Assembly: GCF_001971585.1 (NCBI RefSeq)
Contig: NZ_CP019323.1
Span: forward strand, 2,284,053 to 2,348,052
Direction of reading: 5' to 3'
Length of the DNA stretch: 64,000 nt
From: Companilactobacillus allii
Lineage (GTDB): Bacteria; Bacillota; Bacilli; Lactobacillales; Lactobacillaceae
This document shows positions 1 through 64,000 of the stretch, one piece after another. A program made the translations under genes and the position numbers. Each line of letters starts with the position of its first letter. The first letter of the stretch is position 1. Under the pieces are notes generated by a model. It made no database searches. It was not told the DNA's origin and worked only from the letters and a program-made list of their open reading frames with translations.

Positions 1-704
1 ACAATTGTAAATACTTTGATTGCGTTGTTAGTATAATCAGCATTGGCCTCTTCAAAACGTCCTTGTTCAAATCCGTCTTGACGAAATGCCCTAATAACAC
101 GCACTCCAGTTAAACCTTCACGGAAGATAAGGTTCAATCTATCTGTCTTCTTCTGCATTGCTTTGAACAATGGCACAGCAAAAAACATGACCAAACCAAC
201 CAACACAATTAAAATTGGTATTGAGATAAGGAATATCTTGGTCATCTCAGAATTCTTTTGGTATGCCATAACACTTGCACCTATCAACATAATAGGTGCC
301 ATGATCATCATACGAAGCATCATGATCATAACGTTTTGAATTTGAATAACATCATTAGTAGTTCTAGTTGTTAACGATGATGTATCAAAATTGTCAAATT
401 CATCATTCGTGAAAAATAAAATCTTTTTAAATAAATCAGATCTTAATTTTTTACCTAACCCTTGTGAAGCTTGGGCAGCCATTAGAACATTTCCAACAGC
501 TGCAATAACACTGACAATCGAAATTAATATCATTTTCGTTCCGGCATGTATAATATAATTAGTATCACCGGTTGAAACACCATTATTAACGATATCAGAT
601 GTGATGTTAGGCAAATACAATGTGGTTATGACCTGTATAGTCATAAATACTACTGCACCAAGAACTTGCCACAAATTGATTCTGCCACGAGCAATCTTAA
701 ACAA
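1..704 (-). CDS. ABC exporter, membrane/ATPase subunit (5' part only)
   Basis: This gene reads off the left end of the window, so only its N-terminal ~234 codons are present and no stop is seen. Translating the minus strand gives a transmembrane domain typical of fused permease-ATPase exporters of the heterodimeric multidrug type. It includes the conserved coupling-helix stretch FREGLTGVRVIRAF. The nucleotide-binding domain would lie outside the window. I chose the TTG at 704-702 because an AAAGGAG ribosome site (719-713) sits 8 nt upstream; an in-frame GTG at 713 overlaps that site. The substrate cannot be told from this part. Confidence 0.85.
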   Translation of the reverse strand, partial: MFKIARGRINLWQVLGAVVFMTIQVITTLYLPNITSDIVNNGVSTGDTNYIIHAGTKMILISIVSVIAAVGNVLMAAQASQGLGKKLRSDLFKKILFFTNDEFDNFDTSSLTTRTTNDVIQIQNVMIMMLRMMIMAPIMLIGASVMAYQKNSEMTKIFLISIPILIVLVGLVMFFAVPLFKAMQKKTDRLNLIFREGLTGVRVIRAFRQDGFEQGRFEEANADYTNNAIKVFTI

Positions 705-797
705 TCTATTCACTCCTTTATAAAAAACCCATTATAGTATTAAAGCACTTATTAAAACAAAATACTAATAATAATTATCAATAAGGTGGTATACCCA

Positions 798-1475
798 TTG
801 AACAATAAAATTAATACCCTCAATCCGATAAGAGGACTGCTTCGTATTATAGCATTTATATTACTATTTATTGCAGAACAAATTCCATTATCCATACTTA
901 CTTTGACAAAAAAAGACTTAGGTCCAAAATATTCTGTCTATTTAAAAGTTGCACCTTTTGTCACATTGATACTATTGGCAATTGCATCATTTATAATATG
1001 GCTTGTCTTTAAACGCGCCCAAAAGTTCAAATCCATTAAGTTTAATAAATCCACTTGGATCATTATTATAATTGCAACCATCTTAGTTTTTGCGGTGAAC
1101 ATTATAACTGTTCCATTGATGAAAACCACTAACGACAATGTTGCTGCATTAGAATTAGTAGGTAAGAATAATATGCTTATTCTAGTCTTTTTTACAATAA
1201 TTGTCGCTCCAATTCTGGAGGAAATCATTTTCCGTGGAATATTTATGAATTGGTTCTTTGCTAATAATCCACTAGTATCAGTTCTATTAAGCGGGATTGT
1301 CTTTGGATACGTTCACGCTCCTTTTTCACCAAATATTGACTGGATATATGCATTATCAAAGATATTGCTTGGTATTATCCTTGCTGCAGTCTACTATCGA
1401 ACCAAAAATATTAAGGCAAGTATTACTGTTCACTTCTTGAATAACTTTCTTGCCATCATATCGGGTCTTATATAA
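798..1475 (+). CDS. CPBP family intramembrane metalloprotease
   Basis: This is a polytopic membrane protein with the three motifs of the CPBP (Abi/CAAX-type) protease family: EEIIFRG (EExxxR), FGYVHAPF (FxxxH) and HFLNN near the C-terminus. In the family these residues form the metal site inside the membrane; lactobacilli use such proteins in prenyl-protein-like processing or bacteriocin immunity. An in-frame GTG at 786 lies inside the ribosome site AAGGTGG (783-789). The TTG at 798, 8 nt downstream of that site, is the better start and gives 225 residues. The gene runs directly into the next one with no gap. Confidence 0.8.
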   Translation: MNNKINTLNPIRGLLRIIAFILLFIAEQIPLSILTLTKKDLGPKYSVYLKVAPFVTLILLAIASFIIWLVFKRAQKFKSIKFNKSTWIIIIIATILVFAVNIITVPLMKTTNDNVAALELVGKNNMLILVFFTIIVAPILEEIIFRGIFMNWFFANNPLVSVLLSGIVFGYVHAPFSPNIDWIYALSKILLGIILAAVYYRTKNIKASITVHFLNNFLAIISGLI

Positions 1476-1685
1476 ATGAAAGAACACGACAAAAGAAAAT
1501 TAAATGAAGCATATCAAGATGTTTTAAGAAAGATTGTTATTTGGGGTGTATTATCCATGTTACTGTTGGCATCCTCAAAAATTACCGGTTGGATTATTAT
1601 GGAATTTGCCGGACTTATAAGTGTGGTTTATACAATTATTCTTGTTGGCATTCTATTTTATATAGCATTCATTAAGCGACGTTAA
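1476..1685 (+). CDS. small two-helix membrane protein, function unknown
   Basis: This 69-residue protein has a charged N-terminus (about 20 residues) followed by two hydrophobic helices and a basic C-terminal tail (IKRR). Its ATG follows the stop codon of the CPBP protease gene immediately, so the two are probably translationally coupled and co-transcribed. A terminator overlaps its stop codon. I do not recognise a family. Its position suggests it could assist or be associated with the protease, but this is inference. Confidence 0.6.
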   Translation: MKEHDKRKLNEAYQDVLRKIVIWGVLSMLLLASSKITGWIIMEFAGLISVVYTIILVGILFYIAFIKRR

Positions 1686-1705
1686 TAACGTTGCTTTTTA
1701 TTTTT
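1675..1705 (+). terminator. intrinsic terminator after CPBP operon
   Basis: A nine-pair stem (AGCGACGTT / AACGTTGCT, one G-T pair) with a 3-nt loop is followed by a T-rich tract. The stem begins inside the last codons of the small membrane protein gene. Confidence 0.75.
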
Positions 1706-1778
1706 ACTAATTTTTAATGACAGTGGATATTTATGAAATCAAGGTTAATCTCAAGCGGATTCTAGCAAACTTTTAAAA

Positions 1779-1830
1779 GCAAAAAGACCGATACATAAGG
1801 CTTTTACACCTTAATATCGGTCTTTAGTTT
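1779..1830 (+). terminator. hairpin, probable bidirectional terminator
   Basis: The arms AAAGACCGATA and TATCGGTCTTT pair perfectly around a ~20-nt loop. They are flanked by A-rich and T-rich sequence, so the hairpin could end transcripts from either side. It lies just outside the prophage's left attachment core. Confidence 0.6.
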
Positions 1831-1850
1831 TAACCTATAAATCACAAACT

Positions 1851-1864
1851 ATCACCCGTATGGG
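1851..1864. other. prophage attachment core, left copy (att)
   Basis: The 14 bases ATCACCCGTATGGG are repeated exactly at 38040-38053, where they form the 3' end of tRNA-Glu. Integrase lies next to the right copy, so this pair most likely marks the prophage ends. Only the 3' fragment of the tRNA is present here. The sequence continues with the palindromic GGGGGTTTATCCCCC-type stretch not shared by the right end. Confidence 0.8.
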
Positions 1865-1934
1865 GGTTTATCCCCCACTTATGAAACACTAGCAATACCA
1901 AGGTGTTCAAGGGTTTAAAGCGCTATAATGTGCC

Positions 1935-1955
1935 CGTGGCTCATCTCGTGGCTCA
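1935..1955. repeat. paired CGTGGCTCA repeats, putative integrase arm sites (left)
   Basis: Two direct copies of CGTGGCTCA start at 1935 and 1947, 12 bp apart (about one helical turn). The same 9-mer occurs twice at the other end of the prophage (37920 and 37931). Closely spaced direct repeats on both arms of an attachment site are what arm-type sites of lambda-like tyrosine integrases look like. Confidence 0.6.
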
Positions 1956-1984
1956 ACTATTTAAAATAGGGAGCAGAATTGACT

Positions 1985-2016
1985 TCGTTAGTCTTAATTG
2001 ACTAGCGATTTTTTTG
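1985..2016 (+). terminator. intrinsic terminator before the left-tip cassette
   Basis: The stem TCGTTAGTC / GACTAGCGA (one G-T pair) has a 6-nt loop and is followed by seven T. A near-identical hairpin lies at 52577-52608 before the second copy of the cassette, so it belongs to the mobile unit. It would insulate the cassette from upstream reading. Confidence 0.7.
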
Positions 2017-2048
2017 TACAAAAAAGTTTTATTATTTAGCAAAATAAC

Positions 2049-2077
2049 TTGACCATACACTAATATGAGTGTATTAT
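2049..2077 (+). promoter_or_regulatory. promoter with palindromic operator for the left-tip cassette
   Basis: The -35 box TTGACC (2049-2054) and -10 box TATTAT (2072-2077) are 17 bp apart. Between them lies the near-perfect palindrome ACACTAATATGAGTGT (2057-2072), a good candidate operator that would block the promoter when bound. The homologous region at 52642-52670 keeps the palindrome almost intact, but its -10 reads CATTCC and its -35 TTGAAT, so that copy is probably weak or dead. Confidence 0.65.
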
Positions 2078-2109
2078 ATTATATTATATATAGAAGGGAG
2101 GCAATACAG

Positions 2110-2220
2110 ATGACACGAATGGAACTACGAAAACAAAAAAGAACCTTAACAATCGAATTGTCGGTAAACATCTTCGGATTGATAAAGTTCTCCATAAAAT
2201 CGACAAAGGAAAGCCCCTAA
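2110..2220 (+). CDS. 36-residue basic peptide, first gene of left-tip cassette
   Basis: This short ORF has a strong ribosome site (GAAGGGAGG, 2092-2100) 9 nt before the ATG. The peptide starts with a basic helix (MTRMELRKQKRT) and continues with a mixed hydrophobic stretch. A homologous 36-codon ORF exists at 52698-52808 with most changes being substitutions and the length kept, which supports it being a real coding sequence. It heads a three-gene unit with its own promoter and terminator. No family is recognised. Confidence 0.55.
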   Translation: MTRMELRKQKRTLTIELSVNIFGLIKFSIKSTKESP

Positions 2221-2270
2221 GGGGGTTTCCTTTATGCACTTAAATTATAACATTTAAGGAGATTTAATTC

Positions 2271-2396
2271 ATGAAAAAAACATATCAAAGTAAGAATACA
2301 ACTATGACATTTGAAATTAACAAGCCTACCAAATGGTATCAATGGCTAGTAATTGCATTAGCAATAGTCGGAATAATTTATTTAATAGTGAGGTAA
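2271..2396 (+). CDS. 41-residue single-span membrane peptide, second gene of cassette
   Basis: The ORF is preceded by TAAGGAG and encodes a hydrophilic N-terminal half (about 22 residues) followed by one transmembrane helix (WLVIALAIVGIIYLIV) and a terminal Arg. The copy at 52859-52984 differs at only a few residues, and the transmembrane half is identical, which points to selection on the protein. It ends 4 bp before the next gene. The function is unknown. A single-span peptide of this kind in a prophage could act in the membrane, for example in exclusion or as a toxin, but nothing here proves it. Confidence 0.6.
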   Translation: MKKTYQSKNTTMTFEINKPTKWYQWLVIALAIVGIIYLIVR

Positions 2397-2400
2397 CAGT

Positions 2401-2586
2401 ATGACTGAAAAACTAACTGAGGCACGTATAAAGGCCAATAAAAAATGGGATGAAGATAATAAGGAACGAAAACAATATCTAAACACTCGATCAGTTGCTA
2501 GAAATTTCATTAAGAAACGTGCCACTTTGGATGACATCAATGAATTAAAAGAATTGATTAAAATCCGTGAAGAAGAATTAAAATAA
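2401..2586 (+). CDS. 61-residue helical protein, third gene of cassette; possible DNA-binding protein
   Basis: The product is highly charged and predicted helical (KLTEARIKANKKWDEDNKER, then RSVARNFIKKRATLDDI and a Lys/Glu-rich tail). The layout, with an N-terminal strand-like segment and two helices, resembles small ribbon-helix-helix-like proteins found on lactobacillus plasmids and phages, but that is a memory-based impression. It is the natural candidate for binding the palindrome in the cassette promoter. The copy at 52989-53174 has an in-frame stop. Confidence 0.65.
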   Translation: MTEKLTEARIKANKKWDEDNKERKQYLNTRSVARNFIKKRATLDDINELKELIKIREEELK

Positions 2587-2603
2587 AATTATATCCCCCT
2601 CAA

Positions 2604-2648
2604 AAAGTAACCCTCCACCTAAATTAATAGGCAAAGGGTTACTTTTTT
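2604..2648 (+). terminator. intrinsic terminator of the left-tip cassette
   Basis: The stem AAAGTAACCCT / AGGGTTACTTT is followed by T residues. It closes the three-gene unit 18 bp after the last stop codon. Confidence 0.75.
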
Positions 2649-2654
2649 ATATAC

Positions 2655-2800
2655 AAAAAAAGCCTTACTTGACGGACGATATACGGCAAGATAGGCTTTT
2701 CGGCAACAGAGACTACTGAGCTTTGTAATCACTGAACGACACAATATAACTCAAAACTTAATACAACTCAATTAAAACAAGTTTATACTTCATTGTCAAA
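2655..2800 (-). ncRNA. putative small RNA (candidate type I antitoxin RNA)
   Basis: On the minus strand a near-consensus promoter (TTGACA at 2800-2795, 17-bp spacer, TTTAAT at 2777-2772) precedes about 110 nt without a convincing ORF. The unit ends in a hairpin with arms AAGCCTATCTTG / CAAGTAAGGCTT and a run of T. The RNA would span roughly 2765-2655. It lies next to, and divergent from, a short hydrophobic-peptide ORF at 2939. Its terminator loop contains CGTCC, complementary to GGACG at the peptide's ribosome site. The pairing is short, so the RNA is well supported but its antitoxin role is inference. Confidence 0.45.
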
Positions 2801-2829
2801 TTTTTTATTGCTTTTAAACAATTCCGTTT

Positions 2830-2932
2830 TTGACAATAATTTGATATTATTTTTTATTAGGGACAAGCACTGCTCTTTGTCCTCGTTGTTTGTGATCAGC
2901 AAAGAATAAATAGTCCGCAGTAAGGACGGCAC
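2830..2932 (+). promoter_or_regulatory. promoter and structured leader of the small hydrophobic peptide
   Basis: TTGACA (2830-2835) with a weak -10 (TTTATT, 2853-2858) would start an RNA near 2865. The leader contains the hairpin GGACAA...TTGTCC (2861-2882) and a second one, GTCC-GCAGTAA-GGAC, whose loop and 3' arm hold the ribosome site AAGGAC. Occluded ribosome sites in structured leaders are typical of type I toxin mRNAs. Confidence 0.4.
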
Positions 2933-2938
2933 ATATAA

Positions 2939-3037
2939 TTGAAAAAACTTAATACTTTTTTTAAGAAACATGGTTTTGACTTTGCAATGTTTATGGCTAG
3001 TATTGTAGTAGATGTCATGATTGCAATTTTATTTTAA
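2939..3037 (+). CDS. 32-residue hydrophobic peptide, candidate type I toxin
   Basis: The peptide starts at TTG (2939) and has a basic N-terminal part (LKKLNTFFKKHGFD) followed by one hydrophobic helix (FAMFMASIVVDVMIAILF) that ends the protein. Small size, one membrane helix, a structured leader with the ribosome site in a hairpin and a strong terminator right behind match the plan of type I toxins. The ribosome site AAGGA is 12 nt from TTG, rather far, so the start is uncertain. It is not a family I can name. Confidence 0.4.
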   Translation: MKKLNTFFKKHGFDFAMFMASIVVDVMIAILF

Positions 3038-3049
3038 ACAGCAGTGCGA

Positions 3050-3082
3050 AGACAGAGGATTGAGCCCCTCTGTCTTTTTTAT
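3050..3082 (+). terminator. intrinsic terminator of the small-peptide RNA
   Basis: A perfect nine-pair stem AGACAGAGG / CCTCTGTCT with an 8-nt loop is followed by a T run. It lies 13 bp after the peptide stop codon. Confidence 0.75.
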
Positions 3083-3110
3083 ATGTTAACATATTCCTCA
3101 AAATTTCCAA

Positions 3111-3150
3111 TAAAAAAGCCCCCTACCTAAAATTAATTAGATAGAGGGCT
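3111..3150 (-). terminator. terminator at the end of the prophage late transcript
   Basis: Read leftward, AGCCCTCTATCTAA pairs with TTAGGTAGGGGGCT, with two imperfect pairs, and is followed by six T. It lies about 90 bp beyond the endolysin stop and would end the long lytic transcript. Confidence 0.7.
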
Positions 3151-3242
3151 ATTTATGTAAAATCGGAATGGTTTTACAAATACATATGATACAGATATAT
3201 CTACCGAGTTGCTAACTCAATACAGCATAATCAAATATTTAA

Positions 3243-4286
3243 TTATCTGTTTCCGCCACCGATTGTGTAATAAGTATCTATGTATTGATTAGTAGCAACT
3301 TGTAAGTATAACTTTCCATTAATCCAATGTGGACGGTCGTTAGTCTTCCACTTAGATTGATCAGTGAAAGTTTTGCGACTGTCCGAAATCTGCTTACCTG
3401 TTGAATCCACAGCATTGACACCAGATATGGCGTTGATAGTTACTAAGTTAGCTTCAGAAGTGTATTTCTTTGGAATGTACTCGTCTGTAGCAATTCTGTA
3501 CATTGGCAAACCATTGACCGTTGTCAGATAACTAGTCTTCCAAGCTGTATCATTACGTAATTTAGTATTGCTACCAGGTATAATTTTACCTTTAGAATTC
3601 CAACCAGCTATACCAGTTGTTGGACCGTCTTTAATTGTCACAGCATCACGTATAACTGTGGCTGTAGGTGTTGAATAGAAGCCATGTAGTAAGTCTTCAG
3701 CTAACCTCTGTTTAGTTATACCCCAGCTAGCAAGATAGCCGTAAGGGTCTTGATGGTCGCCACCATAGTTGTTAGTTACCCACAAGTGTGACTTAATACC
3801 GTTACCATAGCCGTCCAAAGTTAATGGGATACCGTAGTAGTTAGCCCAATATCTGGCTAGGTTAACGTAAGTGTGGTAATCAGCATTGAATGTATTACGG
3901 TCAGCTGTACGTGCTAATTCAATTTGAACTGGCGAATAAGGATTAGCTGACAAGGCTCCCCAAGCTACATAACCTGGTTGTCCTACTTGATACACTTGAC
4001 CGCCACCACCTACAAAATAAGTAGCATAGGCGTTCGAATAATTATTATGCATGAATTGTACTTCGTGCAACACAGCATTAGTGTCATTCACATCATTCTG
4101 ATTGCCCGATTCATGTAAGATAATATAGTTTCTATATGCTTGTCGTGAATCACCCTGATAAGCTCCCAGAGCATAATTCTGATTAATATTGAAGTCAGAA
4201 TTAACATCAGCATCAACAGTTACTGGTGCAAGAAAAAAGCCTGCTAAAATTACTAGCAGACCTAAGATATTTATTTTGTTTTTCAT
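3243..4286 (-). CDS. secreted endolysin: N-acetylmuramoyl-L-alanine amidase with SLAP-type wall-binding repeats
   Basis: The 347-residue protein starts with an export signal (MKNKINILGLLVILAGFFLA). The Amidase_2 domain follows at about residues 45-200, with zinc-ligand candidates His58, His167 and the DHQD cluster at 177-180. Two C-terminal repeats (about 207-347) resemble the lactobacillus SLAP cell-wall binding domain (paired patterns such as MYRIATDEYI and LYLQVATNQYI). It cleaves the amide bond between MurNAc and the stem peptide. The ATG at 4286 was chosen because GAGGGA lies 6 nt upstream. A Sec signal means it may be exported and the holin would then act mainly as trigger. It lies 2 bp from the holin gene. 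Confidence 0.9.
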   Translation of the reverse strand: MKNKINILGLLVILAGFFLAPVTVDADVNSDFNINQNYALGAYQGDSRQAYRNYIILHESGNQNDVNDTNAVLHEVQFMHNNYSNAYATYFVGGGGQVYQVGQPGYVAWGALSANPYSPVQIELARTADRNTFNADYHTYVNLARYWANYYGIPLTLDGYGNGIKSHLWVTNNYGGDHQDPYGYLASWGITKQRLAEDLLHGFYSTPTATVIRDAVTIKDGPTTGIAGWNSKGKIIPGSNTKLRNDTAWKTSYLTTVNGLPMYRIATDEYIPKKYTSEANLVTINAISGVNAVDSTGKQISDSRKTFTDQSKWKTNDRPHWINGKLYLQVATNQYIDTYYTIGGGNR

Positions 4287-4287
4287 A

Positions 4288-4506
4288 TTATCCCTCTTTT
4301 GGTTTTGAAGTGTCGTAAATGATACCAACTAACCCACCAACAGCTAATAGTGAGTTAACAATATCCATAACTTGGCCAGATAATTCAGCTGGTAATTGGA
4401 TATTAAAAAGTGCCAGTACTTGCTGTACCAGCACTAACAGAATTGATATCAATGACACCCACCATACTTTGGAGTGCCAATCTATTGATAATTTATTTGT
4501 CTTCAT
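4288..4506 (-). CDS. phage holin, phiLC3 type
   Basis: This 72-residue protein begins with a short polar segment (MKTNKLSIDWHSKVWW). It has two membrane helices separated by a loop (FNIQLPAELSG) and a charged tail (DTSKPKEG), matching the phiLC3/Phage_holin_1 family in length and layout. Holins open or depolarise the membrane at a set time to allow lysis. The gene sits directly upstream of the endolysin and overlaps the preceding gene by 14 bp, the usual lysis-cassette arrangement. Confidence 0.85.
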   Translation of the reverse strand: MKTNKLSIDWHSKVWWVSLISILLVLVQQVLALFNIQLPAELSGQVMDIVNSLLAVGGLVGIIYDTSKPKEG

Positions 4507-4792
4507 TTTTCTTTCTCCTATTCAAATTATTTTTGTCATATAGAAAACCAATTTCGATATCATGTCTTTCAATATCTAAATGATTTTCTTCAATCTTGTC
4601 TTTCAAATCACTATGAGCTTTATTAGAATTGGCGTTTAATTCTGTAATTGCCTTGCTTAAATCTGATAACTTATCGTTCAACGGCTGAAACAGGATTCGC
4701 CTAACTGCCGCTATTATCAATGAAGTGATCGTAGCGATGCCAACCCAATCACTGATAGTGAAGCCCAAAACTGTAAATGTATGTGGTGGCAT
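4493..4792 (-). CDS. membrane-anchored coiled-coil protein of the lysis module
   Basis: The protein has one N-terminal membrane helix (about residues 13-30), then a long amphipathic helical region (DLSKAITELNANSNKAHSDLKDKIEENH) and a Lys-rich end (NRRKKNEDK). This resembles the XhlA/hemolysin-type proteins that sit next to phage holins. It overlaps the holin start by 14 bp and so is probably translated together with it. It may assist the holin, or be a second holin. The family assignment is tentative. Confidence 0.6.
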   Translation of the reverse strand: MPPHTFTVLGFTISDWVGIATITSLIIAAVRRILFQPLNDKLSDLSKAITELNANSNKAHSDLKDKIEENHLDIERHDIEIGFLYDKNNLNRRKKNEDK

Positions 4793-4807
4793 ATTATTTT
4801 CACTTCC

Positions 4808-5104
4808 CTAACCTGTGGTATCAGTATCTTCAGTATTATCTTCCACAGGCTCATCGGTCATAGATTTTTCTAATTCTGCTTGTCTATCAATCTCAGCCTG
4901 TTTCTCCGCTTCAATTCTGTCCTCTTCAGCTTTTTGAGCATCTAAGATAGATTGTTTTTTAGCCTCAATATTAGCTTTAATTTTAGTAAAATCATCGTCA
5001 GTGATAAAGCCAAGTTCAATAGCCTTTTCAACCATTTCATCAGTCCAATTTTTTGATTCATACCAATTTCGAATATTTTCAATTGTAATTAAATTATTTA
5101 GCAT
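4808..5104 (-). CDS. XkdX-like small phage protein
   Basis: The N-terminal 45 residues (NIRNWYESKNWTDEMVEKAIELGFIT) match the pattern of XkdX-family proteins that follow the receptor-binding gene in many Gram-positive phages. After this comes a long charged helix rich in Ala, Glu, Lys and Gln and an acidic end. I start it at the ATG at 5104, because AGGAGG lies 8 nt upstream; an in-frame GTG at 5113 falls inside that site. It overlaps the upstream gene by 11 bp. Its role in the virion is not known. Confidence 0.65.
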   Translation of the reverse strand: MLNNLITIENIRNWYESKNWTDEMVEKAIELGFITDDDFTKIKANIEAKKQSILDAQKAEEDRIEAEKQAEIDRQAELEKSMTDEPVEDNTEDTDTTG

Positions 5105-6530
5105 CTGTTGCACCTCCTTGAGTCATCAAGCTATATGCAATCTGCGAGTTTTGAGCTTGCAATGTTTTATTTGTATCATCCTGAACCATGGCAGTGTATG
5201 CCATGGCCGCTACTGGTGCCGCACTTGCCACCGTCGCTACTTGTTGCCAAGATCCAACAACACCAGAAGTTATATATTTGAAATACATTTTTCCACCATT
5301 GGTAACTCCAAAAGCGTATCCATTATTAACATCAGATTTATAGATTTGTCCTCTAATAGAATCACCTAACGTATTGCCTGCCTTGTCACCTTGAATATAA
5401 AAAGTTTTCAAACCACTTATTAAAGATTTAAAAGTTACGTCAACAGTAGTCGAATTATCTGACAATGAAATGCTTGAAGAACCATCATCCTTAGTGATCT
5501 TAGACTTTTGCCAATCAGCAGTATCAGAAGTATTTACTTCATCTTTTAGAGCTGGTGTCCAATCAGTTTCAATATTTCCGCGTTCAACTTTTACAAATTT
5601 AACATACAAATCGCCTGAACTAATATAAATGCAAAATCTATTGCTTGCTGCCCTAATATTCTTAGAAACAATTTTTGACCATGAATCGGTGGGATTTTTA
5701 TATGGATTCTCTGGATACTTTCCAGTTTCAATCCCAAATCTAATAATTGTTGCATCACCTTTAACTAAGCCACTTGCAATCCAACTTTCTCCAGACTTTA
5801 AGGAATTTGATCCATAATATGATGGTGAGCTGGTAAATATACCTGTTGGTCCATTACTAGAATGAATATGAAGCATTTTATTTCCTGCTTCATCATTCTC
5901 AACGGCGACTGTTCCATTTTCGGCGTTATATATATTCCAATTCATTAACGAATTGCTAAAATCACCATTGGCCAATAGGTTGACTCCACCAATATTGACT
6001 TTCCCTTGTAATGCATTAACGCTACTAGTTATCCCAGCCAGTTTACTATTTAAGCCATTAATTGAGTTGGTTCCCGTTTTTACATTGCTTTTTAATTCTT
6101 GCAAATATGCGTCTGATTGTTTTGTAACATTTTCAAATTGTGAGATTAAGTCGTCAGAAACGCCCGGAACATAGCTTTTTAAATCGCCATCTATTATAGT
6201 TCCCGGAATTACAACAACTTCAAAGCTCTCAGTACTAATATTTCCGTTCAAAAGGAAATATGCGTTTCTAATTTTAGTATTTTTAGAAGTTACCGCCGGC
6301 GCAACATTATAAGTGATAACATTCCCAGAAATGGTTGCAGGATCATTAGCAATTGCCGTGCCATCACTTCGATTACCGCTGAAGGTGGCTGTCTTAAAAT
6401 TACTGTATGGCGTCCCATTTTGATAAATAGTTGCTTTGATTGTATTATCTGTATCGCCAGATCGTAACGTTACTGGCCGATTAATAAATTGACCAGCTTT
6501 ATTAATATCTAATTTAACTTCACTAATCAC
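5094..6530 (-). CDS. BppU-like baseplate/receptor-binding protein
   Basis: The first ~115 residues (MISEVKLDINKAGQFINRPV... NAYFLLNG) match the N-terminal domain of BppU, the upper baseplate protein of lactococcal phages. A predicted coiled coil follows (about 125-180). Next is a jelly-roll, carbohydrate-binding-like domain (about 185-320, beginning GGVNLLANGDFS). The C-terminal region (about 345-450) is pyocin-knob-like, with QIYKSDVNNGYAFGV. It probably attaches to the tail tip and binds a cell-surface sugar, so it would set host range. The start codon is GTG with GAGGTGAC upstream. Confidence 0.75.
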   Translation of the reverse strand: MISEVKLDINKAGQFINRPVTLRSGDTDNTIKATIYQNGTPYSNFKTATFSGNRSDGTAIANDPATISGNVITYNVAPAVTSKNTKIRNAYFLLNGNISTESFEVVVIPGTIIDGDLKSYVPGVSDDLISQFENVTKQSDAYLQELKSNVKTGTNSINGLNSKLAGITSSVNALQGKVNIGGVNLLANGDFSNSLMNWNIYNAENGTVAVENDEAGNKMLHIHSSNGPTGIFTSSPSYYGSNSLKSGESWIASGLVKGDATIIRFGIETGKYPENPYKNPTDSWSKIVSKNIRAASNRFCIYISSGDLYVKFVKVERGNIETDWTPALKDEVNTSDTADWQKSKITKDDGSSSISLSDNSTTVDVTFKSLISGLKTFYIQGDKAGNTLGDSIRGQIYKSDVNNGYAFGVTNGGKMYFKYITSGVVGSWQQVATVASAAPVAAMAYTAMVQDDTNKTLQAQNSQIAYSLMTQGGATDAK

Positions 6531-6744
6531 TTTCAGTCACCTCTTTTGATGACAATTTCTTGGCTAAATCTCGAAATTCTGCGAAGTCGGCTTCTTCAAT
6601 ATCAGAGCTGCCTTCTACAATTCGACTTTCATTGATATTCACAATACTGTTACCGTCAAATGTCGCATTAAAGTTGGCCAAAATAGTATCACCATCTTTA
6701 CTATTTCCATTTAAATATATCGTCTTGCTTGTTGTTAAAGCCAT
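6523..6744 (-). CDS. small baseplate-region protein, function unknown
   Basis: The 73-residue protein begins with a short polar segment (MALTTSKTIYLNGNSKDGD) and has an acidic second half. It has a good ribosome site (GGAGG) and overlaps the BppU-like gene by 8 bp; the upstream gene's stop touches its start. Small proteins at this place between tail hub and baseplate genes are common in lactobacillus phages. No family is recognised. Confidence 0.6.
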   Translation of the reverse strand: MALTTSKTIYLNGNSKDGDTILANFNATFDGNSIVNINESRIVEGSSDIEEADFAEFRDLAKKLSSKEVTESD

Positions 6745-6947
6745 TATTTTTTATCCTCCGTTAAATATCCTTCTGGAATTGCTTCCGGACTATTTTCGTA
6801 AATTTGATTAATTAAATTTTGCAAATCTGCAACTTGAACGGTTAAAATATTCTTCTCTTTTAGAAGTGTCATGTAATCTGACTCATATCTATCAGTCAAC
6901 TGGCCACTATCAATTTGCGTTAATTTTTGTATGTTTAATTTTTTCAT
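6744..6947 (-). CDS. small coiled-coil protein of the baseplate region, function unknown
   Basis: This 67-residue product has a central heptad-like region (YMTLLKEKNILTVQVADLQNLINQIYE) that could form a coiled coil. Its ATG overlaps the stop codon of the tail-hub gene (ATGA arrangement), which implies coupled translation. It may be a structural linker or chaperone for the baseplate, but this is inferred from position only. Confidence 0.6.
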   Translation of the reverse strand: MKKLNIQKLTQIDSGQLTDRYESDYMTLLKEKNILTVQVADLQNLINQIYENSPEAIPEGYLTEDKK

Positions 6948-9900
6948 TAGATCCTTCTTCCATCTACATATACTGGGCCAGCTAAATACAGACCTCCACC
7001 ATCACATGAGATATTTCCACCACTTGCAATATGTAGATATTTAATTGTTCCAGTTCTACTTACATTGATTTTGCTTGTAGAAATTGTGTTGACACCATCT
7101 AGGTGGCCAACCGTCATGGCTGGTGTTGTGATACCATAATTGGCAATTGAAGTACTGATATTACCAGCTGAGTTTTTAATTTGTAAACTTGAACTACCAA
7201 CAATTTTTGCACTATTGATTGTCACTGAATTCAACGTACCAGAATTAATATTCCCACCATTGATAGTAGTACCAGTCAGTACATTAGTTGTTAATGAATC
7301 TGCATAAACACGCCCGTCAGCACCCAAACCAGCTTTCACAGTTCCATTGGTTGAATGGAATCCTGCACCGTGATCATCAAGCAGCCAGTACCCGTAGTCA
7401 GTTTGTATTTCCAATTGTGTGGCTTCGGCTAAAGATGGTATCCATCTTAACTTATTAGTTCCGCCAGAATTCATGAAATTGCTTAGGCTGATTTTTGTAT
7501 TATTAACATCGGTTTTAACTGACTCAACTTGTTCTTGAGCTTTCTTTTCAACGTCATCAATTTTCCCATTAAATGTATCATCAATAGTATCATAATTCGA
7601 TTGAACATCTTCACCCAAATCGCTGATGTTGTCAGTAATACTGTTAGTTGCATCAACAATGTCAACGCCGGTTTTAGCAATGCTTGATTGTGACTTTTTG
7701 GCTTCTTCTTTTATTCGTTTGTCCAAATACATGAAAATAGTTTGTTGAATATTCCCAGCCTTAACAGTCTTATTAGTCATTAAATCGGGGTCAAAATAGC
7801 GTTCCACAATGGTCTCATCAGTGGCCAAACCGTAATCTTTATCGTAAATTCTAGCAATGTCACCGATATTTGCTTCTTGAACTCTCTTTTGACCAGCGTT
7901 TACAACATCAATAGAAATAGTGTAAGTTGGTTTATCAACATTAGGATTTTCAATGAAATAATTGTTTGAAACATCGACTAAATCATATAAGTTATCAACT
8001 CTTGATGAGTAATCGACGTATTTTCGATGAGCCATTTTATAATTATTTTTTAAAGGCGAATTAACTTCTGGCCCATATTGAATTTGTTCATCGTCTGCGT
8101 CATCAGTGGTTGAAGCGGCAGCATCAGTAGCCCCGGAAATTATTTTGCCAAGGCTTCCCTTAAATGAAACTGCATTGGACAACACCCACATATTGGTAGC
8201 AACTCTAAACTGATAGATACCATTTTTATTTCTCTGACGGTCCACCGACCATTCGGAAAGTGGCTCAAGAATTCGATTGTTAACCATCACATTTTTATCG
8301 TTATATAATTCTGCTGGCACATTACCAACGGTTGCTATACCTGATGTTACAGATACAACTTTCCAGCCACCTTCATCGGTAGTTGTAGCCGTAGCAGGTA
8401 CCGAAATTGTTTGGCCAATTGTACCCTTGAAAGTTCCGCTTTTGGAATCAATCCATTGGTTTAATCCAACTCTATATTGAGTTATTCCGGACTTGCTTCT
8501 GACACGATCAACAATCCATTGACTCGCTTTGGCTAGTCCTTGATTAATCACCTTCTGGTTATTCTCGGTATATATTTCTGCGTAGGTATTCCCAATGGTT
8601 AAATTTCCATCGTTAACTTTTTTAACAGTCCAACCATCAGAATTAATTGTGTAGTTACTTTGGGTACCACTTGAGTCGACACTACCTTTTAAAGTAATGT
8701 CAGAAGCGTTAACCCACATATCCATACCGATTCTATACTGAATAACTGAGCCTCTAACGCGTTGCAAATCAGTATTCCATACATTGTTTGCGCTAAGTTT
8801 TCCACCACGCATTTGATAGTCATCATCGTAAACAGAAATGTCACTACTATTTGTGACAGTCCCACTTGTAACTTTAAAATATGACCAATTAAAGTTAGGC
8901 GTATCGGCTGGAGCTGGTTGAGAGACAACACTTCCAACGCTTCCTTTAAATGTCATATCCGAAGCATTAACCCAATTATCCATACCAATTCTATACTGGG
9001 TTACACCTGATTTACTTCTAATTCGGTCGGTGGCCCATTGTGATCCAGTGGCCACAGCTCGTGTTTTATTGGCAACATTGGAATCTGAATAAATGACTGC
9101 TGTGTTAGCTGCGGTCACAACACCACCGGCGTTGATACGTTTAATAGTCCAACCATCTGTATTGGTAGCCGTCACTTTATTAGGAATTACATCTCCTATT
9201 TTTCCGGAAAATGTAACAGCCGTATCCGAAACCCACTGATTAGTTGCCACTCGATACTGGGTTTGACCCATCAAAGTTCTACGTCTATCGGTTACATATG
9301 AATCTCCTGTATTCAATGAGGCACCTGTCGCATTTCCCAAGTCATTAAATACATTTGCTTTCGTATTACCAACTTTAACAATTCCATCGCTGATTTTTTT
9401 AACTGTCCAAACGTTTGAATACGTTGGTGAAACCGGTTTTGATGTCACTGTTCCAATCGTTCCAGAAAATGTTACATCAGAAGAATCAACCCATTGGTTT
9501 AATCCAACACGATATTGGATATCGTTGTTCTTAGTTCTACGTCGGTCAACTTTCCAATCAGTTTGGGCGGTTAATCCGGATTTGGTTTTAGTCCCATCAT
9601 CGGAATAAATTGGGATGTCGAAACTTCCGACTTTGGCCAAACCATTTGAAACCTTCTCAATTGTGTAGCCCCAGTCATTGGCAGCTGAATCCGAGTGATC
9701 AACTTTATACTTATAATACGGAACTATTGAAGTAGTTAAGGCATCAATACTCTTATTAATAGTTACACCAGATATATTTTTACCTTTTCGTAAATCAATG
9801 TACTTATCTGTATTTTTCTTGGTCAGCTTTAGTGATAATCCTTTTCTAACAAGTCTGGCATCTAAAATGCTTGTAAGAGAATTTGTTTCACCTATTAAAA

Positions 9901-10357
9901 TTTGACCAGGGTTGTCATTCTCATAGACAACATCAGTCTTACCAATTATCTTATCGATATCAGTTGAATAAGTGAACTTTTGACTTGGTAAATCAAGCAT
10001 GCCAGTCATTTCAGAAAGAATATCTTTGACCTTCTTGCCATCAATACTTAATTTTCCTTTGACATAATTCTCATTAGTAAACATTGTGACATGACTACAG
10101 CTGACAGTTATAATTCCAGGACTTTTTACGGCCAAACTTTTAATATAAAAAAAGTCCGTATCAATTTTAGATACAGACGTAGCAATAATCATTTCAGTTT
10201 TAATTTTCTTAAATAGCTTATCAGTAACCAGCATATCGAAGCTAAATGTATAGTCACCGTTGAAAACTTCATGCACCTGTTGATTACTTGCTGTGGTTAT
10301 CCTGCCTAATCCAGATTTTGGATAATCATTTATTGAATTAAGTAATACTGGTTTCAT
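6947..10357 (-). CDS. tail hub / tail-associated protein (Tal, gp18-like) with six inserted SLAP-like repeats
   Basis: The 1136-residue protein carries a prophage tail-hub domain in its first ~225 residues. Six repeats of 80-90 residues follow (nt ~9680-8130), each with a pattern like GWTVKK...TQYRVGLNQWV...FKGTIG. The hub fold then resumes (PLKNNYKMAHRKYVDYSSRV... IQQTIFMYLDKRIKEEAKKS). The protein ends in a coiled coil and a fibre-like region with NGGNINSGTLNS-type repeats. The repeats resemble the SLAP wall-binding domain. In this family the protein forms the tip of the tail and may open the cell wall. ATG at 10357 has GGAGG 10 nt upstream. Confidence 0.8.
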   Translation of the reverse strand: MKPVLLNSINDYPKSGLGRITTASNQQVHEVFNGDYTFSFDMLVTDKLFKKIKTEMIIATSVSKIDTDFFYIKSLAVKSPGIITVSCSHVTMFTNENYVKGKLSIDGKKVKDILSEMTGMLDLPSQKFTYSTDIDKIIGKTDVVYENDNPGQILIGETNSLTSILDARLVRKGLSLKLTKKNTDKYIDLRKGKNISGVTINKSIDALTTSIVPYYKYKVDHSDSAANDWGYTIEKVSNGLAKVGSFDIPIYSDDGTKTKSGLTAQTDWKVDRRRTKNNDIQYRVGLNQWVDSSDVTFSGTIGTVTSKPVSPTYSNVWTVKKISDGIVKVGNTKANVFNDLGNATGASLNTGDSYVTDRRRTLMGQTQYRVATNQWVSDTAVTFSGKIGDVIPNKVTATNTDGWTIKRINAGGVVTAANTAVIYSDSNVANKTRAVATGSQWATDRIRSKSGVTQYRIGMDNWVNASDMTFKGSVGSVVSQPAPADTPNFNWSYFKVTSGTVTNSSDISVYDDDYQMRGGKLSANNVWNTDLQRVRGSVIQYRIGMDMWVNASDITLKGSVDSSGTQSNYTINSDGWTVKKVNDGNLTIGNTYAEIYTENNQKVINQGLAKASQWIVDRVRSKSGITQYRVGLNQWIDSKSGTFKGTIGQTISVPATATTTDEGGWKVVSVTSGIATVGNVPAELYNDKNVMVNNRILEPLSEWSVDRQRNKNGIYQFRVATNMWVLSNAVSFKGSLGKIISGATDAAASTTDDADDEQIQYGPEVNSPLKNNYKMAHRKYVDYSSRVDNLYDLVDVSNNYFIENPNVDKPTYTISIDVVNAGQKRVQEANIGDIARIYDKDYGLATDETIVERYFDPDLMTNKTVKAGNIQQTIFMYLDKRIKEEAKKSQSSIAKTGVDIVDATNSITDNISDLGEDVQSNYDTIDDTFNGKIDDVEKKAQEQVESVKTDVNNTKISLSNFMNSGGTNKLRWIPSLAEATQLEIQTDYGYWLLDDHGAGFHSTNGTVKAGLGADGRVYADSLTTNVLTGTTINGGNINSGTLNSVTINSAKIVGSSSLQIKNSAGNISTSIANYGITTPAMTVGHLDGVNTISTSKINVSRTGTIKYLHIASGGNISCDGGGLYLAGPVYVDGRRI
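8130..9680 (-). repeat. six tandem SLAP-like repeats coded within the tail hub gene
   Basis: Six diverged units of about 250-265 nt each encode the same framework: a Trp-Thr-Val-Lys-like start, an NT/GS centre, a VDRxRxK segment, then QYRVGxNQWV and a closing FKGxIG. They separate the two halves of the hub domain. Confidence 0.75.
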
Positions 10358-10358
10358 T

Positions 10359-11069
10359 TTAAATTGTCCTCCATCTTGGCCAGATTGTTGCATCGGCAGT
10401 TATAGTATTAGTACCTGGATATAATTGTGGAAATTCCTGTGCCATATCAAACGCATTATCAACTAAACCCGTGTCAGTATAAACGTCTTGCTGTTCCTCC
10501 AACGCGTCCACAGTGGCGCCGCCGCTCGGCAATGTGTAATTGAATGTATCTGAATTAATAGCAAGTGAGCCACCTGAATTGAATTTAATTAGTGGCCGGG
10601 AAGCATAAGAAAACTTATTCTCTAATGTTAGGCTGCCATTAACCTCATAACTAACTTCTGGCTCATAATATTTGAATGCTTTAGCTGTCAATTTAAAAAC
10701 TAATGCCGTCCAGTAGCTTGTTCGAGTAACTCTTGACTGAGTTACTTCTTCAGCATTTGTAATATAGTAAACAAAATTTGGCTCGCCATAATATGTGAAT
10801 CCCACATAATCAGGCGAATTGAATGCGGATATCAGTGCTGACACACGCATTGTACGGTCAAGTTCATTGTCTGCTTGAACAACTATGTGTAACTCGACGC
10901 TACGATTGTCGTAAGAATCTTCATTAAGGATAGATTGAAAGTTAGCACCCTCAATTTGTTCCATTGTTTTCTTCATTTTTGGAATTGAAATAATTGGATA
11001 GGATTCAAGAAATGAATGCAAGCCTAACATCCCTGTTTTTCCGTTTATTAAAAAGTCTCCTTTTATCAT
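10359..11069 (-). CDS. distal tail protein (Dit)
   Basis: The 236-residue protein lies between tape measure and tail hub. It has the features of the Dit family: an N-terminal ring-forming part (MLGLHSFLESYPIISIPKMKKTMEQIEGANF) followed by a galectin-like C-terminal part (SYEVNGSLTLENKFSYASRPLIKF). Dit forms the hexameric ring that joins the tail tube to the baseplate and hub. The gene overlaps the tape-measure stop by 4 bp (ATGA) and ends 1 bp before the hub gene start, so all three are tightly linked. Confidence 0.8.
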   Translation of the reverse strand: MIKGDFLINGKTGMLGLHSFLESYPIISIPKMKKTMEQIEGANFQSILNEDSYDNRSVELHIVVQADNELDRTMRVSALISAFNSPDYVGFTYYGEPNFVYYITNAEEVTQSRVTRTSYWTALVFKLTAKAFKYYEPEVSYEVNGSLTLENKFSYASRPLIKFNSGGSLAINSDTFNYTLPSGGATVDALEEQQDVYTDTGLVDNAFDMAQEFPQLYPGTNTITADATIWPRWRTI

Positions 11070-14023
11070 ACTATTGAACCACCTCCAAATGCGTCTGATG
11101 TGTTGTTAAACATTTGTCGCTGTTTTTCTTCAATCATTCCAGCAATTCTGTTAGCTAAATCTTTATCATTAGTGTTCCCATCTACTGAAACATTAATATT
11201 GATAATTGGTGCTGATTTCATATTCTTGCTAATCTGATCACCAATCATACTTAGTGTTGATTTATTAAGTGGAAGCATTGCCTCAGGGCCAGCCTCGCCA
11301 GCTCCCGAAACTCCAGTTGGTCCATTAAATAATGTAGGCTTCTTGAACACTGCACCTTTGGCGTACCACTTAACATTTAGATGTGGAACTGTCATCTTCT
11401 TCAAATCAAATCCACCCGAAATACTGAAATGAGGCATAGCTGGCAAACTAATTTTAGGGATTCTCAAATGCATACCGCTAAAGAATCCTTTAATAGCTGA
11501 AACAATTCCAGAAATCGTACTCTTAGCAGCTTGAACTGGTGTTACCATCGCTGACTTAATTCCATTCCAAACTGATGAAGTCACAGATTTAATAGCGTTC
11601 CAACCTGATGAAACTACCGACTTAACAGCATTTACAACATTAGTAATCGTTGATTTGATACCATTCCAAATATTGGATACAACAGATTTAACTGCGTTCA
11701 TAACACTTGATGTTACAGACTTAACGCCATTCCAAGCAGAACTAACAACAGACTTAACTGAATTAGCAACTGTAGAAATAACCGATTTAATGTTATTCCA
11801 AACACTTGAAACTACTGATTTAACAGAGTTCAAAACACTGGAAGTAATTGACTTCACACTATTCCACACGTTGCCAACGAATGAAACTATTGGTGCTAGG
11901 ACCGTGCTCACTGTAGTTACGATAGCATTGAATCCTGTAGAAACAACATTCACAATCGTGGTCAAAATCGGTTGAACGAATCCCTGAATTCCTGTCCAAA
12001 TTGCTTTGAACGCATTACCAATATTGGTGAAAATTGCATTCCAGATATTAAATGAAGTCTGAAAAATAGTAGTGATTATCAGCCAAATACCTTGAATGAT
12101 TGAAACTACTGTCATAAATCCGAGTTGAAAAACTCGCTTGATCGTATCGATTATTGGAGTGAGAGTGTTGACCATTCCATTCCAAATATTTTTAGCAGCA
12201 TCGCCAATTGATTGAAAAATTGGAGTTAGAAAATTCTTAACATTTGTCCAAGCCGTCTGAATAGCCTTAGTAACATTTTGTACAATTTGTTGGCCGGCCT
12301 TAGTTTTGGTAAAGAAGTAAACCAATCCAGCTACTAGTGCGGCAATAGCAGTAGCTGCTAAGACATATGGATTTAAACTCATTACAGTATTAAACGCTGC
12401 TTGAATACCCGTTCCAATTTTTGTAAGACTATTGAACGTCTGCATTGTTTTAACAATTGCGTTAATAGCTTGCATACCTTTGAATGCTACAACTGCTGCA
12501 CCAACAGCCACGCCTAAAGCCTTAAATGCGCCACTATTTTGTTTAACAAAGTCAACAATTTTCTTAACTTGATTCAATGCTTTAACAGTCACATCACCGA
12601 GTTTATTAATTGAATCAGTAAGATTTTTCTTACCGAATGAATCAATAATCTTCATGATTGCTGTTTCGGCACCAGCTTGCAAGTTACCAATAGCACCTTC
12701 AAAAGTCTTTGTACTCTTAGCAGCTTCAACCGCAACAGGTTTATTACCAAGTTGCATGATTGCTTTGTTAAACTCGTCAGAAGTGATCTCGCCTTTTGCC
12801 ATTGCATCACGGAAATTACCAGTGTAATCACCATTCTTTTTCATTGCTTCTTGTAACTTACCAGAAGCACCAGGAATAGCATCAGCTAATTGATTCCAAT
12901 TTTCTGTGGTCAGCTTACCAGCACCAGCTGTCTGAGTTAGCACCATGGCAACTGAGCTAAACGTATCTTGATTACCACCAGCTACCGCATTTAAGTTACC
13001 TGCGGCTTCCGTCAATCCTTCATAATTGTTAATACCATTTGAAGCTAACTGCGCAGTAGTATTTGATACGGTCCCTAAATCATAAACTGTGTCATCAGCA
13101 TATTTCTTCATTTCGGCAGTAGTCTTCTTAATTTCAGCAGAACCAGCACCAGAAAACTTCATTGTTGATTTGAACTTGTCCAATGAATCTGAATCAGTCA
13201 TAGCTTCTTGACCCAATTCACTAAGACTATTCTTAACTGATTGAAATACTGATTGTGCCATACTGAAAACAGTTCCAAAAGAAAAAGTCTTTTTGAAACT
13301 TTCAAATTTGCTTGCCGCATCTTCTCCAGCGTCTCCAAGACCTTTTACATCTCTTGAAACATTAGTTGAACTACCACCTAATTCATCAATCTTACTTTTA
13401 ACATTTGAAATACCGCCAGCATTACTATCGACACCGTCTAGTGCACTTTCTAGCTTGCCTAAATCTTGTGCACTGATACCAGCTTCCCTAGCGATTTTCT
13501 GTAATGCTGTTTGCATCTGTTCAGAACTGGCAGTTCCATTCTTAATAGCATTGGTTAATCGTGAACCAAGTACAGAAGAATAATCTTCCACAGAAGTTTT
13601 AGTGGCAGTGAAGTAGTTCTTTAATCGTTCGGTATTGGTACTTAAAGATTTCTGCTCACCGGATAGATTACTCAATTGGTTCTTGTAGCCTTTGAGTGAG
13701 CCTTCTGTAGCAACAATTTCACGTTGGAAATCACGATATTGATCAGCACCGATATCACCATTCTTAAATTGTTGGTCAACCTGTTCTTGAGCTTTCTTTA
13801 AAGCACCTAACTTTTCAGAAGTAGTTTCAACAGCTTTACTTAGCAATTGTTGCTTCTGTGAAACTAATTCAACGTTGCCCGGATTCAATTTCAATAATCT
13901 ATTAACATCTTTTAATTCACTGCTGACTTTAACGGATTGGTCAGTGATTGACTTAAGGGCTTTATCAAGTCCTTTAGTATCACCGTCAATTTCAATTGTT
14001 ATACCTTTAATTCGATTTGCCAT
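11066..14023 (-). CDS. tail tape measure protein
   Basis: The 985-residue protein starts with long coiled-coil helices (about 1-130). It has a TMP core with hydrophobic segments around 500-580, including AIAALVAGLVYFF. It then shows about ten 11-residue repeats of the type SSVWNGIKSVT (nt ~11540-11870). A Gly-rich C-terminus contains GAGEAGPEAMLPL. In siphophages this protein sets tail length and is ejected with the DNA. It has a strong ribosome site (AAAGGAGG). Length agrees with a tail of ordinary size. Confidence 0.92.
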   Translation of the reverse strand: MANRIKGITIEIDGDTKGLDKALKSITDQSVKVSSELKDVNRLLKLNPGNVELVSQKQQLLSKAVETTSEKLGALKKAQEQVDQQFKNGDIGADQYRDFQREIVATEGSLKGYKNQLSNLSGEQKSLSTNTERLKNYFTATKTSVEDYSSVLGSRLTNAIKNGTASSEQMQTALQKIAREAGISAQDLGKLESALDGVDSNAGGISNVKSKIDELGGSSTNVSRDVKGLGDAGEDAASKFESFKKTFSFGTVFSMAQSVFQSVKNSLSELGQEAMTDSDSLDKFKSTMKFSGAGSAEIKKTTAEMKKYADDTVYDLGTVSNTTAQLASNGINNYEGLTEAAGNLNAVAGGNQDTFSSVAMVLTQTAGAGKLTTENWNQLADAIPGASGKLQEAMKKNGDYTGNFRDAMAKGEITSDEFNKAIMQLGNKPVAVEAAKSTKTFEGAIGNLQAGAETAIMKIIDSFGKKNLTDSINKLGDVTVKALNQVKKIVDFVKQNSGAFKALGVAVGAAVVAFKGMQAINAIVKTMQTFNSLTKIGTGIQAAFNTVMSLNPYVLAATAIAALVAGLVYFFTKTKAGQQIVQNVTKAIQTAWTNVKNFLTPIFQSIGDAAKNIWNGMVNTLTPIIDTIKRVFQLGFMTVVSIIQGIWLIITTIFQTSFNIWNAIFTNIGNAFKAIWTGIQGFVQPILTTIVNVVSTGFNAIVTTVSTVLAPIVSFVGNVWNSVKSITSSVLNSVKSVVSSVWNNIKSVISTVANSVKSVVSSAWNGVKSVTSSVMNAVKSVVSNIWNGIKSTITNVVNAVKSVVSSGWNAIKSVTSSVWNGIKSAMVTPVQAAKSTISGIVSAIKGFFSGMHLRIPKISLPAMPHFSISGGFDLKKMTVPHLNVKWYAKGAVFKKPTLFNGPTGVSGAGEAGPEAMLPLNKSTLSMIGDQISKNMKSAPIININVSVDGNTNDKDLANRIAGMIEEKQRQMFNNTSDAFGGGSIV

Positions 14024-14035
14024 TTTTCCTCCTTT

Positions 14036-14592
14036 CTAAAAAGCATCAAAGTCAGCTTGAGTAGCTTGTCTGACACCCTTTTGTGTTTTGTGTTCTGTAT
14101 CATTAGCTTTGACGTATTCAACAATCAGGTCTTGGACTTGACCAACTGTTAAATCACGCATTTCTATAGTTGATAGCCCAATACGCTTACATATTTCAAG
14201 ATATGTATCTGTGTCTATTGGTTCGTCCGACTCGTATTTGCTATCTAGGCTTTTTTTCCTGAAATAGAATTCTCAATTAAATCTTGAATTTCTGGTAGAA
14301 CCTCACTGATATCCAAAGAGTCAAATTCAGATAACCAATCAACTAGATCAGGAAGCTTCTTGTCTGCTCCTTTAGCTGTTGCCCATAAGAATTGATAAAA
14401 TGGCATCAAATCTAAGTTGTCCATATCCTTTCTTGTCCATTTTTCTTGTGGTTTATTTGCTGGAATAGCCTTCTGCATCTTCATTAAATCGGCAAAGAAA
14501 TCAGTACCAAACTGTGCTCTATAGATGATTGGAGTAGCAGCGGTAGATACTAGCTTCACTTGCTTGTTATCGATTTCAATTGTTTTTTGCAT
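14036..14592 (-). CDS. tail assembly chaperone, long form (gpGT) made by -1 frameshift
   Basis: The region after the gpG stop is open for about 71 codons in the -1 frame and ends at 14036. At the end of gpG the heptamer A AAA AAA (T run at 14251-14257 on the plus strand) stands in the correct phase for -1 slippage, just before GCC TAG. Slipping gives ...KKSLDSKYESDEPID..., continuing to ...QADFDAF. In lambda-like siphophages the long form GT recruits the tape measure during tail assembly. The extension region has no start codon or ribosome site of its own, which fits. Confidence 0.8.
14245..14592 (-). CDS. tail assembly chaperone, short form (gpG)
   Basis: The 115-residue protein starts at ATG 14592, with AGGAGA 8 nt upstream. 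An ORF can be extended further upstream, but only through the terminator hairpin. It begins MQKTIEIDNKQVKLVSTAATP and resembles phage tail chaperones that follow the major tail protein. It is the abundant form, with the frameshifted GT form made at low rate. The gene lies directly behind the terminator after the major tail gene. Confidence 0.8.
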   Translation of the reverse strand: MQKTIEIDNKQVKLVSTAATPIIYRAQFGTDFFADLMKMQKAIPANKPQEKWTRKDMDNLDLMPFYQFLWATAKGADKKLPDLVDWLSEFDSLDISEVLPEIQDLIENSISGKKA

Positions 14593-14606
14593 GTTAATTT
14601 CTCCTA

Positions 14607-14640
14607 TAAAAAAAGCGGGACTCATTTAAGAATCCCGCTA
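14607..14640 (-). terminator. terminator between major tail protein and tail chaperone
   Basis: Read leftward, AGCGGGA / TCCCGCT forms a GC-rich stem followed by seven T. Its place after the abundant major tail protein suggests partial termination that lowers expression of the chaperone and tape measure genes. Confidence 0.75.
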
Positions 14641-14647
14641 GTCTTTA

Positions 14648-15247
14648 CTATTTTGGTGTAGGTGTAGCAGATGTGATGGTTCCTGCTGCTTTTTCATACC
14701 AGCTGTCATAGACCTCTGCTGGTGCATTTAAAGCTGTTTTAGTCTTAACATTACCAGTATAAGGGTCAGCGATTGAAGTAAATTCAAGTTCTTGTGCTTT
14801 TGGCTCAGCTTTTTCTGTCTTAGTTTCAGATGAAATCTTAGGACGTGAAAAAGTGTTATTGAATAGGAAGTGTCTTGTTGCTTTAACGTCTCCGTCAAAT
14901 TCAAAACTCAATCCGATTGCATTTGGCTTAGTATCAACATTCTCAATAACTTGACCTTTCTCATCTACAATGTTGCCAAGAATATAGGCTTCCAAATCTT
15001 GTGGAATTTGATAAATACTTAACTTACCTGTATAGCCTTGATTATTTGAAGCGGTGTAGTAAATTTTATCGTCGGCATAAACCTTTACCATATCGCCTTC
15101 AGGATCCAACTCAATTTCACTAGCGCCAATCCACAATTTTCCTGGACCATAAATAAGCCCTGTTCCGGAATCGGTAATTGTGTGCCAGTGTACATTTTTA
15201 ATACCATAGTTGACTTTATTTTCAACTACTGTTTCTGTATCTGCCAT
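14648..15247 (-). CDS. major tail protein (phi13 type)
   Basis: The 199-residue protein matches the phi13-family major tail tube protein in place and pattern: GIKNVHWHTITD, then KLWIGASEIELDPEGDMVKVYADD, and a Pro-Thr-rich end. Hundreds of copies form the tail tube around the tape measure. It has a strong ribosome site (AAAGGAG) and is followed by a terminator that probably keeps its expression higher than that of downstream genes. Confidence 0.85.
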   Translation of the reverse strand: MADTETVVENKVNYGIKNVHWHTITDSGTGLIYGPGKLWIGASEIELDPEGDMVKVYADDKIYYTASNNQGYTGKLSIYQIPQDLEAYILGNIVDEKGQVIENVDTKPNAIGLSFEFDGDVKATRHFLFNNTFSRPKISSETKTEKAEPKAQELEFTSIADPYTGNVKTKTALNAPAEVYDSWYEKAAGTITSATPTPK

Positions 15248-15264
15248 TTAAATATCTCCTTTTT

Positions 15265-15585
15265 TTAAATCGTTATTTGATACAGAACTTCAAACATTTT
15301 TTCGCTCTCAATCCATGATTCATAAGTCACAAATGGAATTTCGTGAGCATCAAAAAAACCAGTGATTAATTCTTCACTGGCCAAATCTTTTTTATCTGTA
15401 TAAAGTTCTACATCTATTTCTTGAAAATCTGCATAGTTTTTGTTATCTGCGAAAGTAGGATCATTGCCCTTAACTAGATAAACTAAATAAGGTAATTCTG
15501 GTTGTTGGCCCGGTTTGAACTCATAATATGCAAGCGGTAATCCTGTTTCAGATTTGAGCTCCTTAGCAAAATCAATTAATTTCAT
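15265..15585 (-). CDS. tail completion/terminator-like protein
   Basis: The 106-residue acidic protein precedes the major tail gene, the place of the tail terminator (gpU-like) or DUF806-type protein in HK97-type phages. Its content (GLPLAYYEFKPGQQPELPYLVYLV, DFQEIDVELYTDKKD) fits that family group. It would cap the growing tail and join it to the head. The ATG overlaps the stop of the upstream gene. Confidence 0.65.
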   Translation of the reverse strand: MKLIDFAKELKSETGLPLAYYEFKPGQQPELPYLVYLVKGNDPTFADNKNYADFQEIDVELYTDKKDLASEELITGFFDAHEIPFVTYESWIESEKMFEVLYQITI

Positions 15586-15944
15586 GATTGAACATCTCGC
15601 TTTACTTCAGCCTCAAATTCTTCAATTACATGTTGCTCTACAGGTGCGATATGTGGAATTCCAGCAGTACGGCCTCCGTCCCGATTAGCATGACCATTCT
15701 CAAGCAAGTGAGTTAGTGAAGCGTGCGTTCTGTTATAAATGACTCTTGCATTACCATTCTTACGTTGTGACCAGCCACTTGCATAACCGCCAGTTCTTCG
15801 TGGTGAATTAGATTTCAGCTCACTGACACCATCACTAGCAACCTTTTTCTTAGATACTTCCAATTTCTTAGTTACATCTGAGTTATATTCCTTAAGATAC
15901 TTAGTAATTTCTGAACTCAAGTCATCAATACTAATCTTTGCCAT
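15582..15944 (-). CDS. HK97 gp10-like head-tail protein
   Basis: The 120-residue basic protein contains the family signature region RRTGGYASGWS followed by HLLENGHA and an IPHIAPVEQ segment. HK97 gp10-type proteins act at the head-tail junction or in tail completion. I chose ATG 15944, since AAAGGAGTG lies upstream at the right distance; the open frame extends further but without a ribosome site. It overlaps the previous gene by 14 bp. Confidence 0.8.
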   Translation of the reverse strand: MAKISIDDLSSEITKYLKEYNSDVTKKLEVSKKKVASDGVSELKSNSPRRTGGYASGWSQRKNGNARVIYNRTHASLTHLLENGHANRDGGRTAGIPHIAPVEQHVIEEFEAEVKRDVQS

Positions 15945-16239
15945 CGCCAACACTCCTTTCGCAGTAAAGCGTTGTCTTATCACCATTTTCAGCAATTCTG
16001 TAAATGTGGTATTTCTCTTTTTTATACTCAATATGTGATTCATTAGAATATTCAAAAGCATGTATCTTAAATGCTTTAGCGGGTTTCAAACCATTTTGAC
16101 CAGCTGCACTAAATTCGTTAGCTCCCAGAGCAAGCTTGTTGGCATAAACTTTTCTACGCTCAGTGAACGGAATCTGATTCATTAAATCATCTTCCGTATA
16201 ACCTGTATGTAGTAGATAGATAATGTCATTCGTCCGCAT
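15931..16239 (-). CDS. head closure / head-tail adaptor protein
   Basis: The 102-residue protein lies between the connector and gp10 genes, where the SPP1 gp16-like head closure protein is found. The sequence (FTERRKVYANKLALGANEFSAAG, AFKIHAFEYSNESHIEYKKEKYHIYRI) agrees with that beta-rich family. Start at ATG 16239 (GGGTGAT upstream) rather than the in-frame extension. It overlaps its neighbours on both sides. Confidence 0.75.
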   Translation of the reverse strand: MRTNDIIYLLHTGYTEDDLMNQIPFTERRKVYANKLALGANEFSAAGQNGLKPAKAFKIHAFEYSNESHIEYKKEKYHIYRIAENGDKTTLYCERSVGDGKD

Positions 16240-16528
16240 TGATATCACCCATTTCTGCAAGCACATTTTTCTTCATCTCGTAAAGTCCATTAAAACGTGC
16301 TGCATCAGGATTGTCATAACCAAATACAGACTTGGCATAAAAAATAACCGCCTGTTTTACGAGGGGGTTATCGGTGTCTTCTGCTATTTTAATTGGAACC
16401 CCTGCTGTTTTTAGATCATCAATAGCACCATCAATACATGCCTGAATCTCATTTTGAATATTCTCGTCGTCGGTAGTCACCCTTAGGGTGGCTTTGACCA
16501 GTTCATATATTTCATTGGTTTCACTCAT
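16226..16528 (-). CDS. head-tail connector protein (gp6-like)
   Basis: This 100-residue helical protein follows the major capsid gene. Its pattern (LVKATLRVTTDDENIQNEIQACIDGAIDDLKTAGV ... LVKQAVIFYAKSVFGYDNPDAARFNGLYEMKK) is that of the gp6/HK97 connector family. It forms the ring beneath the portal. The ribosome site GAGGTGG lies 4-5 nt before the ATG. Confidence 0.85.
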   Translation of the reverse strand: MSETNEIYELVKATLRVTTDDENIQNEIQACIDGAIDDLKTAGVPIKIAEDTDNPLVKQAVIFYAKSVFGYDNPDAARFNGLYEMKKNVLAEMGDINADE

Positions 16529-16538
16529 CTAACCACCT

Positions 16539-17765
16539 CTATTTAGCAGGAGTAGTAGCGGCCACTTTTGGAGTTAAGATAGCTAATGCTTTCTTATCTA
16601 ATACATTGGCATCCACTACCGTGTAGGCTACGTAGTCGTCTTCACGAGCTTTTGCATGTGTTTCAGTAGTAATTGATAGTGGTGCATTTTGATTCTTTAC
16701 AACACCTGATGTGACGTTACCAAATAACAAGTCGCCTTCGTCAACACCAGCATCAGCTTTTACAACGTAACCAAATAGGCGTCCAACTCCACCAGATGTT
16801 GTGTCTGGAATAAAGTAGGGACGCCCATTACCGTCAACGATATTTGCAAGTTGATTCCAAACAGTTCCATTAGTTGCATAGAAGCAAGCACCGTTTGTAT
16901 AGCTTGAGTGTAGTGTTGAAATTAGTGAGGTCATGTCAGCATATTTGATTTGACCAGTATAGTTAAGAATTTGTTTCTTGCCTTCGTCATCAGCATTTAA
17001 TGCTGTCTTGATACCAGTTGGTTGATCAACACCATTACCGTTGTATGCTGCCAAACCGAGTGCAACACCAATTCTTTCAGCTAATTCTTGTTCAAGGAAT
17101 GTGACAAATTCAGGAATTGCCATTGTCTTCATCTTCCATGAAACTGTTACTGACTTAGATAATTCCTTGCCGTCCAAACGTAGTTGAACGAATGTATTCT
17201 TTTCATCAGCTGTTGGTGTAGCTTCGTCATACCAAGCGGCATCACCTGATTCAATTTCTTTGTGCTTATTGAACGTCAATGTTCCCTTGACTGAGAAGCC
17301 TTTAATGTCTCCCCACAATGGATACTGTTCTTCAGCACGCTTCCAAATGCCTGCTACAACAGTGTCAGGAATTAATGTAGGTGTGTTAATTGTTGTGTGA
17401 GTGAATGAGGCATCGTTCAAAAACTTACGGTTAGTATTTTCATAAATGCTTGTTTCTTCGGCACTCATTTCTTTGCCTAGTAAATGTTTTGCCCAAGCAT
17501 TTTCGTATGTGGCAGTCTTATCAGTGATTGAATTGACTACTGTCCCGTTGACTGGTTGACTCACATCCTTCAAGTCAGGTAGTGTTACGACGCCAGCTTT
17601 AGCATTCTTGTTAGCTTGTGTTGTTGCTTCATCATTGAACTTGGTTTCAAGTGCTTGAGCTTCGTTCTTTAATTTTTCGGCTTTCTCAGTATCTCCAGCG
17701 GTTAGCGCTGTTTGTGCTTCGTTGATTAGTCCGTTATATTTTTCACGGAATTCATTAATATTCAT
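16539..17765 (-). CDS. major capsid protein, HK97 family
   Basis: The 408-residue protein has an N-terminal coiled-coil segment (about 1-60) that in this family acts as a scaffold and is removed by the prohead protease. The HK97 fold follows (for example FSVKGTLTFNKHKEIESGDAAWYDEATPTADE and the LSKSVTVSWKMKTM region). It directly follows the protease gene, with an 11-bp overlap. It builds the icosahedral head. Confidence 0.92.
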   Translation of the reverse strand: MNINEFREKYNGLINEAQTALTAGDTEKAEKLKNEAQALETKFNDEATTQANKNAKAGVVTLPDLKDVSQPVNGTVVNSITDKTATYENAWAKHLLGKEMSAEETSIYENTNRKFLNDASFTHTTINTPTLIPDTVVAGIWKRAEEQYPLWGDIKGFSVKGTLTFNKHKEIESGDAAWYDEATPTADEKNTFVQLRLDGKELSKSVTVSWKMKTMAIPEFVTFLEQELAERIGVALGLAAYNGNGVDQPTGIKTALNADDEGKKQILNYTGQIKYADMTSLISTLHSSYTNGACFYATNGTVWNQLANIVDGNGRPYFIPDTTSGGVGRLFGYVVKADAGVDEGDLLFGNVTSGVVKNQNAPLSITTETHAKAREDDYVAYTVVDANVLDKKALAILTPKVAATTPAK

Positions 17766-18582
17766 ATAAATGTCCTCGCATTTTCATTAGTTCCAATTCA
17801 CTTTTGAGTGAGTTGGTTTTTTCTTTTTTCTTATCTTTGTCTGGATCAGACTTCTTAGTTTTGTCTGGTTCATATTCTTTATCAGAATCGGGCTTTTCCT
17901 CAGTGGATTTATCCTTATCAGGTTTATCCTTGTTTGGTTCGTCTTCCTTTTCTTTGTCCTTATCAGCTTTAGAAGCCTTATTGACAAGATTCAAAAACTT
18001 ATTCAAAGCCTCATCTGAAAACATTGGCTCTAAGCTGTTAGTTAAAACTGGCTGTTTATCTTGCAAAAACAAAACCTCATCAGCGAATCCCTTATCCACT
18101 GCTTCATCGGCAGTGAGCCAAGTTTCATCGTTCATGAGGTTTAAAATATCGTCTTTATTCATATTTGTTTTAGCAGTATAAGCATTTGCCAATGCTGAAT
18201 TGTTGTTCTTAAGCACATCTGACATATGGTCCATGTCTCGGTAATCGCCTTGTTGACCTGATTTAACGTTGTGAATCATCAATTGAGCTGTTGGACTCAT
18301 GGATACCTTGTCCCCTGCCATTGCGATTACAGAAGCAGCAGAAGCAGCTAAACCATAAATTTTCACATTGACTGAGCCGCTGTATTCCTTTAGTGATGAA
18401 TAGATTTCTGAACCAGAAAACACATCGCCACCGCCTGAGTTGATAACCACATCAACATCTTCACCATTAGCATCATTTAATGAATCTTGTACTTTTCTAG
18501 GACTTGTATAATCAAGTCCCAAGAAGTCATACATAACGCCATAATTATTCGGAACTATTGACCCCGTTACTTTGATCGTCAT
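17755..18582 (-). CDS. ClpP-type prohead protease
   Basis: The 275-residue protein carries the ClpP/S14 fold with the catalytic serine in GLAASAAS (Ser81) and histidine in LMIHN (His104), plus the NSGGGDVFSG loop. Its last ~70 residues are a low-complexity tail of Lys, Asp, Glu and Pro that may act in scaffolding or targeting. It cleaves the capsid N-terminal domain during head maturation. The start overlaps the portal gene by 38 bp. Confidence 0.9.
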   Translation of the reverse strand: MTIKVTGSIVPNNYGVMYDFLGLDYTSPRKVQDSLNDANGEDVDVVINSGGGDVFSGSEIYSSLKEYSGSVNVKIYGLAASAASVIAMAGDKVSMSPTAQLMIHNVKSGQQGDYRDMDHMSDVLKNNNSALANAYTAKTNMNKDDILNLMNDETWLTADEAVDKGFADEVLFLQDKQPVLTNSLEPMFSDEALNKFLNLVNKASKADKDKEKEDEPNKDKPDKDKSTEEKPDSDKEYEPDKTKKSDPDKDKKKEKTNSLKSELELMKMRGHLYEY

Positions 18583-19744
18583 TATTTACACCTCCCTTCA
18601 TATCCTTTTCTTTGCCAGTATCCTTGCGAAGAATGTACTCATCGCCGCCATCGCGTGGTGGAAGATTAAAGTAGTCTCTAACTTCATTTGGGCTTAAAAT
18701 TCCACGATCAACAAAACCAGCTAATGCAAGCTTGGTCTGCATTGAAGCATAGGTCATTGAACTAGATTCAAGTTCAATGTGGTTATCAAACGCTTGTTGA
18801 TGTGTATTGAACAACTTAGATGTGAACTGGTCTGATAATTGAATCAGAATAGGCTCAATCTGAGATTCATAGAATGATATCCATTGATTTTCGTTGTAAC
18901 TTGCTTGGATAATAGCTTTGTTAATATTAAATAGGCTGTATATCCTATCTGTCACGGCTTCCATCTGGTCTTTCCCAGGCACATACGGATTAATCTGAAC
19001 TTGCTTCGCATCTGCCTTAGAATCAACGGCAGCAACACCAAACGTGTCTGATTCAGTCTTCAAATAGTTATCTGCGAACTGTTTAGCATTGTCTTTCAAG
19101 TCCTCTGGTCGTAACGAGCTGTTATAAACAAGTAACCAACGAATAGCATTGGAACTCTTGACTGCTTGGATAATTCCTTGGTTGGATACTTCCACAACAT
19201 TCATCAACGATGTGAGTGTGTCGCCAAGTGGTGACCCAAATATTTCATTGTTGGCATAATCTTTTCGCAAATGAATCAAGTCGGTATATTTAAATGTCAT
19301 GTCCCTACCCTCTGTTAAAAAGAAGTGAACATAAACATTCCCCTGAGCATCAATAATCCCATCAAACGAAGTAGCAGAGCTGAGTGGATAAATTCCAGTT
19401 GGAAACCCGTTTGTGTCACGAGTGATCACTGCGAAAGCATTATTATTAAGCTCCAACATGGCAGTCATTTTTTCTTGAAACATTTGACCTGACATTAATG
19501 GATTTGGCTGTTTAAGTAGCATTTTCATATATAAATCAGGGTTCACATTGTCACCTCTGATATGCTTAGCAACGGCTTTACCAACTGCTTGCGCTTTTGT
19601 TCTCACAATTGAACGAATAATATCTGATTGGTACAAATTCCCATTCCAATTAAAAAAGCCGTTCCCATTTTGAACGACCATCTTGTAGTTACTGCTAACT
19701 TTTGGCTTTTCTTGTGGCGAAAATAAATTACTAAATAATCCCAA
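18545..19744 (-). CDS. portal protein, HK97 type
   Basis: The 399-residue protein has family patterns such as SDIIRSIVRTKAQAVGKAVAKH, GNVYVHFFLTEGRDMTFKYTDLIHLRKDY and GILSPNEVRDYFNLPP. It forms the dodecameric ring through which DNA is packed and ejected. The start is TTG, behind AAAGGAAGTG. It lies 20 bp after the large terminase gene. The C-terminus overlaps the prohead protease start. Confidence 0.9.
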   Translation of the reverse strand: MGLFSNLFSPQEKPKVSSNYKMVVQNGNGFFNWNGNLYQSDIIRSIVRTKAQAVGKAVAKHIRGDNVNPDLYMKMLLKQPNPLMSGQMFQEKMTAMLELNNNAFAVITRDTNGFPTGIYPLSSATSFDGIIDAQGNVYVHFFLTEGRDMTFKYTDLIHLRKDYANNEIFGSPLGDTLTSLMNVVEVSNQGIIQAVKSSNAIRWLLVYNSSLRPEDLKDNAKQFADNYLKTESDTFGVAAVDSKADAKQVQINPYVPGKDQMEAVTDRIYSLFNINKAIIQASYNENQWISFYESQIEPILIQLSDQFTSKLFNTHQQAFDNHIELESSSMTYASMQTKLALAGFVDRGILSPNEVRDYFNLPPRDGGDEYILRKDTGKEKDMKGGVNNDDQSNGVNSSE

Positions 19745-19763
19745 TTAATCACTTCCTTTCTTT

Positions 19764-21458
19764 TTAAATGACACTGTTATAGTCGTCCAAATATTCATCA
19801 CGAATCGTATAAGCGTCTAATAATGAAGCAACACCATCGATACGTTTAGTTTTAGACTTACCCTTAGCAGGTTGAATGTTGTTATTTTTATCAATGTCCA
19901 CAGATGTGTTGGACAAACACCATTTCAAAATTGGATTATTGTTATAAACAATTAATTTAGATTTCAAGTCAGCACCCATTGACTGCATCGGACTTGATAA
20001 AGTCTTCTTACCCTGTATTACAGGCTCTGTGACACCACGACCAAACTCATTGTTAAGTTCATCAATCAGATAAGCAGCAGACCAAGAATCATAGCCAATC
20101 TTGTATAAGTAGATGTCATCTTTATCTTGCAAGTCCTTGAACCACTCTGTTATCTCGTGATAGTTGACCTTGTTGCCTTGGGACAATCTGATAAGTCCCC
20201 TATCTTTCCATTTATCATAAGGAATCTTGTCTTCTACAATGTGTCTTTCAAAACTGTTCTCTGGAATCCAATACATTTGCTTAACATAAATGTGTGGATC
20301 ATTAGGAACCTGAAAAATAGCCGTTGCACAAGTTAAATCAGTAGTAGCAGATAAATCAATTCCACCAATTCCGTACCTTGGCTTCAATTCTGAAATATCG
20401 AACGTCTTTTCATTATTCAAATCTTCAAAGTTTAGCCATGCTTCTGTAGAAGTTTCACGAATATTAAATTCCTTGCAAACAAGGTTTTTAATCAGCGAAT
20501 GATTATGTTTAGCACGCTCAACCTTTTCAGCTAAGGTGGTTTTATTCTTAATCGTTCCTAAGCCGGGGTTAGCTTTCTTCCACATAGCTGGAACCGTCCA
20601 TTCATTGCGGTTGTCTAACTCGTAAATAAAGAATATTGATCGGTAATCTTTATACCCGTCATCTTGCTCATAACCATTAACGGTTTGAACACCCTCGTCA
20701 TAAATCTGGTCGTAAATATCTTCTCTAACCGTACCAGCAGTAGAAGTAATAAATATTAATGGCTCTTCACGAGCAGTGATACCATCAGCCATGATGTTAT
20801 AAAGAGCTTCTCCATTCTTCCATTGGTGAATTTCGTCCATTAAAACACCGTGAACGTTCAAACCATCCAAGGTATCAGAATCGGCCGAAAGTGGTTTAAA
20901 AACGCCGTCATTAAAGTTGACTGAATCAAGTTCAGCAATCTTAGGCTTGATAATTTTTCTTAAATCAGGCGACTTTCTAACCATCGACTTGGCTTCATTC
21001 CAGATAATTTTGGCTTGGTCTTTCTTGGTAGCAACCGCATAAACTTCTGGTCCGGGTTCACCATCAGCAACTTGTAGATACAAAGAAACGGCAGACCCTA
21101 ACAAGGACTTGCCGTTTTTCTTTCCAATAATTAATGTTGCACGTTGATATTGTCTATTGCCGTTAGAATCAATGAAACCGAAGATGGCGGCTAACATAGC
21201 TTTTTCCCAAAGCTCAAGTACAATTTTCTTGCCACCCATCTTGCCTTTAGAATGTCTGCAATAATTCTCAATAAACTCAATAACGTGATTACCACGAAAG
21301 TTGGAGTAGTAGAAGTCTTGTTCATCGTGCTTTAACTTCCACACCAGATGTTTGTACGTCAGATATATCTTCTGACTAACGACGTTCTTACCGCCATTCT
21401 GTTTAAATGTGTTCCAGTATTCTAAGATTGGATCATAATCATCTGGATATTTAATCAT
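19764..21458 (-). CDS. terL: terminase large subunit
   Basis: The 564-residue protein has an N-terminal packaging ATPase with Walker A-like IIGKKNGKSLL and Walker B with catalytic acid (VLMDEIHQW). A C-terminal RNase H-like nuclease domain includes GGIDLSATTDLT. It drives DNA into the prohead and cuts the concatemer. ATG 21458 (AGGTG upstream) is preferred to the in-frame GTG at 21467. The gene overlaps the small subunit by 8 bp. Confidence 0.93.
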   Translation of the reverse strand: MIKYPDDYDPILEYWNTFKQNGGKNVVSQKIYLTYKHLVWKLKHDEQDFYYSNFRGNHVIEFIENYCRHSKGKMGGKKIVLELWEKAMLAAIFGFIDSNGNRQYQRATLIIGKKNGKSLLGSAVSLYLQVADGEPGPEVYAVATKKDQAKIIWNEAKSMVRKSPDLRKIIKPKIAELDSVNFNDGVFKPLSADSDTLDGLNVHGVLMDEIHQWKNGEALYNIMADGITAREEPLIFITSTAGTVREDIYDQIYDEGVQTVNGYEQDDGYKDYRSIFFIYELDNRNEWTVPAMWKKANPGLGTIKNKTTLAEKVERAKHNHSLIKNLVCKEFNIRETSTEAWLNFEDLNNEKTFDISELKPRYGIGGIDLSATTDLTCATAIFQVPNDPHIYVKQMYWIPENSFERHIVEDKIPYDKWKDRGLIRLSQGNKVNYHEITEWFKDLQDKDDIYLYKIGYDSWSAAYLIDELNNEFGRGVTEPVIQGKKTLSSPMQSMGADLKSKLIVYNNNPILKWCLSNTSVDIDKNNNIQPAKGKSKTKRIDGVASLLDAYTIRDEYLDDYNSVI

Positions 21459-21819
21459 TTCTTTCACCTAGAAACTGTTTAAAATTGGCGTCATCATCGG
21501 TTTTAGCAGGCATTGGCACGTCTTTTGGAAGTAAACCAATCAACTTATCATAAGTGGCAGTGAACCTATTAATCATAGTGTTGTAAGACTTTTGTGCTGG
21601 ATTCTCGACTAGCATCTTTTGTTTTCCATTTTCCATCATGTAAGTAGCGCCGTTTTCTTTAACATCATCTTCCAAGTTTTGGAGGGTGATAGTCATAAAT
21701 GCCAGTCTTTCAATTAGTTTGTCAGCTATATCTCGCTTTTTATCAGGTATTTCAACAAAGGCTTCTTTAAGTGACTTTTTTTCCTTATTAATTCTTGTGT
21801 TCTCTGTTTTAACACTCAT
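21451..21819 (-). CDS. terS: terminase small subunit, P27 family
   Basis: The 122-residue protein lies just upstream of the large subunit and has the P27-type pattern, including QNLEDDVKENGATYMMENGKQKMLVENPAQKSYNTMINRFTATYDKLIGLLP. It recognises the packaging site and loads the large subunit. A G-rich ribosome site lies before the ATG. The AT-rich, G/C-tract region just upstream (21820-22017) is the likely target. Confidence 0.88.
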   Translation of the reverse strand: MSVKTENTRINKEKKSLKEAFVEIPDKKRDIADKLIERLAFMTITLQNLEDDVKENGATYMMENGKQKMLVENPAQKSYNTMINRFTATYDKLIGLLPKDVPMPAKTDDDANFKQFLGERND

Positions 21820-22017
21820 ATTATGTAACCCCCCTCATGTAAGATTTAAGCTGCGTGTTACAGCAATGTTCATCATCGGTGCCTAACCCCCCCAACGGTT
21901 ACAGCGATTTAAGGGGGGGACTGAAAAAAATAAAAATTTTCTAAAAAATAATTTTAAATTTTAAAAAAATATTTTTTTGTGATGAAATAATAAATAGTTA
22001 GTACGAATATATTTTAT
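21820..22017. other. non-coding terS-HNH interval, candidate cos packaging site
   Basis: No gene fits in these ~200 bp. The right part (21895-21919) holds CCCCCCC...GGGGGGG arms around 19 bp, and another C run at 21828-21834. A very AT-rich stretch follows (21925-22015). HK97-type phages with an HNH nuclease gene beside terS usually use cohesive ends, and the cos site lies exactly here. The exact nick positions cannot be read from one sequence. Confidence 0.45.
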
Positions 22018-22356
22018 TTAATTAAAATAGTTTTGTTTGTCTTCTTCATTAACATCAACCAAGTTACCTTCATCATCAAATATTAATCCTTGTCTAGTAG
22101 TTGTATCATTACGATGATGTTCTTTGTTATGACAGTCTTGACATAAGTATTCTAGGTTGTCGAAGTTCAACGTGATGTCAGGATCATGTATGTTATCAGT
22201 ATTTAGATAAGTCTTGTGATGTACTATCCATCCAGGTTTATACTCACCATTGGCTAAACAACGTTCACACAATCCACCAACTGATTGAATGTATGAAGCT
22301 CTGCACTTGTGCCACTTCTTACTTGAATAGAACCATTTAGCCCACGACTTGGCCAT
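22018..22356 (-). CDS. HNH endonuclease of the packaging module
   Basis: The 112-residue protein has the HNH motif (IVHHKTYL ... NFDNLEYLCQDCHNKEHH) and zinc-binding pairs CERC and CQDC. In cos-type siphophages such a nuclease next to the terminase genes is needed for cutting at cos together with the large terminase. It is the first gene of the late (packaging and structure) cluster. Confidence 0.9.
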   Translation of the reverse strand: MAKSWAKWFYSSKKWHKCRASYIQSVGGLCERCLANGEYKPGWIVHHKTYLNTDNIHDPDITLNFDNLEYLCQDCHNKEHHRNDTTTRQGLIFDDEGNLVDVNEEDKQNYFN

Positions 22357-22432
22357 GTATAGTCACCACCTTTGCTTATAATTAAATGATATGTACTATG
22401 ATACTATGTAGATATTAATAGGAGGATATAAA

Positions 22433-22738
22433 ATGAAGCAGTCAATACTAAATGACCCCACTGATAAGGAAGAGATAAAGAATAGGACTATCGATTGGAC
22501 ACATAGGCTGGATACTTGCATTGCAGACCCAGCCAATTCAATTGAAGTATTTCGTTCCTTACGTGAAGAGATGAGAAATGAACATGAGTTTGCAAAGCAA
22601 ACAGACAACTATCTTCTTGAATCAATTAGCCAAGAAGTAGCTCAATCTGCTGGTGGAAGAATAACTAAAGGCAATGTTAAAAGCATTGCTTCAGATTTAA
22701 AAATTGGGTTAAGTTATCACTTACACACAGATTTCTAA
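22433..22738 (+). CDS. 101-residue protein, moron-like gene on the opposite strand
   Basis: This gene reads rightward inside the leftward lytic cluster. It has its own strong ribosome site (AGGAGG), a plausible promoter (TTGCTT near 22373, TACTAT near 22395) and its own terminator behind it. Such a unit is how phage morons look. The protein is hydrophilic and helical (KNRTIDWTHRLDTCIADPANSIEVFRSLREEMRNEHEFAKQ), with no signal peptide or membrane helix. I recognise no family. Expression in the lysogen, for example for exclusion or defence, is possible but not shown. Confidence 0.7.
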   Translation: MKQSILNDPTDKEEIKNRTIDWTHRLDTCIADPANSIEVFRSLREEMRNEHEFAKQTDNYLLESISQEVAQSAGGRITKGNVKSIASDLKIGLSYHLHTDF

Positions 22739-22742
22739 TAAT

Positions 22743-22784
22743 TCAACAACAGCTGCTTATCATTTGGTGGCTGTTTTTTTATAA
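22743..22784 (+). terminator. terminator of the moron-like gene
   Basis: AACAGC pairs with GCTGTT around a ~16-nt loop and is followed by seven T, a few bases after the stop codon. Confidence 0.7.
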
Positions 22785-22785
22785 A

Positions 22786-22906
22786 ATAAAAAGACCAATA
22801 CTTAAAGTATCAGTCTTCCTAACTTTCAATCTCTCATAGCGGAACGCTATGGTACTATAATATAATTTTTGAAAGGCTCAATCGTGCCAACATCGTGCCA
22901 ATTATT
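22786..22906. other. intergenic hairpins between late activator and moron
   Basis: Two hairpins are visible: an imperfect one, AAGACCAATACTT / AAGTATCAGTCTT (22790-22816), and the perfect CATAGCG-GAA-CGCTATG (22835-22851). They follow the late-activator gene in the leftward direction and could act as its terminator or as the target of late control. Confidence 0.4.
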
Positions 22907-23275
22907 TTAAGGCTCATATATTTCTAACTCATTTGCAAGATTATTTAAGAATTCACTTTTCAATCTCTTGATTGTTCTCACTGAAAGACTAACAACATGA
23001 TTATAGTTAAGTCCTTCCAATGTATATGTACGATACTTTTTGAAATACAACTCTTTGATAATCATCTGAGTTTCGAAATTCGATTCGAAGAAGCACTTTT
23101 CAACTGCTTTCTTCTCACGTTCCAGCATGTTAAGTCTTCTGTCAGCATCTAAGGTAACCATCATTGTTTCTTGTGGTTTCGATATTTTAGATGACTTCCC
23201 ACCACCTACATTCTCATCAATTTCTCGATGTGGCACCATTATTTCTTCCTTACGTTTCTTAATGTAATTATCCAT
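22907..23275 (-). CDS. late transcription activator, RinA/ArpU (DUF722-like) type
   Basis: The basic, helical protein ends with a sigma-70 region 4-like helix-turn-helix (LEGLNYNHVVSLSVRTIKRLKSEFLNNLANELE). This gene sits last in the early region and just before HNH/terminase, the usual place for the activator of late genes. The listed ATG has no ribosome site. The same frame is open upstream through RRDIKLRIETILKDYPD and meets a perfect AAGGAGGG at 23345-23338, so translation very likely begins at a rare codon (ATC at 23332 or 23329, or ATA at 23335), adding about 18-20 residues. Confidence 0.75.
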   Translation of the reverse strand: MDNYIKKRKEEIMVPHREIDENVGGGKSSKISKPQETMMVTLDADRRLNMLEREKKAVEKCFFESNFETQMIIKELYFKKYRTYTLEGLNYNHVVSLSVRTIKRLKSEFLNNLANELEIYEP

Positions 23276-23312
23276 GTCAGGATAATCTTTTAAAATGGTT
23301 TCAATTCTAAGT

Positions 23313-23474
23313 TTAATGTCTCGTCTGATGATTATTACCCTCCTTAGCGGTCCAGTTACTTTCAGTTGATTTATTCATTACGTCTAAAATAAGGTCTAGG
23401 TAAGAATAAATATCCCCGCCTTCGTACTCATCGAGCAGCTCAAACACTGGCGATTCATTATTTTTTGATGTCAT
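23313..23474 (-). CDS. 53-residue acidic protein
   Basis: This small ORF follows a GGGGGA ribosome site (23486-23481). The first half (VFELLDEYEGGDIYSYLDLILDVMN) is clearly related to the second half of the next upstream gene's product (AFKLLDDYDGEDIDVHMDFVFDLVN), so the two are paralogues. Its last codons overlap the leader and the probable start of the late activator. The function is unknown. The acidic character could fit a DNA mimic, but that is speculation. Confidence 0.55.
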   Translation of the reverse strand: MTSKNNESPVFELLDEYEGGDIYSYLDLILDVMNKSTESNWTAKEGNNHQTRH

Positions 23475-23510
23475 TATTTATCCCCCTTAAATATCTCAAT
23501 ATTTTATTAA

Positions 23511-23744
23511 TTATTCAGTATCTTTCGGTTGATTATCTTGATCCAAATTATTCACTACATCATCTAATTTATTCACTAAATCAAAAACAAAGTCCATGTG
23601 AACATCAATATCCTCACCATCATAATCATCAAGCAGCTTAAATGCTAATGCTTCTTCTACTTCATCATTTTCTCTAATTAATTTCATTATTTTATGAAAT
23701 GATTTGCTAAATTCTTTTAGTTTGTTGATTTCTTCTTTAGTCAT
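23511..23744 (-). CDS. 77-residue acidic protein, paralogue of its neighbour
   Basis: The N-terminus is helical and mixed-charge (MTKEEINKLKEFSKSFHKIMKLIREND). The remainder is strongly acidic and shares the LLDxYxGxDI pattern with the product of the downstream 53-residue gene. The ribosome site AAGGAGATAAAT precedes its ATG. No family is recognised. Confidence 0.6.
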   Translation of the reverse strand: MTKEEINKLKEFSKSFHKIMKLIRENDEVEEALAFKLLDDYDGEDIDVHMDFVFDLVNKLDDVVNNLDQDNQPKDTE

Positions 23745-23755
23745 TATTTATCTCC

Positions 23756-24046
23756 TTAAATACATATATTTCTCTGGTTATCCATATACACATAATTTAT
23801 TTTTTCTCCGTAATATCTTCCAATAACGTTTTGACGAAGTGACTTGATTAAATCTTTTCGATATCGTTCAATCGAATTATTTTTTTTGCAAAAAATCATA
23901 TAATCATCGGTTATTTTCATATCAATCACATTGTCAATTGAAACTGTCTTCCCATCAAAATCTAAAATAATTTTGTATACATAAATTTTTTCTAATTCTT
24001 TTTGTTCATCCTTGCTATATCCCCTTAAAATTCTTACGTTGTCCAT
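23756..24046 (-). CDS. 96-residue early protein, function unknown
   Basis: The product alternates short strands and helices (KIILDFDGKTVSIDNVIDMKITDDYMIFCKK, then a basic part SIERYRKDLIKSLRQ). It has a good ribosome site (AGGAGG) and lies 13 bp after the methyltransferase gene. No family or catalytic motif can be seen. Confidence 0.6.
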   Translation of the reverse strand: MDNVRILRGYSKDEQKELEKIYVYKIILDFDGKTVSIDNVIDMKITDDYMIFCKKNNSIERYRKDLIKSLRQNVIGRYYGEKINYVYMDNQRNICI

Positions 24047-24059
24047 TTAATTAGTCCTC

Positions 24060-25187
24060 CTAATTCATTCTTTTAGCAATTTCATAAATAACTGGGACTG
24101 TCACAGAATTACCAGCCTGTTTATAAAGTTGTGAATTACTATTTACTTTCTCTGCTCGATCAAATGCCCAGTCTGGGAATCCTTGAAGTCGCCAACATTC
24201 GCGAGGTGTAAGTTTGCGAATACTCATACCATCATAAATACCGTGTCTATCCTGTGTATTTAACGTAAACATAGGATCTTCATTTTCTTTAAATCTTCTA
24301 CCGTTTTGACGCTTAACAATCCTATCAGGCGTTAATACTGGAACAACCACACCTTGATTTAATCCAGTTTGCAATGTGTTAGCTCTTTGACTTCCAACGC
24401 GACCGCGTCTCGTTTTGCTATTTGGCTGTGTAAAGTTAACTGAATCACCCACCACTGCTTCGGCGTAGCCCTGTTTAGTTGCTTCACGGATAGCAATTTT
24501 AGGTTCACGGTTACCGCCACCCATAGTATTTAGTGTTCCGGCAATGCCATCTGGTGAAACAACGTCTTGGCTTCCATAAGTGCCAGTGTTGCGCCCGTCA
24601 AACACGCGAATTATTTTTTGTTTTGGGCTATCAATTGGTTCACCTTTTCTTTCGATAGGAAATACTTTTCTGGTACATCGTCCTCTAAAATGTCCGATAA
24701 TGAATACTCTTTCCCTGTTTTGAGGCACGACTTCTTTTGAGTTAAGAATGTCCCACTCGATGTCATACCCGAGTGAGTCCAACTCAATTTGGAGGCTTGC
24801 AAAGTCCCATCCTGAATTAATTGAAAGTAAGTTTTTAACATTTTCAATGAGTAAATAGGAAGGTTTCTTTTTGTCTTCGAGTTCATGAAGTTTTCTTGTA
24901 ACGGCAAAGAATAACGAGGAGCGATTTCCTTCAAAACCTTTTTGTTTTCCTGCGACAGAAATATCTTGACAGGGGAAGCCGAAACACCAGATGTCTGCTT
25001 CGGGTAATTCTTTTGTGTTACTGCAGTTAATGTCATGTTCTGTATATTCTCCTTCTGTATCAAAAATTGCTTCATAACTTCTTCTAGCAAATTTGTCTAT
25101 TTCAACGAATCCAACACAAGTGTGTCCTGCTTGTTCAAGTCCTAGTCTGAAACCACCGATTCCGGCGAATAAGTCTAAAAACTTCAT
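24060..25187 (-). CDS. orphan DNA cytosine-5 methyltransferase
   Basis: The 375-residue protein has the full set of C5 methyltransferase motifs: FLDLFAGIGGFRLG (SAM binding), the catalytic Cys73 in GFPCQDIS, IENVKNLL, QNRERVFIIGH, a target-recognition region (about 195-310) and a C-terminal QAGNSVTVPV. It methylates cytosine C5 in some short site that cannot be told here. No partner nuclease gene is nearby, so it probably protects phage DNA from host restriction. Ribosome site GGAGG before the ATG; overlaps the upstream gene by 4 bp. Confidence 0.93.
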   Translation of the reverse strand: MKFLDLFAGIGGFRLGLEQAGHTCVGFVEIDKFARRSYEAIFDTEGEYTEHDINCSNTKELPEADIWCFGFPCQDISVAGKQKGFEGNRSSLFFAVTRKLHELEDKKKPSYLLIENVKNLLSINSGWDFASLQIELDSLGYDIEWDILNSKEVVPQNRERVFIIGHFRGRCTRKVFPIERKGEPIDSPKQKIIRVFDGRNTGTYGSQDVVSPDGIAGTLNTMGGGNREPKIAIREATKQGYAEAVVGDSVNFTQPNSKTRRGRVGSQRANTLQTGLNQGVVVPVLTPDRIVKRQNGRRFKENEDPMFTLNTQDRHGIYDGMSIRKLTPRECWRLQGFPDWAFDRAEKVNSNSQLYKQAGNSVTVPVIYEIAKRMN

Positions 25188-25402
25188 TTTTTTGCCTCCA
25201 ACAACTCATTCCTGTGTTTATTCCTTCTAGCATTCAACGTCTGCCACTCATCATCTTCTCTATATAATTTTTTACCGATCCTGTTGTTCTGACGTATTAT
25301 GTCTTCTATATAAAAAAGCTCTTTATGCATAGCAGCTGCTATTTCTTTATTCTTATATCTATTTTCTCGCATTTGATAGACTGCTAAATTATCATCTGTC
25401 AT
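25184..25402 (-). CDS. 72-residue helical protein, function unknown
   Basis: The small basic protein has a probable helix-turn-helix-like region (YKNKEIAAAMHKELFYIEDIIRQNNRIG) and a Lys/Arg-rich end. Its stop overlaps the start of the methyltransferase gene (ATGA), so the two are translationally coupled. It might help control that gene, but this is inference. Confidence 0.6.
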   Translation of the reverse strand: MTDDNLAVYQMRENRYKNKEIAAAMHKELFYIEDIIRQNNRIGKKLYREDDEWQTLNARRNKHRNELLEAKK

Positions 25403-25414
25403 ACTTAATGTCTC

Positions 25415-25594
25415 CTAAAATGGTGTAATGATTTTCCAAATAATGTCATTCTTTTCACCAGCAGTTAGATGTCGTTTTGCTTCTTTAAATTCAGGCTTCC
25501 ACTCATATATTTTGGCTTGGTTGGTATTGATATATGAAATCGTTCCCGCCGTTTTTCCACTTCACATCGCTAAAAATTCCTCTTTTGATGTCAT
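25415..25594 (-). pseudogene. small phage gene broken by an in-frame TGA
   Basis: On the minus strand from ATG 25594 the frame reads MTSKEEFLAM, then TGA, then SGKTAGTISYINTNQAKIYEWKPEF and on to ITPF and a stop at 25415. The long open stretch after the TGA and its phage-like sequence suggest one former gene of about 59 codons (a TGG to TGA change would do it). It overlaps another small ORF in a different frame, so which of the two is coding is not settled. Confidence 0.45.
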
Positions 25595-25643
25595 GCGCTA
25601 ACTTTCCACTGCTAATTTCAAATATTTCACATATTTTTTTCAT
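25503..25643 (-). CDS. 46-residue peptide overlapping a broken gene
   Basis: The ATG overlaps the stop codon of the upstream gene (ATGA). The product starts MKKICEIFEISSGKLAHDIKRG, which could be a helix-turn-helix, and ends after 46 residues. It shares DNA with the decayed reading frame 25415-25594. It may be a real short gene or a coincidence. Confidence 0.35.
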   Translation of the reverse strand: MKKICEIFEISSGKLAHDIKRGIFSDVKWKNGGNDFIYQYQPSQNI

Positions 25644-26188
25644 TCACATTTCCTCAAGTTGTATCCGACAGCAGAGTATCGACGTAGGTAATTATTAACA
25701 GTCTTTTTCTGAAATCCTAAGTAATTAGCAATTTCATTGATCGTTCCAACTTTAATCGCGAAAGGTACATACCTTGGGTCAATTGCTTTAATTTCATCCA
25801 TTGTAAATTTAGTTTTATACTTATCCATTATTTCTACCTTCCCACTTATAATAAGTGAGTCATCTTGAATATATCGATTAACATAGCATTCTGCATCATT
25901 TGGAATTATTTGAATATAATAAAGCCGCTCTTCAAATTTGGCAGTACCTGATAAAAATTGACTGATATCTAGTATAAAATCTGTTGCAACTTTCCCTATT
26001 TCATCCCTGCTACGACCCGTGTCATACATTTTTTTATCAAGCATTCCTTTTAGGTCTTCAGTATAAAAACTACTGATCTGTATCATTTCTAATATTTCAG
26101 AAACACTACGTTCAACTGATTTCAACATTTTTAATTCTTCTTTTGCATCTTCTGTCCAGCCTTTAATCATTCTCATATTTTCTTCCAT
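25640..26188 (-). CDS. phage protein with C-terminal helix-turn-helix
   Basis: The 182-residue protein has a helical N-terminal region (DAKEELKMLKSVERSVSEILEMIQIS), a middle part with mixed strands and a clear C-terminal helix-turn-helix (GTINEIANYLGFQKKTVNNYLRRYSAVGYN). It probably binds DNA and regulates phage genes. It overlaps the upstream gene by 16 bp. I do not know the family name. Confidence 0.65.
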   Translation of the reverse strand: MEENMRMIKGWTEDAKEELKMLKSVERSVSEILEMIQISSFYTEDLKGMLDKKMYDTGRSRDEIGKVATDFILDISQFLSGTAKFEERLYYIQIIPNDAECYVNRYIQDDSLIISGKVEIMDKYKTKFTMDEIKAIDPRYVPFAIKVGTINEIANYLGFQKKTVNNYLRRYSAVGYNLRKCE

Positions 26189-26661
26189 TCCGATTTATCT
26201 CCAATTTCTTGTCTGTCCCAAAATTTTAACTTTGGTGAATGACACAATTGATAAACTGTGTTTATTTTTAAATTCTTCTCTTTGGCAATTTCTTCAACAG
26301 TTCCTTTAGCATAAAAACTTCCGTAATGATACAAAACAAATACTTTGTTATGAACCAATTTCAATTTGTTCTTTTTCCATTTTTTATCTGATACTTTGCC
26401 ACTTAGTTCAAGATTTTGTAACGTTCTAACGCTTGTAAACATTTCATCAGCAATATATTGCTTAGGATATCCACTATCTAACATATTTTGAATTTTCGGA
26501 ATATCATTCTTATGGTCAATTCTTTCAAAACTCGCGTATGGGTCAGCGTGCTTTCTCCAATAATCCCTAGTAATCATTAATTGAGCGTTGTCATCTGGAG
26601 CTTTGGTGACACTTCCATATCTTGCTTCAACTTTTTGAACTAATTCAACGATATTATTCAT
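26173..26661 (-). CDS. phage protein with two helix-turn-helix-like segments
   Basis: The 162-residue basic protein has one likely DNA-binding helix pair at about 55-85 (MLDSGYPKQYIADEMFTSVRTLQN) and another at about 118-145 (KGTVEEIAKEKNLKINTVYQL). The strong ribosome site AAGGAGG lies before the ATG. It sits between VRR-NUC and another helix-turn-helix protein in the early operon. The target is unknown. Confidence 0.6.
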   Translation of the reverse strand: MNNIVELVQKVEARYGSVTKAPDDNAQLMITRDYWRKHADPYASFERIDHKNDIPKIQNMLDSGYPKQYIADEMFTSVRTLQNLELSGKVSDKKWKKNKLKLVHNKVFVLYHYGSFYAKGTVEEIAKEKNLKINTVYQLCHSPKLKFWDRQEIGDKSEWKKI

Positions 26662-26675
26662 ATTAATTAACCTCC

Positions 26676-27026
26676 TTAATATCCATATCCAACCAACTCA
26701 TCGTTGATTATTTTTAAGGCATCTTCCGGACTGCGTGCGATTCCATGAATGATATGATCAGCCATCAATTTTTTGTGGAATTTTATTTGGTCTTCTCGGG
26801 GTCTACCGGTAGCATTTTTAACCTCGATATAAAACATCTTTCCATTACTTTGTTTATAACCATGCAAATCTGGGTACCCTGGTGGCAAACCTGTTTTAAA
26901 GTAACCACCATTTGGAAGCGATACCGTTCCAACATTCGCTCTAAAAATCCGACAATGGTCTTTACTTATTGCTACTTGAATCTCATTTTGGATTGCGTGT
27001 TCTGATTTATGAATTATTTTTTTCAC
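26676..27026 (-). CDS. VRR-NUC domain nuclease
   Basis: The 116-residue protein is almost entirely one VRR-NUC domain: SEHAIQNEIQVAIS, then GLPPGYPDLHGY and the acid-lysine core FYIEVKNATGR, followed by EDQIKFHKKL. This PD-(D/E)xK-type nuclease is common in phage replication modules, where it is thought to resolve branched DNA. It lies directly downstream of the putative replication origin. Confidence 0.9.
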   Translation of the reverse strand: MKKIIHKSEHAIQNEIQVAISKDHCRIFRANVGTVSLPNGGYFKTGLPPGYPDLHGYKQSNGKMFYIEVKNATGRPREDQIKFHKKLMADHIIHGIARSPEDALKIINDELVGYGY

Positions 27027-27030
27027 CTTC

Positions 27031-27288
27031 TAGTGTATGAAATAGACACTAAAAGACACTAACTAATACACTAACTTTTCTTACTCTCTCAACGGATTTA
27101 CCCCATTTTATACACTAGACACTAAATTTTCTTTCCCCTCTACTATTACTAGTAATATATAAATATATAAACTATATATATATTTAGTGTATTTAGTGTC
27201 TTTATATTCTTTAAAGCCTTGAAGCTCTAAGAATACCCGCTAGACACTAAGACATTTTTTAGTGTCTTTTAGTGTCTGAATAGTGTCT
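27031..27288. repeat. AT-rich region with many TAGTGTCT repeats, putative replication origin
   Basis: I count about 12 copies of the 8-mer TAGTGT(C/A)T in both directions. They start at 27031, 27044, 27054, 27066, 27110, 27117, 27185, 27194, 27242, 27260, 27270 and 27281. Between the two groups lies a ~60-bp stretch made almost only of A and T (27141-27185). Iterons around an easily melted region, placed between the VapE/PrimPol genes and VRR-NUC, are what a phage origin looks like. The last copy overlaps the VapE stop codon. Confidence 0.65.
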
Positions 27289-28537
27289 AATCTTTCTTGT
27301 ATCCTCTTTTTGGATTGTTTGTATATGTCCAACCAACTTTGTTATCCATAATATATTTGATTTTTTTTGACAATCTCCGATTTTTAACTAAGTTATCTTC
27401 ACCTAAATATTTTCCAATATTCTTACTGCTAACGAAATCTTTTGGCCATTGTTCTAAGAACTCTTCTACTTCTGTTTCTACTTCATCTATATACATGAAA
27501 TCTTCACGATATTTTGCCAATGACTTTTCTTGATCCTTAGTTAGTCCAAATTCAAAATTATTTTGATAATAACTAACGAATTCTCCCCACATCAATCCAA
27601 CTTCTTTTTCATTTAAGTCATCAAATGGTGACTTAATTTGTTTGTCGCTGCTAACTTTGACTGGTAAGAATCGACGTTCGCCCGTTCTATCTTTTAAGTA
27701 GGTCATTTCATTTGTGGTTCTGGCCATTACGAAGTTTTTATCATATCTAATTGAATTCTTACCATATGGTGGGCGGAACTCTAACTCTTGAGCTGATACG
27801 AATTTTTTTAAACTTTCGAAGCTGCTATTATTGGTAGCGGTCATTTCATCATCATTAACGATTAAATTTCTTAACATAATAGAAAAGTTATCTTTATCTT
27901 TGAAATCTGAAAACTGATCAGTGTACCAAGCCATTCCCATTTTTTTAAGGAATATTGTTTTACCAGCTCCTTGGCCTCCTACCAAATCTAGAACGAAATC
28001 GAACTTAGTTTCAGGTTCATATGCTTTGGCTACTGCACCAGTGAAGAATATTTTAGTGATTAATGTGGTGATAGGTGACTTATCAACTCCTAAGTATTCA
28101 GGTAAGAAGTTATCTATACGGTGTTTGCCATCCCACGCCGTGTATACAGCGTCAAAATATTCAACGACCGGATTATAACGGCGCTTGCGGGCGTCATTTA
28201 TTACTGCCATTTCAAGCAGATTTCTATTAAACATAATGTGGTAGGTATCTTCCACATATCTGAGAACTGCTGCATCGTAATCATCAATCATTTGGCCTTT
28301 GTCGATATTCAATTCTGGTACATCTTTGGTCACACCAATTTCATGAGTGAAATCATTAAAAGCAAATATATTTCTTAGTAACTTGTCGTGTTCTAAAATT
28401 AACCCGATATTTTTTAAACTATTTGCTTTGATACTGCCTTTTTCATTTAACTCAAATTGTATCGGCAATTCTACAATTTTATTTTCATGCTGCATTTTTG
28501 AAAATTTATCCATATTATTTTTTAAGGTGTTTTCCAA
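27287..28537 (-). CDS. VapE-family (virulence-associated E) replication helicase
   Basis: The 416-residue protein has the SF3/AAA-like ATPase core with Walker A GGQGAGKT and a Walker B region (NLIVNDDEMTAT). Its lead-in (EYFDAVYTAWDGKHRIDNFLPEYLGV) is typical of the VapE/DUF927-like phage proteins. With the PrimPol protein upstream it would unwind and prime the phage origin. Start is TTG behind AAGGAG. It overlaps PrimPol by 23 bp. Confidence 0.88.
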   Translation of the reverse strand: MENTLKNNMDKFSKMQHENKIVELPIQFELNEKGSIKANSLKNIGLILEHDKLLRNIFAFNDFTHEIGVTKDVPELNIDKGQMIDDYDAAVLRYVEDTYHIMFNRNLLEMAVINDARKRRYNPVVEYFDAVYTAWDGKHRIDNFLPEYLGVDKSPITTLITKIFFTGAVAKAYEPETKFDFVLDLVGGQGAGKTIFLKKMGMAWYTDQFSDFKDKDNFSIMLRNLIVNDDEMTATNNSSFESLKKFVSAQELEFRPPYGKNSIRYDKNFVMARTTNEMTYLKDRTGERRFLPVKVSSDKQIKSPFDDLNEKEVGLMWGEFVSYYQNNFEFGLTKDQEKSLAKYREDFMYIDEVETEVEEFLEQWPKDFVSSKNIGKYLGEDNLVKNRRLSKKIKYIMDNKVGWTYTNNPKRGYKKD

Positions 28538-29336
28538 TCTCTTCTATCTCCTTTCTCCTCTTCATTTCCTTTTCCAACATTGAATTGAAAGTATTTTCAA
28601 ATTCTTTAGGTGGCAACGACTTAGGTGTATTTTCATTCGCTTGTTTGGCCAATTCATAAGCAGTCGATACTTCCACATTTCTAAACAACAATCCTCCAAC
28701 AAAACTTGTCAGAGCGCTATTTCTACCACCCGTTTCACCAAATCCATTTACGATTTGTTCAAATAAATTTGATGTAGCCGTTTTATCTGTTGTATAAGTT
28801 TGACCTGGAATATATGAGTTAGTTGACTTGTATTCTTTCTTATTAATCAGCTCAATTAATTCTTTTGATGGTGTAACAATCGGATTATGATTTAACCACT
28901 TATACTTTTTACCCTTTACTTCACTGGGTGCAATCATAAAATAGTTATTGTTATGCGCTTTGACATCGACACCAGGCAACCATGCAATATGTTGAGACAT
29001 TGACATATCTTTGCGTTTAAAATAAATCAACTGACGTCCACCTGATGACGTTTCTTGTTCAAGCGTTGGTATTAACAAGTCCTTATGTTCATACTCATCA
29101 ATAGACTTAAAACCATCGTGGCCATGAGCTTCTTTTGTATCAATATCAATTACAAATAGGTCAATTGTTCTTACAGCGATTTGGGCAAACGGAAATTGTT
29201 TCCAAACTCTTCTAACTTCATCTGATTTCATCGGTTTCGAATCTGCGAATTCAATAAGTGGTCGCTTGTTAAGCATTGGTAATACTGATAAACCCTTTTC
29301 AGCATATTTCGCTGCATAGTTCACTAAATTTTGCAC
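28515..29336 (-). CDS. bifunctional primase-polymerase (PrimPol) N-terminal type protein
   Basis: The 273-residue protein opens with YAEKGLSVLPMLNKRPLIEF and has the metal-binding LFVIDIDTKEAHG (DxD) and the SSGGRQLIYF motif of the archaeo-eukaryotic primase-like (prim-pol) family. A C-terminal helical part follows. It makes primers, and perhaps short DNA, at the phage origin. Start is GTG. It works beside the VapE-type helicase encoded next. Confidence 0.88.
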   Translation of the reverse strand: MQNLVNYAAKYAEKGLSVLPMLNKRPLIEFADSKPMKSDEVRRVWKQFPFAQIAVRTIDLFVIDIDTKEAHGHDGFKSIDEYEHKDLLIPTLEQETSSGGRQLIYFKRKDMSMSQHIAWLPGVDVKAHNNNYFMIAPSEVKGKKYKWLNHNPIVTPSKELIELINKKEYKSTNSYIPGQTYTTDKTATSNLFEQIVNGFGETGGRNSALTSFVGGLLFRNVEVSTAYELAKQANENTPKSLPPKEFENTFNSMLEKEMKRRKEIEEIGKHLKK

Positions 29337-29347
29337 AGGACATCATC

Positions 29348-29857
29348 CTAAAATGGAACGTCGTCATCTGAAATTTCTATGCCATTTGATTCATTTGGAT
29401 CTTCAACATACTTTTCAAACTCATATTGTTTATATGGATATGCTGGATTTTTTTTATTTTCACGATTCTCAAGATGCATGATGAATTGCTTACCAACAGC
29501 CGGTTTAAACTCCTCAACAAGTAAATTCATGTCATCCCACGCATCGTCAGTTATTGCGATTCCTAGAACTAAGCCTAATTTCATAATTGTTTTAATATTT
29601 CTATCGATTACAAAATCGGGAATCTTCTTACCTGAACTAGTAACTTCGTCTAAACCTAAATTTAAGAATTCAATACGGCCATCATTCTCGCCTTCAACTA
29701 CAGTTGCTTTAATACTTAATTGGTCATAATCTGAGTGTTGTACGTTTGACACAAACACTCTGTATTCACCATCGGGTAAGCCTTCGTAACCATTAATATC
29801 ATCTTTTGAAGCGTCAAATCCTTTTGAAATTCCTGCAGCTCTTTCTCTTAATCCCAT
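29348..29857 (-). CDS. DUF669 protein, putative single-strand DNA-binding protein
   Basis: The 169-residue acidic protein (GLPDGEYRVFVSNVQHSDYDQLSIKATVVEGENDGR ... NLGLDE) matches the DUF669 pattern. DUF669 proteins stand in phage replication modules next to Sak4-like ATPases and probably bind single-stranded DNA. The acidic C-terminus (EISDDDVPF) looks like that of SSB proteins, which use such a tip to recruit partners. Confidence 0.82.
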   Translation of the reverse strand: MGLRERAAGISKGFDASKDDINGYEGLPDGEYRVFVSNVQHSDYDQLSIKATVVEGENDGRIEFLNLGLDEVTSSGKKIPDFVIDRNIKTIMKLGLVLGIAITDDAWDDMNLLVEEFKPAVGKQFIMHLENRENKKNPAYPYKQYEFEKYVEDPNESNGIEISDDDVPF

Positions 29858-30564
29858 TATTTATTTTCTCCTTTAGTTTTAATTAATGCTCCTGGTATTG
29901 CTTCCAAAATCCTTTTAATTTGTGGATCAGTTATTTCTGAATCTTTATATTCACGTCGCTTATCAGTGATACTTCTAAAATATGTCTTACCAACATGTTG
30001 TGTATGAATGACTAAATCACAATTACCATTAACAACGTTGTAGTATTTTTGTTTCAACGCTGGAACTGACTCCACAGCGTTATCAACTGTCTTTGATTCC
30101 TCACGACTGATATAAACAACATTCATTGGTAGAGATTTCAAGTTCATGACCAATTCTTGTAACATCGAATTGAATAATGAAAATCCTGCACCATATCCAA
30201 TATCGGCTAAGGAAGCGACACCTTTTTCTTTACAAATTGCCTGTTCAATTAAAGTACAAACGTCCTCAATTACATCAACTACGACCGTCTTGTATGTGTT
30301 GCGCTCAGTTCTTAGCGCTAAAATATACCTATCTAAAATATCAATAACCGAATCTGTTATGTTTCCTTTTGCGTCAACCTTATTTACAAGTTGAATGGTT
30401 GGACGTGTTCCCGAATTTAACTCATTGTCATCTGTACTCAATACAATTGAGTCGGGAAATTTTGAGGCCAAGAAACTCTTTCCGCTCATTGTATTTCCCC
30501 AAATGAAGAAGTTATGTGGCGTCCTATTTGGTGTGTGTGGCTTGTTTTCCGGTAATATATTCAT
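29857..30564 (-). CDS. Sak4-like RecA-fold ATPase (phage recombinase)
   Basis: The 235-residue protein has a P-loop (FIWGNTMSGKSFLA), an IVLSTDDNE segment and Walker B-like YKTVVVDVIEDVC. This is the plan of the single-domain RecA-like Sak4 group often annotated as a nucleotide-binding phage protein. It probably promotes strand annealing together with the DUF669 protein, whose start overlaps its stop. Confidence 0.82.
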   Translation of the reverse strand: MNILPENKPHTPNRTPHNFFIWGNTMSGKSFLASKFPDSIVLSTDDNELNSGTRPTIQLVNKVDAKGNITDSVIDILDRYILALRTERNTYKTVVVDVIEDVCTLIEQAICKEKGVASLADIGYGAGFSLFNSMLQELVMNLKSLPMNVVYISREESKTVDNAVESVPALKQKYYNVVNGNCDLVIHTQHVGKTYFRSITDKRREYKDSEITDPQIKRILEAIPGALIKTKGENK

Positions 30565-31931
30565 TTAATAAATCTCCTTTTCTTTCCATAGAAGTAAACC
30601 CAACCTGGTTTATAATTTTTGAATTCTGCATAGGCTTTAATTTCTTTCATGTTCTTTAATTCATGCGGGTCTTTTCTTGACACTTTGTCCATTAGTTTGG
30701 ATTGCATCATTAATTTAGCTCTTCTAACATGCTCTTCTCTTACTTTATGCAGCTCAACATCTTCAACAGTTTCTAACTGTTTTTCCTCGCCGAGTTTAGC
30801 GCCACAATACGGGCATTGGTCACCACGTCGATAGAAAATTGCAAAGCATTCGGGACAAGTAGAAATTGGTTTGGCGTCAGAATTACCATTACTATTATTC
30901 CTTTGGCCATTTCCTTCCAACTTCCAATCACGTTTTTCCGTTGGCAAACCAAATCGGTTAACATTCCCGACGTGATCAATGATTACAGCTCGCTTCCCAT
31001 CGCGTGGGTTCATGCATCTCATTGAGAATTGTAAGAATAGTGATAGTGACTGTGTTGGTCGTAGCATTATGACACAATCAACATTTGGTAAGTCCAATCC
31101 TTCAGTGAAAAGTTCTGCATTAGTCACCACTTGAATTTTGCCGGCACGATATTCTTCAATTATTCGTTGTCGCTCATCTTTAGGCGTATTACCGCTTACT
31201 GATTTCGCTGTAAATCCGTTGTCATTTAGCTCTTTTGCTAATTTAATTGAGCTAGAAACGTTGTATGTATAGGCAATTGCCTGCTTATTCTTAGCCAACT
31301 TTCTGAAAGTGTTAACTACATTTCCATAAACTTTTGGCTTGAACGCTTCTTTAACAGACTCTTCATCAAACTCACCATTTCTCTTAACTTTCAATTGTGA
31401 TATATCCAATTGGTTCGGTGCATAATAATCGATTGGCGCCAAGAATCCATCTTTTATCAATTGTTTAATGGAATCGCCAACAATCAAATCATCGGCTATA
31501 TCCGTGAAGCCTTTGCCACTCAACCGATATGGTGTGGCCGTGAACAATAATTTTAGTGAATCTGGGAAATTATCAAGTATCCTACGATACGATTTAGCAA
31601 GAGCATGGTGTGCTTCATCAACGAAGATGATATCTGGCTTATCCAGATTTTCCACATGTCTGGTCAATGTTTGAACCATGCCGATTTTGGCTAAACTCAT
31701 ATCTACTTCTTGTTGCTTAAACGTCTTTATTACTTGATCAACAATCTCTTTTCGATGAACCATGAACAATATACGGTTGCCTTTGTCTGTTGCGCGCTTA
31801 GCAATGGCTGCCATTATCACCGTTTTGCCAGTCCTTGGCGGTTGTTGAACCATAATTGACCGGTGACCATCAGCATACGATTTGTATATGTTGTTGATTG
31901 TTTTTAGTTGATAGTCTCTTAATTCAAACAA
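30561..31931 (-). CDS. phage DEAD/DEAH-box superfamily 2 helicase
   Basis: The 456-residue helicase has a Walker A PPRTGKT, DEAH (FVDEAHHA), TATPYR and a second RecA-like domain ending in QFSMRCMNPRDGKRAVIIDHVGN. It closes with a zinc ribbon (CPECFAIFYRRGDQCPYC). It would unwind DNA in replication or recombination. The start codon is TTG immediately after the Gp157 stop, with no clear ribosome site, so translation probably depends on the upstream gene. Confidence 0.9.
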   Translation of the reverse strand: MFELRDYQLKTINNIYKSYADGHRSIMVQQPPRTGKTVIMAAIAKRATDKGNRILFMVHRKEIVDQVIKTFKQQEVDMSLAKIGMVQTLTRHVENLDKPDIIFVDEAHHALAKSYRRILDNFPDSLKLLFTATPYRLSGKGFTDIADDLIVGDSIKQLIKDGFLAPIDYYAPNQLDISQLKVKRNGEFDEESVKEAFKPKVYGNVVNTFRKLAKNKQAIAYTYNVSSSIKLAKELNDNGFTAKSVSGNTPKDERQRIIEEYRAGKIQVVTNAELFTEGLDLPNVDCVIMLRPTQSLSLFLQFSMRCMNPRDGKRAVIIDHVGNVNRFGLPTEKRDWKLEGNGQRNNSNGNSDAKPISTCPECFAIFYRRGDQCPYCGAKLGEEKQLETVEDVELHKVREEHVRRAKLMMQSKLMDKVSRKDPHELKNMKEIKAYAEFKNYKPGWVYFYGKKRRFIK

Positions 31932-32411
31932 TTATTTTATTCTCAAAGACCGTTTTCGCAATAATTCAGCGCCTGGAATGTCTTCACCTTTCTTTAATCT
32001 ATTGCCAACTTCTTTTTTATCAACGCTGTATACGACCTTAGTTAGATACGCAGGTATTTTACTTTCATCATTGATATTTACTGACGGAGGATTTTTCCTA
32101 ATAGAAATCGTAAAATTATCAGTTTTGATAATGTCCATCCCCATTGCCTCCATTGCCTCTTGAAGTGACTGTCTTAATACTTTTCTATTGGTATTAATAT
32201 TCTTGGCACGTTTAAGCAACCTTTGCGCCTCATCTTTTAAACCTTCTTCATCTTTTGAAAGTTCTAAATCGACCATCGCATAGCCATTTGCCTTATCTTC
32301 CGTAGCACCAGTTATTGAATCCAAAGTATCGTGAAATAATGTTGGGTCTAAATCCTCTTCATGATCAACTAATTCTAAGTACTTACCGGTCAACTCATAT
32401 ATTGTTGCCAT
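31932..32411 (-). CDS. siphovirus Gp157 family protein
   Basis: The 159-residue coiled-coil-rich protein (MATIYELTGKYLELVDH ... KANGYAMVDLELSKDEEGLKDEAQRLLKRAKN) and the C-terminal KIPAYLTKVVYSVDKKEVGNRLKKGEDIPGA are the Gp157 family pattern. Family members from streptococcal phages have been linked to phage resistance when expressed from plasmids. Here it heads the replication module. I chose ATG 32411 with GGGGA upstream. Confidence 0.88.
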   Translation of the reverse strand: MATIYELTGKYLELVDHEEDLDPTLFHDTLDSITGATEDKANGYAMVDLELSKDEEGLKDEAQRLLKRAKNINTNRKVLRQSLQEAMEAMGMDIIKTDNFTISIRKNPPSVNINDESKIPAYLTKVVYSVDKKEVGNRLKKGEDIPGAELLRKRSLRIK

Positions 32412-32574
32412 TGTATTCATCCCCATTCATATATGCTTTTTTAACATTACTAAGTTCTCTTGACTTATTTAAGTAGCGTTGAATATCTAAGCCGCTTTCG
32501 TCAGGCATAAAATCTAACATTGCTTGAGACCTACCATATTCGATAGCTGCTTCAATTACATCGTCTAAATTCAT
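32395..32574 (-). CDS. 59-residue early protein, function unknown
   Basis: The product is MNLDDVIEAAIEYGRSQAML followed by a segment with ESGLDIQRYLNKSRELSNVKKAYMNG. A strong ribosome site (AAGGGTGG) lies 8 nt before the ATG at 32574. It overlaps the Gp157 gene by 17 bp. No family is recognised. Confidence 0.6.
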   Translation of the reverse strand: MNLDDVIEAAIEYGRSQAMLDFMPDESGLDIQRYLNKSRELSNVKKAYMNGDEYNGNNI

Positions 32575-32579
32575 TGTGA

Positions 32580-32690
32580 TTACCACCCTTCTTCTATATC
32601 ACAAGGCTCAGCGTCTGAACCTGTATCATATTCATCTGATTCATCAACTGGCCACGGTTAATTCTGTAGCCAATCATCAAAATTATTCAT
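32580..32690 (-). pseudogene. small acidic early gene interrupted by a stop codon
   Basis: From ATG 32690 the frame reads MNNFDDWLQN, then TAA, then continues open as PWPVDESDEYDTGSDAEPCDIEEGW and a stop at 32580. Phage early regions often carry such short, Asp/Glu-rich proteins, so this looks like one gene of 36 codons with a nonsense change. It could instead be a true 10-residue peptide with random downstream frame. Confidence 0.4.
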
Positions 32691-32805
32691 TAAAATCAAA
32701 GCAATCTTTAATTATTCCCTTGATTCCATGGTGCTTGGTTAACATATATACAGCTATCGAAATAAATACTGTGTAAAAATAAAACATCTCAAAATTAATT
32801 CTCAT
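32683..32805 (-). CDS. 40-residue membrane peptide, function unknown
   Basis: The peptide has one hydrophobic helix near the N-terminus (MFYFYTVFISIAVYML) and a polar end (KHHGIKGIIKDCFDFNE). GTGGGGG lies 5 nt before the ATG. Its end overlaps the start of the next small gene by 8 bp, the close packing of a real early operon. Confidence 0.5.
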   Translation of the reverse strand: MRINFEMFYFYTVFISIAVYMLTKHHGIKGIIKDCFDFNE

Positions 32806-32829
32806 AAATCTGCCCCCACGGCTTATTTT

Positions 32830-33039
32830 TTAATGTTGCTTCATAAATTCATCGATTTCGGTTTTGTTGTATCTGATTATTCCGTTTATTTCATGAAATG
32901 GTATATTCCCAAATTTCAAATCAAATGTACTGTTAGCAACACCTACATAGGTAACTGCTTGTTTCTTATTCATCCACTCGTGTGGATATTGTTCTTTGAA
33001 TTCTTTCTTTAATGCTTTTATAAAATCTACTTCGGTCAT
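32830..33039 (-). CDS. helix-turn-helix protein, excisionase-like
   Basis: The 69-residue protein has a winged-helix pattern of the MerR/Xis kind (WMNKKQAVTYVGVANSTFDLKFGNIPFHEINGIIRYNKTEIDEFM). Proteins of this shape bind DNA and in phages act as excisionases or early regulators. I start it at ATG 33039 with AAAGGTGG upstream; the longer open frame lacks a ribosome site. Confidence 0.75.
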   Translation of the reverse strand: MTEVDFIKALKKEFKEQYPHEWMNKKQAVTYVGVANSTFDLKFGNIPFHEINGIIRYNKTEIDEFMKQH

Positions 33040-33099
33040 ATATGCCACCTTTCTTTGCTGATATAATATAGATAATCCATAATATTCGAGGTGAAAATA

Positions 33100-33384
33100 A
33101 TGGATAATATTCAAATTCAAAACAATATTGATGCACAAAAGGCTCTTAATGCTGCAATGTCTAAAACCCTAATGGAATTTAAGTTCAGTGAAAAAATCCA
33201 TCAATTAGTTAATCCAACAGCATCAGAAACGATTGATAAGATTGTTGAAATAAATGCTGACAACTTAACTTCAATGCTCTTAGATAATTTCAAGGCTTCA
33301 TTGCATGAAGAACTTTACTTAGATGTTTGCAAACAAATTGCAGAACATTTTGGTGCAAGTGAATCGATGTTTGACCAGAAATAG
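33100..33384 (+). CDS. 94-residue protein on the opposite strand within the early operon
   Basis: This gene reads rightward between the excisionase-like gene and the antirepressor, both leftward. A ribosome site GAGGTG lies 6 nt before the ATG at 33100, a TATAAT box occurs at 33062-33067, and a terminator follows the gene. The protein is helical and acidic (NNIDAQKALNAAMSKTLMEFKFSEKIHQLV). It has no known motif. Its own signals suggest expression independent of the lytic operon, and it would be antisense to the early transcript. Confidence 0.65.
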   Translation: MDNIQIQNNIDAQKALNAAMSKTLMEFKFSEKIHQLVNPTASETIDKIVEINADNLTSMLLDNFKASLHEELYLDVCKQIAEHFGASESMFDQK

Positions 33385-33410
33385 TTGATCCTATTATTTT
33401 TATATTTTTG

Positions 33411-33448
33411 AAAGTTATTTCATTGTCGGATGAGATAACTTTTTTTGT
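33411..33448 (+). terminator. terminator after the 94-residue gene
   Basis: AAAGTTATTTCAT / ATGAGATAACTTT form a long stem with one mismatch and a 6-nt loop, followed by seven T. Confidence 0.75.
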
Positions 33449-33467
33449 TCTTCTTATATTCATCCCT

Positions 33468-34250
33468 TTAACCTGCGACATTGGATAATCTCTCAATCAT
33501 CGGATAGATATCGTGCTTCTTAAGCAATGCATATAATCCTAAGCGTCCTTTTTGAGTCCATTTAGTATTTAGTACTGCTTTCTCTGTTCCATCTTTACGC
33601 TTGACCATAGTCGTATTTGAGTGTGTCCAGCCGGTCGTTTGATACTTCGCATATAGTAGCCAAGTCTTGCCTTGCTTGAACTGAATCTTCAAGTCACGAA
33701 GTAAATTGTTTAATTCTTGTCCACTCATTCCATAATCCTTAGCAATAACCGTAATAGTTACTAATGAAGGATTTTGTAATACTTGATCGTAATAAGTCGC
33801 CTTTGGTTGCAGCTCATTAACTTGTTGCTCGGCTATTAATCTCCCCTCACGTTCTGACTTCAATTGTGTAGCCAATTTAATGATGAAATCTGGATTAGTT
33901 AATGTCTGTTCAATCGCATCATTGGTTAGATATGCGCCGTGCTTGCGAATAGTTGGTAAAACCTCTGAGGTTACCCAACGCTTGAATTCTTTAGCAGTTG
34001 ATAATTTGCTAGAAAGAATTAGGCTATATAATCCTGACTCGTTGATAACTGTCTGATTTCTTTTTTGACCTGCCGTCGCGATTTGCGACATGAGCTTATC
34101 CTCATCATCAACATGTTTATTAATTACATCTCTACTATTTGAATATCCTAAAATATCCGCTACATCTTTCCCCACAAAATATGGTTCATTATCAATTACG
34201 ACTGTTCGTACATTGTTACCTTTAAAATCAAAATTAGTTATGTTGTTCAT
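33468..34250 (-). CDS. phage antirepressor (BRO-N plus ANT/KilAC domains)
   Basis: The 260-residue protein has the BRO/Ant N-terminal domain (VIDNEPYFVGKDVADILGYSNSRDVINKHVDDEDK ... FKRWVTSEVLPTIRKHGAYLT). A C-terminal KilAC/ANT domain (YDQVLQNPSLVTITVIAKDYGMSGQELNNLLRDL) follows. Antirepressors inactivate CI-type repressors and favour lytic growth. It lies behind the Cro-like gene with AGGAGG before its ATG. Confidence 0.9.
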   Translation of the reverse strand: MNNITNFDFKGNNVRTVVIDNEPYFVGKDVADILGYSNSRDVINKHVDDEDKLMSQIATAGQKRNQTVINESGLYSLILSSKLSTAKEFKRWVTSEVLPTIRKHGAYLTNDAIEQTLTNPDFIIKLATQLKSEREGRLIAEQQVNELQPKATYYDQVLQNPSLVTITVIAKDYGMSGQELNNLLRDLKIQFKQGKTWLLYAKYQTTGWTHSNTTMVKRKDGTEKAVLNTKWTQKGRLGLYALLKKHDIYPMIERLSNVAG

Positions 34251-34263
34251 TACTACTTGCCTC

Positions 34264-34467
34264 CTATATATTTAGAACTCTTCCAATTTTTTCACGAATT
34301 CGTTGAGATTTTGGTGATGTATCTCCTTTGATAGCTTTGTTAACAAGAACTGGATTTTCATCAATAATCCCTGATAGTTCTCGTTGTGTCATATGTCTTT
34401 CAAATAGCTTTGTTTTAATAGAGCTTTCAATTTGATGTGCATATTCCATAAATTGTTGTTCTGGCAT
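34264..34467 (-). CDS. Cro-like transcription regulator
   Basis: The 67-residue protein is a small DNA-binding protein with the helix-turn-helix ERHMTQRELSGIIDENPVLVNKAIKG. It is the first leftward gene and faces the CI repressor gene across a shared operator region. This is the place of Cro, which shuts off lysogenic transcription. AGGAGGTGG precedes the ATG. Confidence 0.8.
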   Translation of the reverse strand: MPEQQFMEYAHQIESSIKTKLFERHMTQRELSGIIDENPVLVNKAIKGDTSPKSQRIREKIGRVLNI

Positions 34468-34726
34468 AGTTCCACCTCCTTAATTTATTAATTAATTTAT
34501 TCATCAAGTTGTTGACTAATATCACACAATTGTGTAATATAAAGTCATACCAAATAAGCAATACAAAGGTGTCCTCTATATACTCGCCAAAGTCATTGGG
34601 TGACCCTTTCTAATTTCGTGTTGCTTAATTACTTGATGAATTAACTATAACACAGTTGTGTAATTTGTAAACATTTTTGTGTAATTAAATTATATAGTTT
34701 TTTTGTCTATTAGGAGAATAACTAAT
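34468..34726. promoter_or_regulatory. divergent CI/Cro control region with palindromic operators
   Basis: Two palindromes are clear: ACACAATTGTGT (34524-34535) and ACACAGTTGTGT (34650-34661). A half-conserved third, ACATTTTTGTGT, is at 34671-34682. Each is followed by AAT. They are probably the binding sites of the CI-type and Cro-type regulators. Further inverted arms, TTCATCAAGT (from 34499) and ACTTGATGAA (from 34631), enclose the region, which could also fold as a large hairpin. No gene is seen here. Confidence 0.7.
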
Positions 34727-35053
34727 ATGACAACATTCGAAAGAATAAAAAACTTGTCAAAAGAAAAAGGGTTTAGTCTAAAACAAGTTGCAGAAAAATC
34801 TGGAATGAGTTCAAATGCTATATATAGATATAATCAGGGGGTTAAACCTAAATATGACAGTTTGAAAGCAATTGCTAAAACACTGAATGTTTCTGTTGAA
34901 TACCTAACTGGAGAGACATCAACAACCAGTAAACCCACAAAAGTTGATATTGATGATGACGATGTAATTATGACCTTTGAAGGTCGCCCCATCCCACCTG
35001 AAGACCTAGAGTTAATGAAGCGCCTTTTGCGAGGTGGTAGAAATGATAAATGA
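34727..35053 (+). CDS. CI-type repressor (short, XRE family)
   Basis: The 108-residue protein has an N-terminal XRE helix-turn-helix (FSLKQVAEKSGMSSNAIYRYNQGVKPKYDSLKAIAKTLNVSVEYLTG) but no LexA-like self-cleavage domain. A short acidic link and a C-terminal helix follow. Its partner gene immA overlaps its end, which suggests removal of the repressor by proteolysis with ImmA rather than RecA-driven self-cleavage. ATG 34727 follows AGGAG. Confidence 0.88.
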   Translation: MTTFERIKNLSKEKGFSLKQVAEKSGMSSNAIYRYNQGVKPKYDSLKAIAKTLNVSVEYLTGETSTTSKPTKVDIDDDDVIMTFEGRPIPPEDLELMKRLLRGGRNDK

Positions 35054-35453
35054 AATAACGTCATCGTTAATGAATTTGGCATTTGATAATCATATATCAG
35101 TAATTATGGAAGATAAGTTTTCGCCATATACCCCAGCTGCTGTCGATACCAAAACTAAAATTATTGTTATCAATAACAATTGGCATATTCAAAATCAAAT
35201 ACCTTTTCAGCTTGCGCATGAAATTGGACATGTATTAAATGGTGATGGATTTAAAGCATGTTTATATTTCTCACCAGCTAAAAATGGTATTGAAGGACAT
35301 GCAAATAAAACTGCTATTCACTTATTAGTCCCATTATATTTCGAAAATATTGAATACACATATGCAAATGCAGTAAGGTTCATGGAGGCATTTAACATAC
35401 CACTTTATTTAGAAAACACTGTCATTACTGAAATTAAAACTTACTATAGTTAA
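35043..35453 (+). CDS. ImmA/IrrE family metallopeptidase
   Basis: The 136-residue protein has the zinc motif HEIGH (His59-His63) in QLAHEIGHVLNG. In ICEBs1 and related phages ImmA cleaves the XRE repressor encoded beside it, which induces the element after DNA damage. The gene overlaps the repressor gene by 11 bp, supporting co-expression. I use ATG 35043 with GAGGTGG upstream, not the earlier in-frame GTG. Confidence 0.9.
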   Translation: MINEITSSLMNLAFDNHISVIMEDKFSPYTPAAVDTKTKIIVINNNWHIQNQIPFQLAHEIGHVLNGDGFKACLYFSPAKNGIEGHANKTAIHLLVPLYFENIEYTYANAVRFMEAFNIPLYLENTVITEIKTYYS

Positions 35454-35516
35454 TCATGATGTCCAAACACTGACTGACTTTAAAAGCTGAATATATGTTA
35501 TAGAGGGAAAAACATT

Positions 35517-36002
35517 ATGAAGAAAATGGCATTGGGGATACTATTACTTTCAATGATGACTTTAGCTACAGCCTGTGGAAACAATTCTAGTACTAAAAAC
35601 TCTAGTTCCACTAAAACGGAATCAGTAGATAAAAATAAAATTCCAACCGCTAACAACAAGAAAATTGCCAAGCAAGTTGAAAAAGAATTAAACAAAGATG
35701 GTAAAGTTGGAAAAGTATCTGTTGAAACTGAAGTACATGATGATCAGTCCGCTACAAAGAAAGATGGTAGTACTAAGCCACATCAAGTTGTCCATGCCTT
35801 GATCACTGATAAAGCATTGATTAAAAAAATTGATGCCAATGGTAATGACGTTGATATGCTTAAAGAAGGTATCAAAGAAATTGCAGATGACTATTCTCCA
35901 GAGCTAAAAGGGCACGATACAATTACTATTGATTATGAAATAGATGATTCGCAATACAATACGATTGCTCTTAATAACAAGAATGGAAGAATTATCAAAT
36001 AA
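35517..36002 (+). CDS. prophage lipoprotein, lysogenic conversion candidate
   Basis: The 161-residue protein has a lipoprotein signal peptide ending in the lipobox LATAC. A Ser/Thr-rich spacer and a mixed alpha/beta domain with no known motif follow. Exposed lipoproteins next to phage repressor genes, such as Ltp of TP-J34, often block DNA entry of other phages. The upstream leader (35471-35519) is nearly the same as that of the Ltp-like gene at 54458, which supports a shared origin or control. Confidence 0.7.
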   Translation: MKKMALGILLLSMMTLATACGNNSSTKNSSSTKTESVDKNKIPTANNKKIAKQVEKELNKDGKVGKVSVETEVHDDQSATKKDGSTKPHQVVHALITDKALIKKIDANGNDVDMLKEGIKEIADDYSPELKGHDTITIDYEIDDSQYNTIALNNKNGRIIK

Positions 36003-36082
36003 CTTACAAAAAATCTATAGTCAGTCATTCAACTAAGAAATTTGATATATTTAAGTAAATATATTATATGGGGGAAATAATT

Positions 36083-36610
36083 ATGAAAAACAGTATAAAG
36101 CGTCATAGGAAGTCATGGCTTATCGTCTCGCTGTGTTTCTTAATATCATTAATAACTATATCTATTTCGTCTTCTACTATTAACGTGGAGGCTAAGGCAT
36201 CTAAGACTAAGACGGAAAAATTAAATAAGAAAATCAATAAGTCTATGGCCAAATCAATAAAAGAAGACAAAGGCTTCGCTGATGGAACATTAGACGAGAA
36301 TGGTAACCCAACACAAAACGGAACACCTAATCACGCATTTGATTGGGCAAATTATGTTGTAAAAATTAAAATGTCTGGTAAAAAAAGAGTAAATGTTCAT
36401 GTAACTACTGAGTTTTCATCTTTATCAAAATCAGATAAAAATAATGTTGCACTCAAAGCTCAAAATACTGCACTTCAGGGTATGGAAGATCATAAAAATG
36501 TCAAAGAAGAAACCTATACAGAAGGACTTTATACTGTCTTGTATCGTGATGGTGACTATGTCGGACGTTCCAAAATGTCAAATTTCAAACAATTTAAATG
36601 GCTCAAATAA
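36083..36610 (+). CDS. secreted prophage protein, function unknown
   Basis: The 175-residue protein has a long basic signal peptide (MKNSIKRHRKSWLIVSLCFLISLITISISSS) with a probable cleavage near VEAKA. A Lys-rich segment and a small domain (WANYVVKIKMSGKKRVNVHVTTEF) follow. ATG 36083 is preferred because GGGGGAA lies 6 nt upstream; the earlier in-frame ATG overlaps that site. It may be an exported conversion factor. No family is recognised. Confidence 0.65.
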   Translation: MKNSIKRHRKSWLIVSLCFLISLITISISSSTINVEAKASKTKTEKLNKKINKSMAKSIKEDKGFADGTLDENGNPTQNGTPNHAFDWANYVVKIKMSGKKRVNVHVTTEFSSLSKSDKNNVALKAQNTALQGMEDHKNVKEETYTEGLYTVLYRDGDYVGRSKMSNFKQFKWLK

Positions 36611-36730
36611 TTTCCACAAAATAAATTAAGTCTTACATAGGCTTATTTATTTTTACCAAAAATTGAAAGAAGGTGATGCCTGTTTAATACTCTTAATTCT
36701 GCTCCCACGCAAAAATTAGGAGAAATTAAA

Positions 36731-37915
36731 ATGAGTTCTATTACAAAATACAAATTAAAAAACGGAAAATCGTTCTATCGCGTTCAATACACCGTTGGTT
36801 ATGATCCATTAACCGGAAAGCCACAAAGGAAACAAAAACGTGGCTTTAAAACTCAACGTGAAGCCAAATTGTGGTCTGCGAGAGCTACCGTAGATATTGA
36901 CAACCATGGATTTACCGAAAATAAGGATATAACCTATAAAGAGGTTTACGATGATTTTATAGAATCGTACAAAAAGACAGTAAAAGAAAGTACTTTGAAT
37001 CATGTTTTAGGGATTTTCAGAATACATATCTTACCTATCTTCGGCAAAAAGAAGATAAAAAAAATAACCATCCCTATGTGTCAAAAGGTGGTTAACGATT
37101 GGTCTGAAAATTTTGCTGATTATAAAAAGATAAAAAACTATGCCAATTTAGTTTTTAAAATGGCTAGACGCTTGAGTATTATCTATGAAAACCCCATGGA
37201 TCTAATCATTATGCCAAAAGATAAGCCGGAAATGCACAAATCTGGTGATGAAAAGTTTTGGGATAAAGAAGAGCTGCAGACATTTTTAGAACAAACTGTT
37301 AAATACTATGGCAATCGAAATGAAAAAGCTATCGCCCTATTTAGATTGATAGCTTTTACAGGTGCGCGAAAGGCCGAAATATTAGCTTTACAGGTTGCTG
37401 ACTTCGATTATGATGAGAAGACACTACTAATAAATAAAACCGTTACAAGGGACATTGATAACAAACAAGTGATAGGCACACCTAAAACAATCAATGGTTA
37501 TCGTACATTGTATTTAGATCAATACACAGCAGACCTACTACATAATTGGATAATACGAATGCGAAAAGAAATGCTTATCCTTGGATATAATACTTCTTCG
37601 CGAAGTCAATGGATATTTCCTAACGAAAGTAACAATACCCTTTCATTAATGAAGCCAAATAAGTGGATAGACACGGTAATTAGTTCTTACAATGCTAACA
37701 AAGATAATAAGACTAAGTTAAAGCGTATTACACCACACGGATTACGTCACACATTTGTAACCATCGCCATCGAGTCAAAGAAGTTAACTTTGAAACAAAT
37801 TCAAGAACAAGTTGGTGATAGTGATATAAGTGTGATAATGAACATTTACGCACACGTTACTAAAAAAGCGTCAAAAGAAACTATTGATAGTTTTACAAGT
37901 TACGTTGGCTTTTAA
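36731..37915 (+). CDS. int: tyrosine integrase
   Basis: The 394-residue protein has an N-terminal arm-binding domain (AP2-like, about 1-55) and a SAM-like core-binding domain (about 65-165). The catalytic domain carries Arg213 (TGARKAEIL), His336 and Arg339 (HGLRH) and the nucleophile Tyr373 (NIYAHVT). It integrates and excises the phage at the tRNA-Glu core just downstream. Length and layout match integrases of Gram-positive temperate phages. AGGAG lies before the ATG. Confidence 0.95.
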   Translation: MSSITKYKLKNGKSFYRVQYTVGYDPLTGKPQRKQKRGFKTQREAKLWSARATVDIDNHGFTENKDITYKEVYDDFIESYKKTVKESTLNHVLGIFRIHILPIFGKKKIKKITIPMCQKVVNDWSENFADYKKIKNYANLVFKMARRLSIIYENPMDLIIMPKDKPEMHKSGDEKFWDKEELQTFLEQTVKYYGNRNEKAIALFRLIAFTGARKAEILALQVADFDYDEKTLLINKTVTRDIDNKQVIGTPKTINGYRTLYLDQYTADLLHNWIIRMRKEMLILGYNTSSRSQWIFPNESNNTLSLMKPNKWIDTVISSYNANKDNKTKLKRITPHGLRHTFVTIAIESKKLTLKQIQEQVGDSDISVIMNIYAHVTKKASKETIDSFTSYVGF

Positions 37916-37919
37916 TTTT

Positions 37920-37953
37920 CGTGGCTCATTCGTGGCTCATTTTTGATGAGCCA
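37920..37953. repeat. paired CGTGGCTCA repeats, putative integrase arm sites (right)
   Basis: CGTGGCTCA occurs at 37920 and 37931 as direct repeats. An inverted TGAGCCA copy follows at 37946-37952, forming a TGGCTCAT...ATGAGCCA hairpin. The same 9-mer pair lies inside the left end at 1935-1955. Confidence 0.6.
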
Positions 37954-38039
37954 TATCGAAACGCATCGACATTTTAAAAAAGGAAAAGGCCCTTATATCA
38001 ACGATATTAGAACATATCGAAACATATAAGAACCCCAAA

Positions 38040-38053
38040 ATCACCCGTATGGG
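38040..38053. other. prophage attachment core, right copy (att)
   Basis: ATCACCCGTATGGG matches 1851-1864 exactly. Here it is the 3' end of the tRNA-Glu gene, which stays complete after integration. The prophage thus spans about 36.2 kb. Confidence 0.8.
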
Positions 38054-38113
38054 AATCGAACCCATAACTCCACCTTGAGAGGGTGGCGTCTTAAACCATT
38101 TGACCAACGGGCA
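38041..38113 (-). tRNA. tRNA-Glu (anticodon CTC)
   Basis: The reverse strand folds as a cloverleaf: acceptor TGCCCGT / ACGGGTG, D arm GTC...GAC, anticodon stem CCACC / GGTGG with loop CTCTCAA, and T arm ATGGG-TTCGATT-CCCAT. Anticodon CTC reads GAG. The first acceptor pair is T1-G72, unusual for tRNA-Glu. A promoter lies upstream (TTGACA at 38160-38155, TAAAAT at 38136-38131). Its 3' end is the phage integration site. Confidence 0.85.
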
Positions 38114-38181
38114 ATCAAACAACAAATAACATTTTACCTGTTAATATGCTGTTCTGTCAACACTATATTAAGAATATTTAC

Positions 38182-39945
38182 TTACAAGTTCTTATTATTG
38201 ATATCTTTAACAACTACTACAGTTTTTCCATCTTTATATCCAGTAAAACTTACCTCATCCCCACTTTGAACAAACATATTCTGAGGATAATTTTTAATCG
38301 AAGCATAAAAAACATCTTGACTGTCATTCATCAAAAACGCCACTTCATTATCATTCACCTTAACAACACGATTAATTGTTCCAGTGAATGTCTTCTTTTT
38401 ACCACTATAAGATGAACTAGCCGTACCTAAATTAGAATTAAACAAATTACGATACTTTTGTAACGTTGATTTAGCATCAGTCCCCACTGCAACAGTATCT
38501 TGAGTACCATTACCATTTGCCAATAAGTACACGTATGACATGAATGCACCATTATCATCGATCATTGAAACTACCCAAGTAGGTTTCCCGTCAATACGGT
38601 AAAGCAGCGGCATATTGGCTTTCCATTGAGTTTGCTTCATCCGATTTTCCGCCAAACTATCGGCACGATTGGGCGTCATAGCGTCGGCTTCTTCACGATA
38701 ATAATAAGTTTTACCAGTTTTTGCATTAACATACATGTAACCCAAAACCGAGGTTTGCTTCTTATTATTACTTGTCATTGAAGTGAAATAGTAAATATTA
38801 TTCTTGTATGCAATTGGTGTAAAAATATCGTCTGATCCTTCTGTTCCAACTTTTTCAACTGACTTCATTACTCCTAAGCGTGAACCACCAAAGCCGTGAG
38901 CATTCCACCAACCATTACGTTCAGTAGCATAAGAATAAATCTTATCACTAGCAATATTAGGATCAAAAGTAACATCAACCCATTTAGGCTGGTCCCCTTG
39001 CTTATACAGTTTAACTTTTCCAGTAACTGAATCTAAAACAGCAACATAGATTTTGCGATAATTCTTTCGATTAGAAAGTCCATATTGTTTATAAAGTGTC
39101 TGAACATAATATGGATGACCTGATTCGTTGATCTCTAATTGAGGTGCACTACCTGATATAACTAGTCCACGCCCAACTATTGATGCATAGATTTTACGAG
39201 ATGCATCATGACCAAAATACGCCGATGGTGTATATCTCATACTTTTACGAATGAATTTGGGCTTGGCATTCTTTGAAGTTGCATCCACGATAAAATATCC
39301 GGGAACCTTCTTATAATGGTTATATCTAAAAAATGAACCATCAAAATCCAATGGTGATACATAAACTAACTTATCATGGTAAAACTGAACTCTAGCATGA
39401 TTCAAAGAATAAACATTTGAATCAGGAACATTAGACAGTGAATTTTGCATCTGGTTACGCACCGTCTTATAAGAGTTCACTACCGGAACCTCTTTACTCT
39501 TAGAGTTAATAACCGGCATCGGAGCGTTTTTAGTCGTTGCATTTTCTGTTACATCTGTAATTTTAGCAACAGATTTTGTAGTAGCATACCCTGACACAAT
39601 AATCACGACAATCAACAACCCTAATACCAATATGGATCCTACCGATGTTATTAGAAATTTGCCCTCAATTTTATGTATTTCACGTTTGACGATTGCCAAA
39701 ATAACACCGTGTAAAGCTGATGAAATAGCCAGTGATAAAAGGTTTATTTCTAGCACACTTTTCCAGGTTTGGTCAGGTCCAATAAAATAGACAAAGAATA
39801 ACGAAATAGCAAATAACAACACTTGTACAGATACATGAGTCCACATACCAAATTTAGAAGTTCTGTCTCTTAATAGTGCAACCACAAATGGTACATACGA
39901 GAACACCGTAAATTCAAGTGTTAACAACACAAATAATAAAAACAT
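38182..39945 (-). CDS. large membrane protein with extracellular domain, function unknown
   Basis: The 587-residue protein has an N-terminal membrane region with about four helices (to about residue 120). A long extracytoplasmic part follows, rich in Tyr, Lys and Asn with beta-like repeats (for example PGYFIVDATSKNAKPKFI, GYMYVNAKTGKTYYY). The C-terminus (FTGTINRVVKVNDNEVAFLMNDSQDVFYASI) resembles an OB-fold-like or SH3-like barrel. PepSY-like segments are possible. I do not recognise a firm family. It is the first host gene after the tRNA. Confidence 0.6.
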   Translation of the reverse strand: MFLLFVLLTLEFTVFSYVPFVVALLRDRTSKFGMWTHVSVQVLLFAISLFFVYFIGPDQTWKSVLEINLLSLAISSALHGVILAIVKREIHKIEGKFLITSVGSILVLGLLIVVIIVSGYATTKSVAKITDVTENATTKNAPMPVINSKSKEVPVVNSYKTVRNQMQNSLSNVPDSNVYSLNHARVQFYHDKLVYVSPLDFDGSFFRYNHYKKVPGYFIVDATSKNAKPKFIRKSMRYTPSAYFGHDASRKIYASIVGRGLVISGSAPQLEINESGHPYYVQTLYKQYGLSNRKNYRKIYVAVLDSVTGKVKLYKQGDQPKWVDVTFDPNIASDKIYSYATERNGWWNAHGFGGSRLGVMKSVEKVGTEGSDDIFTPIAYKNNIYYFTSMTSNNKKQTSVLGYMYVNAKTGKTYYYREEADAMTPNRADSLAENRMKQTQWKANMPLLYRIDGKPTWVVSMIDDNGAFMSYVYLLANGNGTQDTVAVGTDAKSTLQKYRNLFNSNLGTASSSYSGKKKTFTGTINRVVKVNDNEVAFLMNDSQDVFYASIKNYPQNMFVQSGDEVSFTGYKDGKTVVVVKDINNKNL

Positions 39946-39956
39946 TTTTCATCCCC

Positions 39957-40343
39957 CTAATTATTATCTTCTTGATAAACCATCCATTGATAATTGTCCT
40001 CATCTTTTAAAAGCATATAATACAACCCCTCATATGGCTCTTTAGTTATAGGAATAGCTAATTTTAATCCCATATCTAGTGCTGAATCCCTTGTTTTCTT
40101 TATATCTTCAACAACTACATTGATCCACATAGTTTCTGGTGCACTTACTGGAACGACAAAACCCACATCCTCATTTTTACTGAGAAAATGAATATGCATA
40201 CCTTCCATATCAACCAAAACTGTATCATTGTCCTTCAACGTACTTTGAACTTCCAAGATTTTTAAATTAAAAATCTTTCCAAACGTTTTGGCAGTTTTCA
40301 TAGCATCAGAAACTACCATGTCTAACTCAATTCCCCTCTTCAT
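39957..40343 (-). CDS. VOC (glyoxalase-fold) family protein
   Basis: The 128-residue protein has the two-module VOC pattern (IELDMVVSDAMKTAKTFGKIFNL ... WINVVVEDIKKTRDSALDMGL ... YYMLLKDEDNYQWMVYQ). It belongs to the PhnB-like group, whose substrates are usually unknown. It may be an isomerase, dioxygenase-like or antibiotic-binding protein. It lies 11 bp from the membrane protein gene and may share its transcript. Confidence 0.75.
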   Translation of the reverse strand: MKRGIELDMVVSDAMKTAKTFGKIFNLKILEVQSTLKDNDTVLVDMEGMHIHFLSKNEDVGFVVPVSAPETMWINVVVEDIKKTRDSALDMGLKLAIPITKEPYEGLYYMLLKDEDNYQWMVYQEDNN

Positions 40344-40373
40344 AGAAACCTCCTAGATTGTCTTCCAAGTGTA

Positions 40374-40456
40374 CCAAAAAAACTGGAACTGTAACAAACT
40401 TCTTTTCACTCAACTTTGAGTAGAAAAAAATTTGTTACAGTCCCAGTTCAAAAAAA
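40374..40456 (-). terminator. long hairpin with A/T-rich flanks, probable terminator
   Basis: CTGGAACTGTAACAAA pairs with TTTGTTACAGTCCCAG, with an inner ACTCAA...TTGAGT stem. A runs and T runs flank it, so it may end transcripts in either direction. Confidence 0.6.
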
Positions 40457-40496
40457 TTAAATATAATATAAGTAATCAATAATTGTTCTTCAATTA

Positions 40497-40631
40497 CTAT
40501 GCACTTTTCTTAATTAATTTATTAACGGCCTCTTCGATCGATTTACCGCATGCAGAAATACTTTTGTTACTTTTCTCTACGACGGTAAACAGGTGTTTCT
40601 TTTTATCCATTGAAACAGAATATTTTTTCAT
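40497..40631 (-). CDS. 44-residue HicB-like protein
   Basis: The ORF starts at ATG 40631 behind GGAGG. The product (KKYSVSMDKKKHLFTVVEKSNKSISACGKSIEEAVNKLIKK) has the strand-strand-helix shape of the small partial RNase H-like fold in HicB antitoxins, but lacks their DNA-binding end. No HicA toxin gene is adjacent. It may be a remnant or an independent small protein. Confidence 0.55.
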   Translation of the reverse strand: MKKYSVSMDKKKHLFTVVEKSNKSISACGKSIEEAVNKLIKKSA

Positions 40632-40761
40632 ATTGTTTACCTCCACGTTCGGATTTTAATGGTTAATTCTACTAGCTTTATTAAGAATGTCAAGTCCACA
40701 CTCCTAATAACCGTATTTTACAACCTTGAAAGCAATTTATTTAGTATTCTGCTTACAACAA

Positions 40762-40796
40762 AAAGCAATCTCGTTATTGAGATTGCTTTCTATACT
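40762..40796 (-). terminator. terminator of the oleate hydratase gene
   Basis: AAAGCAATCTC / GAGATTGCTTT forms a perfect stem with a 6-nt loop, T-rich on the leftward side. Confidence 0.75.
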
Positions 40797-40805
40797 ATTT
40801 AAACT

Positions 40806-42578
40806 CTATAAAAGCTTAGCTTCCTTCATTAATTCTTCAATATATGTTCCATGAATCTTTTCAAGAAGTTGTTTCTCCACCATACGTTCCTTAAATGGAA
40901 GTTTAATATCTTTCAATCCTTTTTGATCATTTAGATAATATACAGCTCTCATCAATACACGTGTATCAAATGCTGAAGCGAACACTTCTGGAACACCACG
41001 ATCAACATCTAATAATGTGTATACAGCTTCCATAGCTGTACGAACTGAATATTCAGTTGTAAATACAGTATCACGATCTGTTTCTGAAAAATTACCGATA
41101 AATGCCAAATTCTTTGATCCATTAGGAACTACCAATGGACGATCTCCAACTTTTCTTGGCATGAAATATGAAGTTATATATGGCATATGTGCTGGGATAG
41201 TACTTGCATGATTTTCTGCGATATCTTTGATCTTATCAGTAGGAACACCAATGTGATATAACCATTCCTCACATAATTCCTCACCAGAACAATCAGTGAT
41301 TTTCTTATTTACGAAGTCACCTGGTTTATCTGAGAATAATCCATATACCCAAACAACCAATTCATTTGGTTTTTGAGCCTTAAAGTGTGGTTGTCTACTA
41401 ATTGAGTATCCATACAACCAGCTAGAATCCTTAATACTTACAGGTCCGCTAGTTACGATTGAGCCACTGTGTGGATCTTTTTTACTTATTTTTTCAATGT
41501 ATGGAGTTGCTGAATCATCTGTTAAAGTTATGGTACCTGAAATTACCCAGTTTGCATCTGGAATGTTCTTACAGAACTTGTCTGGATGTCCAAAAGATGA
41601 ATCTTGTTTAGCCAAGTTTTCCCAAAGCTTCCAACTGTCACCTAATTCATGTTCTGTAGGTGCTGGATGTTTCTGATCACCATAAGTTGTACTTTCAGTG
41701 ATTGAACCATTTGTAACAAAGACTAAGTCATTTTCAGTTAAATCAACTGAATCATCTTTGCCATCAACTGTCATATCAATCTTTTTGGCTACTTTGTCTC
41801 CATTTGAAGTATCTACTTCAATATTTTCAACATGTGTATTGTATTGGAAGTTAACTCCTTTACTCTCCAAAAACTTGATAATTGGTAAAATCAAAGATTC
41901 ATATTGATTATATTTTGTAAATCTCAATGATGAGAGATTTGGTAATGAGTCGATATGGTGAACGAATCTCATCAAATAACGTCTCATTTCCATTGCACTA
42001 GCCCATGGTTCAAATGCAAACATCGTTGACCAATATAACCAGAAATTTGACTTGAAGAATTCATCAGTAAATACTTCATCAATTCTCTTATCATCAAGAT
42101 CCTTTTCAGGTGTTAAAACTAAATCTAATAACTCTTGAATAGCCTTTGGTGTCAAAGTCAATTTGTCAGGTACATCAATTGCTTTACCTTGGTCTTGAAT
42201 AGCTCTACCACTTGAATAACTAGGATCTTTCTTATTCAACCAATAAAATTCATCCAAAATTGATATATCAGGATTTTCGAGTGATGGAATTGATCTAAAC
42301 AAATCCCATAGTGTTTCAAAATGTGGTTCCATTTCTCTACCACCACGGATAATATAACCTTTTTGCTCATTCCAGATTCCATCCATACTTCCACCAGGAA
42401 GTGCTAATTCTTCAAGAACATGGATTTTTTCACCTTTCATTTGACCATCACGAACCAAAAATGTTGCGGCAGCCAAACCAGCTAACCCAGACCCAACAAT
42501 ATATGCTGACTTGTTGTCAACACCTTCTGGCTTCATTGGACGTGCAAATGCTTCGTAATTACCATTACTTCTATACAT
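40806..42578 (-). CDS. ohyA: oleate hydratase (FAD-dependent)
   Basis: The 590-residue protein matches the myosin-cross-reactive antigen family: [17 protein letters not shown]-binding [41 protein letters not shown], and C-terminal [14 protein letters not shown]. The enzyme adds water to the cis-9 bond of oleic acid and related free fatty acids to give 10-hydroxy acids, a detoxification step in lactobacilli. ATG 42578 has AGAGGTG upstream; the listed earlier in-frame ATG is weaker. A single-gene transcript is likely. Confidence 0.95.
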
Positions 42579-42734
42579 AAGAATCACCTCTCGAATTATT
42601 TAAACCACTTTACGCATCTTTACATGTCAAATATAGTTCCATTACCTTAAAACTACAATAAAAATATATGAATTTTATGTTTCTATTTTTGAATTATTAT
42701 TTATGGTATTTTGACCTTTAAATTACGCACGTAA

Positions 42735-42768
42735 AAAGGCACCGAATCAGTAATGACTCGGTGCCTTC
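42735..42768 (-). terminator. terminator of the aldo/keto reductase gene
   Basis: AGGCACCGA / TCGGTGCCT forms a GC-rich stem, with five T on the leftward side. Confidence 0.75.
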
Positions 42769-42814
42769 AAGAGTAATAATTAGTATAAATAATCATTTTT
42801 CATGAAATAAAAGA

Positions 42815-43639
42815 CTAGAATTCTTCATATTCAGCAGGATCTTGATTTTTTACACGACCATCTACTTTTGTTAAAGAATTTATTTTATTAATATCGTCAT
42901 CTGAAATATTGAAATTAAAAATATCAATATTATCCATTTGTCTAGATGGATTAGATGACTTAGGAATTGGTAAAGTATCAATTTGATGTTCCCATCTCAA
43001 AATAATTTGACCAACTGACTTTCCATATTTTTCAGCCAATTTCATCAATACTGGATCTTTCAAAACAGAACTTGCACGCCCTAGTGGACTCCAATCCATA
43101 GTTACAATACCATGTTCTACATCATAACTACGCATATCTTCTTGATTAAAATATGGATGTAATTCAATTTGATTAATTGCTGGAACAACCCCAGTTTCTC
43201 TTTCTAATCTATCGAGATGTTCTGGTAAGAAGTTACATACACCGATTGATTTAACTAATCCAAACTTTTTAGCCTGAATCAATGCATCCCAAGCTTCAAC
43301 GTACATATCACGTTTTGGATTAGGCCAGTGCAATAAATATAGATCAAAGTAATCAAGATGTGCTCTATACAATGATTCTTGAATAGCTTCAATAGCCTTG
43401 TCTTGCTTATAGTAACGTCCTGGTAATTTTGATGTAACGGTTAATTCAGTTCTTGGAATAGAAGTTCTACCAATTGCTTCACCAACGGCACCTTCGTTTT
43501 CATAATTATAAGCTGTATCGATCATACGGTATCCATTATTAATTGCCGATACAATACTTTGTGCACCTTTATTACCATTGAGTTGATATGTACCAAACCC
43601 AATTTCAGGGATAATTTGACCATCATTTAATTTATACAT
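42815..43639 (-). CDS. aldo/keto reductase
   Basis: The 274-residue enzyme has the family start (GQIIPEIGFGTYQLNG) and the catalytic tetrad regions: MIDTAYNYENE (Asp, Tyr), TVTSKLPG (Lys) and LYLLHWPNP (His). The C-terminal PIPKSSNPSRQMDNI binds NADPH. It reduces aldehydes or ketones; the group resembles 2,5-diketo-D-gluconate or methylglyoxal reductases. ATG 43639 follows AGGAG. Confidence 0.9.
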   Translation of the reverse strand: MYKLNDGQIIPEIGFGTYQLNGNKGAQSIVSAINNGYRMIDTAYNYENEGAVGEAIGRTSIPRTELTVTSKLPGRYYKQDKAIEAIQESLYRAHLDYFDLYLLHWPNPKRDMYVEAWDALIQAKKFGLVKSIGVCNFLPEHLDRLERETGVVPAINQIELHPYFNQEDMRSYDVEHGIVTMDWSPLGRASSVLKDPVLMKLAEKYGKSVGQIILRWEHQIDTLPIPKSSNPSRQMDNIDIFNFNISDDDINKINSLTKVDGRVKNQDPAEYEEF

Positions 43640-43685
43640 GAATAAAATCCTCCTTATATTTAAGGTACAACAAATTGTAAAATTG

Positions 43686-43791
43686 CACAAAAAAAGTTCC
43701 TTCACCAATCCGAGGCAAAGGAACTTAAGGATAATCTTACAGAAATCTTTGGAATGTGTAAGAAAACCCCTTTTGCAGGTAGGCTACCTGC
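43686..43791. terminator. terminator and inverted repeat between reductase and serine hydrolase genes
   Basis: AAGTTCCTT / AAGGAACTT (43694-43726) is T-rich leftward, so it can end the serine hydrolase transcript. A separate perfect palindrome GCAGGTAGGCTACCTGC (43775-43791) lies between it and the hydrolase stop; its role is unknown. Confidence 0.6.
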
Positions 43792-43827
43792 ACAACTAAT
43801 AATACACGTTTCGACAGAAAATTGCTA

Positions 43828-44952
43828 TTAATTATTTAACATATTGTATATTTGAACAACAACTGGCTTAATATCAACTGATATACGTTGGTAATTCTCT
43901 AATGCAACGACTGCATTTTTACCATTATCGGAAATATGGATAACATCTTGGAACCCATATCCCCAGCCATTCGCAAATTTATTGTTCTTATCATTATAAA
44001 ATCCTCCGCCATACATACTATGACTTCCAGATTTATGTAACTGCTTTTGCGATTTCTTAGTCAACATCTTACCTGCAACTATATATTGTTCAGCTTTATA
44101 CAGATCTTCAGCACTCATATAAACTTGACCAGTACCTAATTCATCGTAAGTGTAATATTTATTAGTTCTAAATGCATTACGATAATCTGCTTTTGCGGAT
44201 AATGGATCAATATTACTGTACCCAGCTGCTTTATCAATATGTGAAGATTTATCATAAGCAAAAATTGTATGTTTTAGATGTAATTTATCAATATAAGTTT
44301 TGGTAAACATATATCTATATGACTTACCAGTGGTTTTTTCAAGAATCCCACTTAACAAATTATAATTAATCGGAGAATAGAACCATTTATTATAATAAGC
44401 GCTAGAAAAGTGTAATTTTGTAATATCATTTTTTAAGATATTATCGTCTGACATAACTTGACTGGGACCAATCTGTGTTGGCATCAATAATCCAGATTTC
44501 ATATCAAGCATTTGTTGGATAGTTATCTTTTTACTGCCAGGAATATTCGGATAGAACTTGGATAGCTTGTCATCAAGTGATAGTTTGCCCAATTCAACCT
44601 GTTTCATTATCATTGCTGCTGTAAATGACTTTTGAATTGAGTCAATCTCATATGATGTATTTTCAGTATTTAATTTCCCCTTAGCATAATTTGAATACCC
44701 ACGACTAGTTTCATATAATACTTTCCCATTTCGCATAACTAAAATAGTCCCTGAAAACTTTTTTTCATTTAATAATGTATTTACTTGGTTCTTAAACGAT
44801 GTGGCATCAAAGCTTTCGTCATTATTGGTACTATTATCAATTGGTACATTATCTTTAGTAGTATCATCTGCACTTATTAAAATTGGCTGAAACATTGGTA
44901 TTGATAAAAAAATTGCTAAACAAGCAAGTATATATCGGAACTTTCTTTTCAT
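43828..44952 (-). CDS. serine hydrolase, beta-lactamase/penicillin-binding-like
   Basis: The protein has an export signal (MKRKFRYILACLAIFLSIPMFQ), a Thr/Asp/Asn-rich link and a beta-lactamase-fold domain. The catalytic SxxK is SIQK. The usual YxN motif reads YSP (FYSPINYNLLSGIL), and the KTG place reads like HSMYGGG. So the enzyme may be a peptidase or a non-hydrolytic wall protein rather than a beta-lactamase. ATG 44952 follows GGAAGGTG. Confidence 0.8.
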   Translation of the reverse strand: MKRKFRYILACLAIFLSIPMFQPILISADDTTKDNVPIDNSTNNDESFDATSFKNQVNTLLNEKKFSGTILVMRNGKVLYETSRGYSNYAKGKLNTENTSYEIDSIQKSFTAAMIMKQVELGKLSLDDKLSKFYPNIPGSKKITIQQMLDMKSGLLMPTQIGPSQVMSDDNILKNDITKLHFSSAYYNKWFYSPINYNLLSGILEKTTGKSYRYMFTKTYIDKLHLKHTIFAYDKSSHIDKAAGYSNIDPLSAKADYRNAFRTNKYYTYDELGTGQVYMSAEDLYKAEQYIVAGKMLTKKSQKQLHKSGSHSMYGGGFYNDKNNKFANGWGYGFQDVIHISDNGKNAVVALENYQRISVDIKPVVVQIYNMLNN

Positions 44953-45131
44953 AAATGACACCTTCCCAGAAATAATTACTTCAATTCCGTTTATAAAACA
45001 AATTATAAAATATTTTTATTATTTAAAATAACTATATAACCTTAAATATTCAAATCGTATAGCAAGTCGAATTATAGGCTACTATATATAGATATGGTAG
45101 AATTGATTTAATAAACTCAAAGGAGAAATTT

Positions 45132-45680
45132 ATGTCCACAATAATTATTGTCGTTGTTGTTATAGTGCTAGCTTTTATTTATGCCGGCTTATATAACAAT
45201 CTAGTAAGATACCGTAATCGTGCACGTGAATTCAGTTCACAAATTGGCGTGCAATTAAAACGTCGTACTGACTTAATTCCTAACTTAGTTGAAACAGTTA
45301 AGGGATATGCAAGTCATGAAAAGGAAACACTTTCTAAAGTAGTCGAATTAAGAAACAATGTCACAAATGCTGGCTCGCTACAAGAAAAGGTTGATGCCGA
45401 TAATCAACTTACTGGAGTATTAAGACAAGTATTTGCACTTTCAGAAAGTTATCCAGATTTGAAAGCTAATCAAGAATTCGGAAGATTAATGGAAGAATTA
45501 TCTAATACAGAAAATAAAGTTTCATATGCTCGTCAAGCATATAACAGCCAAGTTCAGTTATATGATACAGCAATAGAAACATTCCCAAGAAATATCATTG
45601 CAAAAATTCACGGATTTAAACGTATGGACTTCTTACAAATTCCTGAAGCAGAAACAGAAGTACCTAAGGTTAAATTCTAG
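45132..45680 (+). CDS. lemA: LemA family protein
   Basis: The 182-residue protein has one N-terminal membrane helix (IIIVVVVIVLAFIYAGLYNNLV) followed by the conserved LemA helical bundle (GVQLKRRTDLIPNLVETVKGYASHEKETL ... AYNSQVQLYDTAIETFPRNIIAKIHGFKRMDFL). It is followed 10 bp later by htpX, the usual pairing in lactic acid bacteria. The role is not well known; the pair is linked to membrane protein quality control. Confidence 0.93.
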   Translation: MSTIIIVVVVIVLAFIYAGLYNNLVRYRNRAREFSSQIGVQLKRRTDLIPNLVETVKGYASHEKETLSKVVELRNNVTNAGSLQEKVDADNQLTGVLRQVFALSESYPDLKANQEFGRLMEELSNTENKVSYARQAYNSQVQLYDTAIETFPRNIIAKIHGFKRMDFLQIPEAETEVPKVKF

Positions 45681-45690
45681 GAGCTAAATT

Positions 45691-46608
45691 ATGATATACC
45701 AGCAAATCGATAGAAACAAACGTAAGACTTATTTAATTTTCACTGTTTTCTTCATTATTTTAGCCGGTATTGGAAGTTTTATTGGGGACTTTTTTATGGA
45801 CAATATTTGGGGTGGATTAATAATCACTCTGATTGTTGCATTGGTTTATACGCTGATAACCTATTTTCAATCGACTAATATTGTGATGCAAATGAATGGA
45901 GCCAAGAAGGTCAATTCAGCAGAAGAAGCACCTGATCTATGGCATATCGTTGAAGACTTAACAATGGTCGCAGATATACCCTTTCCAGATATTTATATCA
46001 TAAAAGATGACTCTCCAAACGCTTTTGCTACTGGTCGTGATCCTGATCACGCAGCCGTTGCCGTTACAAGTGGACTGTATAAAATGATGAATCGTGAGGA
46101 ACTTGAAGGTGTTTTGGCCCACGAAATATCACATGTTAAAAACTATGATATCCGTGTTTCAACCATCTCTATTGCCCTTTCATCCGCCATAATATTCTTG
46201 AGTTATTTAATTGGTAATGCCTATCGTTTTGTTCTGCCATTCAATGATGATCGTGATAGAAATTCTGGAGGTGGATCTTGGGTTGCCATTAGAGCTGTTC
46301 TTTGGTTAATTGGAATTGTATTCCTGATACTGGGTCCATTTATAGCCAGTATTGTACAACTCGCTATTTCTAGAAATCGTGAATATTTAGCTGATGTCTC
46401 CGGAGCTGAATTAACTCGTAATCCTCAAGGATTAATTAATGCTCTAGAAAAATTAAAAGATAGCACAAAACCAATGAAAAAAGTTGATGAGGCAAGTGCC
46501 TCACTTTATATTGATGATCCACTAAAGAAAAAACATTTTACCCATATGTTTGATACTCATCCACCTTTGGATGATCGAATTGCAGCATTAAAGAAATCAT
46601 TTATGTAG
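45691..46608 (+). CDS. htpX: membrane zinc metalloprotease HtpX
   Basis: The 305-residue protein has four predicted membrane helices and the zinc motif HEISH (His144-His148), with the distal glutamate in NREYLADVSGAEL. It ends FDTHPPLDDRIAALK, typical of HtpX. It degrades misfolded membrane proteins. It is co-transcribed with lemA and followed by a terminator. Confidence 0.95.
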   Translation: MIYQQIDRNKRKTYLIFTVFFIILAGIGSFIGDFFMDNIWGGLIITLIVALVYTLITYFQSTNIVMQMNGAKKVNSAEEAPDLWHIVEDLTMVADIPFPDIYIIKDDSPNAFATGRDPDHAAVAVTSGLYKMMNREELEGVLAHEISHVKNYDIRVSTISIALSSAIIFLSYLIGNAYRFVLPFNDDRDRNSGGGSWVAIRAVLWLIGIVFLILGPFIASIVQLAISRNREYLADVSGAELTRNPQGLINALEKLKDSTKPMKKVDEASASLYIDDPLKKKHFTHMFDTHPPLDDRIAALKKSFM

Positions 46609-46639
46609 GATTCAATCTAGTTTTGATTGAATCCTTTTT
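46608..46639 (+). terminator. terminator of lemA-htpX
   Basis: GGATTCAATC / GATTGAATCC forms a ten-pair stem followed by five T. Confidence 0.8.
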
Positions 46640-46752
46640 ATTTGCCTTATCGAATTATTAATAACTGCTCATATGACTGAGAAATTTGCTAGTCATATGA
46701 TAAAATAACAGGTGAAGATTTTTTATAAATCTTTGAGTTGAGAGGGAATTTT

Positions 46753-47559
46753 ATGTATATGCTTTTACTGATCCTACTTGGGGTCATTGTATTATTCACC
46801 ACGTTTATGACGAAACCTAAAAAAAGGATTCATCATAGATTAGTTTCATTAGGATTATTGTTAGTCGTTGTTGGTGGATCAGGAGTCTACGAAAGTTATC
46901 AAGGGAACACCTCAACTGGGGATAACCCAAGACAAAGTGTTAAGACAACTACTGATTCATCGACTGATCTTTCCAAGTTAAATTACCAAAGTGATCAAGA
47001 AATCGAAGTTAACAATAACAAACCTACCTTTACTAGTTCGGATTTGAATATCAATAATGGTGCATGGCAAAGTTTCACCAATCTTGATAACTTGAACAGA
47101 GCAGTAAGAGCAGATGCACTATTGAATAAGGGCTTGATGCCAACAGCAAAACGTGAGCCACTTTACGTTAATCCTACGGGATGGCACAACAAGAAATTAA
47201 AGTCAGGCTGGTTATATAATCGTTCTCACTTAATTGGCTACCAATTAAGTGGTCAAAATAACAATCCCAAGAATTTAATGACTGGTACACGTTCATTAAA
47301 CTCTCCGGAAATGTTAAAACATGAGAATGATATAGCCTACTACCTTAAGCAAGATCCTAATAACTATATTAGATATCGAGTTCAACCAATCTATCGTGGC
47401 AATGAATTAGTTGCCAGAGGTGTACAAATGATGGCTGAATCTATGGATAGTCAAGGAAGTGCTGATGGCCAAGTCTCATTCAATGTGTATATATTTAACA
47501 TCGAAAGCGGCGTAACAATTAATTATTCTGATGGTACTAGTGTAGTCAATAACAATTAA
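46753..47559 (+). CDS. membrane-anchored DNA/RNA non-specific endonuclease
   Basis: The protein has an N-terminal membrane anchor ([18 protein letters not shown]), a second hydrophobic stretch and a Ser/Thr-rich link. The beta-beta-alpha-metal nuclease domain carries [20 protein letters not shown] (NRSH in place of DRGH) and [10 protein letters not shown]. It resembles EndA/DNA-entry nucleases of streptococci. It may degrade outside DNA. It is followed 13 bp later by glyA, so the two may share a transcript. ATG 46753 has GAGGGA upstream. Confidence 0.85.
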
Positions 47560-47572
47560 GGAGATGTTTGGA

Positions 47573-48802
47573 ATGCAATATAGCTCAGGCGATAAAGAAA
47601 TTTTTGATTTGATTGGAAAAGAAGAAGACCGTCAAAACCGTAATATAGAATTGATTGCTTCTGAAAATATTGTTTCGGACAATGTTAGAAAGGCTCAAGG
47701 TTCAGTTCTAACTAACAAATATGCTGAAGGTTATCCTGGCAAGAGATATTATGGTGGTTGTGAATATATTGACCAAATAGAAACAATAGCTATTGAACGT
47801 GCCAAGAAATTATTTGGTGCTGAATATGTTAACGTTCAACCTCACTCAGGTTCTCAAGCAAATGCGGCCGCATACCAAGCAGTCTTGAAACCAGGAGATT
47901 CTGTACTAGGTATGGATCTTAATGCTGGCGGACATCTTACACACGGTTCAAAGGTTAACTTTTCAGGTAAAATGTACAAGTTTCATTCATATGGAGTTAA
48001 TGACGAAGGATTCATAGACTATGATGATGTACAAAAGATTGCTGAAGAGGTGAAACCAAAATTAATTGTTGCTGGTGCTTCAGCATATAGCCGTATAATT
48101 GATTTTAAAAAATTCAAAGAAATTGCTGATTCAGTTGGCGCTTTACTAATGGTTGATATGGCCCATATTGCCGGACTAGTTGCTGTTGGATTACACCCAA
48201 CACCAATTGGTGTCGCTGATATTGTGACTACAACTACCCATAAAACACTTAGAGGACCTCGTGGCGGAATGATTTTTGCTAAACCAGAGCTTGGTAAAAA
48301 AATCAATTCTGCAATTTTCCCAGGAACACAAGGTGGCCCACTGGAACACGTAATTGCTGCTAAAGCTGTTGCATTTGGTGAAGACTTACAACCACAATTC
48401 AAGGATTATATAGAACAAGTTGTTAAAAACGCAGCTGCAATGGCTGAAGTTATAAACGATTCAGAAGACTTATCAGTTTTAACTGGTGGAACAGATAATC
48501 ACCTTCTCAACGTTGTTTTAACGAAAACTGATATGAACGGTATGGAAGTTCAAGACATGCTTGATTCCATCCACATCACATCTAACAAAGAAGCCATTCC
48601 AAATGACCCATTGCCACCTAAATACACATCAGGGCTTCGTTTAGGAACTCCTGCAATCACAAGTCGTGGATTTGATGAAGATGATTGTCGTGAAGTTGCA
48701 CACATTATTGTAGATGCTATTAAGTATCATAATGACAGTGACAAACTTGAAGAACTTGATAAGAGAACAAAGGCACTTACTGATAAACATCCAATTAAAT
48801 AA
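47573..48802 (+). CDS. glyA: serine hydroxymethyltransferase
   Basis: The 409-residue PLP enzyme has the lysine motif [13 protein letters not shown], the N-terminal [12 protein letters not shown] and [15 protein letters not shown]. It converts serine and tetrahydrofolate to glycine and methylene-tetrahydrofolate, the main one-carbon source. AAGGAG lies 9 nt before ATG 47573; the earlier in-frame ATG touches the ribosome site. Length is normal. Confidence 0.96.
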
Positions 48803-48813
48803 ATAATCATAAA

Positions 48814-48851
48814 AAAAAGATCAAACTCAAAATTGAGTTTGATCTTTTTTC
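48814..48851. terminator. bidirectional terminator between glyA and the permease gene
   Basis: AAGATCAAACTCAA / TTGAGTTTGATCTT forms a 14-pair stem with a 2-nt loop, A-rich on the left and T-rich on the right. It serves both convergent genes. Confidence 0.85.
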
Positions 48852-48853
48852 GA

Positions 48854-50380
48854 CTAGTCTAAAACTGAATCTTTTGCTTTTTTAGCTTTTTGTTTACGAT
48901 CATAATTACCATACAATATCAACGCAATAGCACCAAATACGATAGGACCAATAACTGTCCAGAAAGCATCTGAATATGCATGCTCAATTATTGGTTGGAT
49001 AACTGTAAAGATTACAGCTAAAGCCAACACAACAAATGAAACAATTGATACTGCCCACATTGCTTTTCTATTTTTATAGAACAAATATGGCTTTTCAATC
49101 TTATCATTTATATTGAAAAATGGATATGCTCCGACTAAGAATAGATATGGAATAGTTGTTGAAACGTTAGCCATCAATGTTAAAACATTATAAAGTTGCT
49201 TAGCATTTCTACCACCAAAGGCAATAAGCAAAATCATAATTCCTACAAATCCAGCCTGCATCCACATTGCATTAGCTGGCATACCATGTTTATTTAATTT
49301 AGTTACACGTTCTGGCCAAAAGTCTTTTGGTGTACCCATAATAAACGACTTCAATGGTGAATAAACCAAAACAAAGAATGAACCCATATACAAAATAAAC
49401 ATATCAAATCCAGTAAATCTAGCTAACCATTCACCTGTAGTAATAGCTGCAGCATGACTCCAACCAATACTATCAGCGAACTGATAACCTAAGTTGCTCA
49501 TCATAACATAAGTAATATTACCTAGATTAACGTTTGATTTACCAAGAATCTGATTCCAATTTGTACTGATACCCCACATAAGAATAGTTAATGAGTAAGT
49601 AACAGCAATAACACCTGCCGATATCAAGACACCACGTGGGAAATCACGCTTAGGGTGCTTCATACTATCAGTAACAGCACCAACAGATTCCATACCACCG
49701 TATGCAAATATCGCATAAACAACGAATGAAATCATACCAATTGGTGATGCAAAGGCTGGATTAGCTGAATGAATAAACGTATCTAGTCCTGTAATTGGTT
49801 CTGCTGAATGAAATCCTGATGTAAATAACAGTATTAAACTTAGTAAAAAGAAGATACCGTTTAATGCAATAGTCAAAATACCACCAACAGATGAAACTTT
49901 AGAAATCTTATCCATTCCTAGACTTGCGAAAAATGTGACAAACATAATCCACAATAATCCTAATATACCAATAACTTGGGTTGCACTAAGTCCGAACATA
50001 CCCCAAGATTGTGTACCATCATGACCTACAAAAAAGGTTGATAGTGGAATCCAAACTTTTGTAGATGTTGAAACTAACCAAACTTCCCAAGAAGCTAGCC
50101 AGATAAATGTACCAGTGAAGGCAATCTTTGGTCCTACAGCTCCTTCGATCCAAGAATAAATTCCACCCTTTGCTTCGTTAAAAGCGGAACCATACTCTGC
50201 CATCATAAATCCTGCAGGTAGGAAGAAGAATACCGCTGCAAATACGTACCAAATAATACTTGCTAATCCCATTTGCTCATAAGCAACTGTTGTATTAGCA
50301 AATCCGAAAATCGCCGTAAAAATCATCATTATTAATCCAAATAATGTAATGGTTTTTTTCGTCGAATTACCATCATCCAT
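48854..50380 (-). CDS. yjeM: APC family amino acid permease, YjeM type
   Basis: The 508-residue protein has about 12 membrane helices and matches the YjeM subgroup of glutamate:GABA-antiporter-like transporters (TAIFGFANTTVAYEQMGLASIIWYV, AEYGSAFNEAKGGIYSWIEGAVG). The substrate is not certain. It lies downstream of a dipeptidase gene, so uptake or exchange of amino acids freed from peptides is plausible. GGGGA lies before the ATG. Confidence 0.85.
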   Translation of the reverse strand: MDDGNSTKKTITLFGLIMMIFTAIFGFANTTVAYEQMGLASIIWYVFAAVFFFLPAGFMMAEYGSAFNEAKGGIYSWIEGAVGPKIAFTGTFIWLASWEVWLVSTSTKVWIPLSTFFVGHDGTQSWGMFGLSATQVIGILGLLWIMFVTFFASLGMDKISKVSSVGGILTIALNGIFFLLSLILLFTSGFHSAEPITGLDTFIHSANPAFASPIGMISFVVYAIFAYGGMESVGAVTDSMKHPKRDFPRGVLISAGVIAVTYSLTILMWGISTNWNQILGKSNVNLGNITYVMMSNLGYQFADSIGWSHAAAITTGEWLARFTGFDMFILYMGSFFVLVYSPLKSFIMGTPKDFWPERVTKLNKHGMPANAMWMQAGFVGIMILLIAFGGRNAKQLYNVLTLMANVSTTIPYLFLVGAYPFFNINDKIEKPYLFYKNRKAMWAVSIVSFVVLALAVIFTVIQPIIEHAYSDAFWTVIGPIVFGAIALILYGNYDRKQKAKKAKDSVLD

Positions 50381-50453
50381 TGTTTAATCCCCTTAACGGG
50401 TTCCAGGACGAATCCCTTCGCCCTTCTCAAAATTTAAATTTTCAATGTACTAA

Positions 50454-51884
50454 TTATAAGTTCATATCAGTCTTAAAGTTCAGAGGTGAAAAATCAGTCG
50501 AGTCCGTAATTAATTGAGCAATTAATTCTTTATATGCATCAAGTGACGTTTTAGACATCTTGTTAGATGCATCTGTCAAAAATTGTGGTAATTCTTCAGA
50601 ATCCTTACTTAAAGCTTGCATATCAAAATCACGTAACATATCACGTAATGTGATATTAATTTCTTTTTGCTTAGCTTGATAATTTTTACCAAGTTCCTTG
50701 TAATGACTATCTAATAAAACTCCAGCCAGTTTGTATGTCCAATATGCTGACTTACTATCATATGGAAGTTCTCCAATTTTGTACTCATCTGGAGTATCTG
50801 TGATTCCCATATAAAATGGAACATAAATACTCTGTGATGCGACTCCCATTGCAAGCCATTGGACACACGCAATTTCTGGATCCATATCAGGTCTAATTTG
50901 TAAGACATGTGATTCTTGTGTCTTAGCTAAACTGATCGGACGATAACGTTTATTATTCACACTATTATTCAAAGGGTCAAAATCAGTCTTTTGATAATGT
51001 GATGCCAAATAATCTTGTGCATCATCAATGCTTAATAAACGATTTGCTTTCTTTATGAAAGATAGGTCTTCACTTTCAGGGCTTTCATTTGTCTTTCCTG
51101 AAAAGTTTTGTTGTCCCCACCAAACACGTGGTGTGCTATATATTTCATCAGATAAATCATGTGTTCCAAAAATATTTCTAAAATTAAATCCACTTGGATT
51201 AGGATTCAAATTATTATCATTGACGAATTCTTGTAGATCATTTCTAAATAAGAACTGATCTGAATCCTCAAAATCAATTTCTTGAATCGCCAACTGGTTA
51301 GCAACAACAGCATAAGAATCATCGGGGATACGTTGTGCTACCCAATAGTGGCCCGAACCATTTTCAAAATACCAAACTTCATCTTTATCAGAAAATAAGA
51401 CACCGTTTGTTTCACATGTCCCATAATCTTCAATAATTTTACCTAAACGTTCAACACCCTCACGAGCACTCTTAACATATGGTAAAATCGTTGTTATCAT
51501 GGCTTCTTCGCCAATACCATTTTTCTCAAGCGGATCAACGCCTAGAACACGTTGATTAGAATAAGCACTTTCAGTAGCACTCATTCCCACACCAAATTCA
51601 TTGAATCCATCTTCTTCAAACAAACCTTCTTTAAAAGTCCATTCAGGAGTAGCTGAATATTTATAGCGAGTCTTAGGTAGATCCATCTTAAAATCATTAG
51701 CCTTGGAAACAAACTGCTGGTCTTGTGTATATTCCTTGTGTTCATGAATAACAAAATGCTTTGGCCATGATGGCATTGCATCTTCATTTCTTCCAATAAT
51801 AGTTGAGCCATCAATTGTGGCCTTTTTACCTATTAAAATACTCGTACAAGCAGAAAGAGAACTTTTATTATAGTCTAATGACAT
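50454..51884 (-). CDS. C69 family dipeptidase
   Basis: The 476-residue protein belongs to the Ntn-hydrolase C69 (PepD) group. The nucleophile would be Cys13 (SACTSILIGKKATIDGSTIIGRNEDAMP) after removal of the preceding residues. It splits a broad range of dipeptides in the cytoplasm; lactobacilli usually have several copies. Length fits the family. It lies 11 bp from the YbjQ-family gene. Confidence 0.93.
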   Translation of the reverse strand: MSLDYNKSSLSACTSILIGKKATIDGSTIIGRNEDAMPSWPKHFVIHEHKEYTQDQQFVSKANDFKMDLPKTRYKYSATPEWTFKEGLFEEDGFNEFGVGMSATESAYSNQRVLGVDPLEKNGIGEEAMITTILPYVKSAREGVERLGKIIEDYGTCETNGVLFSDKDEVWYFENGSGHYWVAQRIPDDSYAVVANQLAIQEIDFEDSDQFLFRNDLQEFVNDNNLNPNPSGFNFRNIFGTHDLSDEIYSTPRVWWGQQNFSGKTNESPESEDLSFIKKANRLLSIDDAQDYLASHYQKTDFDPLNNSVNNKRYRPISLAKTQESHVLQIRPDMDPEIACVQWLAMGVASQSIYVPFYMGITDTPDEYKIGELPYDSKSAYWTYKLAGVLLDSHYKELGKNYQAKQKEINITLRDMLRDFDMQALSKDSEELPQFLTDASNKMSKTSLDAYKELIAQLITDSTDFSPLNFKTDMNL

Positions 51885-51895
51885 TTAATCTCACC

Positions 51896-52222
51896 TTACT
51901 TAAATTTTACTGCTGTGCCATATGCAGCTACTGTTTCCATATCAGCACTAATTGAATCAGAATCAAAACGCATCATTACTACTGCATCTGCACCCATATC
52001 TTCAGCGTTCTTTCGTAAACGACTGATGGCAATATCACGTGCTTCTGTTAGTAGTTCAGTGTAAGCTTTAATCTCACCACCAACAATGTTTTTGAATCCG
52101 GCACCAATATTCTTAACGACATTCTTTGATTGAGTTGTTAATCCAAACACCTCACCGATAATTTCATATTCCCTTCCAGGAATACTTTCAGTCGTGGTTA
52201 CTAATATCTCACCCTTATCCAT
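51896..52222 (-). CDS. YbjQ/UPF0145 family protein
   Basis: The 108-residue protein has the family pattern: [63 protein letters not shown], and AYGTAVKF. Members form pentameric rings of unknown role and are at times called heavy-metal binding. GAGGTG precedes the ATG. It may be co-transcribed with the dipeptidase gene. Confidence 0.92.
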
Positions 52223-52312
52223 GTATTCACCTCACAAATATGTTTTATCACTCCTATAATAAAGATAACACAATAAAAGTCATATATAACTAAAAAATGT
52301 GCATATTTCGGC

Positions 52313-52341
52313 TTGACATTATATTCGATTTTGTTTAGTAT
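52313..52341 (+). promoter_or_regulatory. tRNA-Gln promoter
   Basis: TTGACA (52313-52318) and TAGTAT (52336-52341) are separated by 17 bp and lie 12 bp before the tRNA. Confidence 0.7.
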
Positions 52342-52353
52342 TTTTAATGTTAA

Positions 52354-52425
52354 TGGGCAATCGCCAAACGGTAAGGCAGCGGACTCTGAATCCGCAATTT
52401 GTAGGTTCGAACCCTACTTGCCCAA
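52354..52425 (+). tRNA. tRNA-Gln (anticodon CTG)
   Basis: The sequence folds as a full cloverleaf: acceptor TGGGCAA / TTGCCCA, D arm GCC...GGC, anticodon stem GCGGA / TCCGC with loop CTCTGAA, and T arm GTAGG-TTCGAAC-CCTAC. The anticodon CTG reads CAG. Its 3' end (CTTGCCCAAT) is repeated at 53357-53366, which marks it as an integration site. Confidence 0.93.
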
Positions 52426-52426
52426 T
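52417..52426. other. att-like core at the 3' end of tRNA-Gln (first copy)
   Basis: CTTGCCCAAT is repeated exactly at 53357. Both copies are followed by a similar stretch containing GATAGGTTT and TTGATAAAT. The core is short, so chance cannot be ruled out, but tRNA 3' ends are usual phage sites and phage-related genes follow. Confidence 0.5.
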
Positions 52427-52525
52427 CATTGAATTTCATTAAGTTTTGATAGGTTTTAAACCCCTTGATAAATCAGTATTTATCAAAAAAATCTTTCGAT
52501 AAGTTTCGTTGAGTTTTGATTTAAC

Positions 52526-52545
52526 CGGACCACCACTCGGACCAC
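52526..52545. repeat. paired CGGACCAC repeats, putative arm sites of a lost integrase
   Basis: Two direct copies (52526 and 52538) are 12 bp apart. They lie at the same place relative to the cassette terminator as the CGTGGCTCA pair of the prophage, but with a different sequence, as expected for another integrase. Confidence 0.45.
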
Positions 52546-52576
52546 TTTAAAAAAAATGCTGTGAAGGCAATGTTAA

Positions 52577-52608
52577 TCGTTAGTCTTAATTGACTGGCGA
52601 TTTTTTTT
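52577..52608 (+). terminator. terminator before the second cassette copy
   Basis: TCGTTAGTC / GACTGGCGA forms a stem with G-T pairs followed by eight T; it is nearly identical to the hairpin at 1985-2016. Confidence 0.65.
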
Positions 52609-52697
52609 GTACAAAAAATATTTTATTATTCTTAAAATAACTTGAATATACACTCATATTAGTGCATTCCATTATATATATAGAGGAAGTGATATAG

Positions 52698-52808
52698 GTG
52701 ACACGAATAGAATTATGGCAACAAAAAAGAACTTTAACAATCGAACTGTCGGTAAACATTTTCGGATTGATAAAGTTCTCCATCAAGGTAACAAAGGAAA
52801 TCCCTTAG
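52698..52808 (+). CDS. 36-residue peptide, second copy of cassette gene 1
   Basis: It has the same length as the 2110-2220 gene with about seven residue changes, and starts at GTG instead of ATG. The ribosome site GAGGAAG is weaker. With a damaged promoter upstream, it is probably poorly expressed. Confidence 0.45.
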   Translation: MTRIELWQQKRTLTIELSVNIFGLIKFSIKVTKEIP

Positions 52809-52858
52809 GGGCTTACCCTTTGTGCACTTAAATTATAACATTTAAGGAGATTTACATC

Positions 52859-52984
52859 ATGAAAAAAATATATCAGGGTAAAAACACAACTATGATATTC
52901 GAAATCAATAAGCCTACAAAACGGTATCAATGGCTAGTGATTGCATTAGCAATAGTCGGAATAATTTACTTAATAGTGAGGTAA
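52859..52984 (+). CDS. 41-residue membrane peptide, second copy of cassette gene 2
   Basis: It is identical in length to the 2271-2396 gene and differs at only about four positions (for example IYQGKNTTMIFE). The membrane helix WLVIALAIVGIIYLIV is unchanged. It keeps the TAAGGAG ribosome site. Confidence 0.5.
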   Translation: MKKIYQGKNTTMIFEINKPTKRYQWLVIALAIVGIIYLIVR

Positions 52985-52988
52985 CAAC

Positions 52989-53174
52989 ATGACAGAAAAG
53001 CTGACTGAGGCACGTATAAAGGCTAATAAAAAATGGGACAAAGAAAACAAAGAACGTAAACAATATTTAAACACTCGATCAGTTGCAAGAAATTTCATTA
53101 AGAACCGTGCAACAAAGGAAGATCTGTAAGAGCTCAAAACCTTAATAGATAAACGTGAAGAATCATTAAACTAA
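52989..53174 (+). pseudogene. broken second copy of cassette gene 3
   Basis: The frame aligns over all 61 codons with the gene at 2401-2586. However, codon 47 is TAA (53127-53129), directly after RATKEDL. The rest (ELKTLIDKREESLN) is still recognisable, so the nonsense change is recent. Confidence 0.75.
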
Positions 53175-53181
53175 GTAGATT

Positions 53182-53216
53182 AAAATCCCCTGTCTAAATT
53201 AGATAGAGGATTTTTA
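53182..53216 (+). terminator. terminator of the second cassette copy
   Basis: AAATCCCCTGTCTAA pairs imperfectly with TTAGATAGAGGATTT and is followed by T-rich sequence. Confidence 0.6.
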
Positions 53217-53553
53217 TTTATATAAAAGACATTCCACGTTCGCCAATTTTAATTACAATTGCTATTACATACGTCATGACGTGTATAGTCAAGTACTTCT
53301 TAAATATTATTTGTAGCTAGTAACTAAACCCATATTTAGTAATTCAAGGATACCTTCTTGCCCAATAGATAGAGTAATTCGAACATCGATAGGTTTCAAA
53401 ACTATTGATAAATTAACGTTTTTTTGTACAGAAAACATTTTATTATTCTCTTATAAAGAAGATATTAGTTGCTTCCATTTATATAATAGATTTACAATAA
53501 TAGAACGTAGGCTTTAAATACTAGAGTAATCATGAAATTAGGGGAAAATAATT
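53217..53553. other. non-coding stretch with a second phage-end-like sequence
   Basis: No gene is seen in these 337 bp. The part from 53357 repeats the tRNA-Gln end (CTTGCCCAAT), then GATAGGTTTCAAAAC...TTGATAAAT, then TTTTTTTGTACA with ATTTTATTATT. This is the same order as downstream of the tRNA at 52417-52635. It looks like the left end of a second inserted element. Confidence 0.5.
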
Positions 53554-54276
53554 ATGGGAATATGGGATTCGATTAAGCGGGGAGCTTCAAATATGAGTAG
53601 ACTTTCTGAGTTAGAATCGAAATTAAGAAATAACCAAAATCTTACCAATTCAGAACTAGCTGAATTTGAACAACTTTCTAAATCAACACTAAATGAAATA
53701 TTCGAAAAGAAACCTGGTAAATTTTTCAAAGGAACAAGTAACTATGGTCAAATATCTATTGATGAAAACAAACAATTATTTAAACTAAATACTAAAGTTT
53801 ATCATTTTGAAAATTTGAATACTTACGAATTGTTAGAAAATGAATCATCGATTTCATCTGGTGGATTAGGAATTGGTCGTGCAATTGTCGGTGGTGCTTT
53901 GGTTGGATCAGTTGGAGCTGTTATAGGTGGTACAACTAAACGACGCAAAAATACAAATATAGTTGAAAGCTTGAAAATTTTTATTAGTTTTAAAGGTATA
54001 CGGGAAATCTCTACAACGCTTCCGTTTATAACTAAAAAGCAAAAAAAAGATAAGAAATACGAAAAACAGCTTGTGTCCGCAAAAGAAACTTTGGCTGGTC
54101 TGGACTACATTTCAAACTTTATGAACAATCAAATTCAATCTAATCAACAAGTCAACACCACTCAATCCAATAGCGCAGATGAAATAAGACAATATATGGA
54201 ACTATTAAATGACGGAATCATTACTCCTCAGGAATTCGAATATAAGAAAAATGAAATTCTAAACAGACGAATCTAA
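53554..54276 (+). CDS. SHOCT-domain protein with glycine-zipper segment
   Basis: The 240-residue protein has a helical N-terminus, a beta-rich part (YGQISIDENKQLFKLNTKVYHFENLNTYEL) and a Gly-rich hydrophobic segment (GLGIGRAIVGGALVGSVGAV) that could enter membranes. A C-terminal SHOCT-like end (IRQYMELLNDGIITPQEFEYKKNEIL) follows. Such proteins are common on phage and plasmid islands. Their role is not known. The gene lies between the phage-like end and the Ltp gene. Confidence 0.7.
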   Translation: MGIWDSIKRGASNMSRLSELESKLRNNQNLTNSELAEFEQLSKSTLNEIFEKKPGKFFKGTSNYGQISIDENKQLFKLNTKVYHFENLNTYELLENESSISSGGLGIGRAIVGGALVGSVGAVIGGTTKRRKNTNIVESLKIFISFKGIREISTTLPFITKKQKKDKKYEKQLVSAKETLAGLDYISNFMNNQIQSNQQVNTTQSNSADEIRQYMELLNDGIITPQEFEYKKNEILNRRI

Positions 54277-54457
54277 TAATAAATTCATATCAATCACCAA
54301 TTCTAAATATAAAAATCCAAATAAATTGTTCCAAAATTTTTTTGAACATCAAACGGTTATCCTGCCATATTTGTTTTTCATTTGTGGCACAAAAATATCA
54401 CGGTCCAGTCACTGATCGACTTTAAAAGCTGAATATATGTTATATGGGGGAAATATT

Positions 54458-55174
54458 ATGGCAACAAGAAAACATGGTAAAGCAAAAAAACCAATTTACA
54501 AACGTGTATGGTTTTGGATCATAATAGTACTTGTTATAGCGATATTTATTCCTGGGGGCGGTAGTGATTATGAAAAAACTGCAAAAACAGACAATACGAA
54601 AACAACTGCAGTAAAAAAATCTGACTCTGACAATAAATCCACATCAAGTAAACCTGTCAGCAAACCTGTGGCAAAAAAATCAGATAATGAATCGACGTCA
54701 TCCCAAGAAAGTAATGTACCTGCAGACTACGCATCAGCCCTAAATAGTGCCAAAACATACTCGAGTTCTATGAATATGTCAAAACAAGGTATTTATAATC
54801 AATTAACTTCAGATGCAGGTGAGCAATTCTCAGCTGAGGCAGGTCAATATGCAATTGATAATCTAAGCGCTGATTACAATGAAAATGCTTTGAAAACGGC
54901 CAAAACGTATTCCAGTGACATGAATATGTCAAAACAAGGTATCTATGAGCAATTGACTTCAACAAATGGAGAACAATTCACGGCTGAGGAAGCTCAATAT
55001 GCCGTTGATAATCTGAAAGCCGACTATAACGAAAATGCCTTAAAGAGTGCTAAGAGCTACCAAGATGATATGGACATGTCACCTGATGCTATCAAGGATC
55101 AACTAAGTTCTAGCTCAGGAGAACAATTCACACCAGAAGAAGCAGATTATGCGATTCAACATTTGAATGACTAA
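54458..55174 (+). CDS. Ltp-type surface protein, putative superinfection exclusion
   Basis: The 238-residue protein has a basic start and one membrane helix (VWFWIIIVLVIAIFI). A Lys/Ser-rich link and three 50-residue Ltp repeats follow (about 91-138, 141-188, 191-238; pattern AKTYSSxMNMSKQGIYxQLTS...GEQFxxEEAxYAxDNL). Phage TP-J34 Ltp, a lipoprotein with two such repeats, blocks DNA injection of other phages. Here no lipobox Cys is present, so the anchor is the helix itself. ATG 54458 lies behind GGGGGAA. Confidence 0.85.
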   Translation: MATRKHGKAKKPIYKRVWFWIIIVLVIAIFIPGGGSDYEKTAKTDNTKTTAVKKSDSDNKSTSSKPVSKPVAKKSDNESTSSQESNVPADYASALNSAKTYSSSMNMSKQGIYNQLTSDAGEQFSAEAGQYAIDNLSADYNENALKTAKTYSSDMNMSKQGIYEQLTSTNGEQFTAEEAQYAVDNLKADYNENALKSAKSYQDDMDMSPDAIKDQLSSSSGEQFTPEEADYAIQHLND

Positions 55175-55178
55175 ATTT

Positions 55179-55218
55179 AAAAGCAATCTTACTCTGAATA
55201 AAGTAAGATTGCTTTTTT
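55179..55218. terminator. terminator between the Ltp-type gene and csbD-like gene
   Basis: AAAAGCAATCTTACT / AGTAAGATTGCTTTT is a perfect long stem followed by T residues; it can serve both convergent genes. Confidence 0.8.
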
Positions 55219-55239
55219 GATATTCATATGAATAAACTA

Positions 55240-55428
55240 CTATTTCGAATCATTTTTCTTATTAACTTTCTTAGCCACTTTATCAATAACGTCCTCGCCT
55301 TTTTCTTTAGCTTGGGCGACCTTTTCTTGGATTTTACCTTTTAATTCCTTTTTGTCGTCATTGGTAACCTTACCAACAGCTTGATTCGTTTTACCTTTGA
55401 TCATATCTTCTTTACTATCTATACTCAT
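55240..55428 (-). CDS. CsbD family stress protein
   Basis: The 62-residue charged protein matches CsbD (EDMIKGKTNQAVGKVTNDDKKELKGKIQEKVAQAKEK). These small proteins are made under general stress; their action is not known. It lies close behind the GlsB-type gene in the same direction, so the two may share control. Confidence 0.92.
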   Translation of the reverse strand: MSIDSKEDMIKGKTNQAVGKVTNDDKKELKGKIQEKVAQAKEKGEDVIDKVAKKVNKKNDSK

Positions 55429-55461
55429 AAGTGAAACTCCTCTCGTATTACAATTGAATTT

Positions 55462-55707
55462 TCACGATCTCTTACCCATTACAAATGACACTAGTAAGAC
55501 TAAGATGATAGCTCCAATCAATGAAGGAATAATTGCCATACCAGCAAGTTGTGGACCACATGATCCTAAAACACCCTCGCCAATAAATGATCCAACAATA
55601 CCGGCGAAAATATTAGCAATCCATCCCATGGATTGTCCTCTATTAGTTATAGCACCTGCCACTGTTCCAATGATTGCTCCCACGATTAAAACCCATAACC
55701 AATGCAT
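55462..55707 (-). CDS. GlsB/YeaQ/YmgE family stress membrane protein
   Basis: The 81-residue protein has three short membrane helices with glycine-rich turns (LWVLIVGAIIGTVAGAIT, NIFAGIVGSFIGEGVLGS) as in the transglycosylase-associated family. It is stress linked. ATG 55707 has AGGAG upstream; the longer open frame does not. Confidence 0.9.
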   Translation of the reverse strand: MHWLWVLIVGAIIGTVAGAITNRGQSMGWIANIFAGIVGSFIGEGVLGSCGPQLAGMAIIPSLIGAIILVLLVSFVMGKRS

Positions 55708-55914
55708 ATAATCACTCCTATCATTTATTTGATAATTCAATTTTATAATATTGGGATTTTTTAGACAATTTATTTGATAAGCGTAATCAACTTATTAATT
55801 GGATAATTATCATCCATTATATTTTGATTTTTAAATACATTCATTGTTAATATCTCCTAATAATAATACAATTAATTGGACAGATAATTAATCATACATT
55901 TAAGGGTGACTATT

Positions 55915-56625
55915 ATGAAAAAAATATTCAAATGGATAATAGGAATTCTAATAATTCTTATCATTATAATTGGGGCAACTTTTGCAGTTGTCAAACATAT
56001 GGAATATCAACCAACTAGCGCTGCTTTGAAGGCTTCTGAGACCACAACAAGTGTTTCCAATACTATAAAATTTCAAGGTGATGACACCAAACCAGTGGTT
56101 ATCTTTTACCCCGGAGCATTAGTAGATCCCCTTAGTTATAGTATTTGGGCAAATAAACTAGCGAGAGCTGGTTACACTGTATATATTGTCAGATTTCCAT
56201 TGGATCTTGCAGTGATAAATGCCAATGCTGCAAAAGAAGTCCAAAATGGTGGACCATACATAATATGTGGACATTCATTGGGTGGAACAATGGCCGCCCG
56301 CTATGCACATAAAAATACTAAGGAACTAAAGGGAGTATTTTTGCTTGGCAGTTATCCAGAAAAAAAGGGAAACTTACGAAATGTGAAAGAACCAGTGATT
56401 TCTATAACTGCTAGTAGAGATGGTGTCCTTAATCAGAAAGCATACAAGAAATCAAAAAAATACCTTCCAAAGAATACTGACTTTGTTACGATAAATGGTG
56501 GTAATCATGCTGGATTTGGTAGCTACGGTAAACAATCTGGTGATAATTCAGCCAAGATAAGTAATTCTGATCAACAAAAAATAGTAGCCGATTTACTACT
56601 TCGTTGGCTAGATAAGATCAAGTGA
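55915..56625 (+). CDS. membrane-anchored alpha/beta hydrolase
   Basis: The 236-residue protein has an N-terminal membrane helix (WIIGILIILIIIIGATFAVV). An alpha/beta hydrolase domain follows with the nucleophile elbow GHSLGG, a DG-type acid region (ASRDGVLN) and the catalytic His in GGNHAGFG. It matches the DUF/YdeN-like group often found in lactobacilli. The substrate is unknown. ATG 55915 follows AGGGTG. Confidence 0.88.
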   Translation: MKKIFKWIIGILIILIIIIGATFAVVKHMEYQPTSAALKASETTTSVSNTIKFQGDDTKPVVIFYPGALVDPLSYSIWANKLARAGYTVYIVRFPLDLAVINANAAKEVQNGGPYIICGHSLGGTMAARYAHKNTKELKGVFLLGSYPEKKGNLRNVKEPVISITASRDGVLNQKAYKKSKKYLPKNTDFVTINGGNHAGFGSYGKQSGDNSAKISNSDQQKIVADLLLRWLDKIK

Positions 56626-56671
56626 ACTACTCGTCACTAAAGTAACGAGCTTCTAGGAACATTCTAACTTA

Positions 56672-56695
56672 CATATTAGTTTTTCAACTAATATG
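56672..56695. repeat. perfect hairpin next to tnpB, putative IS right-end structure
   Basis: CATATTAGTT and AACTAATATG pair over ten bases with a 4-nt loop, 12 bp beyond the tnpB stop. Subterminal hairpins of this sort mark the right end of IS200/IS605 elements and belong to the guide RNA region. Confidence 0.5.
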
Positions 56696-56707
56696 CAGTG
56701 GCCAAAA

Positions 56708-57877
56708 CTAATTTACTAAGGTCTGTTCCAGACCTAATTTCTTTATATTTTTAGACGCATTTATGTCTCTATCCAAATTCGTATGACAGTTAGGACAAGT
56801 CCATTCACGAACATCCAGAGTATGTTTACCGTCATCATATGCACAATTAGAACATCTTTGACTGGTTTTATAAGGATTAACAACGACTAATTCTTTACCA
56901 TACCAAGAACATTTATATTCCAGCATTGATCTAAGTTCACGCCAAGATTGATTAGCTATAGCTCTTGCAAGCTTATGATTTTTAATCAAATTACTAGTTT
57001 TTAAATCTTCTATGACAATTACGTCATAATCTTTGACTAATTGTGTAGTTAATTTATGCAAGTAATCAATTCTTTGATTAGCTATTTTTTCATTGTACTT
57101 GGCGACCATGATCTTTGCTTTCATATAATTTGAATATTGTTCTAATGGTTTAGGGTCTATTAGTCCAAATTTCTTTTCATATTGAATATGTTGGATAGCT
57201 CCTAACCATCTTCTTGTGAGTCTTTTTTCCCAATAATGTTTCTTACCAGCAAGTAATTTATCAAATCTGATAGTAGGATACTTTTTCCCATCAGACGTTA
57301 TTGCAAGATCAGCCACGCCAAGGTCGATACCCACTGTGCACTTCGTTTTCTCGAATGTTTGGTTTTCACATTCAACAAGTAACACTGCATAGTATTTTCC
57401 AGTAAATGATTTCCGTATAGTCACTGATTTGATTATTTTAGGCACATGCTTGCCAGATTTGAATTTCATTGCCCCTAATTTTGGTAACTGAATATAAGTC
57501 TTATCAATCATCTTAATATTTTTATTAACACATTTTGATTGATAACTTTGCTTCGGATATTTTTTACTTTTAAATTTTGGAAAATTATGAGATTTCTTAA
57601 AGAATCGTTTGTACGCTTCTACCAAATCATGATCAGTTGACTGCAAACTAGTACTTTCAGCCCTTCTCAACCAGGGATATTCAATTTTCAATTGTCTGAG
57701 TAAATTATTCAAATCAAATGCATTCAAGAATTTTGAGTCTTTGTTATTCTCATAACGCTTGATCAACATATCTAACATTTGGTTCCAGATGAAGCGATTA
57801 GCACCAAAGTTGAAATCAATCATTTCTTGTTGATAAGTATCAGGATATATTCTAAGTTTTAAACCCTTTAGTACCAA
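56708..57877 (-). CDS. tnpB: TnpB, IS200/IS605-family RNA-guided nuclease (solitary)
   Basis: The 389-residue protein has a helix-turn-helix N-terminus (LKLRIYPDTYQQEMIDFNFGANRFIWNQ), a wedge/REC region and a RuvC nuclease. Catalytic residues are Asp185 (VGIDLGVADLA), Glu290 (VIEDLKTSN) and Asp371 (LDRDINASKN), with the zinc pairs Cys342/Cys345 and Cys361/Cys364. All key residues are present, so the enzyme is probably active. TnpB cuts DNA at sites matched by its omega RNA. No tnpA is present. Start TTG 57877 lies 8 nt behind AAAGGAG. Confidence 0.92.
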   Translation of the reverse strand: MVLKGLKLRIYPDTYQQEMIDFNFGANRFIWNQMLDMLIKRYENNKDSKFLNAFDLNNLLRQLKIEYPWLRRAESTSLQSTDHDLVEAYKRFFKKSHNFPKFKSKKYPKQSYQSKCVNKNIKMIDKTYIQLPKLGAMKFKSGKHVPKIIKSVTIRKSFTGKYYAVLLVECENQTFEKTKCTVGIDLGVADLAITSDGKKYPTIRFDKLLAGKKHYWEKRLTRRWLGAIQHIQYEKKFGLIDPKPLEQYSNYMKAKIMVAKYNEKIANQRIDYLHKLTTQLVKDYDVIVIEDLKTSNLIKNHKLARAIANQSWRELRSMLEYKCSWYGKELVVVNPYKTSQRCSNCAYDDGKHTLDVREWTCPNCHTNLDRDINASKNIKKLGLEQTLVN

Positions 57878-57954
57878 GTGATTGGCTCCTTTCTTTAGTA
57901 GTATATTAACAAGCAATATTATACAGTAACAATAAAATATCAAGAAACAAAACG

Positions 57955-58012
57955 GCTGGCTAAACGTTGATTCATCTCGGCAATTAATTACCGAGTTTTC
58001 TCAACTGCCAGC
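57955..58012. repeat. nested hairpin upstream of tnpB, possible IS left-end structure
   Basis: GCTGGC / GCCAGC enclose GTTGA / TCAAC and CTCGG / CCGAG in nested order. It may be the left end of the TnpB element or a terminator-like element for the neighbouring gene. Confidence 0.4.
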
Positions 58013-58019
58013 TTTAAAT

Positions 58020-58052
58020 AAAAAAACTGTCGAAAAATTCGACAGTTTTTTT
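58020..58052. terminator. terminator of the oxidoreductase gene
   Basis: AAAACTGTCGAA / TTCGACAGTTTT forms a perfect stem, T-rich on both sides. Confidence 0.8.
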
Positions 58053-58986
58053 ATTTTGCGAGTGACACCTTACCAAAAACATGATTAGTTTCATAATAAT
58101 CCTGAGCATCCCTCACACCATCAGCTGTTAGTGGAAAACTCTTTTGAATATTCAACTTTATCTTTCCTTCAGAAACAAGCCCAATGACCTTACCCAAAGG
58201 ATTATCAAACTTACCTCCCAAATACATTGCTGAGACATTAAATCTCTTAGCTAACTCTTCATTAGGTTCTTCAACCAATGAAACCAAACGTCCGCCTGAT
58301 TTTAAAACTTCAAAACTGTCTTTATAAGTATCATGGCCTACAGTATCAATAACAGCATCCATATCGGATAGCACCTTGTTAAATTTGTCATTGTGGTAAT
58401 CCAAGACTTCACTAGCTCCTAAATTTTTCAAATCCTCAAAATTTCTTTTACTGGCAGTAGTATAAACGGTTGCCCCAGCATTTTTGGCTAATTGAATTGC
58501 CATAGAACCAACTCCACCAGCACCTCCATGAATCAATATCTTTTCGCCAGAAACTAATTTACCAAGATCGAATAAAGCATTATAGGCTGGTGTAGCAATC
58601 ATTGGTAATATTCCCGCATATTTAACATCAACATCCTTTGGAACTTTAACGGCCTTACTCTGTCCAAGAATCGCGTAATCACTATACGCTCCAAACCCTT
58701 TGACTCCGACCATTCCACATACAATATCTCCAATTTCAAATTTATTAACTTCATTTCCCTTATCAACGACCTCACCCGCAACATCAGTCCCTGTAATTGC
58801 AGGCATACTCAAGGAGAAATCATCTTTAAAATTTCCCTTTCTGACCCCTATATCAAATGGTGTTACTGAACTACTTGAAACTTTAATCAATAACTGCTTT
58901 GGTTTTAATTCAGGAATATCAACTATCTTTTCACTAAATTCTCCACTATCACCATATTTATCAATCACAATCGCATTTGTTTGCAT
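58051..58986 (-). CDS. NADP-dependent quinone-type oxidoreductase (MDR family)
   Basis: The 311-residue protein has the GroES-like N-terminal domain (SSSVTPFDIGVRKGNF) and the nucleotide-binding HGGAGGVGSMAIQLAKNAGA motif. It lacks the zinc-ligand pattern of alcohol dehydrogenases and so belongs to the quinone/zeta-crystallin-like group. It reduces quinones or unsaturated carbonyls. ATG 58986 follows GGAGG. Confidence 0.9.
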   Translation of the reverse strand: MQTNAIVIDKYGDSGEFSEKIVDIPELKPKQLLIKVSSSSVTPFDIGVRKGNFKDDFSLSMPAITGTDVAGEVVDKGNEVNKFEIGDIVCGMVGVKGFGAYSDYAILGQSKAVKVPKDVDVKYAGILPMIATPAYNALFDLGKLVSGEKILIHGGAGGVGSMAIQLAKNAGATVYTTASKRNFEDLKNLGASEVLDYHNDKFNKVLSDMDAVIDTVGHDTYKDSFEVLKSGGRLVSLVEEPNEELAKRFNVSAMYLGGKFDNPLGKVIGLVSEGKIKLNIQKSFPLTADGVRDAQDYYETNHVFGKVSLAK

Positions 58987-59109
58987 ATAGAGTTCCTCCA
59001 ACTTATTTGAATATTCTTACTTATAACGATAACGAATTTAGGAACTTTTGTCTAAAAATCAGGAATTGGAATAATTAAGAAATAAAAAATTTTTTTCTAG
59101 TCAAAACTG

Positions 59110-59228
59110 TAGCTGAAACGCAATCCAAAACACAATTTCTTCCGCTTAATCTAAAATAGGCTGACATTTGCTTACGCAAATATCAGCCTCTTCTAGGTTA
59201 ATGCTCGGAAATTAAACGTGTTTTGGAT
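59110..59228. repeat. long palindromic intergenic repeat element
   Basis: Arms GCAATCCAAAACAC and GTGTTTTGGATTGC face each other about 90 bp apart. An inner hairpin GGCTGACATTTGC / GCAAATATCAGCC lies between, and the rest of the arms also pairs imperfectly. A related element starts at 63868. It has no ORF. It may be a miniature element or a transcript-stabilising or terminating structure. Confidence 0.6.
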
Positions 59229-59238
59229 TGCTCTGATA

Positions 59239-59724
59239 TTACAATGATTTTTCCATATTATGCCAAGTCTCATTACCATGCTTGGACTCAGAAATACCCT
59301 TATCAATGTAACCATTTTTTTCGTAAAATGGTATTCTATCAGCCAAACAAGTCAATGAGATAGTTTCTCGATGTGCCTTTTGAGCATTTTCTTCAAATTT
59401 CTTCAATAACTCACTGCCGATACCTTGACCACGGAAATCTGGATCAATCGCAATTGAAAATACCAATTGATGTCCACCAAGCATCAAGTTTCTAGGTGAT
59501 TTCTTAAACATCTTATCTGTGATATATCTATCTTTTACTGCTGGTCCTACAATGAATCCGACAATCTTATCATCATCATTTTGTGCCAGTAAGAAAGTAT
59601 CAGTTAATTTTGATATTCTATCATCATAAACAGACTCACTGCCAGCTTCATCAACATTGAAACTAGCATGTTCAATCTTCATTATATCTTCTAAATCTTC
59701 TATTTTAGCAAATCTATATTTCAT
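59239..59724 (-). CDS. GNAT family N-acetyltransferase
   Basis: The 161-residue protein has the acetyl-CoA binding motif FRGQGIGSELLKKFEENAQKA and typical N-terminal IEDLEDIMKIEHASF. The substrate may be a small amine (arylalkylamine-like). It stands alone between the palindromic repeat and the ppk terminator. Confidence 0.9.
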   Translation of the reverse strand: MKYRFAKIEDLEDIMKIEHASFNVDEAGSESVYDDRISKLTDTFLLAQNDDDKIVGFIVGPAVKDRYITDKMFKKSPRNLMLGGHQLVFSIAIDPDFRGQGIGSELLKKFEENAQKAHRETISLTCLADRIPFYEKNGYIDKGISESKHGNETWHNMEKSL

Positions 59725-59773
59725 TATCTAATATTGCCTCCTACCTAATTCTACAACTATTCTGACTTTATTA

Positions 59774-59805
59774 AAAAAAACTACTGAAAAATATCAGTAG
59801 TTTTT
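59774..59805. terminator. terminator of the DUF2252-ppk operon
   Basis: AAACTACTGA / TCAGTAGTTT is a perfect stem with T-rich sides, just after the ppk stop codon. Confidence 0.8.
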
Positions 59806-59809
59806 TAGT

Positions 59810-61801
59810 TTATACATATTTGCGATACTTAATTTTTCGTAACCAATTTTGTTGAGCAGAAAAATTATAAAACTTGTTTTGACACTTAAAGTATTCACCA
59901 TCGTTATTCAAATAGTATGAATTGGTTGTATCTTTACAATACATCTCGATGAGCTTATTTATTTTCCTCTTAGGTTTAGATTCAACGATTGGAACTGCAA
60001 GTTCAACACGTCTATCTAGATTCCTAGTCATAGTATCAGCTGAAGAAATCCAAACCTCATTAGTTCCATCACTATAATTGAATTTATAAATACGGCTATG
60101 TTCAAGTAATTCACCAACGATACTCTTGACTACTATATTTTCTTTTTGACCACAAATACCCAATCTTAATGAACAAGGACCTCTCACAATAATGCTAAAT
60201 GGTAGCCCTAATCTGGCTGCTCGATAGATACCATTAATAATATCAATATCAGTCAGACCATTAACTTTCATAAATACTGAGCCTTTACCGTTTCGCAAAT
60301 AATCCTGTGTAGCTTTCTTTATTTTATTCAAGATCATACGTTTTAAATTGTCTGGTGAAGCCGTCATTAATTCATATCCGTTAGAAATTTCCCCAGAAAG
60401 TCCATCGAAGAATTTAACAGCATCCCCAACGTATCGTTTATTACTAGTGTAGAAACTGATATCTGAAAAGACTTTGGATGTTATGGCGTTATAATTACCA
60501 GTTCCAATTTGGACATATCCTCTATCGTTTTGTAAAACTAGACAAATTTTGGCATGTACCTTATTAACTTTGTCACCATATAACACCCTGCACCCGGAAT
60601 CCTTTAACTCCTTTGCAACCTCTAAGTTGTGCGCTTCATCAAACCTAGCTCTTAATTCAACAACTACTTTAACTGAAATTCCCTTACTGGCAGCTCTTTG
60701 TAATAGCTTAACTACTTGTGAGTTCTTCTCAGTACGATAAATCGTCATTTGAATATTGGTTGTTTTGGGATCATCCACTGCAGTATTTAAGAAGTTTAGA
60801 AATATTTCAAATGAGTCATATGGATACTGAACCAAAAGTGACTTATTATCCAAATGTCTCAAAATATTCTTTGACTTTTTCCAAGTCAAACCTTCAAAAG
60901 CTGGAAATACCAACTTTTGATTATTTTTGTACTTCTTAAATAATTTGTCCAAAACTTTTAAATTAACTGGCCCCGGAATAGCGTAAATACTCTTCTTACT
61001 AATACCAAATAATCCAGATAAGAAGCTACGTCCCTTATGTTCTGGACTATAAAACTCAACTCTAGTTATCTTACCAGGTCCACGATCATTGATATAATTT
61101 GTCATTTCAGACAAATACTTTTCATCACTTAATCCTTTATCCAAGAAATCATATTTCTTATTTTTGTCATAAGTCACACGATATACAAATTGCTTGGTTA
61201 TCTTAAATTTTTGGATGATTTCTTCTAGATTATTAAAAATCAAATCTTCCAACAAAATATATTTATCAGGCACACCAGTATCAACTAATCTATCTAAATC
61301 TTCAGGTACCTGAATTGTATAATTCTTATCATCAGACACTAACAAAAAGTTCAAATCAGCTTTTGTTTTATTTTCAGGCGAGAATTCTTCTACCTTAATT
61401 TCATTTGAAATGACCTTATCATAATAATCATCAACTTGAGCTTTTTCCATAGAACTCAATTTGTAATATCTAGTTACTTCAAAAATGTTTTTTTCTTTTA
61501 ATTCTTCAAGTACCAGCCCTAACGCTTGATACTCTTTGGTAATATTTCTAGAATTGAACTCATAAATCTGAGCTAATAATTCCGTTCCATTGAGGCCGGT
61601 ACGTTTATCAACTCTATTTTTAGAGATCATAGTTTGAACATTATGTAATCTCACCCCAAAAAATTCATCCAAGTTATTAGAAGCAATTGAAAGAAATCTC
61701 AGCTTCTCCAACAAGGGAATTTTTTTATTAAAAGCCTGATCAATTACCCGATTATCGAATAATATCCAGCTCAAATCCCTATTATAATATTTATCCTTCA
61801 T
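59810..61801 (-). CDS. ppk: polyphosphate kinase 1
   Basis: The 663-residue protein has all parts of PPK1: the N-terminal YYNRDLSWILFDNRVIDQAF, the middle head domain, and the phospholipase D-like catalytic halves, with the VHAKICLVLQ histidine and SSADTMTRNLDRRVELAVPI. It makes polyphosphate from ATP, and in reverse ATP. ATG 61801 overlaps the DUF2252 gene by 11 bp, with AGAGGA upstream. Confidence 0.95.
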   Translation of the reverse strand: MKDKYYNRDLSWILFDNRVIDQAFNKKIPLLEKLRFLSIASNNLDEFFGVRLHNVQTMISKNRVDKRTGLNGTELLAQIYEFNSRNITKEYQALGLVLEELKEKNIFEVTRYYKLSSMEKAQVDDYYDKVISNEIKVEEFSPENKTKADLNFLLVSDDKNYTIQVPEDLDRLVDTGVPDKYILLEDLIFNNLEEIIQKFKITKQFVYRVTYDKNKKYDFLDKGLSDEKYLSEMTNYINDRGPGKITRVEFYSPEHKGRSFLSGLFGISKKSIYAIPGPVNLKVLDKLFKKYKNNQKLVFPAFEGLTWKKSKNILRHLDNKSLLVQYPYDSFEIFLNFLNTAVDDPKTTNIQMTIYRTEKNSQVVKLLQRAASKGISVKVVVELRARFDEAHNLEVAKELKDSGCRVLYGDKVNKVHAKICLVLQNDRGYVQIGTGNYNAITSKVFSDISFYTSNKRYVGDAVKFFDGLSGEISNGYELMTASPDNLKRMILNKIKKATQDYLRNGKGSVFMKVNGLTDIDIINGIYRAARLGLPFSIIVRGPCSLRLGICGQKENIVVKSIVGELLEHSRIYKFNYSDGTNEVWISSADTMTRNLDRRVELAVPIVESKPKRKINKLIEMYCKDTTNSYYLNNDGEYFKCQNKFYNFSAQQNWLRKIKYRKYV

Positions 61802-63167
61802 TCGCCACATCCTCTTTAAAAGAATCGTAATCGAACATTACTTGTTTCGTGTAACTATTGACAAAGTTCATTAATGAATTATCTAAATCTTTAAATTCCT
61901 CTCCAAATCCGATAATCAGTGGGTAGTTTGGGGAATGTGAATGTGCTCTGGCCAAAAGAATACAACAAACTGTAACGTAATCTTCAAATGATTCAAAGTC
62001 TAATTTATCTAAATTTATTGAAGTTTTCATATCCTTAAATTGACGCATATAAAAGCTATATTTCTTGGTATCAAAAGCACCCAAGAATGGATCAGATGCA
62101 CTTTGCAATATTAATTGGCTATCAACAATATTTTGACCCTGACTGTTGTTTTTGTCAGTATACAATTCGTCATTGTTATAAATTGGAAGAGCTTGCTTTG
62201 CTTGAAGAACCAAATAATTTTTATCGAGATCTCTTAATAAGATCAAATAACAAAGTGTTCCAACACTACCTACACCAACGCTATGTCTAACTACATCTAT
62301 AACGTTGAAATCTTCAAGAAATAACCTGACATCACTACGCTGTTTTTTCTTGTATTTACTATAGCCATCAATAAGTGCTTTAAAATCTTCTTTACTAATA
62401 TGTTGTGTTACCGGCTTATTCTCAACAAATTTTCGTTCACCGAGTTCATTTACAGTCGTGTATTTTTCAATAACTAATTTTGAATTACTTTTTTGTGCTT
62501 TTTTAATACTTTTTGTAATCAGTTTCTCAAATGATTGTTGGAAATATTCCTCATTATCTTTTAAATCACCGAATATTTCAGTGATATTTTGTAAAGTATT
62601 AGGTAAAATAAAACGTTTCATTTCAGATATCTTAGTCATATGTTTCAAAGTATCAAAATAAGTATGAACCGTCTTCAATAAGAATTCCTGAATGTCAGTT
62701 TCTTCAAAAGAATGAGATCTAGCAACTAATAACGCACTTATCAAGAATCTTTTTAAGTCATATTCCCAATAACTCAAATGTGCCTCATCAAAATCATTCA
62801 TGTCAAAAAGTAATTGTCCTTCTGATGAACCGTAGAAACCAAAGTTTCCCAGATGTGCATCCCCACCTATCAAAACCTTGATTCCACTATCAGGTCGGTT
62901 TGATAGATCATAATGCATAACATCAGCTGTTCCACGGAAATATGCAAACAGTGACTTCGACATTCGTTCACGTTTTACCTCAATTAATTCTGGAACTAAT
63001 AACTTATTTTTGATATTTAAAATCTTATGAATATTTCTTTTCTCTGGTACAAATTGATCAAAATCTTCAGGAACCATGGTCGCAAAGTAACGGCCTTTAA
63101 TAATTAATTGTTCCGTACTCTTAAAAGCGTCGGTATCCTGGAAAGTATATGGTGTAGGATTTGTCAT
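61791..63167 (-). CDS. DUF2252 family protein
   Basis: The 458-residue protein has the DUF2252 core VLIGGDAHLGNFGFYGSSEGQLLFDMNDFDEAHLSYWEYDLKRFLIS, with residues like those of kinase-fold (aminoglycoside phosphotransferase-like) active sites. Its biochemical role is unknown. It is encoded directly upstream of and overlapping ppk, so a link with polyphosphate is likely. AAGGAGATGAAACG precedes the ATG. Confidence 0.9.
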   Translation of the reverse strand: MTNPTPYTFQDTDAFKSTEQLIIKGRYFATMVPEDFDQFVPEKRNIHKILNIKNKLLVPELIEVKRERMSKSLFAYFRGTADVMHYDLSNRPDSGIKVLIGGDAHLGNFGFYGSSEGQLLFDMNDFDEAHLSYWEYDLKRFLISALLVARSHSFEETDIQEFLLKTVHTYFDTLKHMTKISEMKRFILPNTLQNITEIFGDLKDNEEYFQQSFEKLITKSIKKAQKSNSKLVIEKYTTVNELGERKFVENKPVTQHISKEDFKALIDGYSKYKKKQRSDVRLFLEDFNVIDVVRHSVGVGSVGTLCYLILLRDLDKNYLVLQAKQALPIYNNDELYTDKNNSQGQNIVDSQLILQSASDPFLGAFDTKKYSFYMRQFKDMKTSINLDKLDFESFEDYVTVCCILLARAHSHSPNYPLIIGFGEEFKDLDNSLMNFVNSYTKQVMFDYDSFKEDVANEG

Positions 63168-63424
63168 CGTTTCATCTCCTTAAAGTAATTATACAATAGT
63201 GCGACTAAATAATTAGTGACAATTGTACGTTTAGTTCAGGGATTATATGAAATTGAACTTAAATTAATCTTTATTCCTTGCTTGATCCTAATTAAATTAC
63301 GTAATGTATGTTTAATTCGCTCTAAAGTTAATTGATTGTCAAAATATACGAACGTACGTTTAGAAAAAACTAAAAATAAGTTATAATTGGAACACATACT
63401 AAATATACTAAGGAGAATCAACTA
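63168..63424. promoter_or_regulatory. divergent promoter region with TACGTTTAG repeats
   Basis: TACGTTTAG occurs at about 63226 and 63353, the second within ACGTACGTTTAG. A TATAAT box at 63382-63387 fits the rightward gene. The repeats may be operators shared by the two divergent genes. No ORF is convincing here. Confidence 0.4.
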
Positions 63425-63862
63425 ATGGACATTTCACTATTAAAACAAGTACTTACAACTACCAATAAAATTGCACTAAGTACGTCGATCGATAACCAGG
63501 CGAATGTTAAAATCGTTAACTTTGTTTGGTTTGATAACACTCCAGACACATTATATTTCTCATCTGTTCGTGGTACCAATGGTGTTGCTGACTACGACAA
63601 AAGCCCAAGTGTTGCCATTATTACTATTCCTAACAGTGATACAATTGGTAATCCCTACATTAGAACACAAAATGTCACTTTACAGCATTCAGACAAAGTA
63701 ATGAAAGACCTGTTACCACGTTATTTGGAAACAGTTCCCAATTATCAAAAGGTGTGGGAATTAATTGGTCCTAAACTACAAGTATTTGAATTGAAACTGC
63801 GAGATGTCTATGTTGACGCTGGTTTAGATAAAGAAAAAGTTATTTTGAAATTTAAAAATTAA
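63425..63862 (+). CDS. pyridoxamine 5'-phosphate oxidase-like flavin protein
   Basis: The 145-residue protein has the split-barrel FMN-binding fold pattern (NKIALSTSIDNQANVKIVNFVWFDNTPDTLYFSSVRGTNGVADYDKSPSVAIITIP). It is probably a flavin- or F420-type reductase of unknown substrate. AAGGAG precedes the ATG. Confidence 0.85.
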   Translation: MDISLLKQVLTTTNKIALSTSIDNQANVKIVNFVWFDNTPDTLYFSSVRGTNGVADYDKSPSVAIITIPNSDTIGNPYIRTQNVTLQHSDKVMKDLLPRYLETVPNYQKVWELIGPKLQVFELKLRDVYVDAGLDKEKVILKFKN

Positions 63863-63867
63863 AACAT

Positions 63868-64000
63868 GTGCCAAAACACAATTCAATATAATTCAAGAGG
63901 TGTCTTGATATAACTTGTTTTCTTACGAAAACGTGTGCCAAAACACAATTTTCTCGATATAAGCCTAAAAGGCCAGTATTTACATGCGTAAATACTGGCC
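63868..64000. repeat. second palindromic intergenic repeat (cut by window end)
   Basis: GTGCCAAAACACAATT occurs twice (about 63870 and 63936). The inner hairpin GGCCAGTATTTA...TAAATACTGGCC closes the window. Layout and outer sequence (CCAAAACACAATT) match the element at 59110-59228. Confidence 0.55.

Follow-up and report, generated by a model that had tools for sequence, protein, structure and literature searches.

The window, i.e., the whole stretch of 64,000 nucleotides of the Companilactobacillus allii genome analysed here, contains a prophage (prophage 1) that reaches from attL to an attR at a tRNA-Glu end, with its integrase gene at 36731-37915 and its endolysin gene at 3243-4328. A cassette of three small genes (copy 1) is located between attL and the endolysin gene and is oriented toward the latter; after circularisation of the phage its place would be on the far side of attP, in the same direction as the integrase gene and convergent with the lysis genes. 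Copy 1 and its att side comprise the following features:

1851-1864, unstranded: attL core ATCACCCGTATGGG of prophage 1, found by blastn of both prophage ends; the attR copy (38040-38053) is at the 3' end of tRNA-Glu (38040-38114)
1935-1955, unstranded: two arm-type repeats CGTGGCTCA adjoining attL, with a matching pair at 37920-37939 (blastn of the ends)
1985-2008, plus strand: leading terminator-like stem-loop with T run at the boundary of att side and cassette (terminator scan), also present in copy 2 (52575-52602)
2049-2077, plus strand: promoter TTGACC-17-TATTAT, 10 of 12 consensus bases
2055-2074, unstranded: operator-like dyad ATACACT-AATATG-AGTGTAT in the promoter spacer, with paired changes in 16 selected promoters
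2110-2220, plus strand: gene 1 (pep1, type A), 36-aa peptide, dN/dS 0.17, with like peptides in the same slot elsewhere
2205-2233, plus strand: attenuator-like hairpin between pep1 and pep2, overlapping the end of gene 1 (folding, z -3.7)
2239-2258, plus strand: CTTAAATTATAACATTTAAG inverted repeat, pairing up to the Shine-Dalgarno sequence of gene 2 (AAGGAG, 2256-2261) in the MFE fold
2271-2396, plus strand: gene 2 (pep2), microprotein of 41 aa with a single transmembrane segment at its C-terminus, dN/dS 0.086; transmembrane ORFs are enriched at this slot
2401-2586, plus strand: gene 3, 61-aa protein of phrog_2277 (E 1.7e-22), related to the C-terminal part of 8ye6 chain A32
2602-2647, plus strand: terminator-like stem AAAAAGTAACCC...GGGTTACTTTTT 3' of gene 3, seen by eye; its loop exceeds the length allowed in the terminator scan

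The first-pass annotation had described three products of 36, 41 and 61 residues behind an operator placed between -35 and -10, and both hold for copy 1, in which all three reading frames are open and ACACTAATATGAGTGT lies at 2057-2072 inside the promoter spacer. For gene 1 the start at 2110 is used here; the mechanical list of open reading frames begins it at an upstream ATG (2065). As to the terminators ascribed to the unit, the leading one was called by the scan (1 found versus 0.4 in shuffles), whereas no others were called, the structure at 2205-2233 coming from folding only and the stem at 2602-2647 from inspection by eye.

A second copy of the cassette had been claimed behind tRNA-Gln, and it is indeed present there in a decayed form:

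52577-53174, plus strand: cassette copy 2, 83% over 604 nt, just past tRNA-Gln (52354-52425)
52650-52665, unstranded: copy-2 palindrome ACACTCATATTAGTGC with one mismatch; the -10 position beside it reads CATTCC
52698-52808, plus strand: copy-2 gene 1, GTG start, 36 aa
52859-52984, plus strand: copy-2 gene 2, 41 aa, open
52989-53129, plus strand: copy-2 gene 3, with one in-frame TAA inside, past residue 46

The set of three products is not the same in copy 2, whose gene 3 is cut after codon 46 and whose gene 1 starts with GTG. With the -10 sequence lost, no promoter was called by the scan in copy 2, and the intercistronic hairpin is weaker than in copy 1 (z -1.6 versus -3.7 in folding). The transmembrane half of gene 2 is unchanged, as had been noted before, the last 19 residues being identical in both copies. 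Copy 2 adjoins tRNA-Gln and a GGACCAC pair, and the next similarity of the two copy regions outside the 604-nt block is one of 59 nt (35461-35519 with 54403-54460). The proposal that the unit is shared by two unrelated phage ends agrees with the distinct att sites, although copy 2 survives as a remnant. Repeats of the tRNA-Gln end motif CTTGCCCAAT and of the stretch TTTTTTTGTACA...ATTTTATTATTCT are found at about 53356 and about 53419 (within 52419-53450 of the window), and copy 2 may therefore have two att-like ends from successive integrations. A superinfection-exclusion-type lipoprotein with internal repeats is encoded beside copy 2 (54458-55171, phrog_4980, E 4e-86).

Between the two copies, dN/dS (Nei-Gojobori) is 0.17 for gene 1, 0.086 for gene 2 and 0.15 for gene 3, values that are rough because the genes are short; the other two frames of gene 1 give 0.41 and 3.9. 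The ratios are thus not near 1, and together with the order of small peptide, transmembrane peptide and gene 3, which recurs in other genera, they support the selected function that had been suggested earlier. At the DNA level, a search of 100 related genomes gave relatives of the complete cassette in three. Only G006:C10 is intact and keeps all three ORFs together; in G009:C5, gene 1 is interrupted by a stop and gene 3 begins with ATA, and in G023:C4 both gene 1 and gene 2 contain stops. A DNA search with the cassette in phage and plasmid records gave no match. The cassette is therefore real and under selection, and it has known relatives.

Gene 3 belongs to phrog_2277, which has no assigned function in PHROGs, and it has no match in Pfam or NCBIfam. 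A profile of the gene-3 family matches one PDB sequence, chain B of 8ye6 ("A32"), at residues 89-141 (E 4.4e-21), i.e., in its C-terminal 53 residues. From the chain name and from PMC8934645 we infer that A32 is AcrIIA32, which was described as a fusion with Aca13 (Song et al., 2022, PMC8934645). Aca13 was named in 2022. In this article, a form of AcrIIA32 without the fusion had a similar activity, and the self-regulation role of the Aca is given as still to be demonstrated (PMC8934645). Residues 89-141 of A32 would accordingly represent the Aca13 part and gene 3, as compared with chain A32, would be Aca13-like. The authors of AcaFinder left Aca13 out on the grounds that it has no helix-turn-helix (HTH) and no validated function (PMC9765179). 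The AlphaFold model of gene 3 predicts three helices (mean pLDDT 89, pTM 0.58), in which no classical HTH could be read; Foldseek gave no match for the model in the PDB and nothing useful from BFVD. A designation of gene 3 as ribbon-helix-helix protein was abandoned given the three-helix model, and a distant look-alike in locus L229 (E 8e-5), ribbon-helix-helix-like by eye, was left out.

Genes homologous to gene 3 are widespread. By tblastn they are found in 77 phage records, namely 57 of Streptococcus, 15 of Listeria and five of Lactobacillus, none of which covers 80% of the query. With the profile (E up to 0.001), 109 of the 301 sampled genomes of the bacterial family and 28 of its 40 sampled genera have a match, solo copies included, with at least 14 of the 109 belonging to the window's own genus and some matches being partial. 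Within this genus, 35 of 36 genomes have a gene-3 match and 34 of 36 carry a diverged relative of 46-53% identity (MVLTDAQKRANEKWH... in those inspected), which in the loci inspected is a solo chromosomal gene with its own promoter and no cargo (e.g., L135:5512-5691, L136:5658-5840). All three copies of gene 3 in the window's own genome are of the cassette type, and the solo relative is absent there. The solo relative is possibly a domesticated copy. A tRNA-Arg(tct) lies within about 1.5 kb of it in six of eight loci inspected, and in G029 it has an inverted repeat at -112. With gene-2-only and solo loci included, 11 of 20 examined stretches have a tRNA gene. In phiadh an att is annotated beside gene 3, and in Streptococcus phage 94 and phage JCL1032 gene 3 lies outside the att-to-lysin slot. 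The contig L179 (IMGVR_UViG_2758568505_000002) has six gene-3 matches, of which two fall in ORFs that are short or broken; with several cassettes and more than one copy of a lysin-like ORF in about 13 kb, it looks like stacked prophage ends.

The peptides encoded by genes 1 and 2 have no match in Pfam, PHROGs or NCBIfam, and no Acr model matched them. Pep1 of the window has a basic N-terminus followed by an alternating hydrophobic stretch. Reading the first peptides of other loci suggests two broad types, type A (basic plus alternating hydrophobic, as in the window) and type B (a hydrophobic helix); in several loci the filter let no first peptide through. Second peptides that resemble gene 2 seem to occur beside type A, and shorter transmembrane peptides beside type B. 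The position of the transmembrane peptide was evaluated at 117 profile matches chosen mainly by match strength (108 once identical upstream stretches were removed), by counting ORFs of 22-62 residues with a hydrophobic segment that end from -45 to +20 bp of gene 3. Such a microprotein lies directly 5' of gene 3 in 51 of 108 loci, compared with 23 of 227 control ORF starts from the same loci (odds ratio 7.9, p 1e-13), and in 39 of 84 groups when the loci, but not the controls, are grouped by similarity (p 2e-11). The hairpin past gene 1 recurs in relatives (z -3.6 in L179b, -5.3 in L179a, -3.6 in L039 and -2.4 in L348) and is weak in L117 (z -1.3) and L118 (z -0.1); the stem at the Shine-Dalgarno sequence of gene 2 is part of the MFE fold of copy 1, copy 2 and L117 and is absent from that of L118. 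An open gene 2 without a gene-3 match nearby is found in G006:C30, G002 and G014:C11. At the tRNA-Gln site in L122/L123 (G006:C30, G002) the orphan gene 2 is followed by an ORF that is HicB-like by eye. Moreover, near two gene-1-like remnants in L120 (G022) there is an ORF, MSVYQALSLMISFATLVVLILKFNQKNNRP, which presumably resembles holin-like type I toxins.

At the window locus the inverted repeat is placed inside the core promoter. The exact pattern ACACTAATATGAGTGT has two sites in the 2.53-Mb genome, the one in the cassette and one at 637740, with no second exact site within the 64-kb window. Neither the promoter-like matches in the cassette region (2 versus 3.6 in shuffles) nor the operator matches at one mismatch in the window (3 versus 2.06 in shuffles) exceed chance; the weight of the promoter and operator evidence lies in placement and in recurrence in other loci, and not in match counts. 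A dyad promoter was defined by at least 10 of 12 consensus bases and at least six of seven dyad pairs around the spacer, within 600 bp upstream of gene 3. By this definition 18 of 109 gene-3 loci have one, with one L179 promoter counted twice as two gene-3 copies follow it, compared with 22 of 654 control windows (p 1.3e-6), which were drawn from the same loci and may contain real operators of neighbouring cassettes. Once similar loci are grouped, the count is 14 of 84 (p 1e-5). The distance to gene 3 is 291-577 bp for 14 of these 18 promoters and no more than 80 bp, outside the expected place, for the other four; 58 of the 109 loci have no qualifying promoter. In a looser count (at least five pairs), 20 of 51 loci with a transmembrane ORF have a dyad promoter versus 10 of 57 without (p 0.01).

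Furthermore, the arms of the dyad co-vary in a selected set of 16 promoters, chosen for one common register. These show 25 both-sided changes compared with 12.7 in shuffles, a number that none of 500 shuffles reached, the shuffles ignoring relatedness and G-U cells being counted though the molecule is DNA. The covariation score of 0.36 was likewise reached by none of 500 shuffles, and it is 0.03-0.18 when the partner is slid by 1-3 columns. Five dyad pairs have a both-sided change versus 4.1 expected, and 75 of 500 shuffles reach five. For four rows the search pattern had fixed six of the 10 dyad pairs, and 24 of the 25 both-sided changes are in the four free inner pairs.

Pattern-only searches of IMG/VR differed with the length of the pattern. 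The short operator ATACACTN6AGTGTAT hit at least 120 stretches; among the matches listed, two had a gene-3-like match and one (L179) had gene 3 at the right distance. As a stand-alone finder the short operator was rejected as too weak, its hits being mostly chance. The longer pattern TTGACNATACACN8GTGTATTATA gave nine sites in eight contigs, and in five of these (L400, L401, L402, L404, L405) gene 3 follows 341-506 bp downstream. Only two of the five are new cases, because L401 repeats the G006 cassette, L404 repeats the L348 locus from which the pattern was taken, and L400 and L405 are near-copies of each other. No gene 3 was seen downstream in L399 and L403; the 117-aa ORF of L399 scores 43 bits against AcrIIA3_fam, short of the cut-off (70), and has phrog_12732 as its best PHROG, and L403 has a 133-aa ORF without any family match. 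In L398 only 70 bases lie downstream of the promoter pattern, and past a second dyad site in L402 no gene 3 was found in the 715 bp available. A Streptococcus/Listeria-type operator with N positions gave no contig. The search with a Streptococcus operator (eight contigs, all with gene 3 at 312 bp) was discounted because it is circular, the pattern having been taken from such phages.

In a few loci the micropeptide cargo is exchanged for Acr-like ORFs. In the Listeria phage LP-101, which keeps pep1 and pep2 before gene 3, ORFs for AcrIIA3 (181 bits, NCBIfam cut-off 70) and AcrIIA2 (195 bits, cut-off 40) lie 330 bp past gene 3 on the same strand. In L402 a dyad promoter is followed by a phrog_12732 ORF and then by gene 3; this order, with a dyad in front, is also that of a third gene-3 locus in the window's own genome (G000:C1, near 1654234), whose cargo ORF has no BLASTP similarity to the AcrIIA3 of LP-101, the link running via phrog_12732 only. 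By one definition an Aca gene adjoins acr genes, shares their orientation and occurs with more than two different types of Acr (PMC8934645). At the window locus the neighbours of gene 3 are micropeptide genes; elsewhere in the family, gene 3 comes right behind phrog_12732 ORFs (L402 and the third locus) and 330 bp ahead of AcrIIA3 and AcrIIA2 (LP-101). The host genome contains a Cas9 gene and a CRISPR array with 12 exact repeats; therefore a Cas9 inhibitor would have a target. A self-targeting spacer was sought as proof of an Acr, and no exact match to the window was found for any of the 11 spacers. It is the last spacer of the array that comes closest, with 23 of 30 positions at 24831-24860 in the prophage (best of 10 shuffles, 21); in the own genome, with up to three mismatches, this spacer was found only in the array itself. 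Perhaps this spacer is directed against a relative of prophage 1.

Our preferred reading, to which we give about evenly balanced confidence, is that the cassette is an acr-aca-type operon that is autorepressed by the Aca13-like gene 3 and has two micropeptides as cargo. When phage DNA enters a repressor-free cell, the strong promoter would be read, leading to a burst of two micropeptides, of which one is basic and possibly beta-like and the other would span the membrane once. The Aca13-like, predicted three-helix product of gene 3 would then accumulate, bind the spacer dyad and repress the promoter; therefore, the cassette is proposed to be nearly silent in the lysogen. Binding of the 61-residue product to the dyad is plausible, and autorepression is proposed on the model of Aca1-10. 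The hairpin past gene 1 and the inverted repeat at the ribosome-binding site of gene 2 may keep gene 2 below gene 1, a step that is less secure because the hairpin is weak in L117 and L118. The peptides would most likely occupy the slot of an anti-host or anti-defence effector that acts at the membrane, and a membrane-linked host defence is favoured as target because in a few loci Acr-like ORFs take the same slot.

The main rival is an addiction module, in which one or both micropeptides would be a membrane toxin and gene 3 both antitoxin and autorepressor, so that the prophage is maintained. Toxin-antitoxin modules of the Fst/TxpA type (type I/II) encode membrane peptides, and the cassette resembles them in its tiny single-transmembrane peptides with a possibly restrained translation, to which the inverted repeat at the ribosome-binding site of gene 2 and the hairpin would contribute, whereas the cassette peptides tested match no toxin family in Pfam, NCBIfam or PHROG. 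The autoregulation-like dyad, the tandem and remnant copies of the cassette, and the finding that some streptococcal acr neighbours are toxic in E. coli (Song et al., PMC8934645) would also suit such a module. However, gene 2 is open without a nearby gene 3 in three places (G006:C30, G002, G014:C11), two unlike peptide types occur with the same gene-3 family, and the cargo is swapped for Acr-like ORFs in a few loci. Copy 2 has kept genes 1 and 2 and lost gene 3, which argues in the same direction, yet protection could come in trans from copy 1, and copy 2 seems to lack a working promoter. On balance we regard addiction as unlikely.

Conversion genes are often located between attL and lysin, which is where the cassette sits. 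It could thus be a superinfection-exclusion or lysogenic-conversion cassette that is on in the lysogen, with another regulator (the phage repressor or a host factor) on the dyad and gene 3 as partner of the membrane peptide. The one transmembrane protein per cassette and the exclusion-type lipoprotein beside copy 2 are in line with this, but several sites would be expected for a phage repressor, and the exact operator is single in the window, with one more at 637740. Moreover, in some of the loci promoter, dyad and gene 3 stay together while genus and cargo type change, and such a role appears quite improbable to us. Finally, the cassette might be a neutral leftover of prophage decay next to att, with ORFs that have no function. 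Copy 2 is decayed and two of the three DNA-level relatives are broken, but the purifying selection (dN/dS 0.09-0.17) makes a neutral remnant highly improbable, as do the intact relative in G006:C10 and in the IMG/VR contig L401 and the gene order that recurs in phages of several genera.

Understood as an acr-aca-type operon, the cassette can be compared with known systems. Among the closest are the acr-aca operons with Aca1-10 (Shehreen et al., 2022, PMC9410906), in which the cargo also comes first and a small regulator-like gene last, and whose promoters have an inverted repeat inside the core promoter as well. The cargo in the window is, unlike theirs, not a known Acr. Furthermore, Aca1-10 have an HTH, and for each of these ten families repression was confirmed with one representative (PMC9410906), whereas gene 3 is a predicted three-helix protein with no recognised HTH. 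With AcrIIA32/Aca13 (PMC8934645; 8ye6 A32) the cassette shares the aligned C-terminal 53 residues and the origin from phage accessory loci, but gene 3 is free-standing behind micropeptides, while in AcrIIA32 the Aca13 part is fused to a Cas9 inhibitor. The AcrIIA3/AcrIIA2 locus of LP-101 has the same order of pep1, pep2 and gene 3 between integrase and lysin; there the peptides are of the other type, and the window copy has no adjoining acr gene. The first-pass annotation knew of no described system of this form, which has to be revised, as gene 3 matches the part of A32 that is read as Aca13 and the arrangement of cargo followed by an Aca gene, with an inverted repeat in the promoter, is known (PMC9410906). 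It still applies to the micropeptide cargo, for which no description together with Aca13 or an Aca-type gene was found in a limited literature search.

The cassette offers Aca13 a concrete candidate operator, and its role can therefore be tested by a single reporter assay. In a wider sense, Aca13-like proteins might be a new class of autorepressors without HTH, and their operons a widespread platform for early expression in Lactobacillales and in Listeria phages, whose main cargo would be a large set of undescribed paired membrane micropeptides directed against membrane-linked defences; the solo copy in most Companilactobacillus genomes, other than the window's own, would then be a domesticated repressor of incoming operons. 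We put this forward tentatively and consider it possible but doubtful. The same promoter plan and the same regulator-like gene may close operons whose cargo consists of micropeptides of about 28-50 residues. Such micropeptides are often missed by annotation, and there may be new anti-defence, exclusion or toxic peptides among them.
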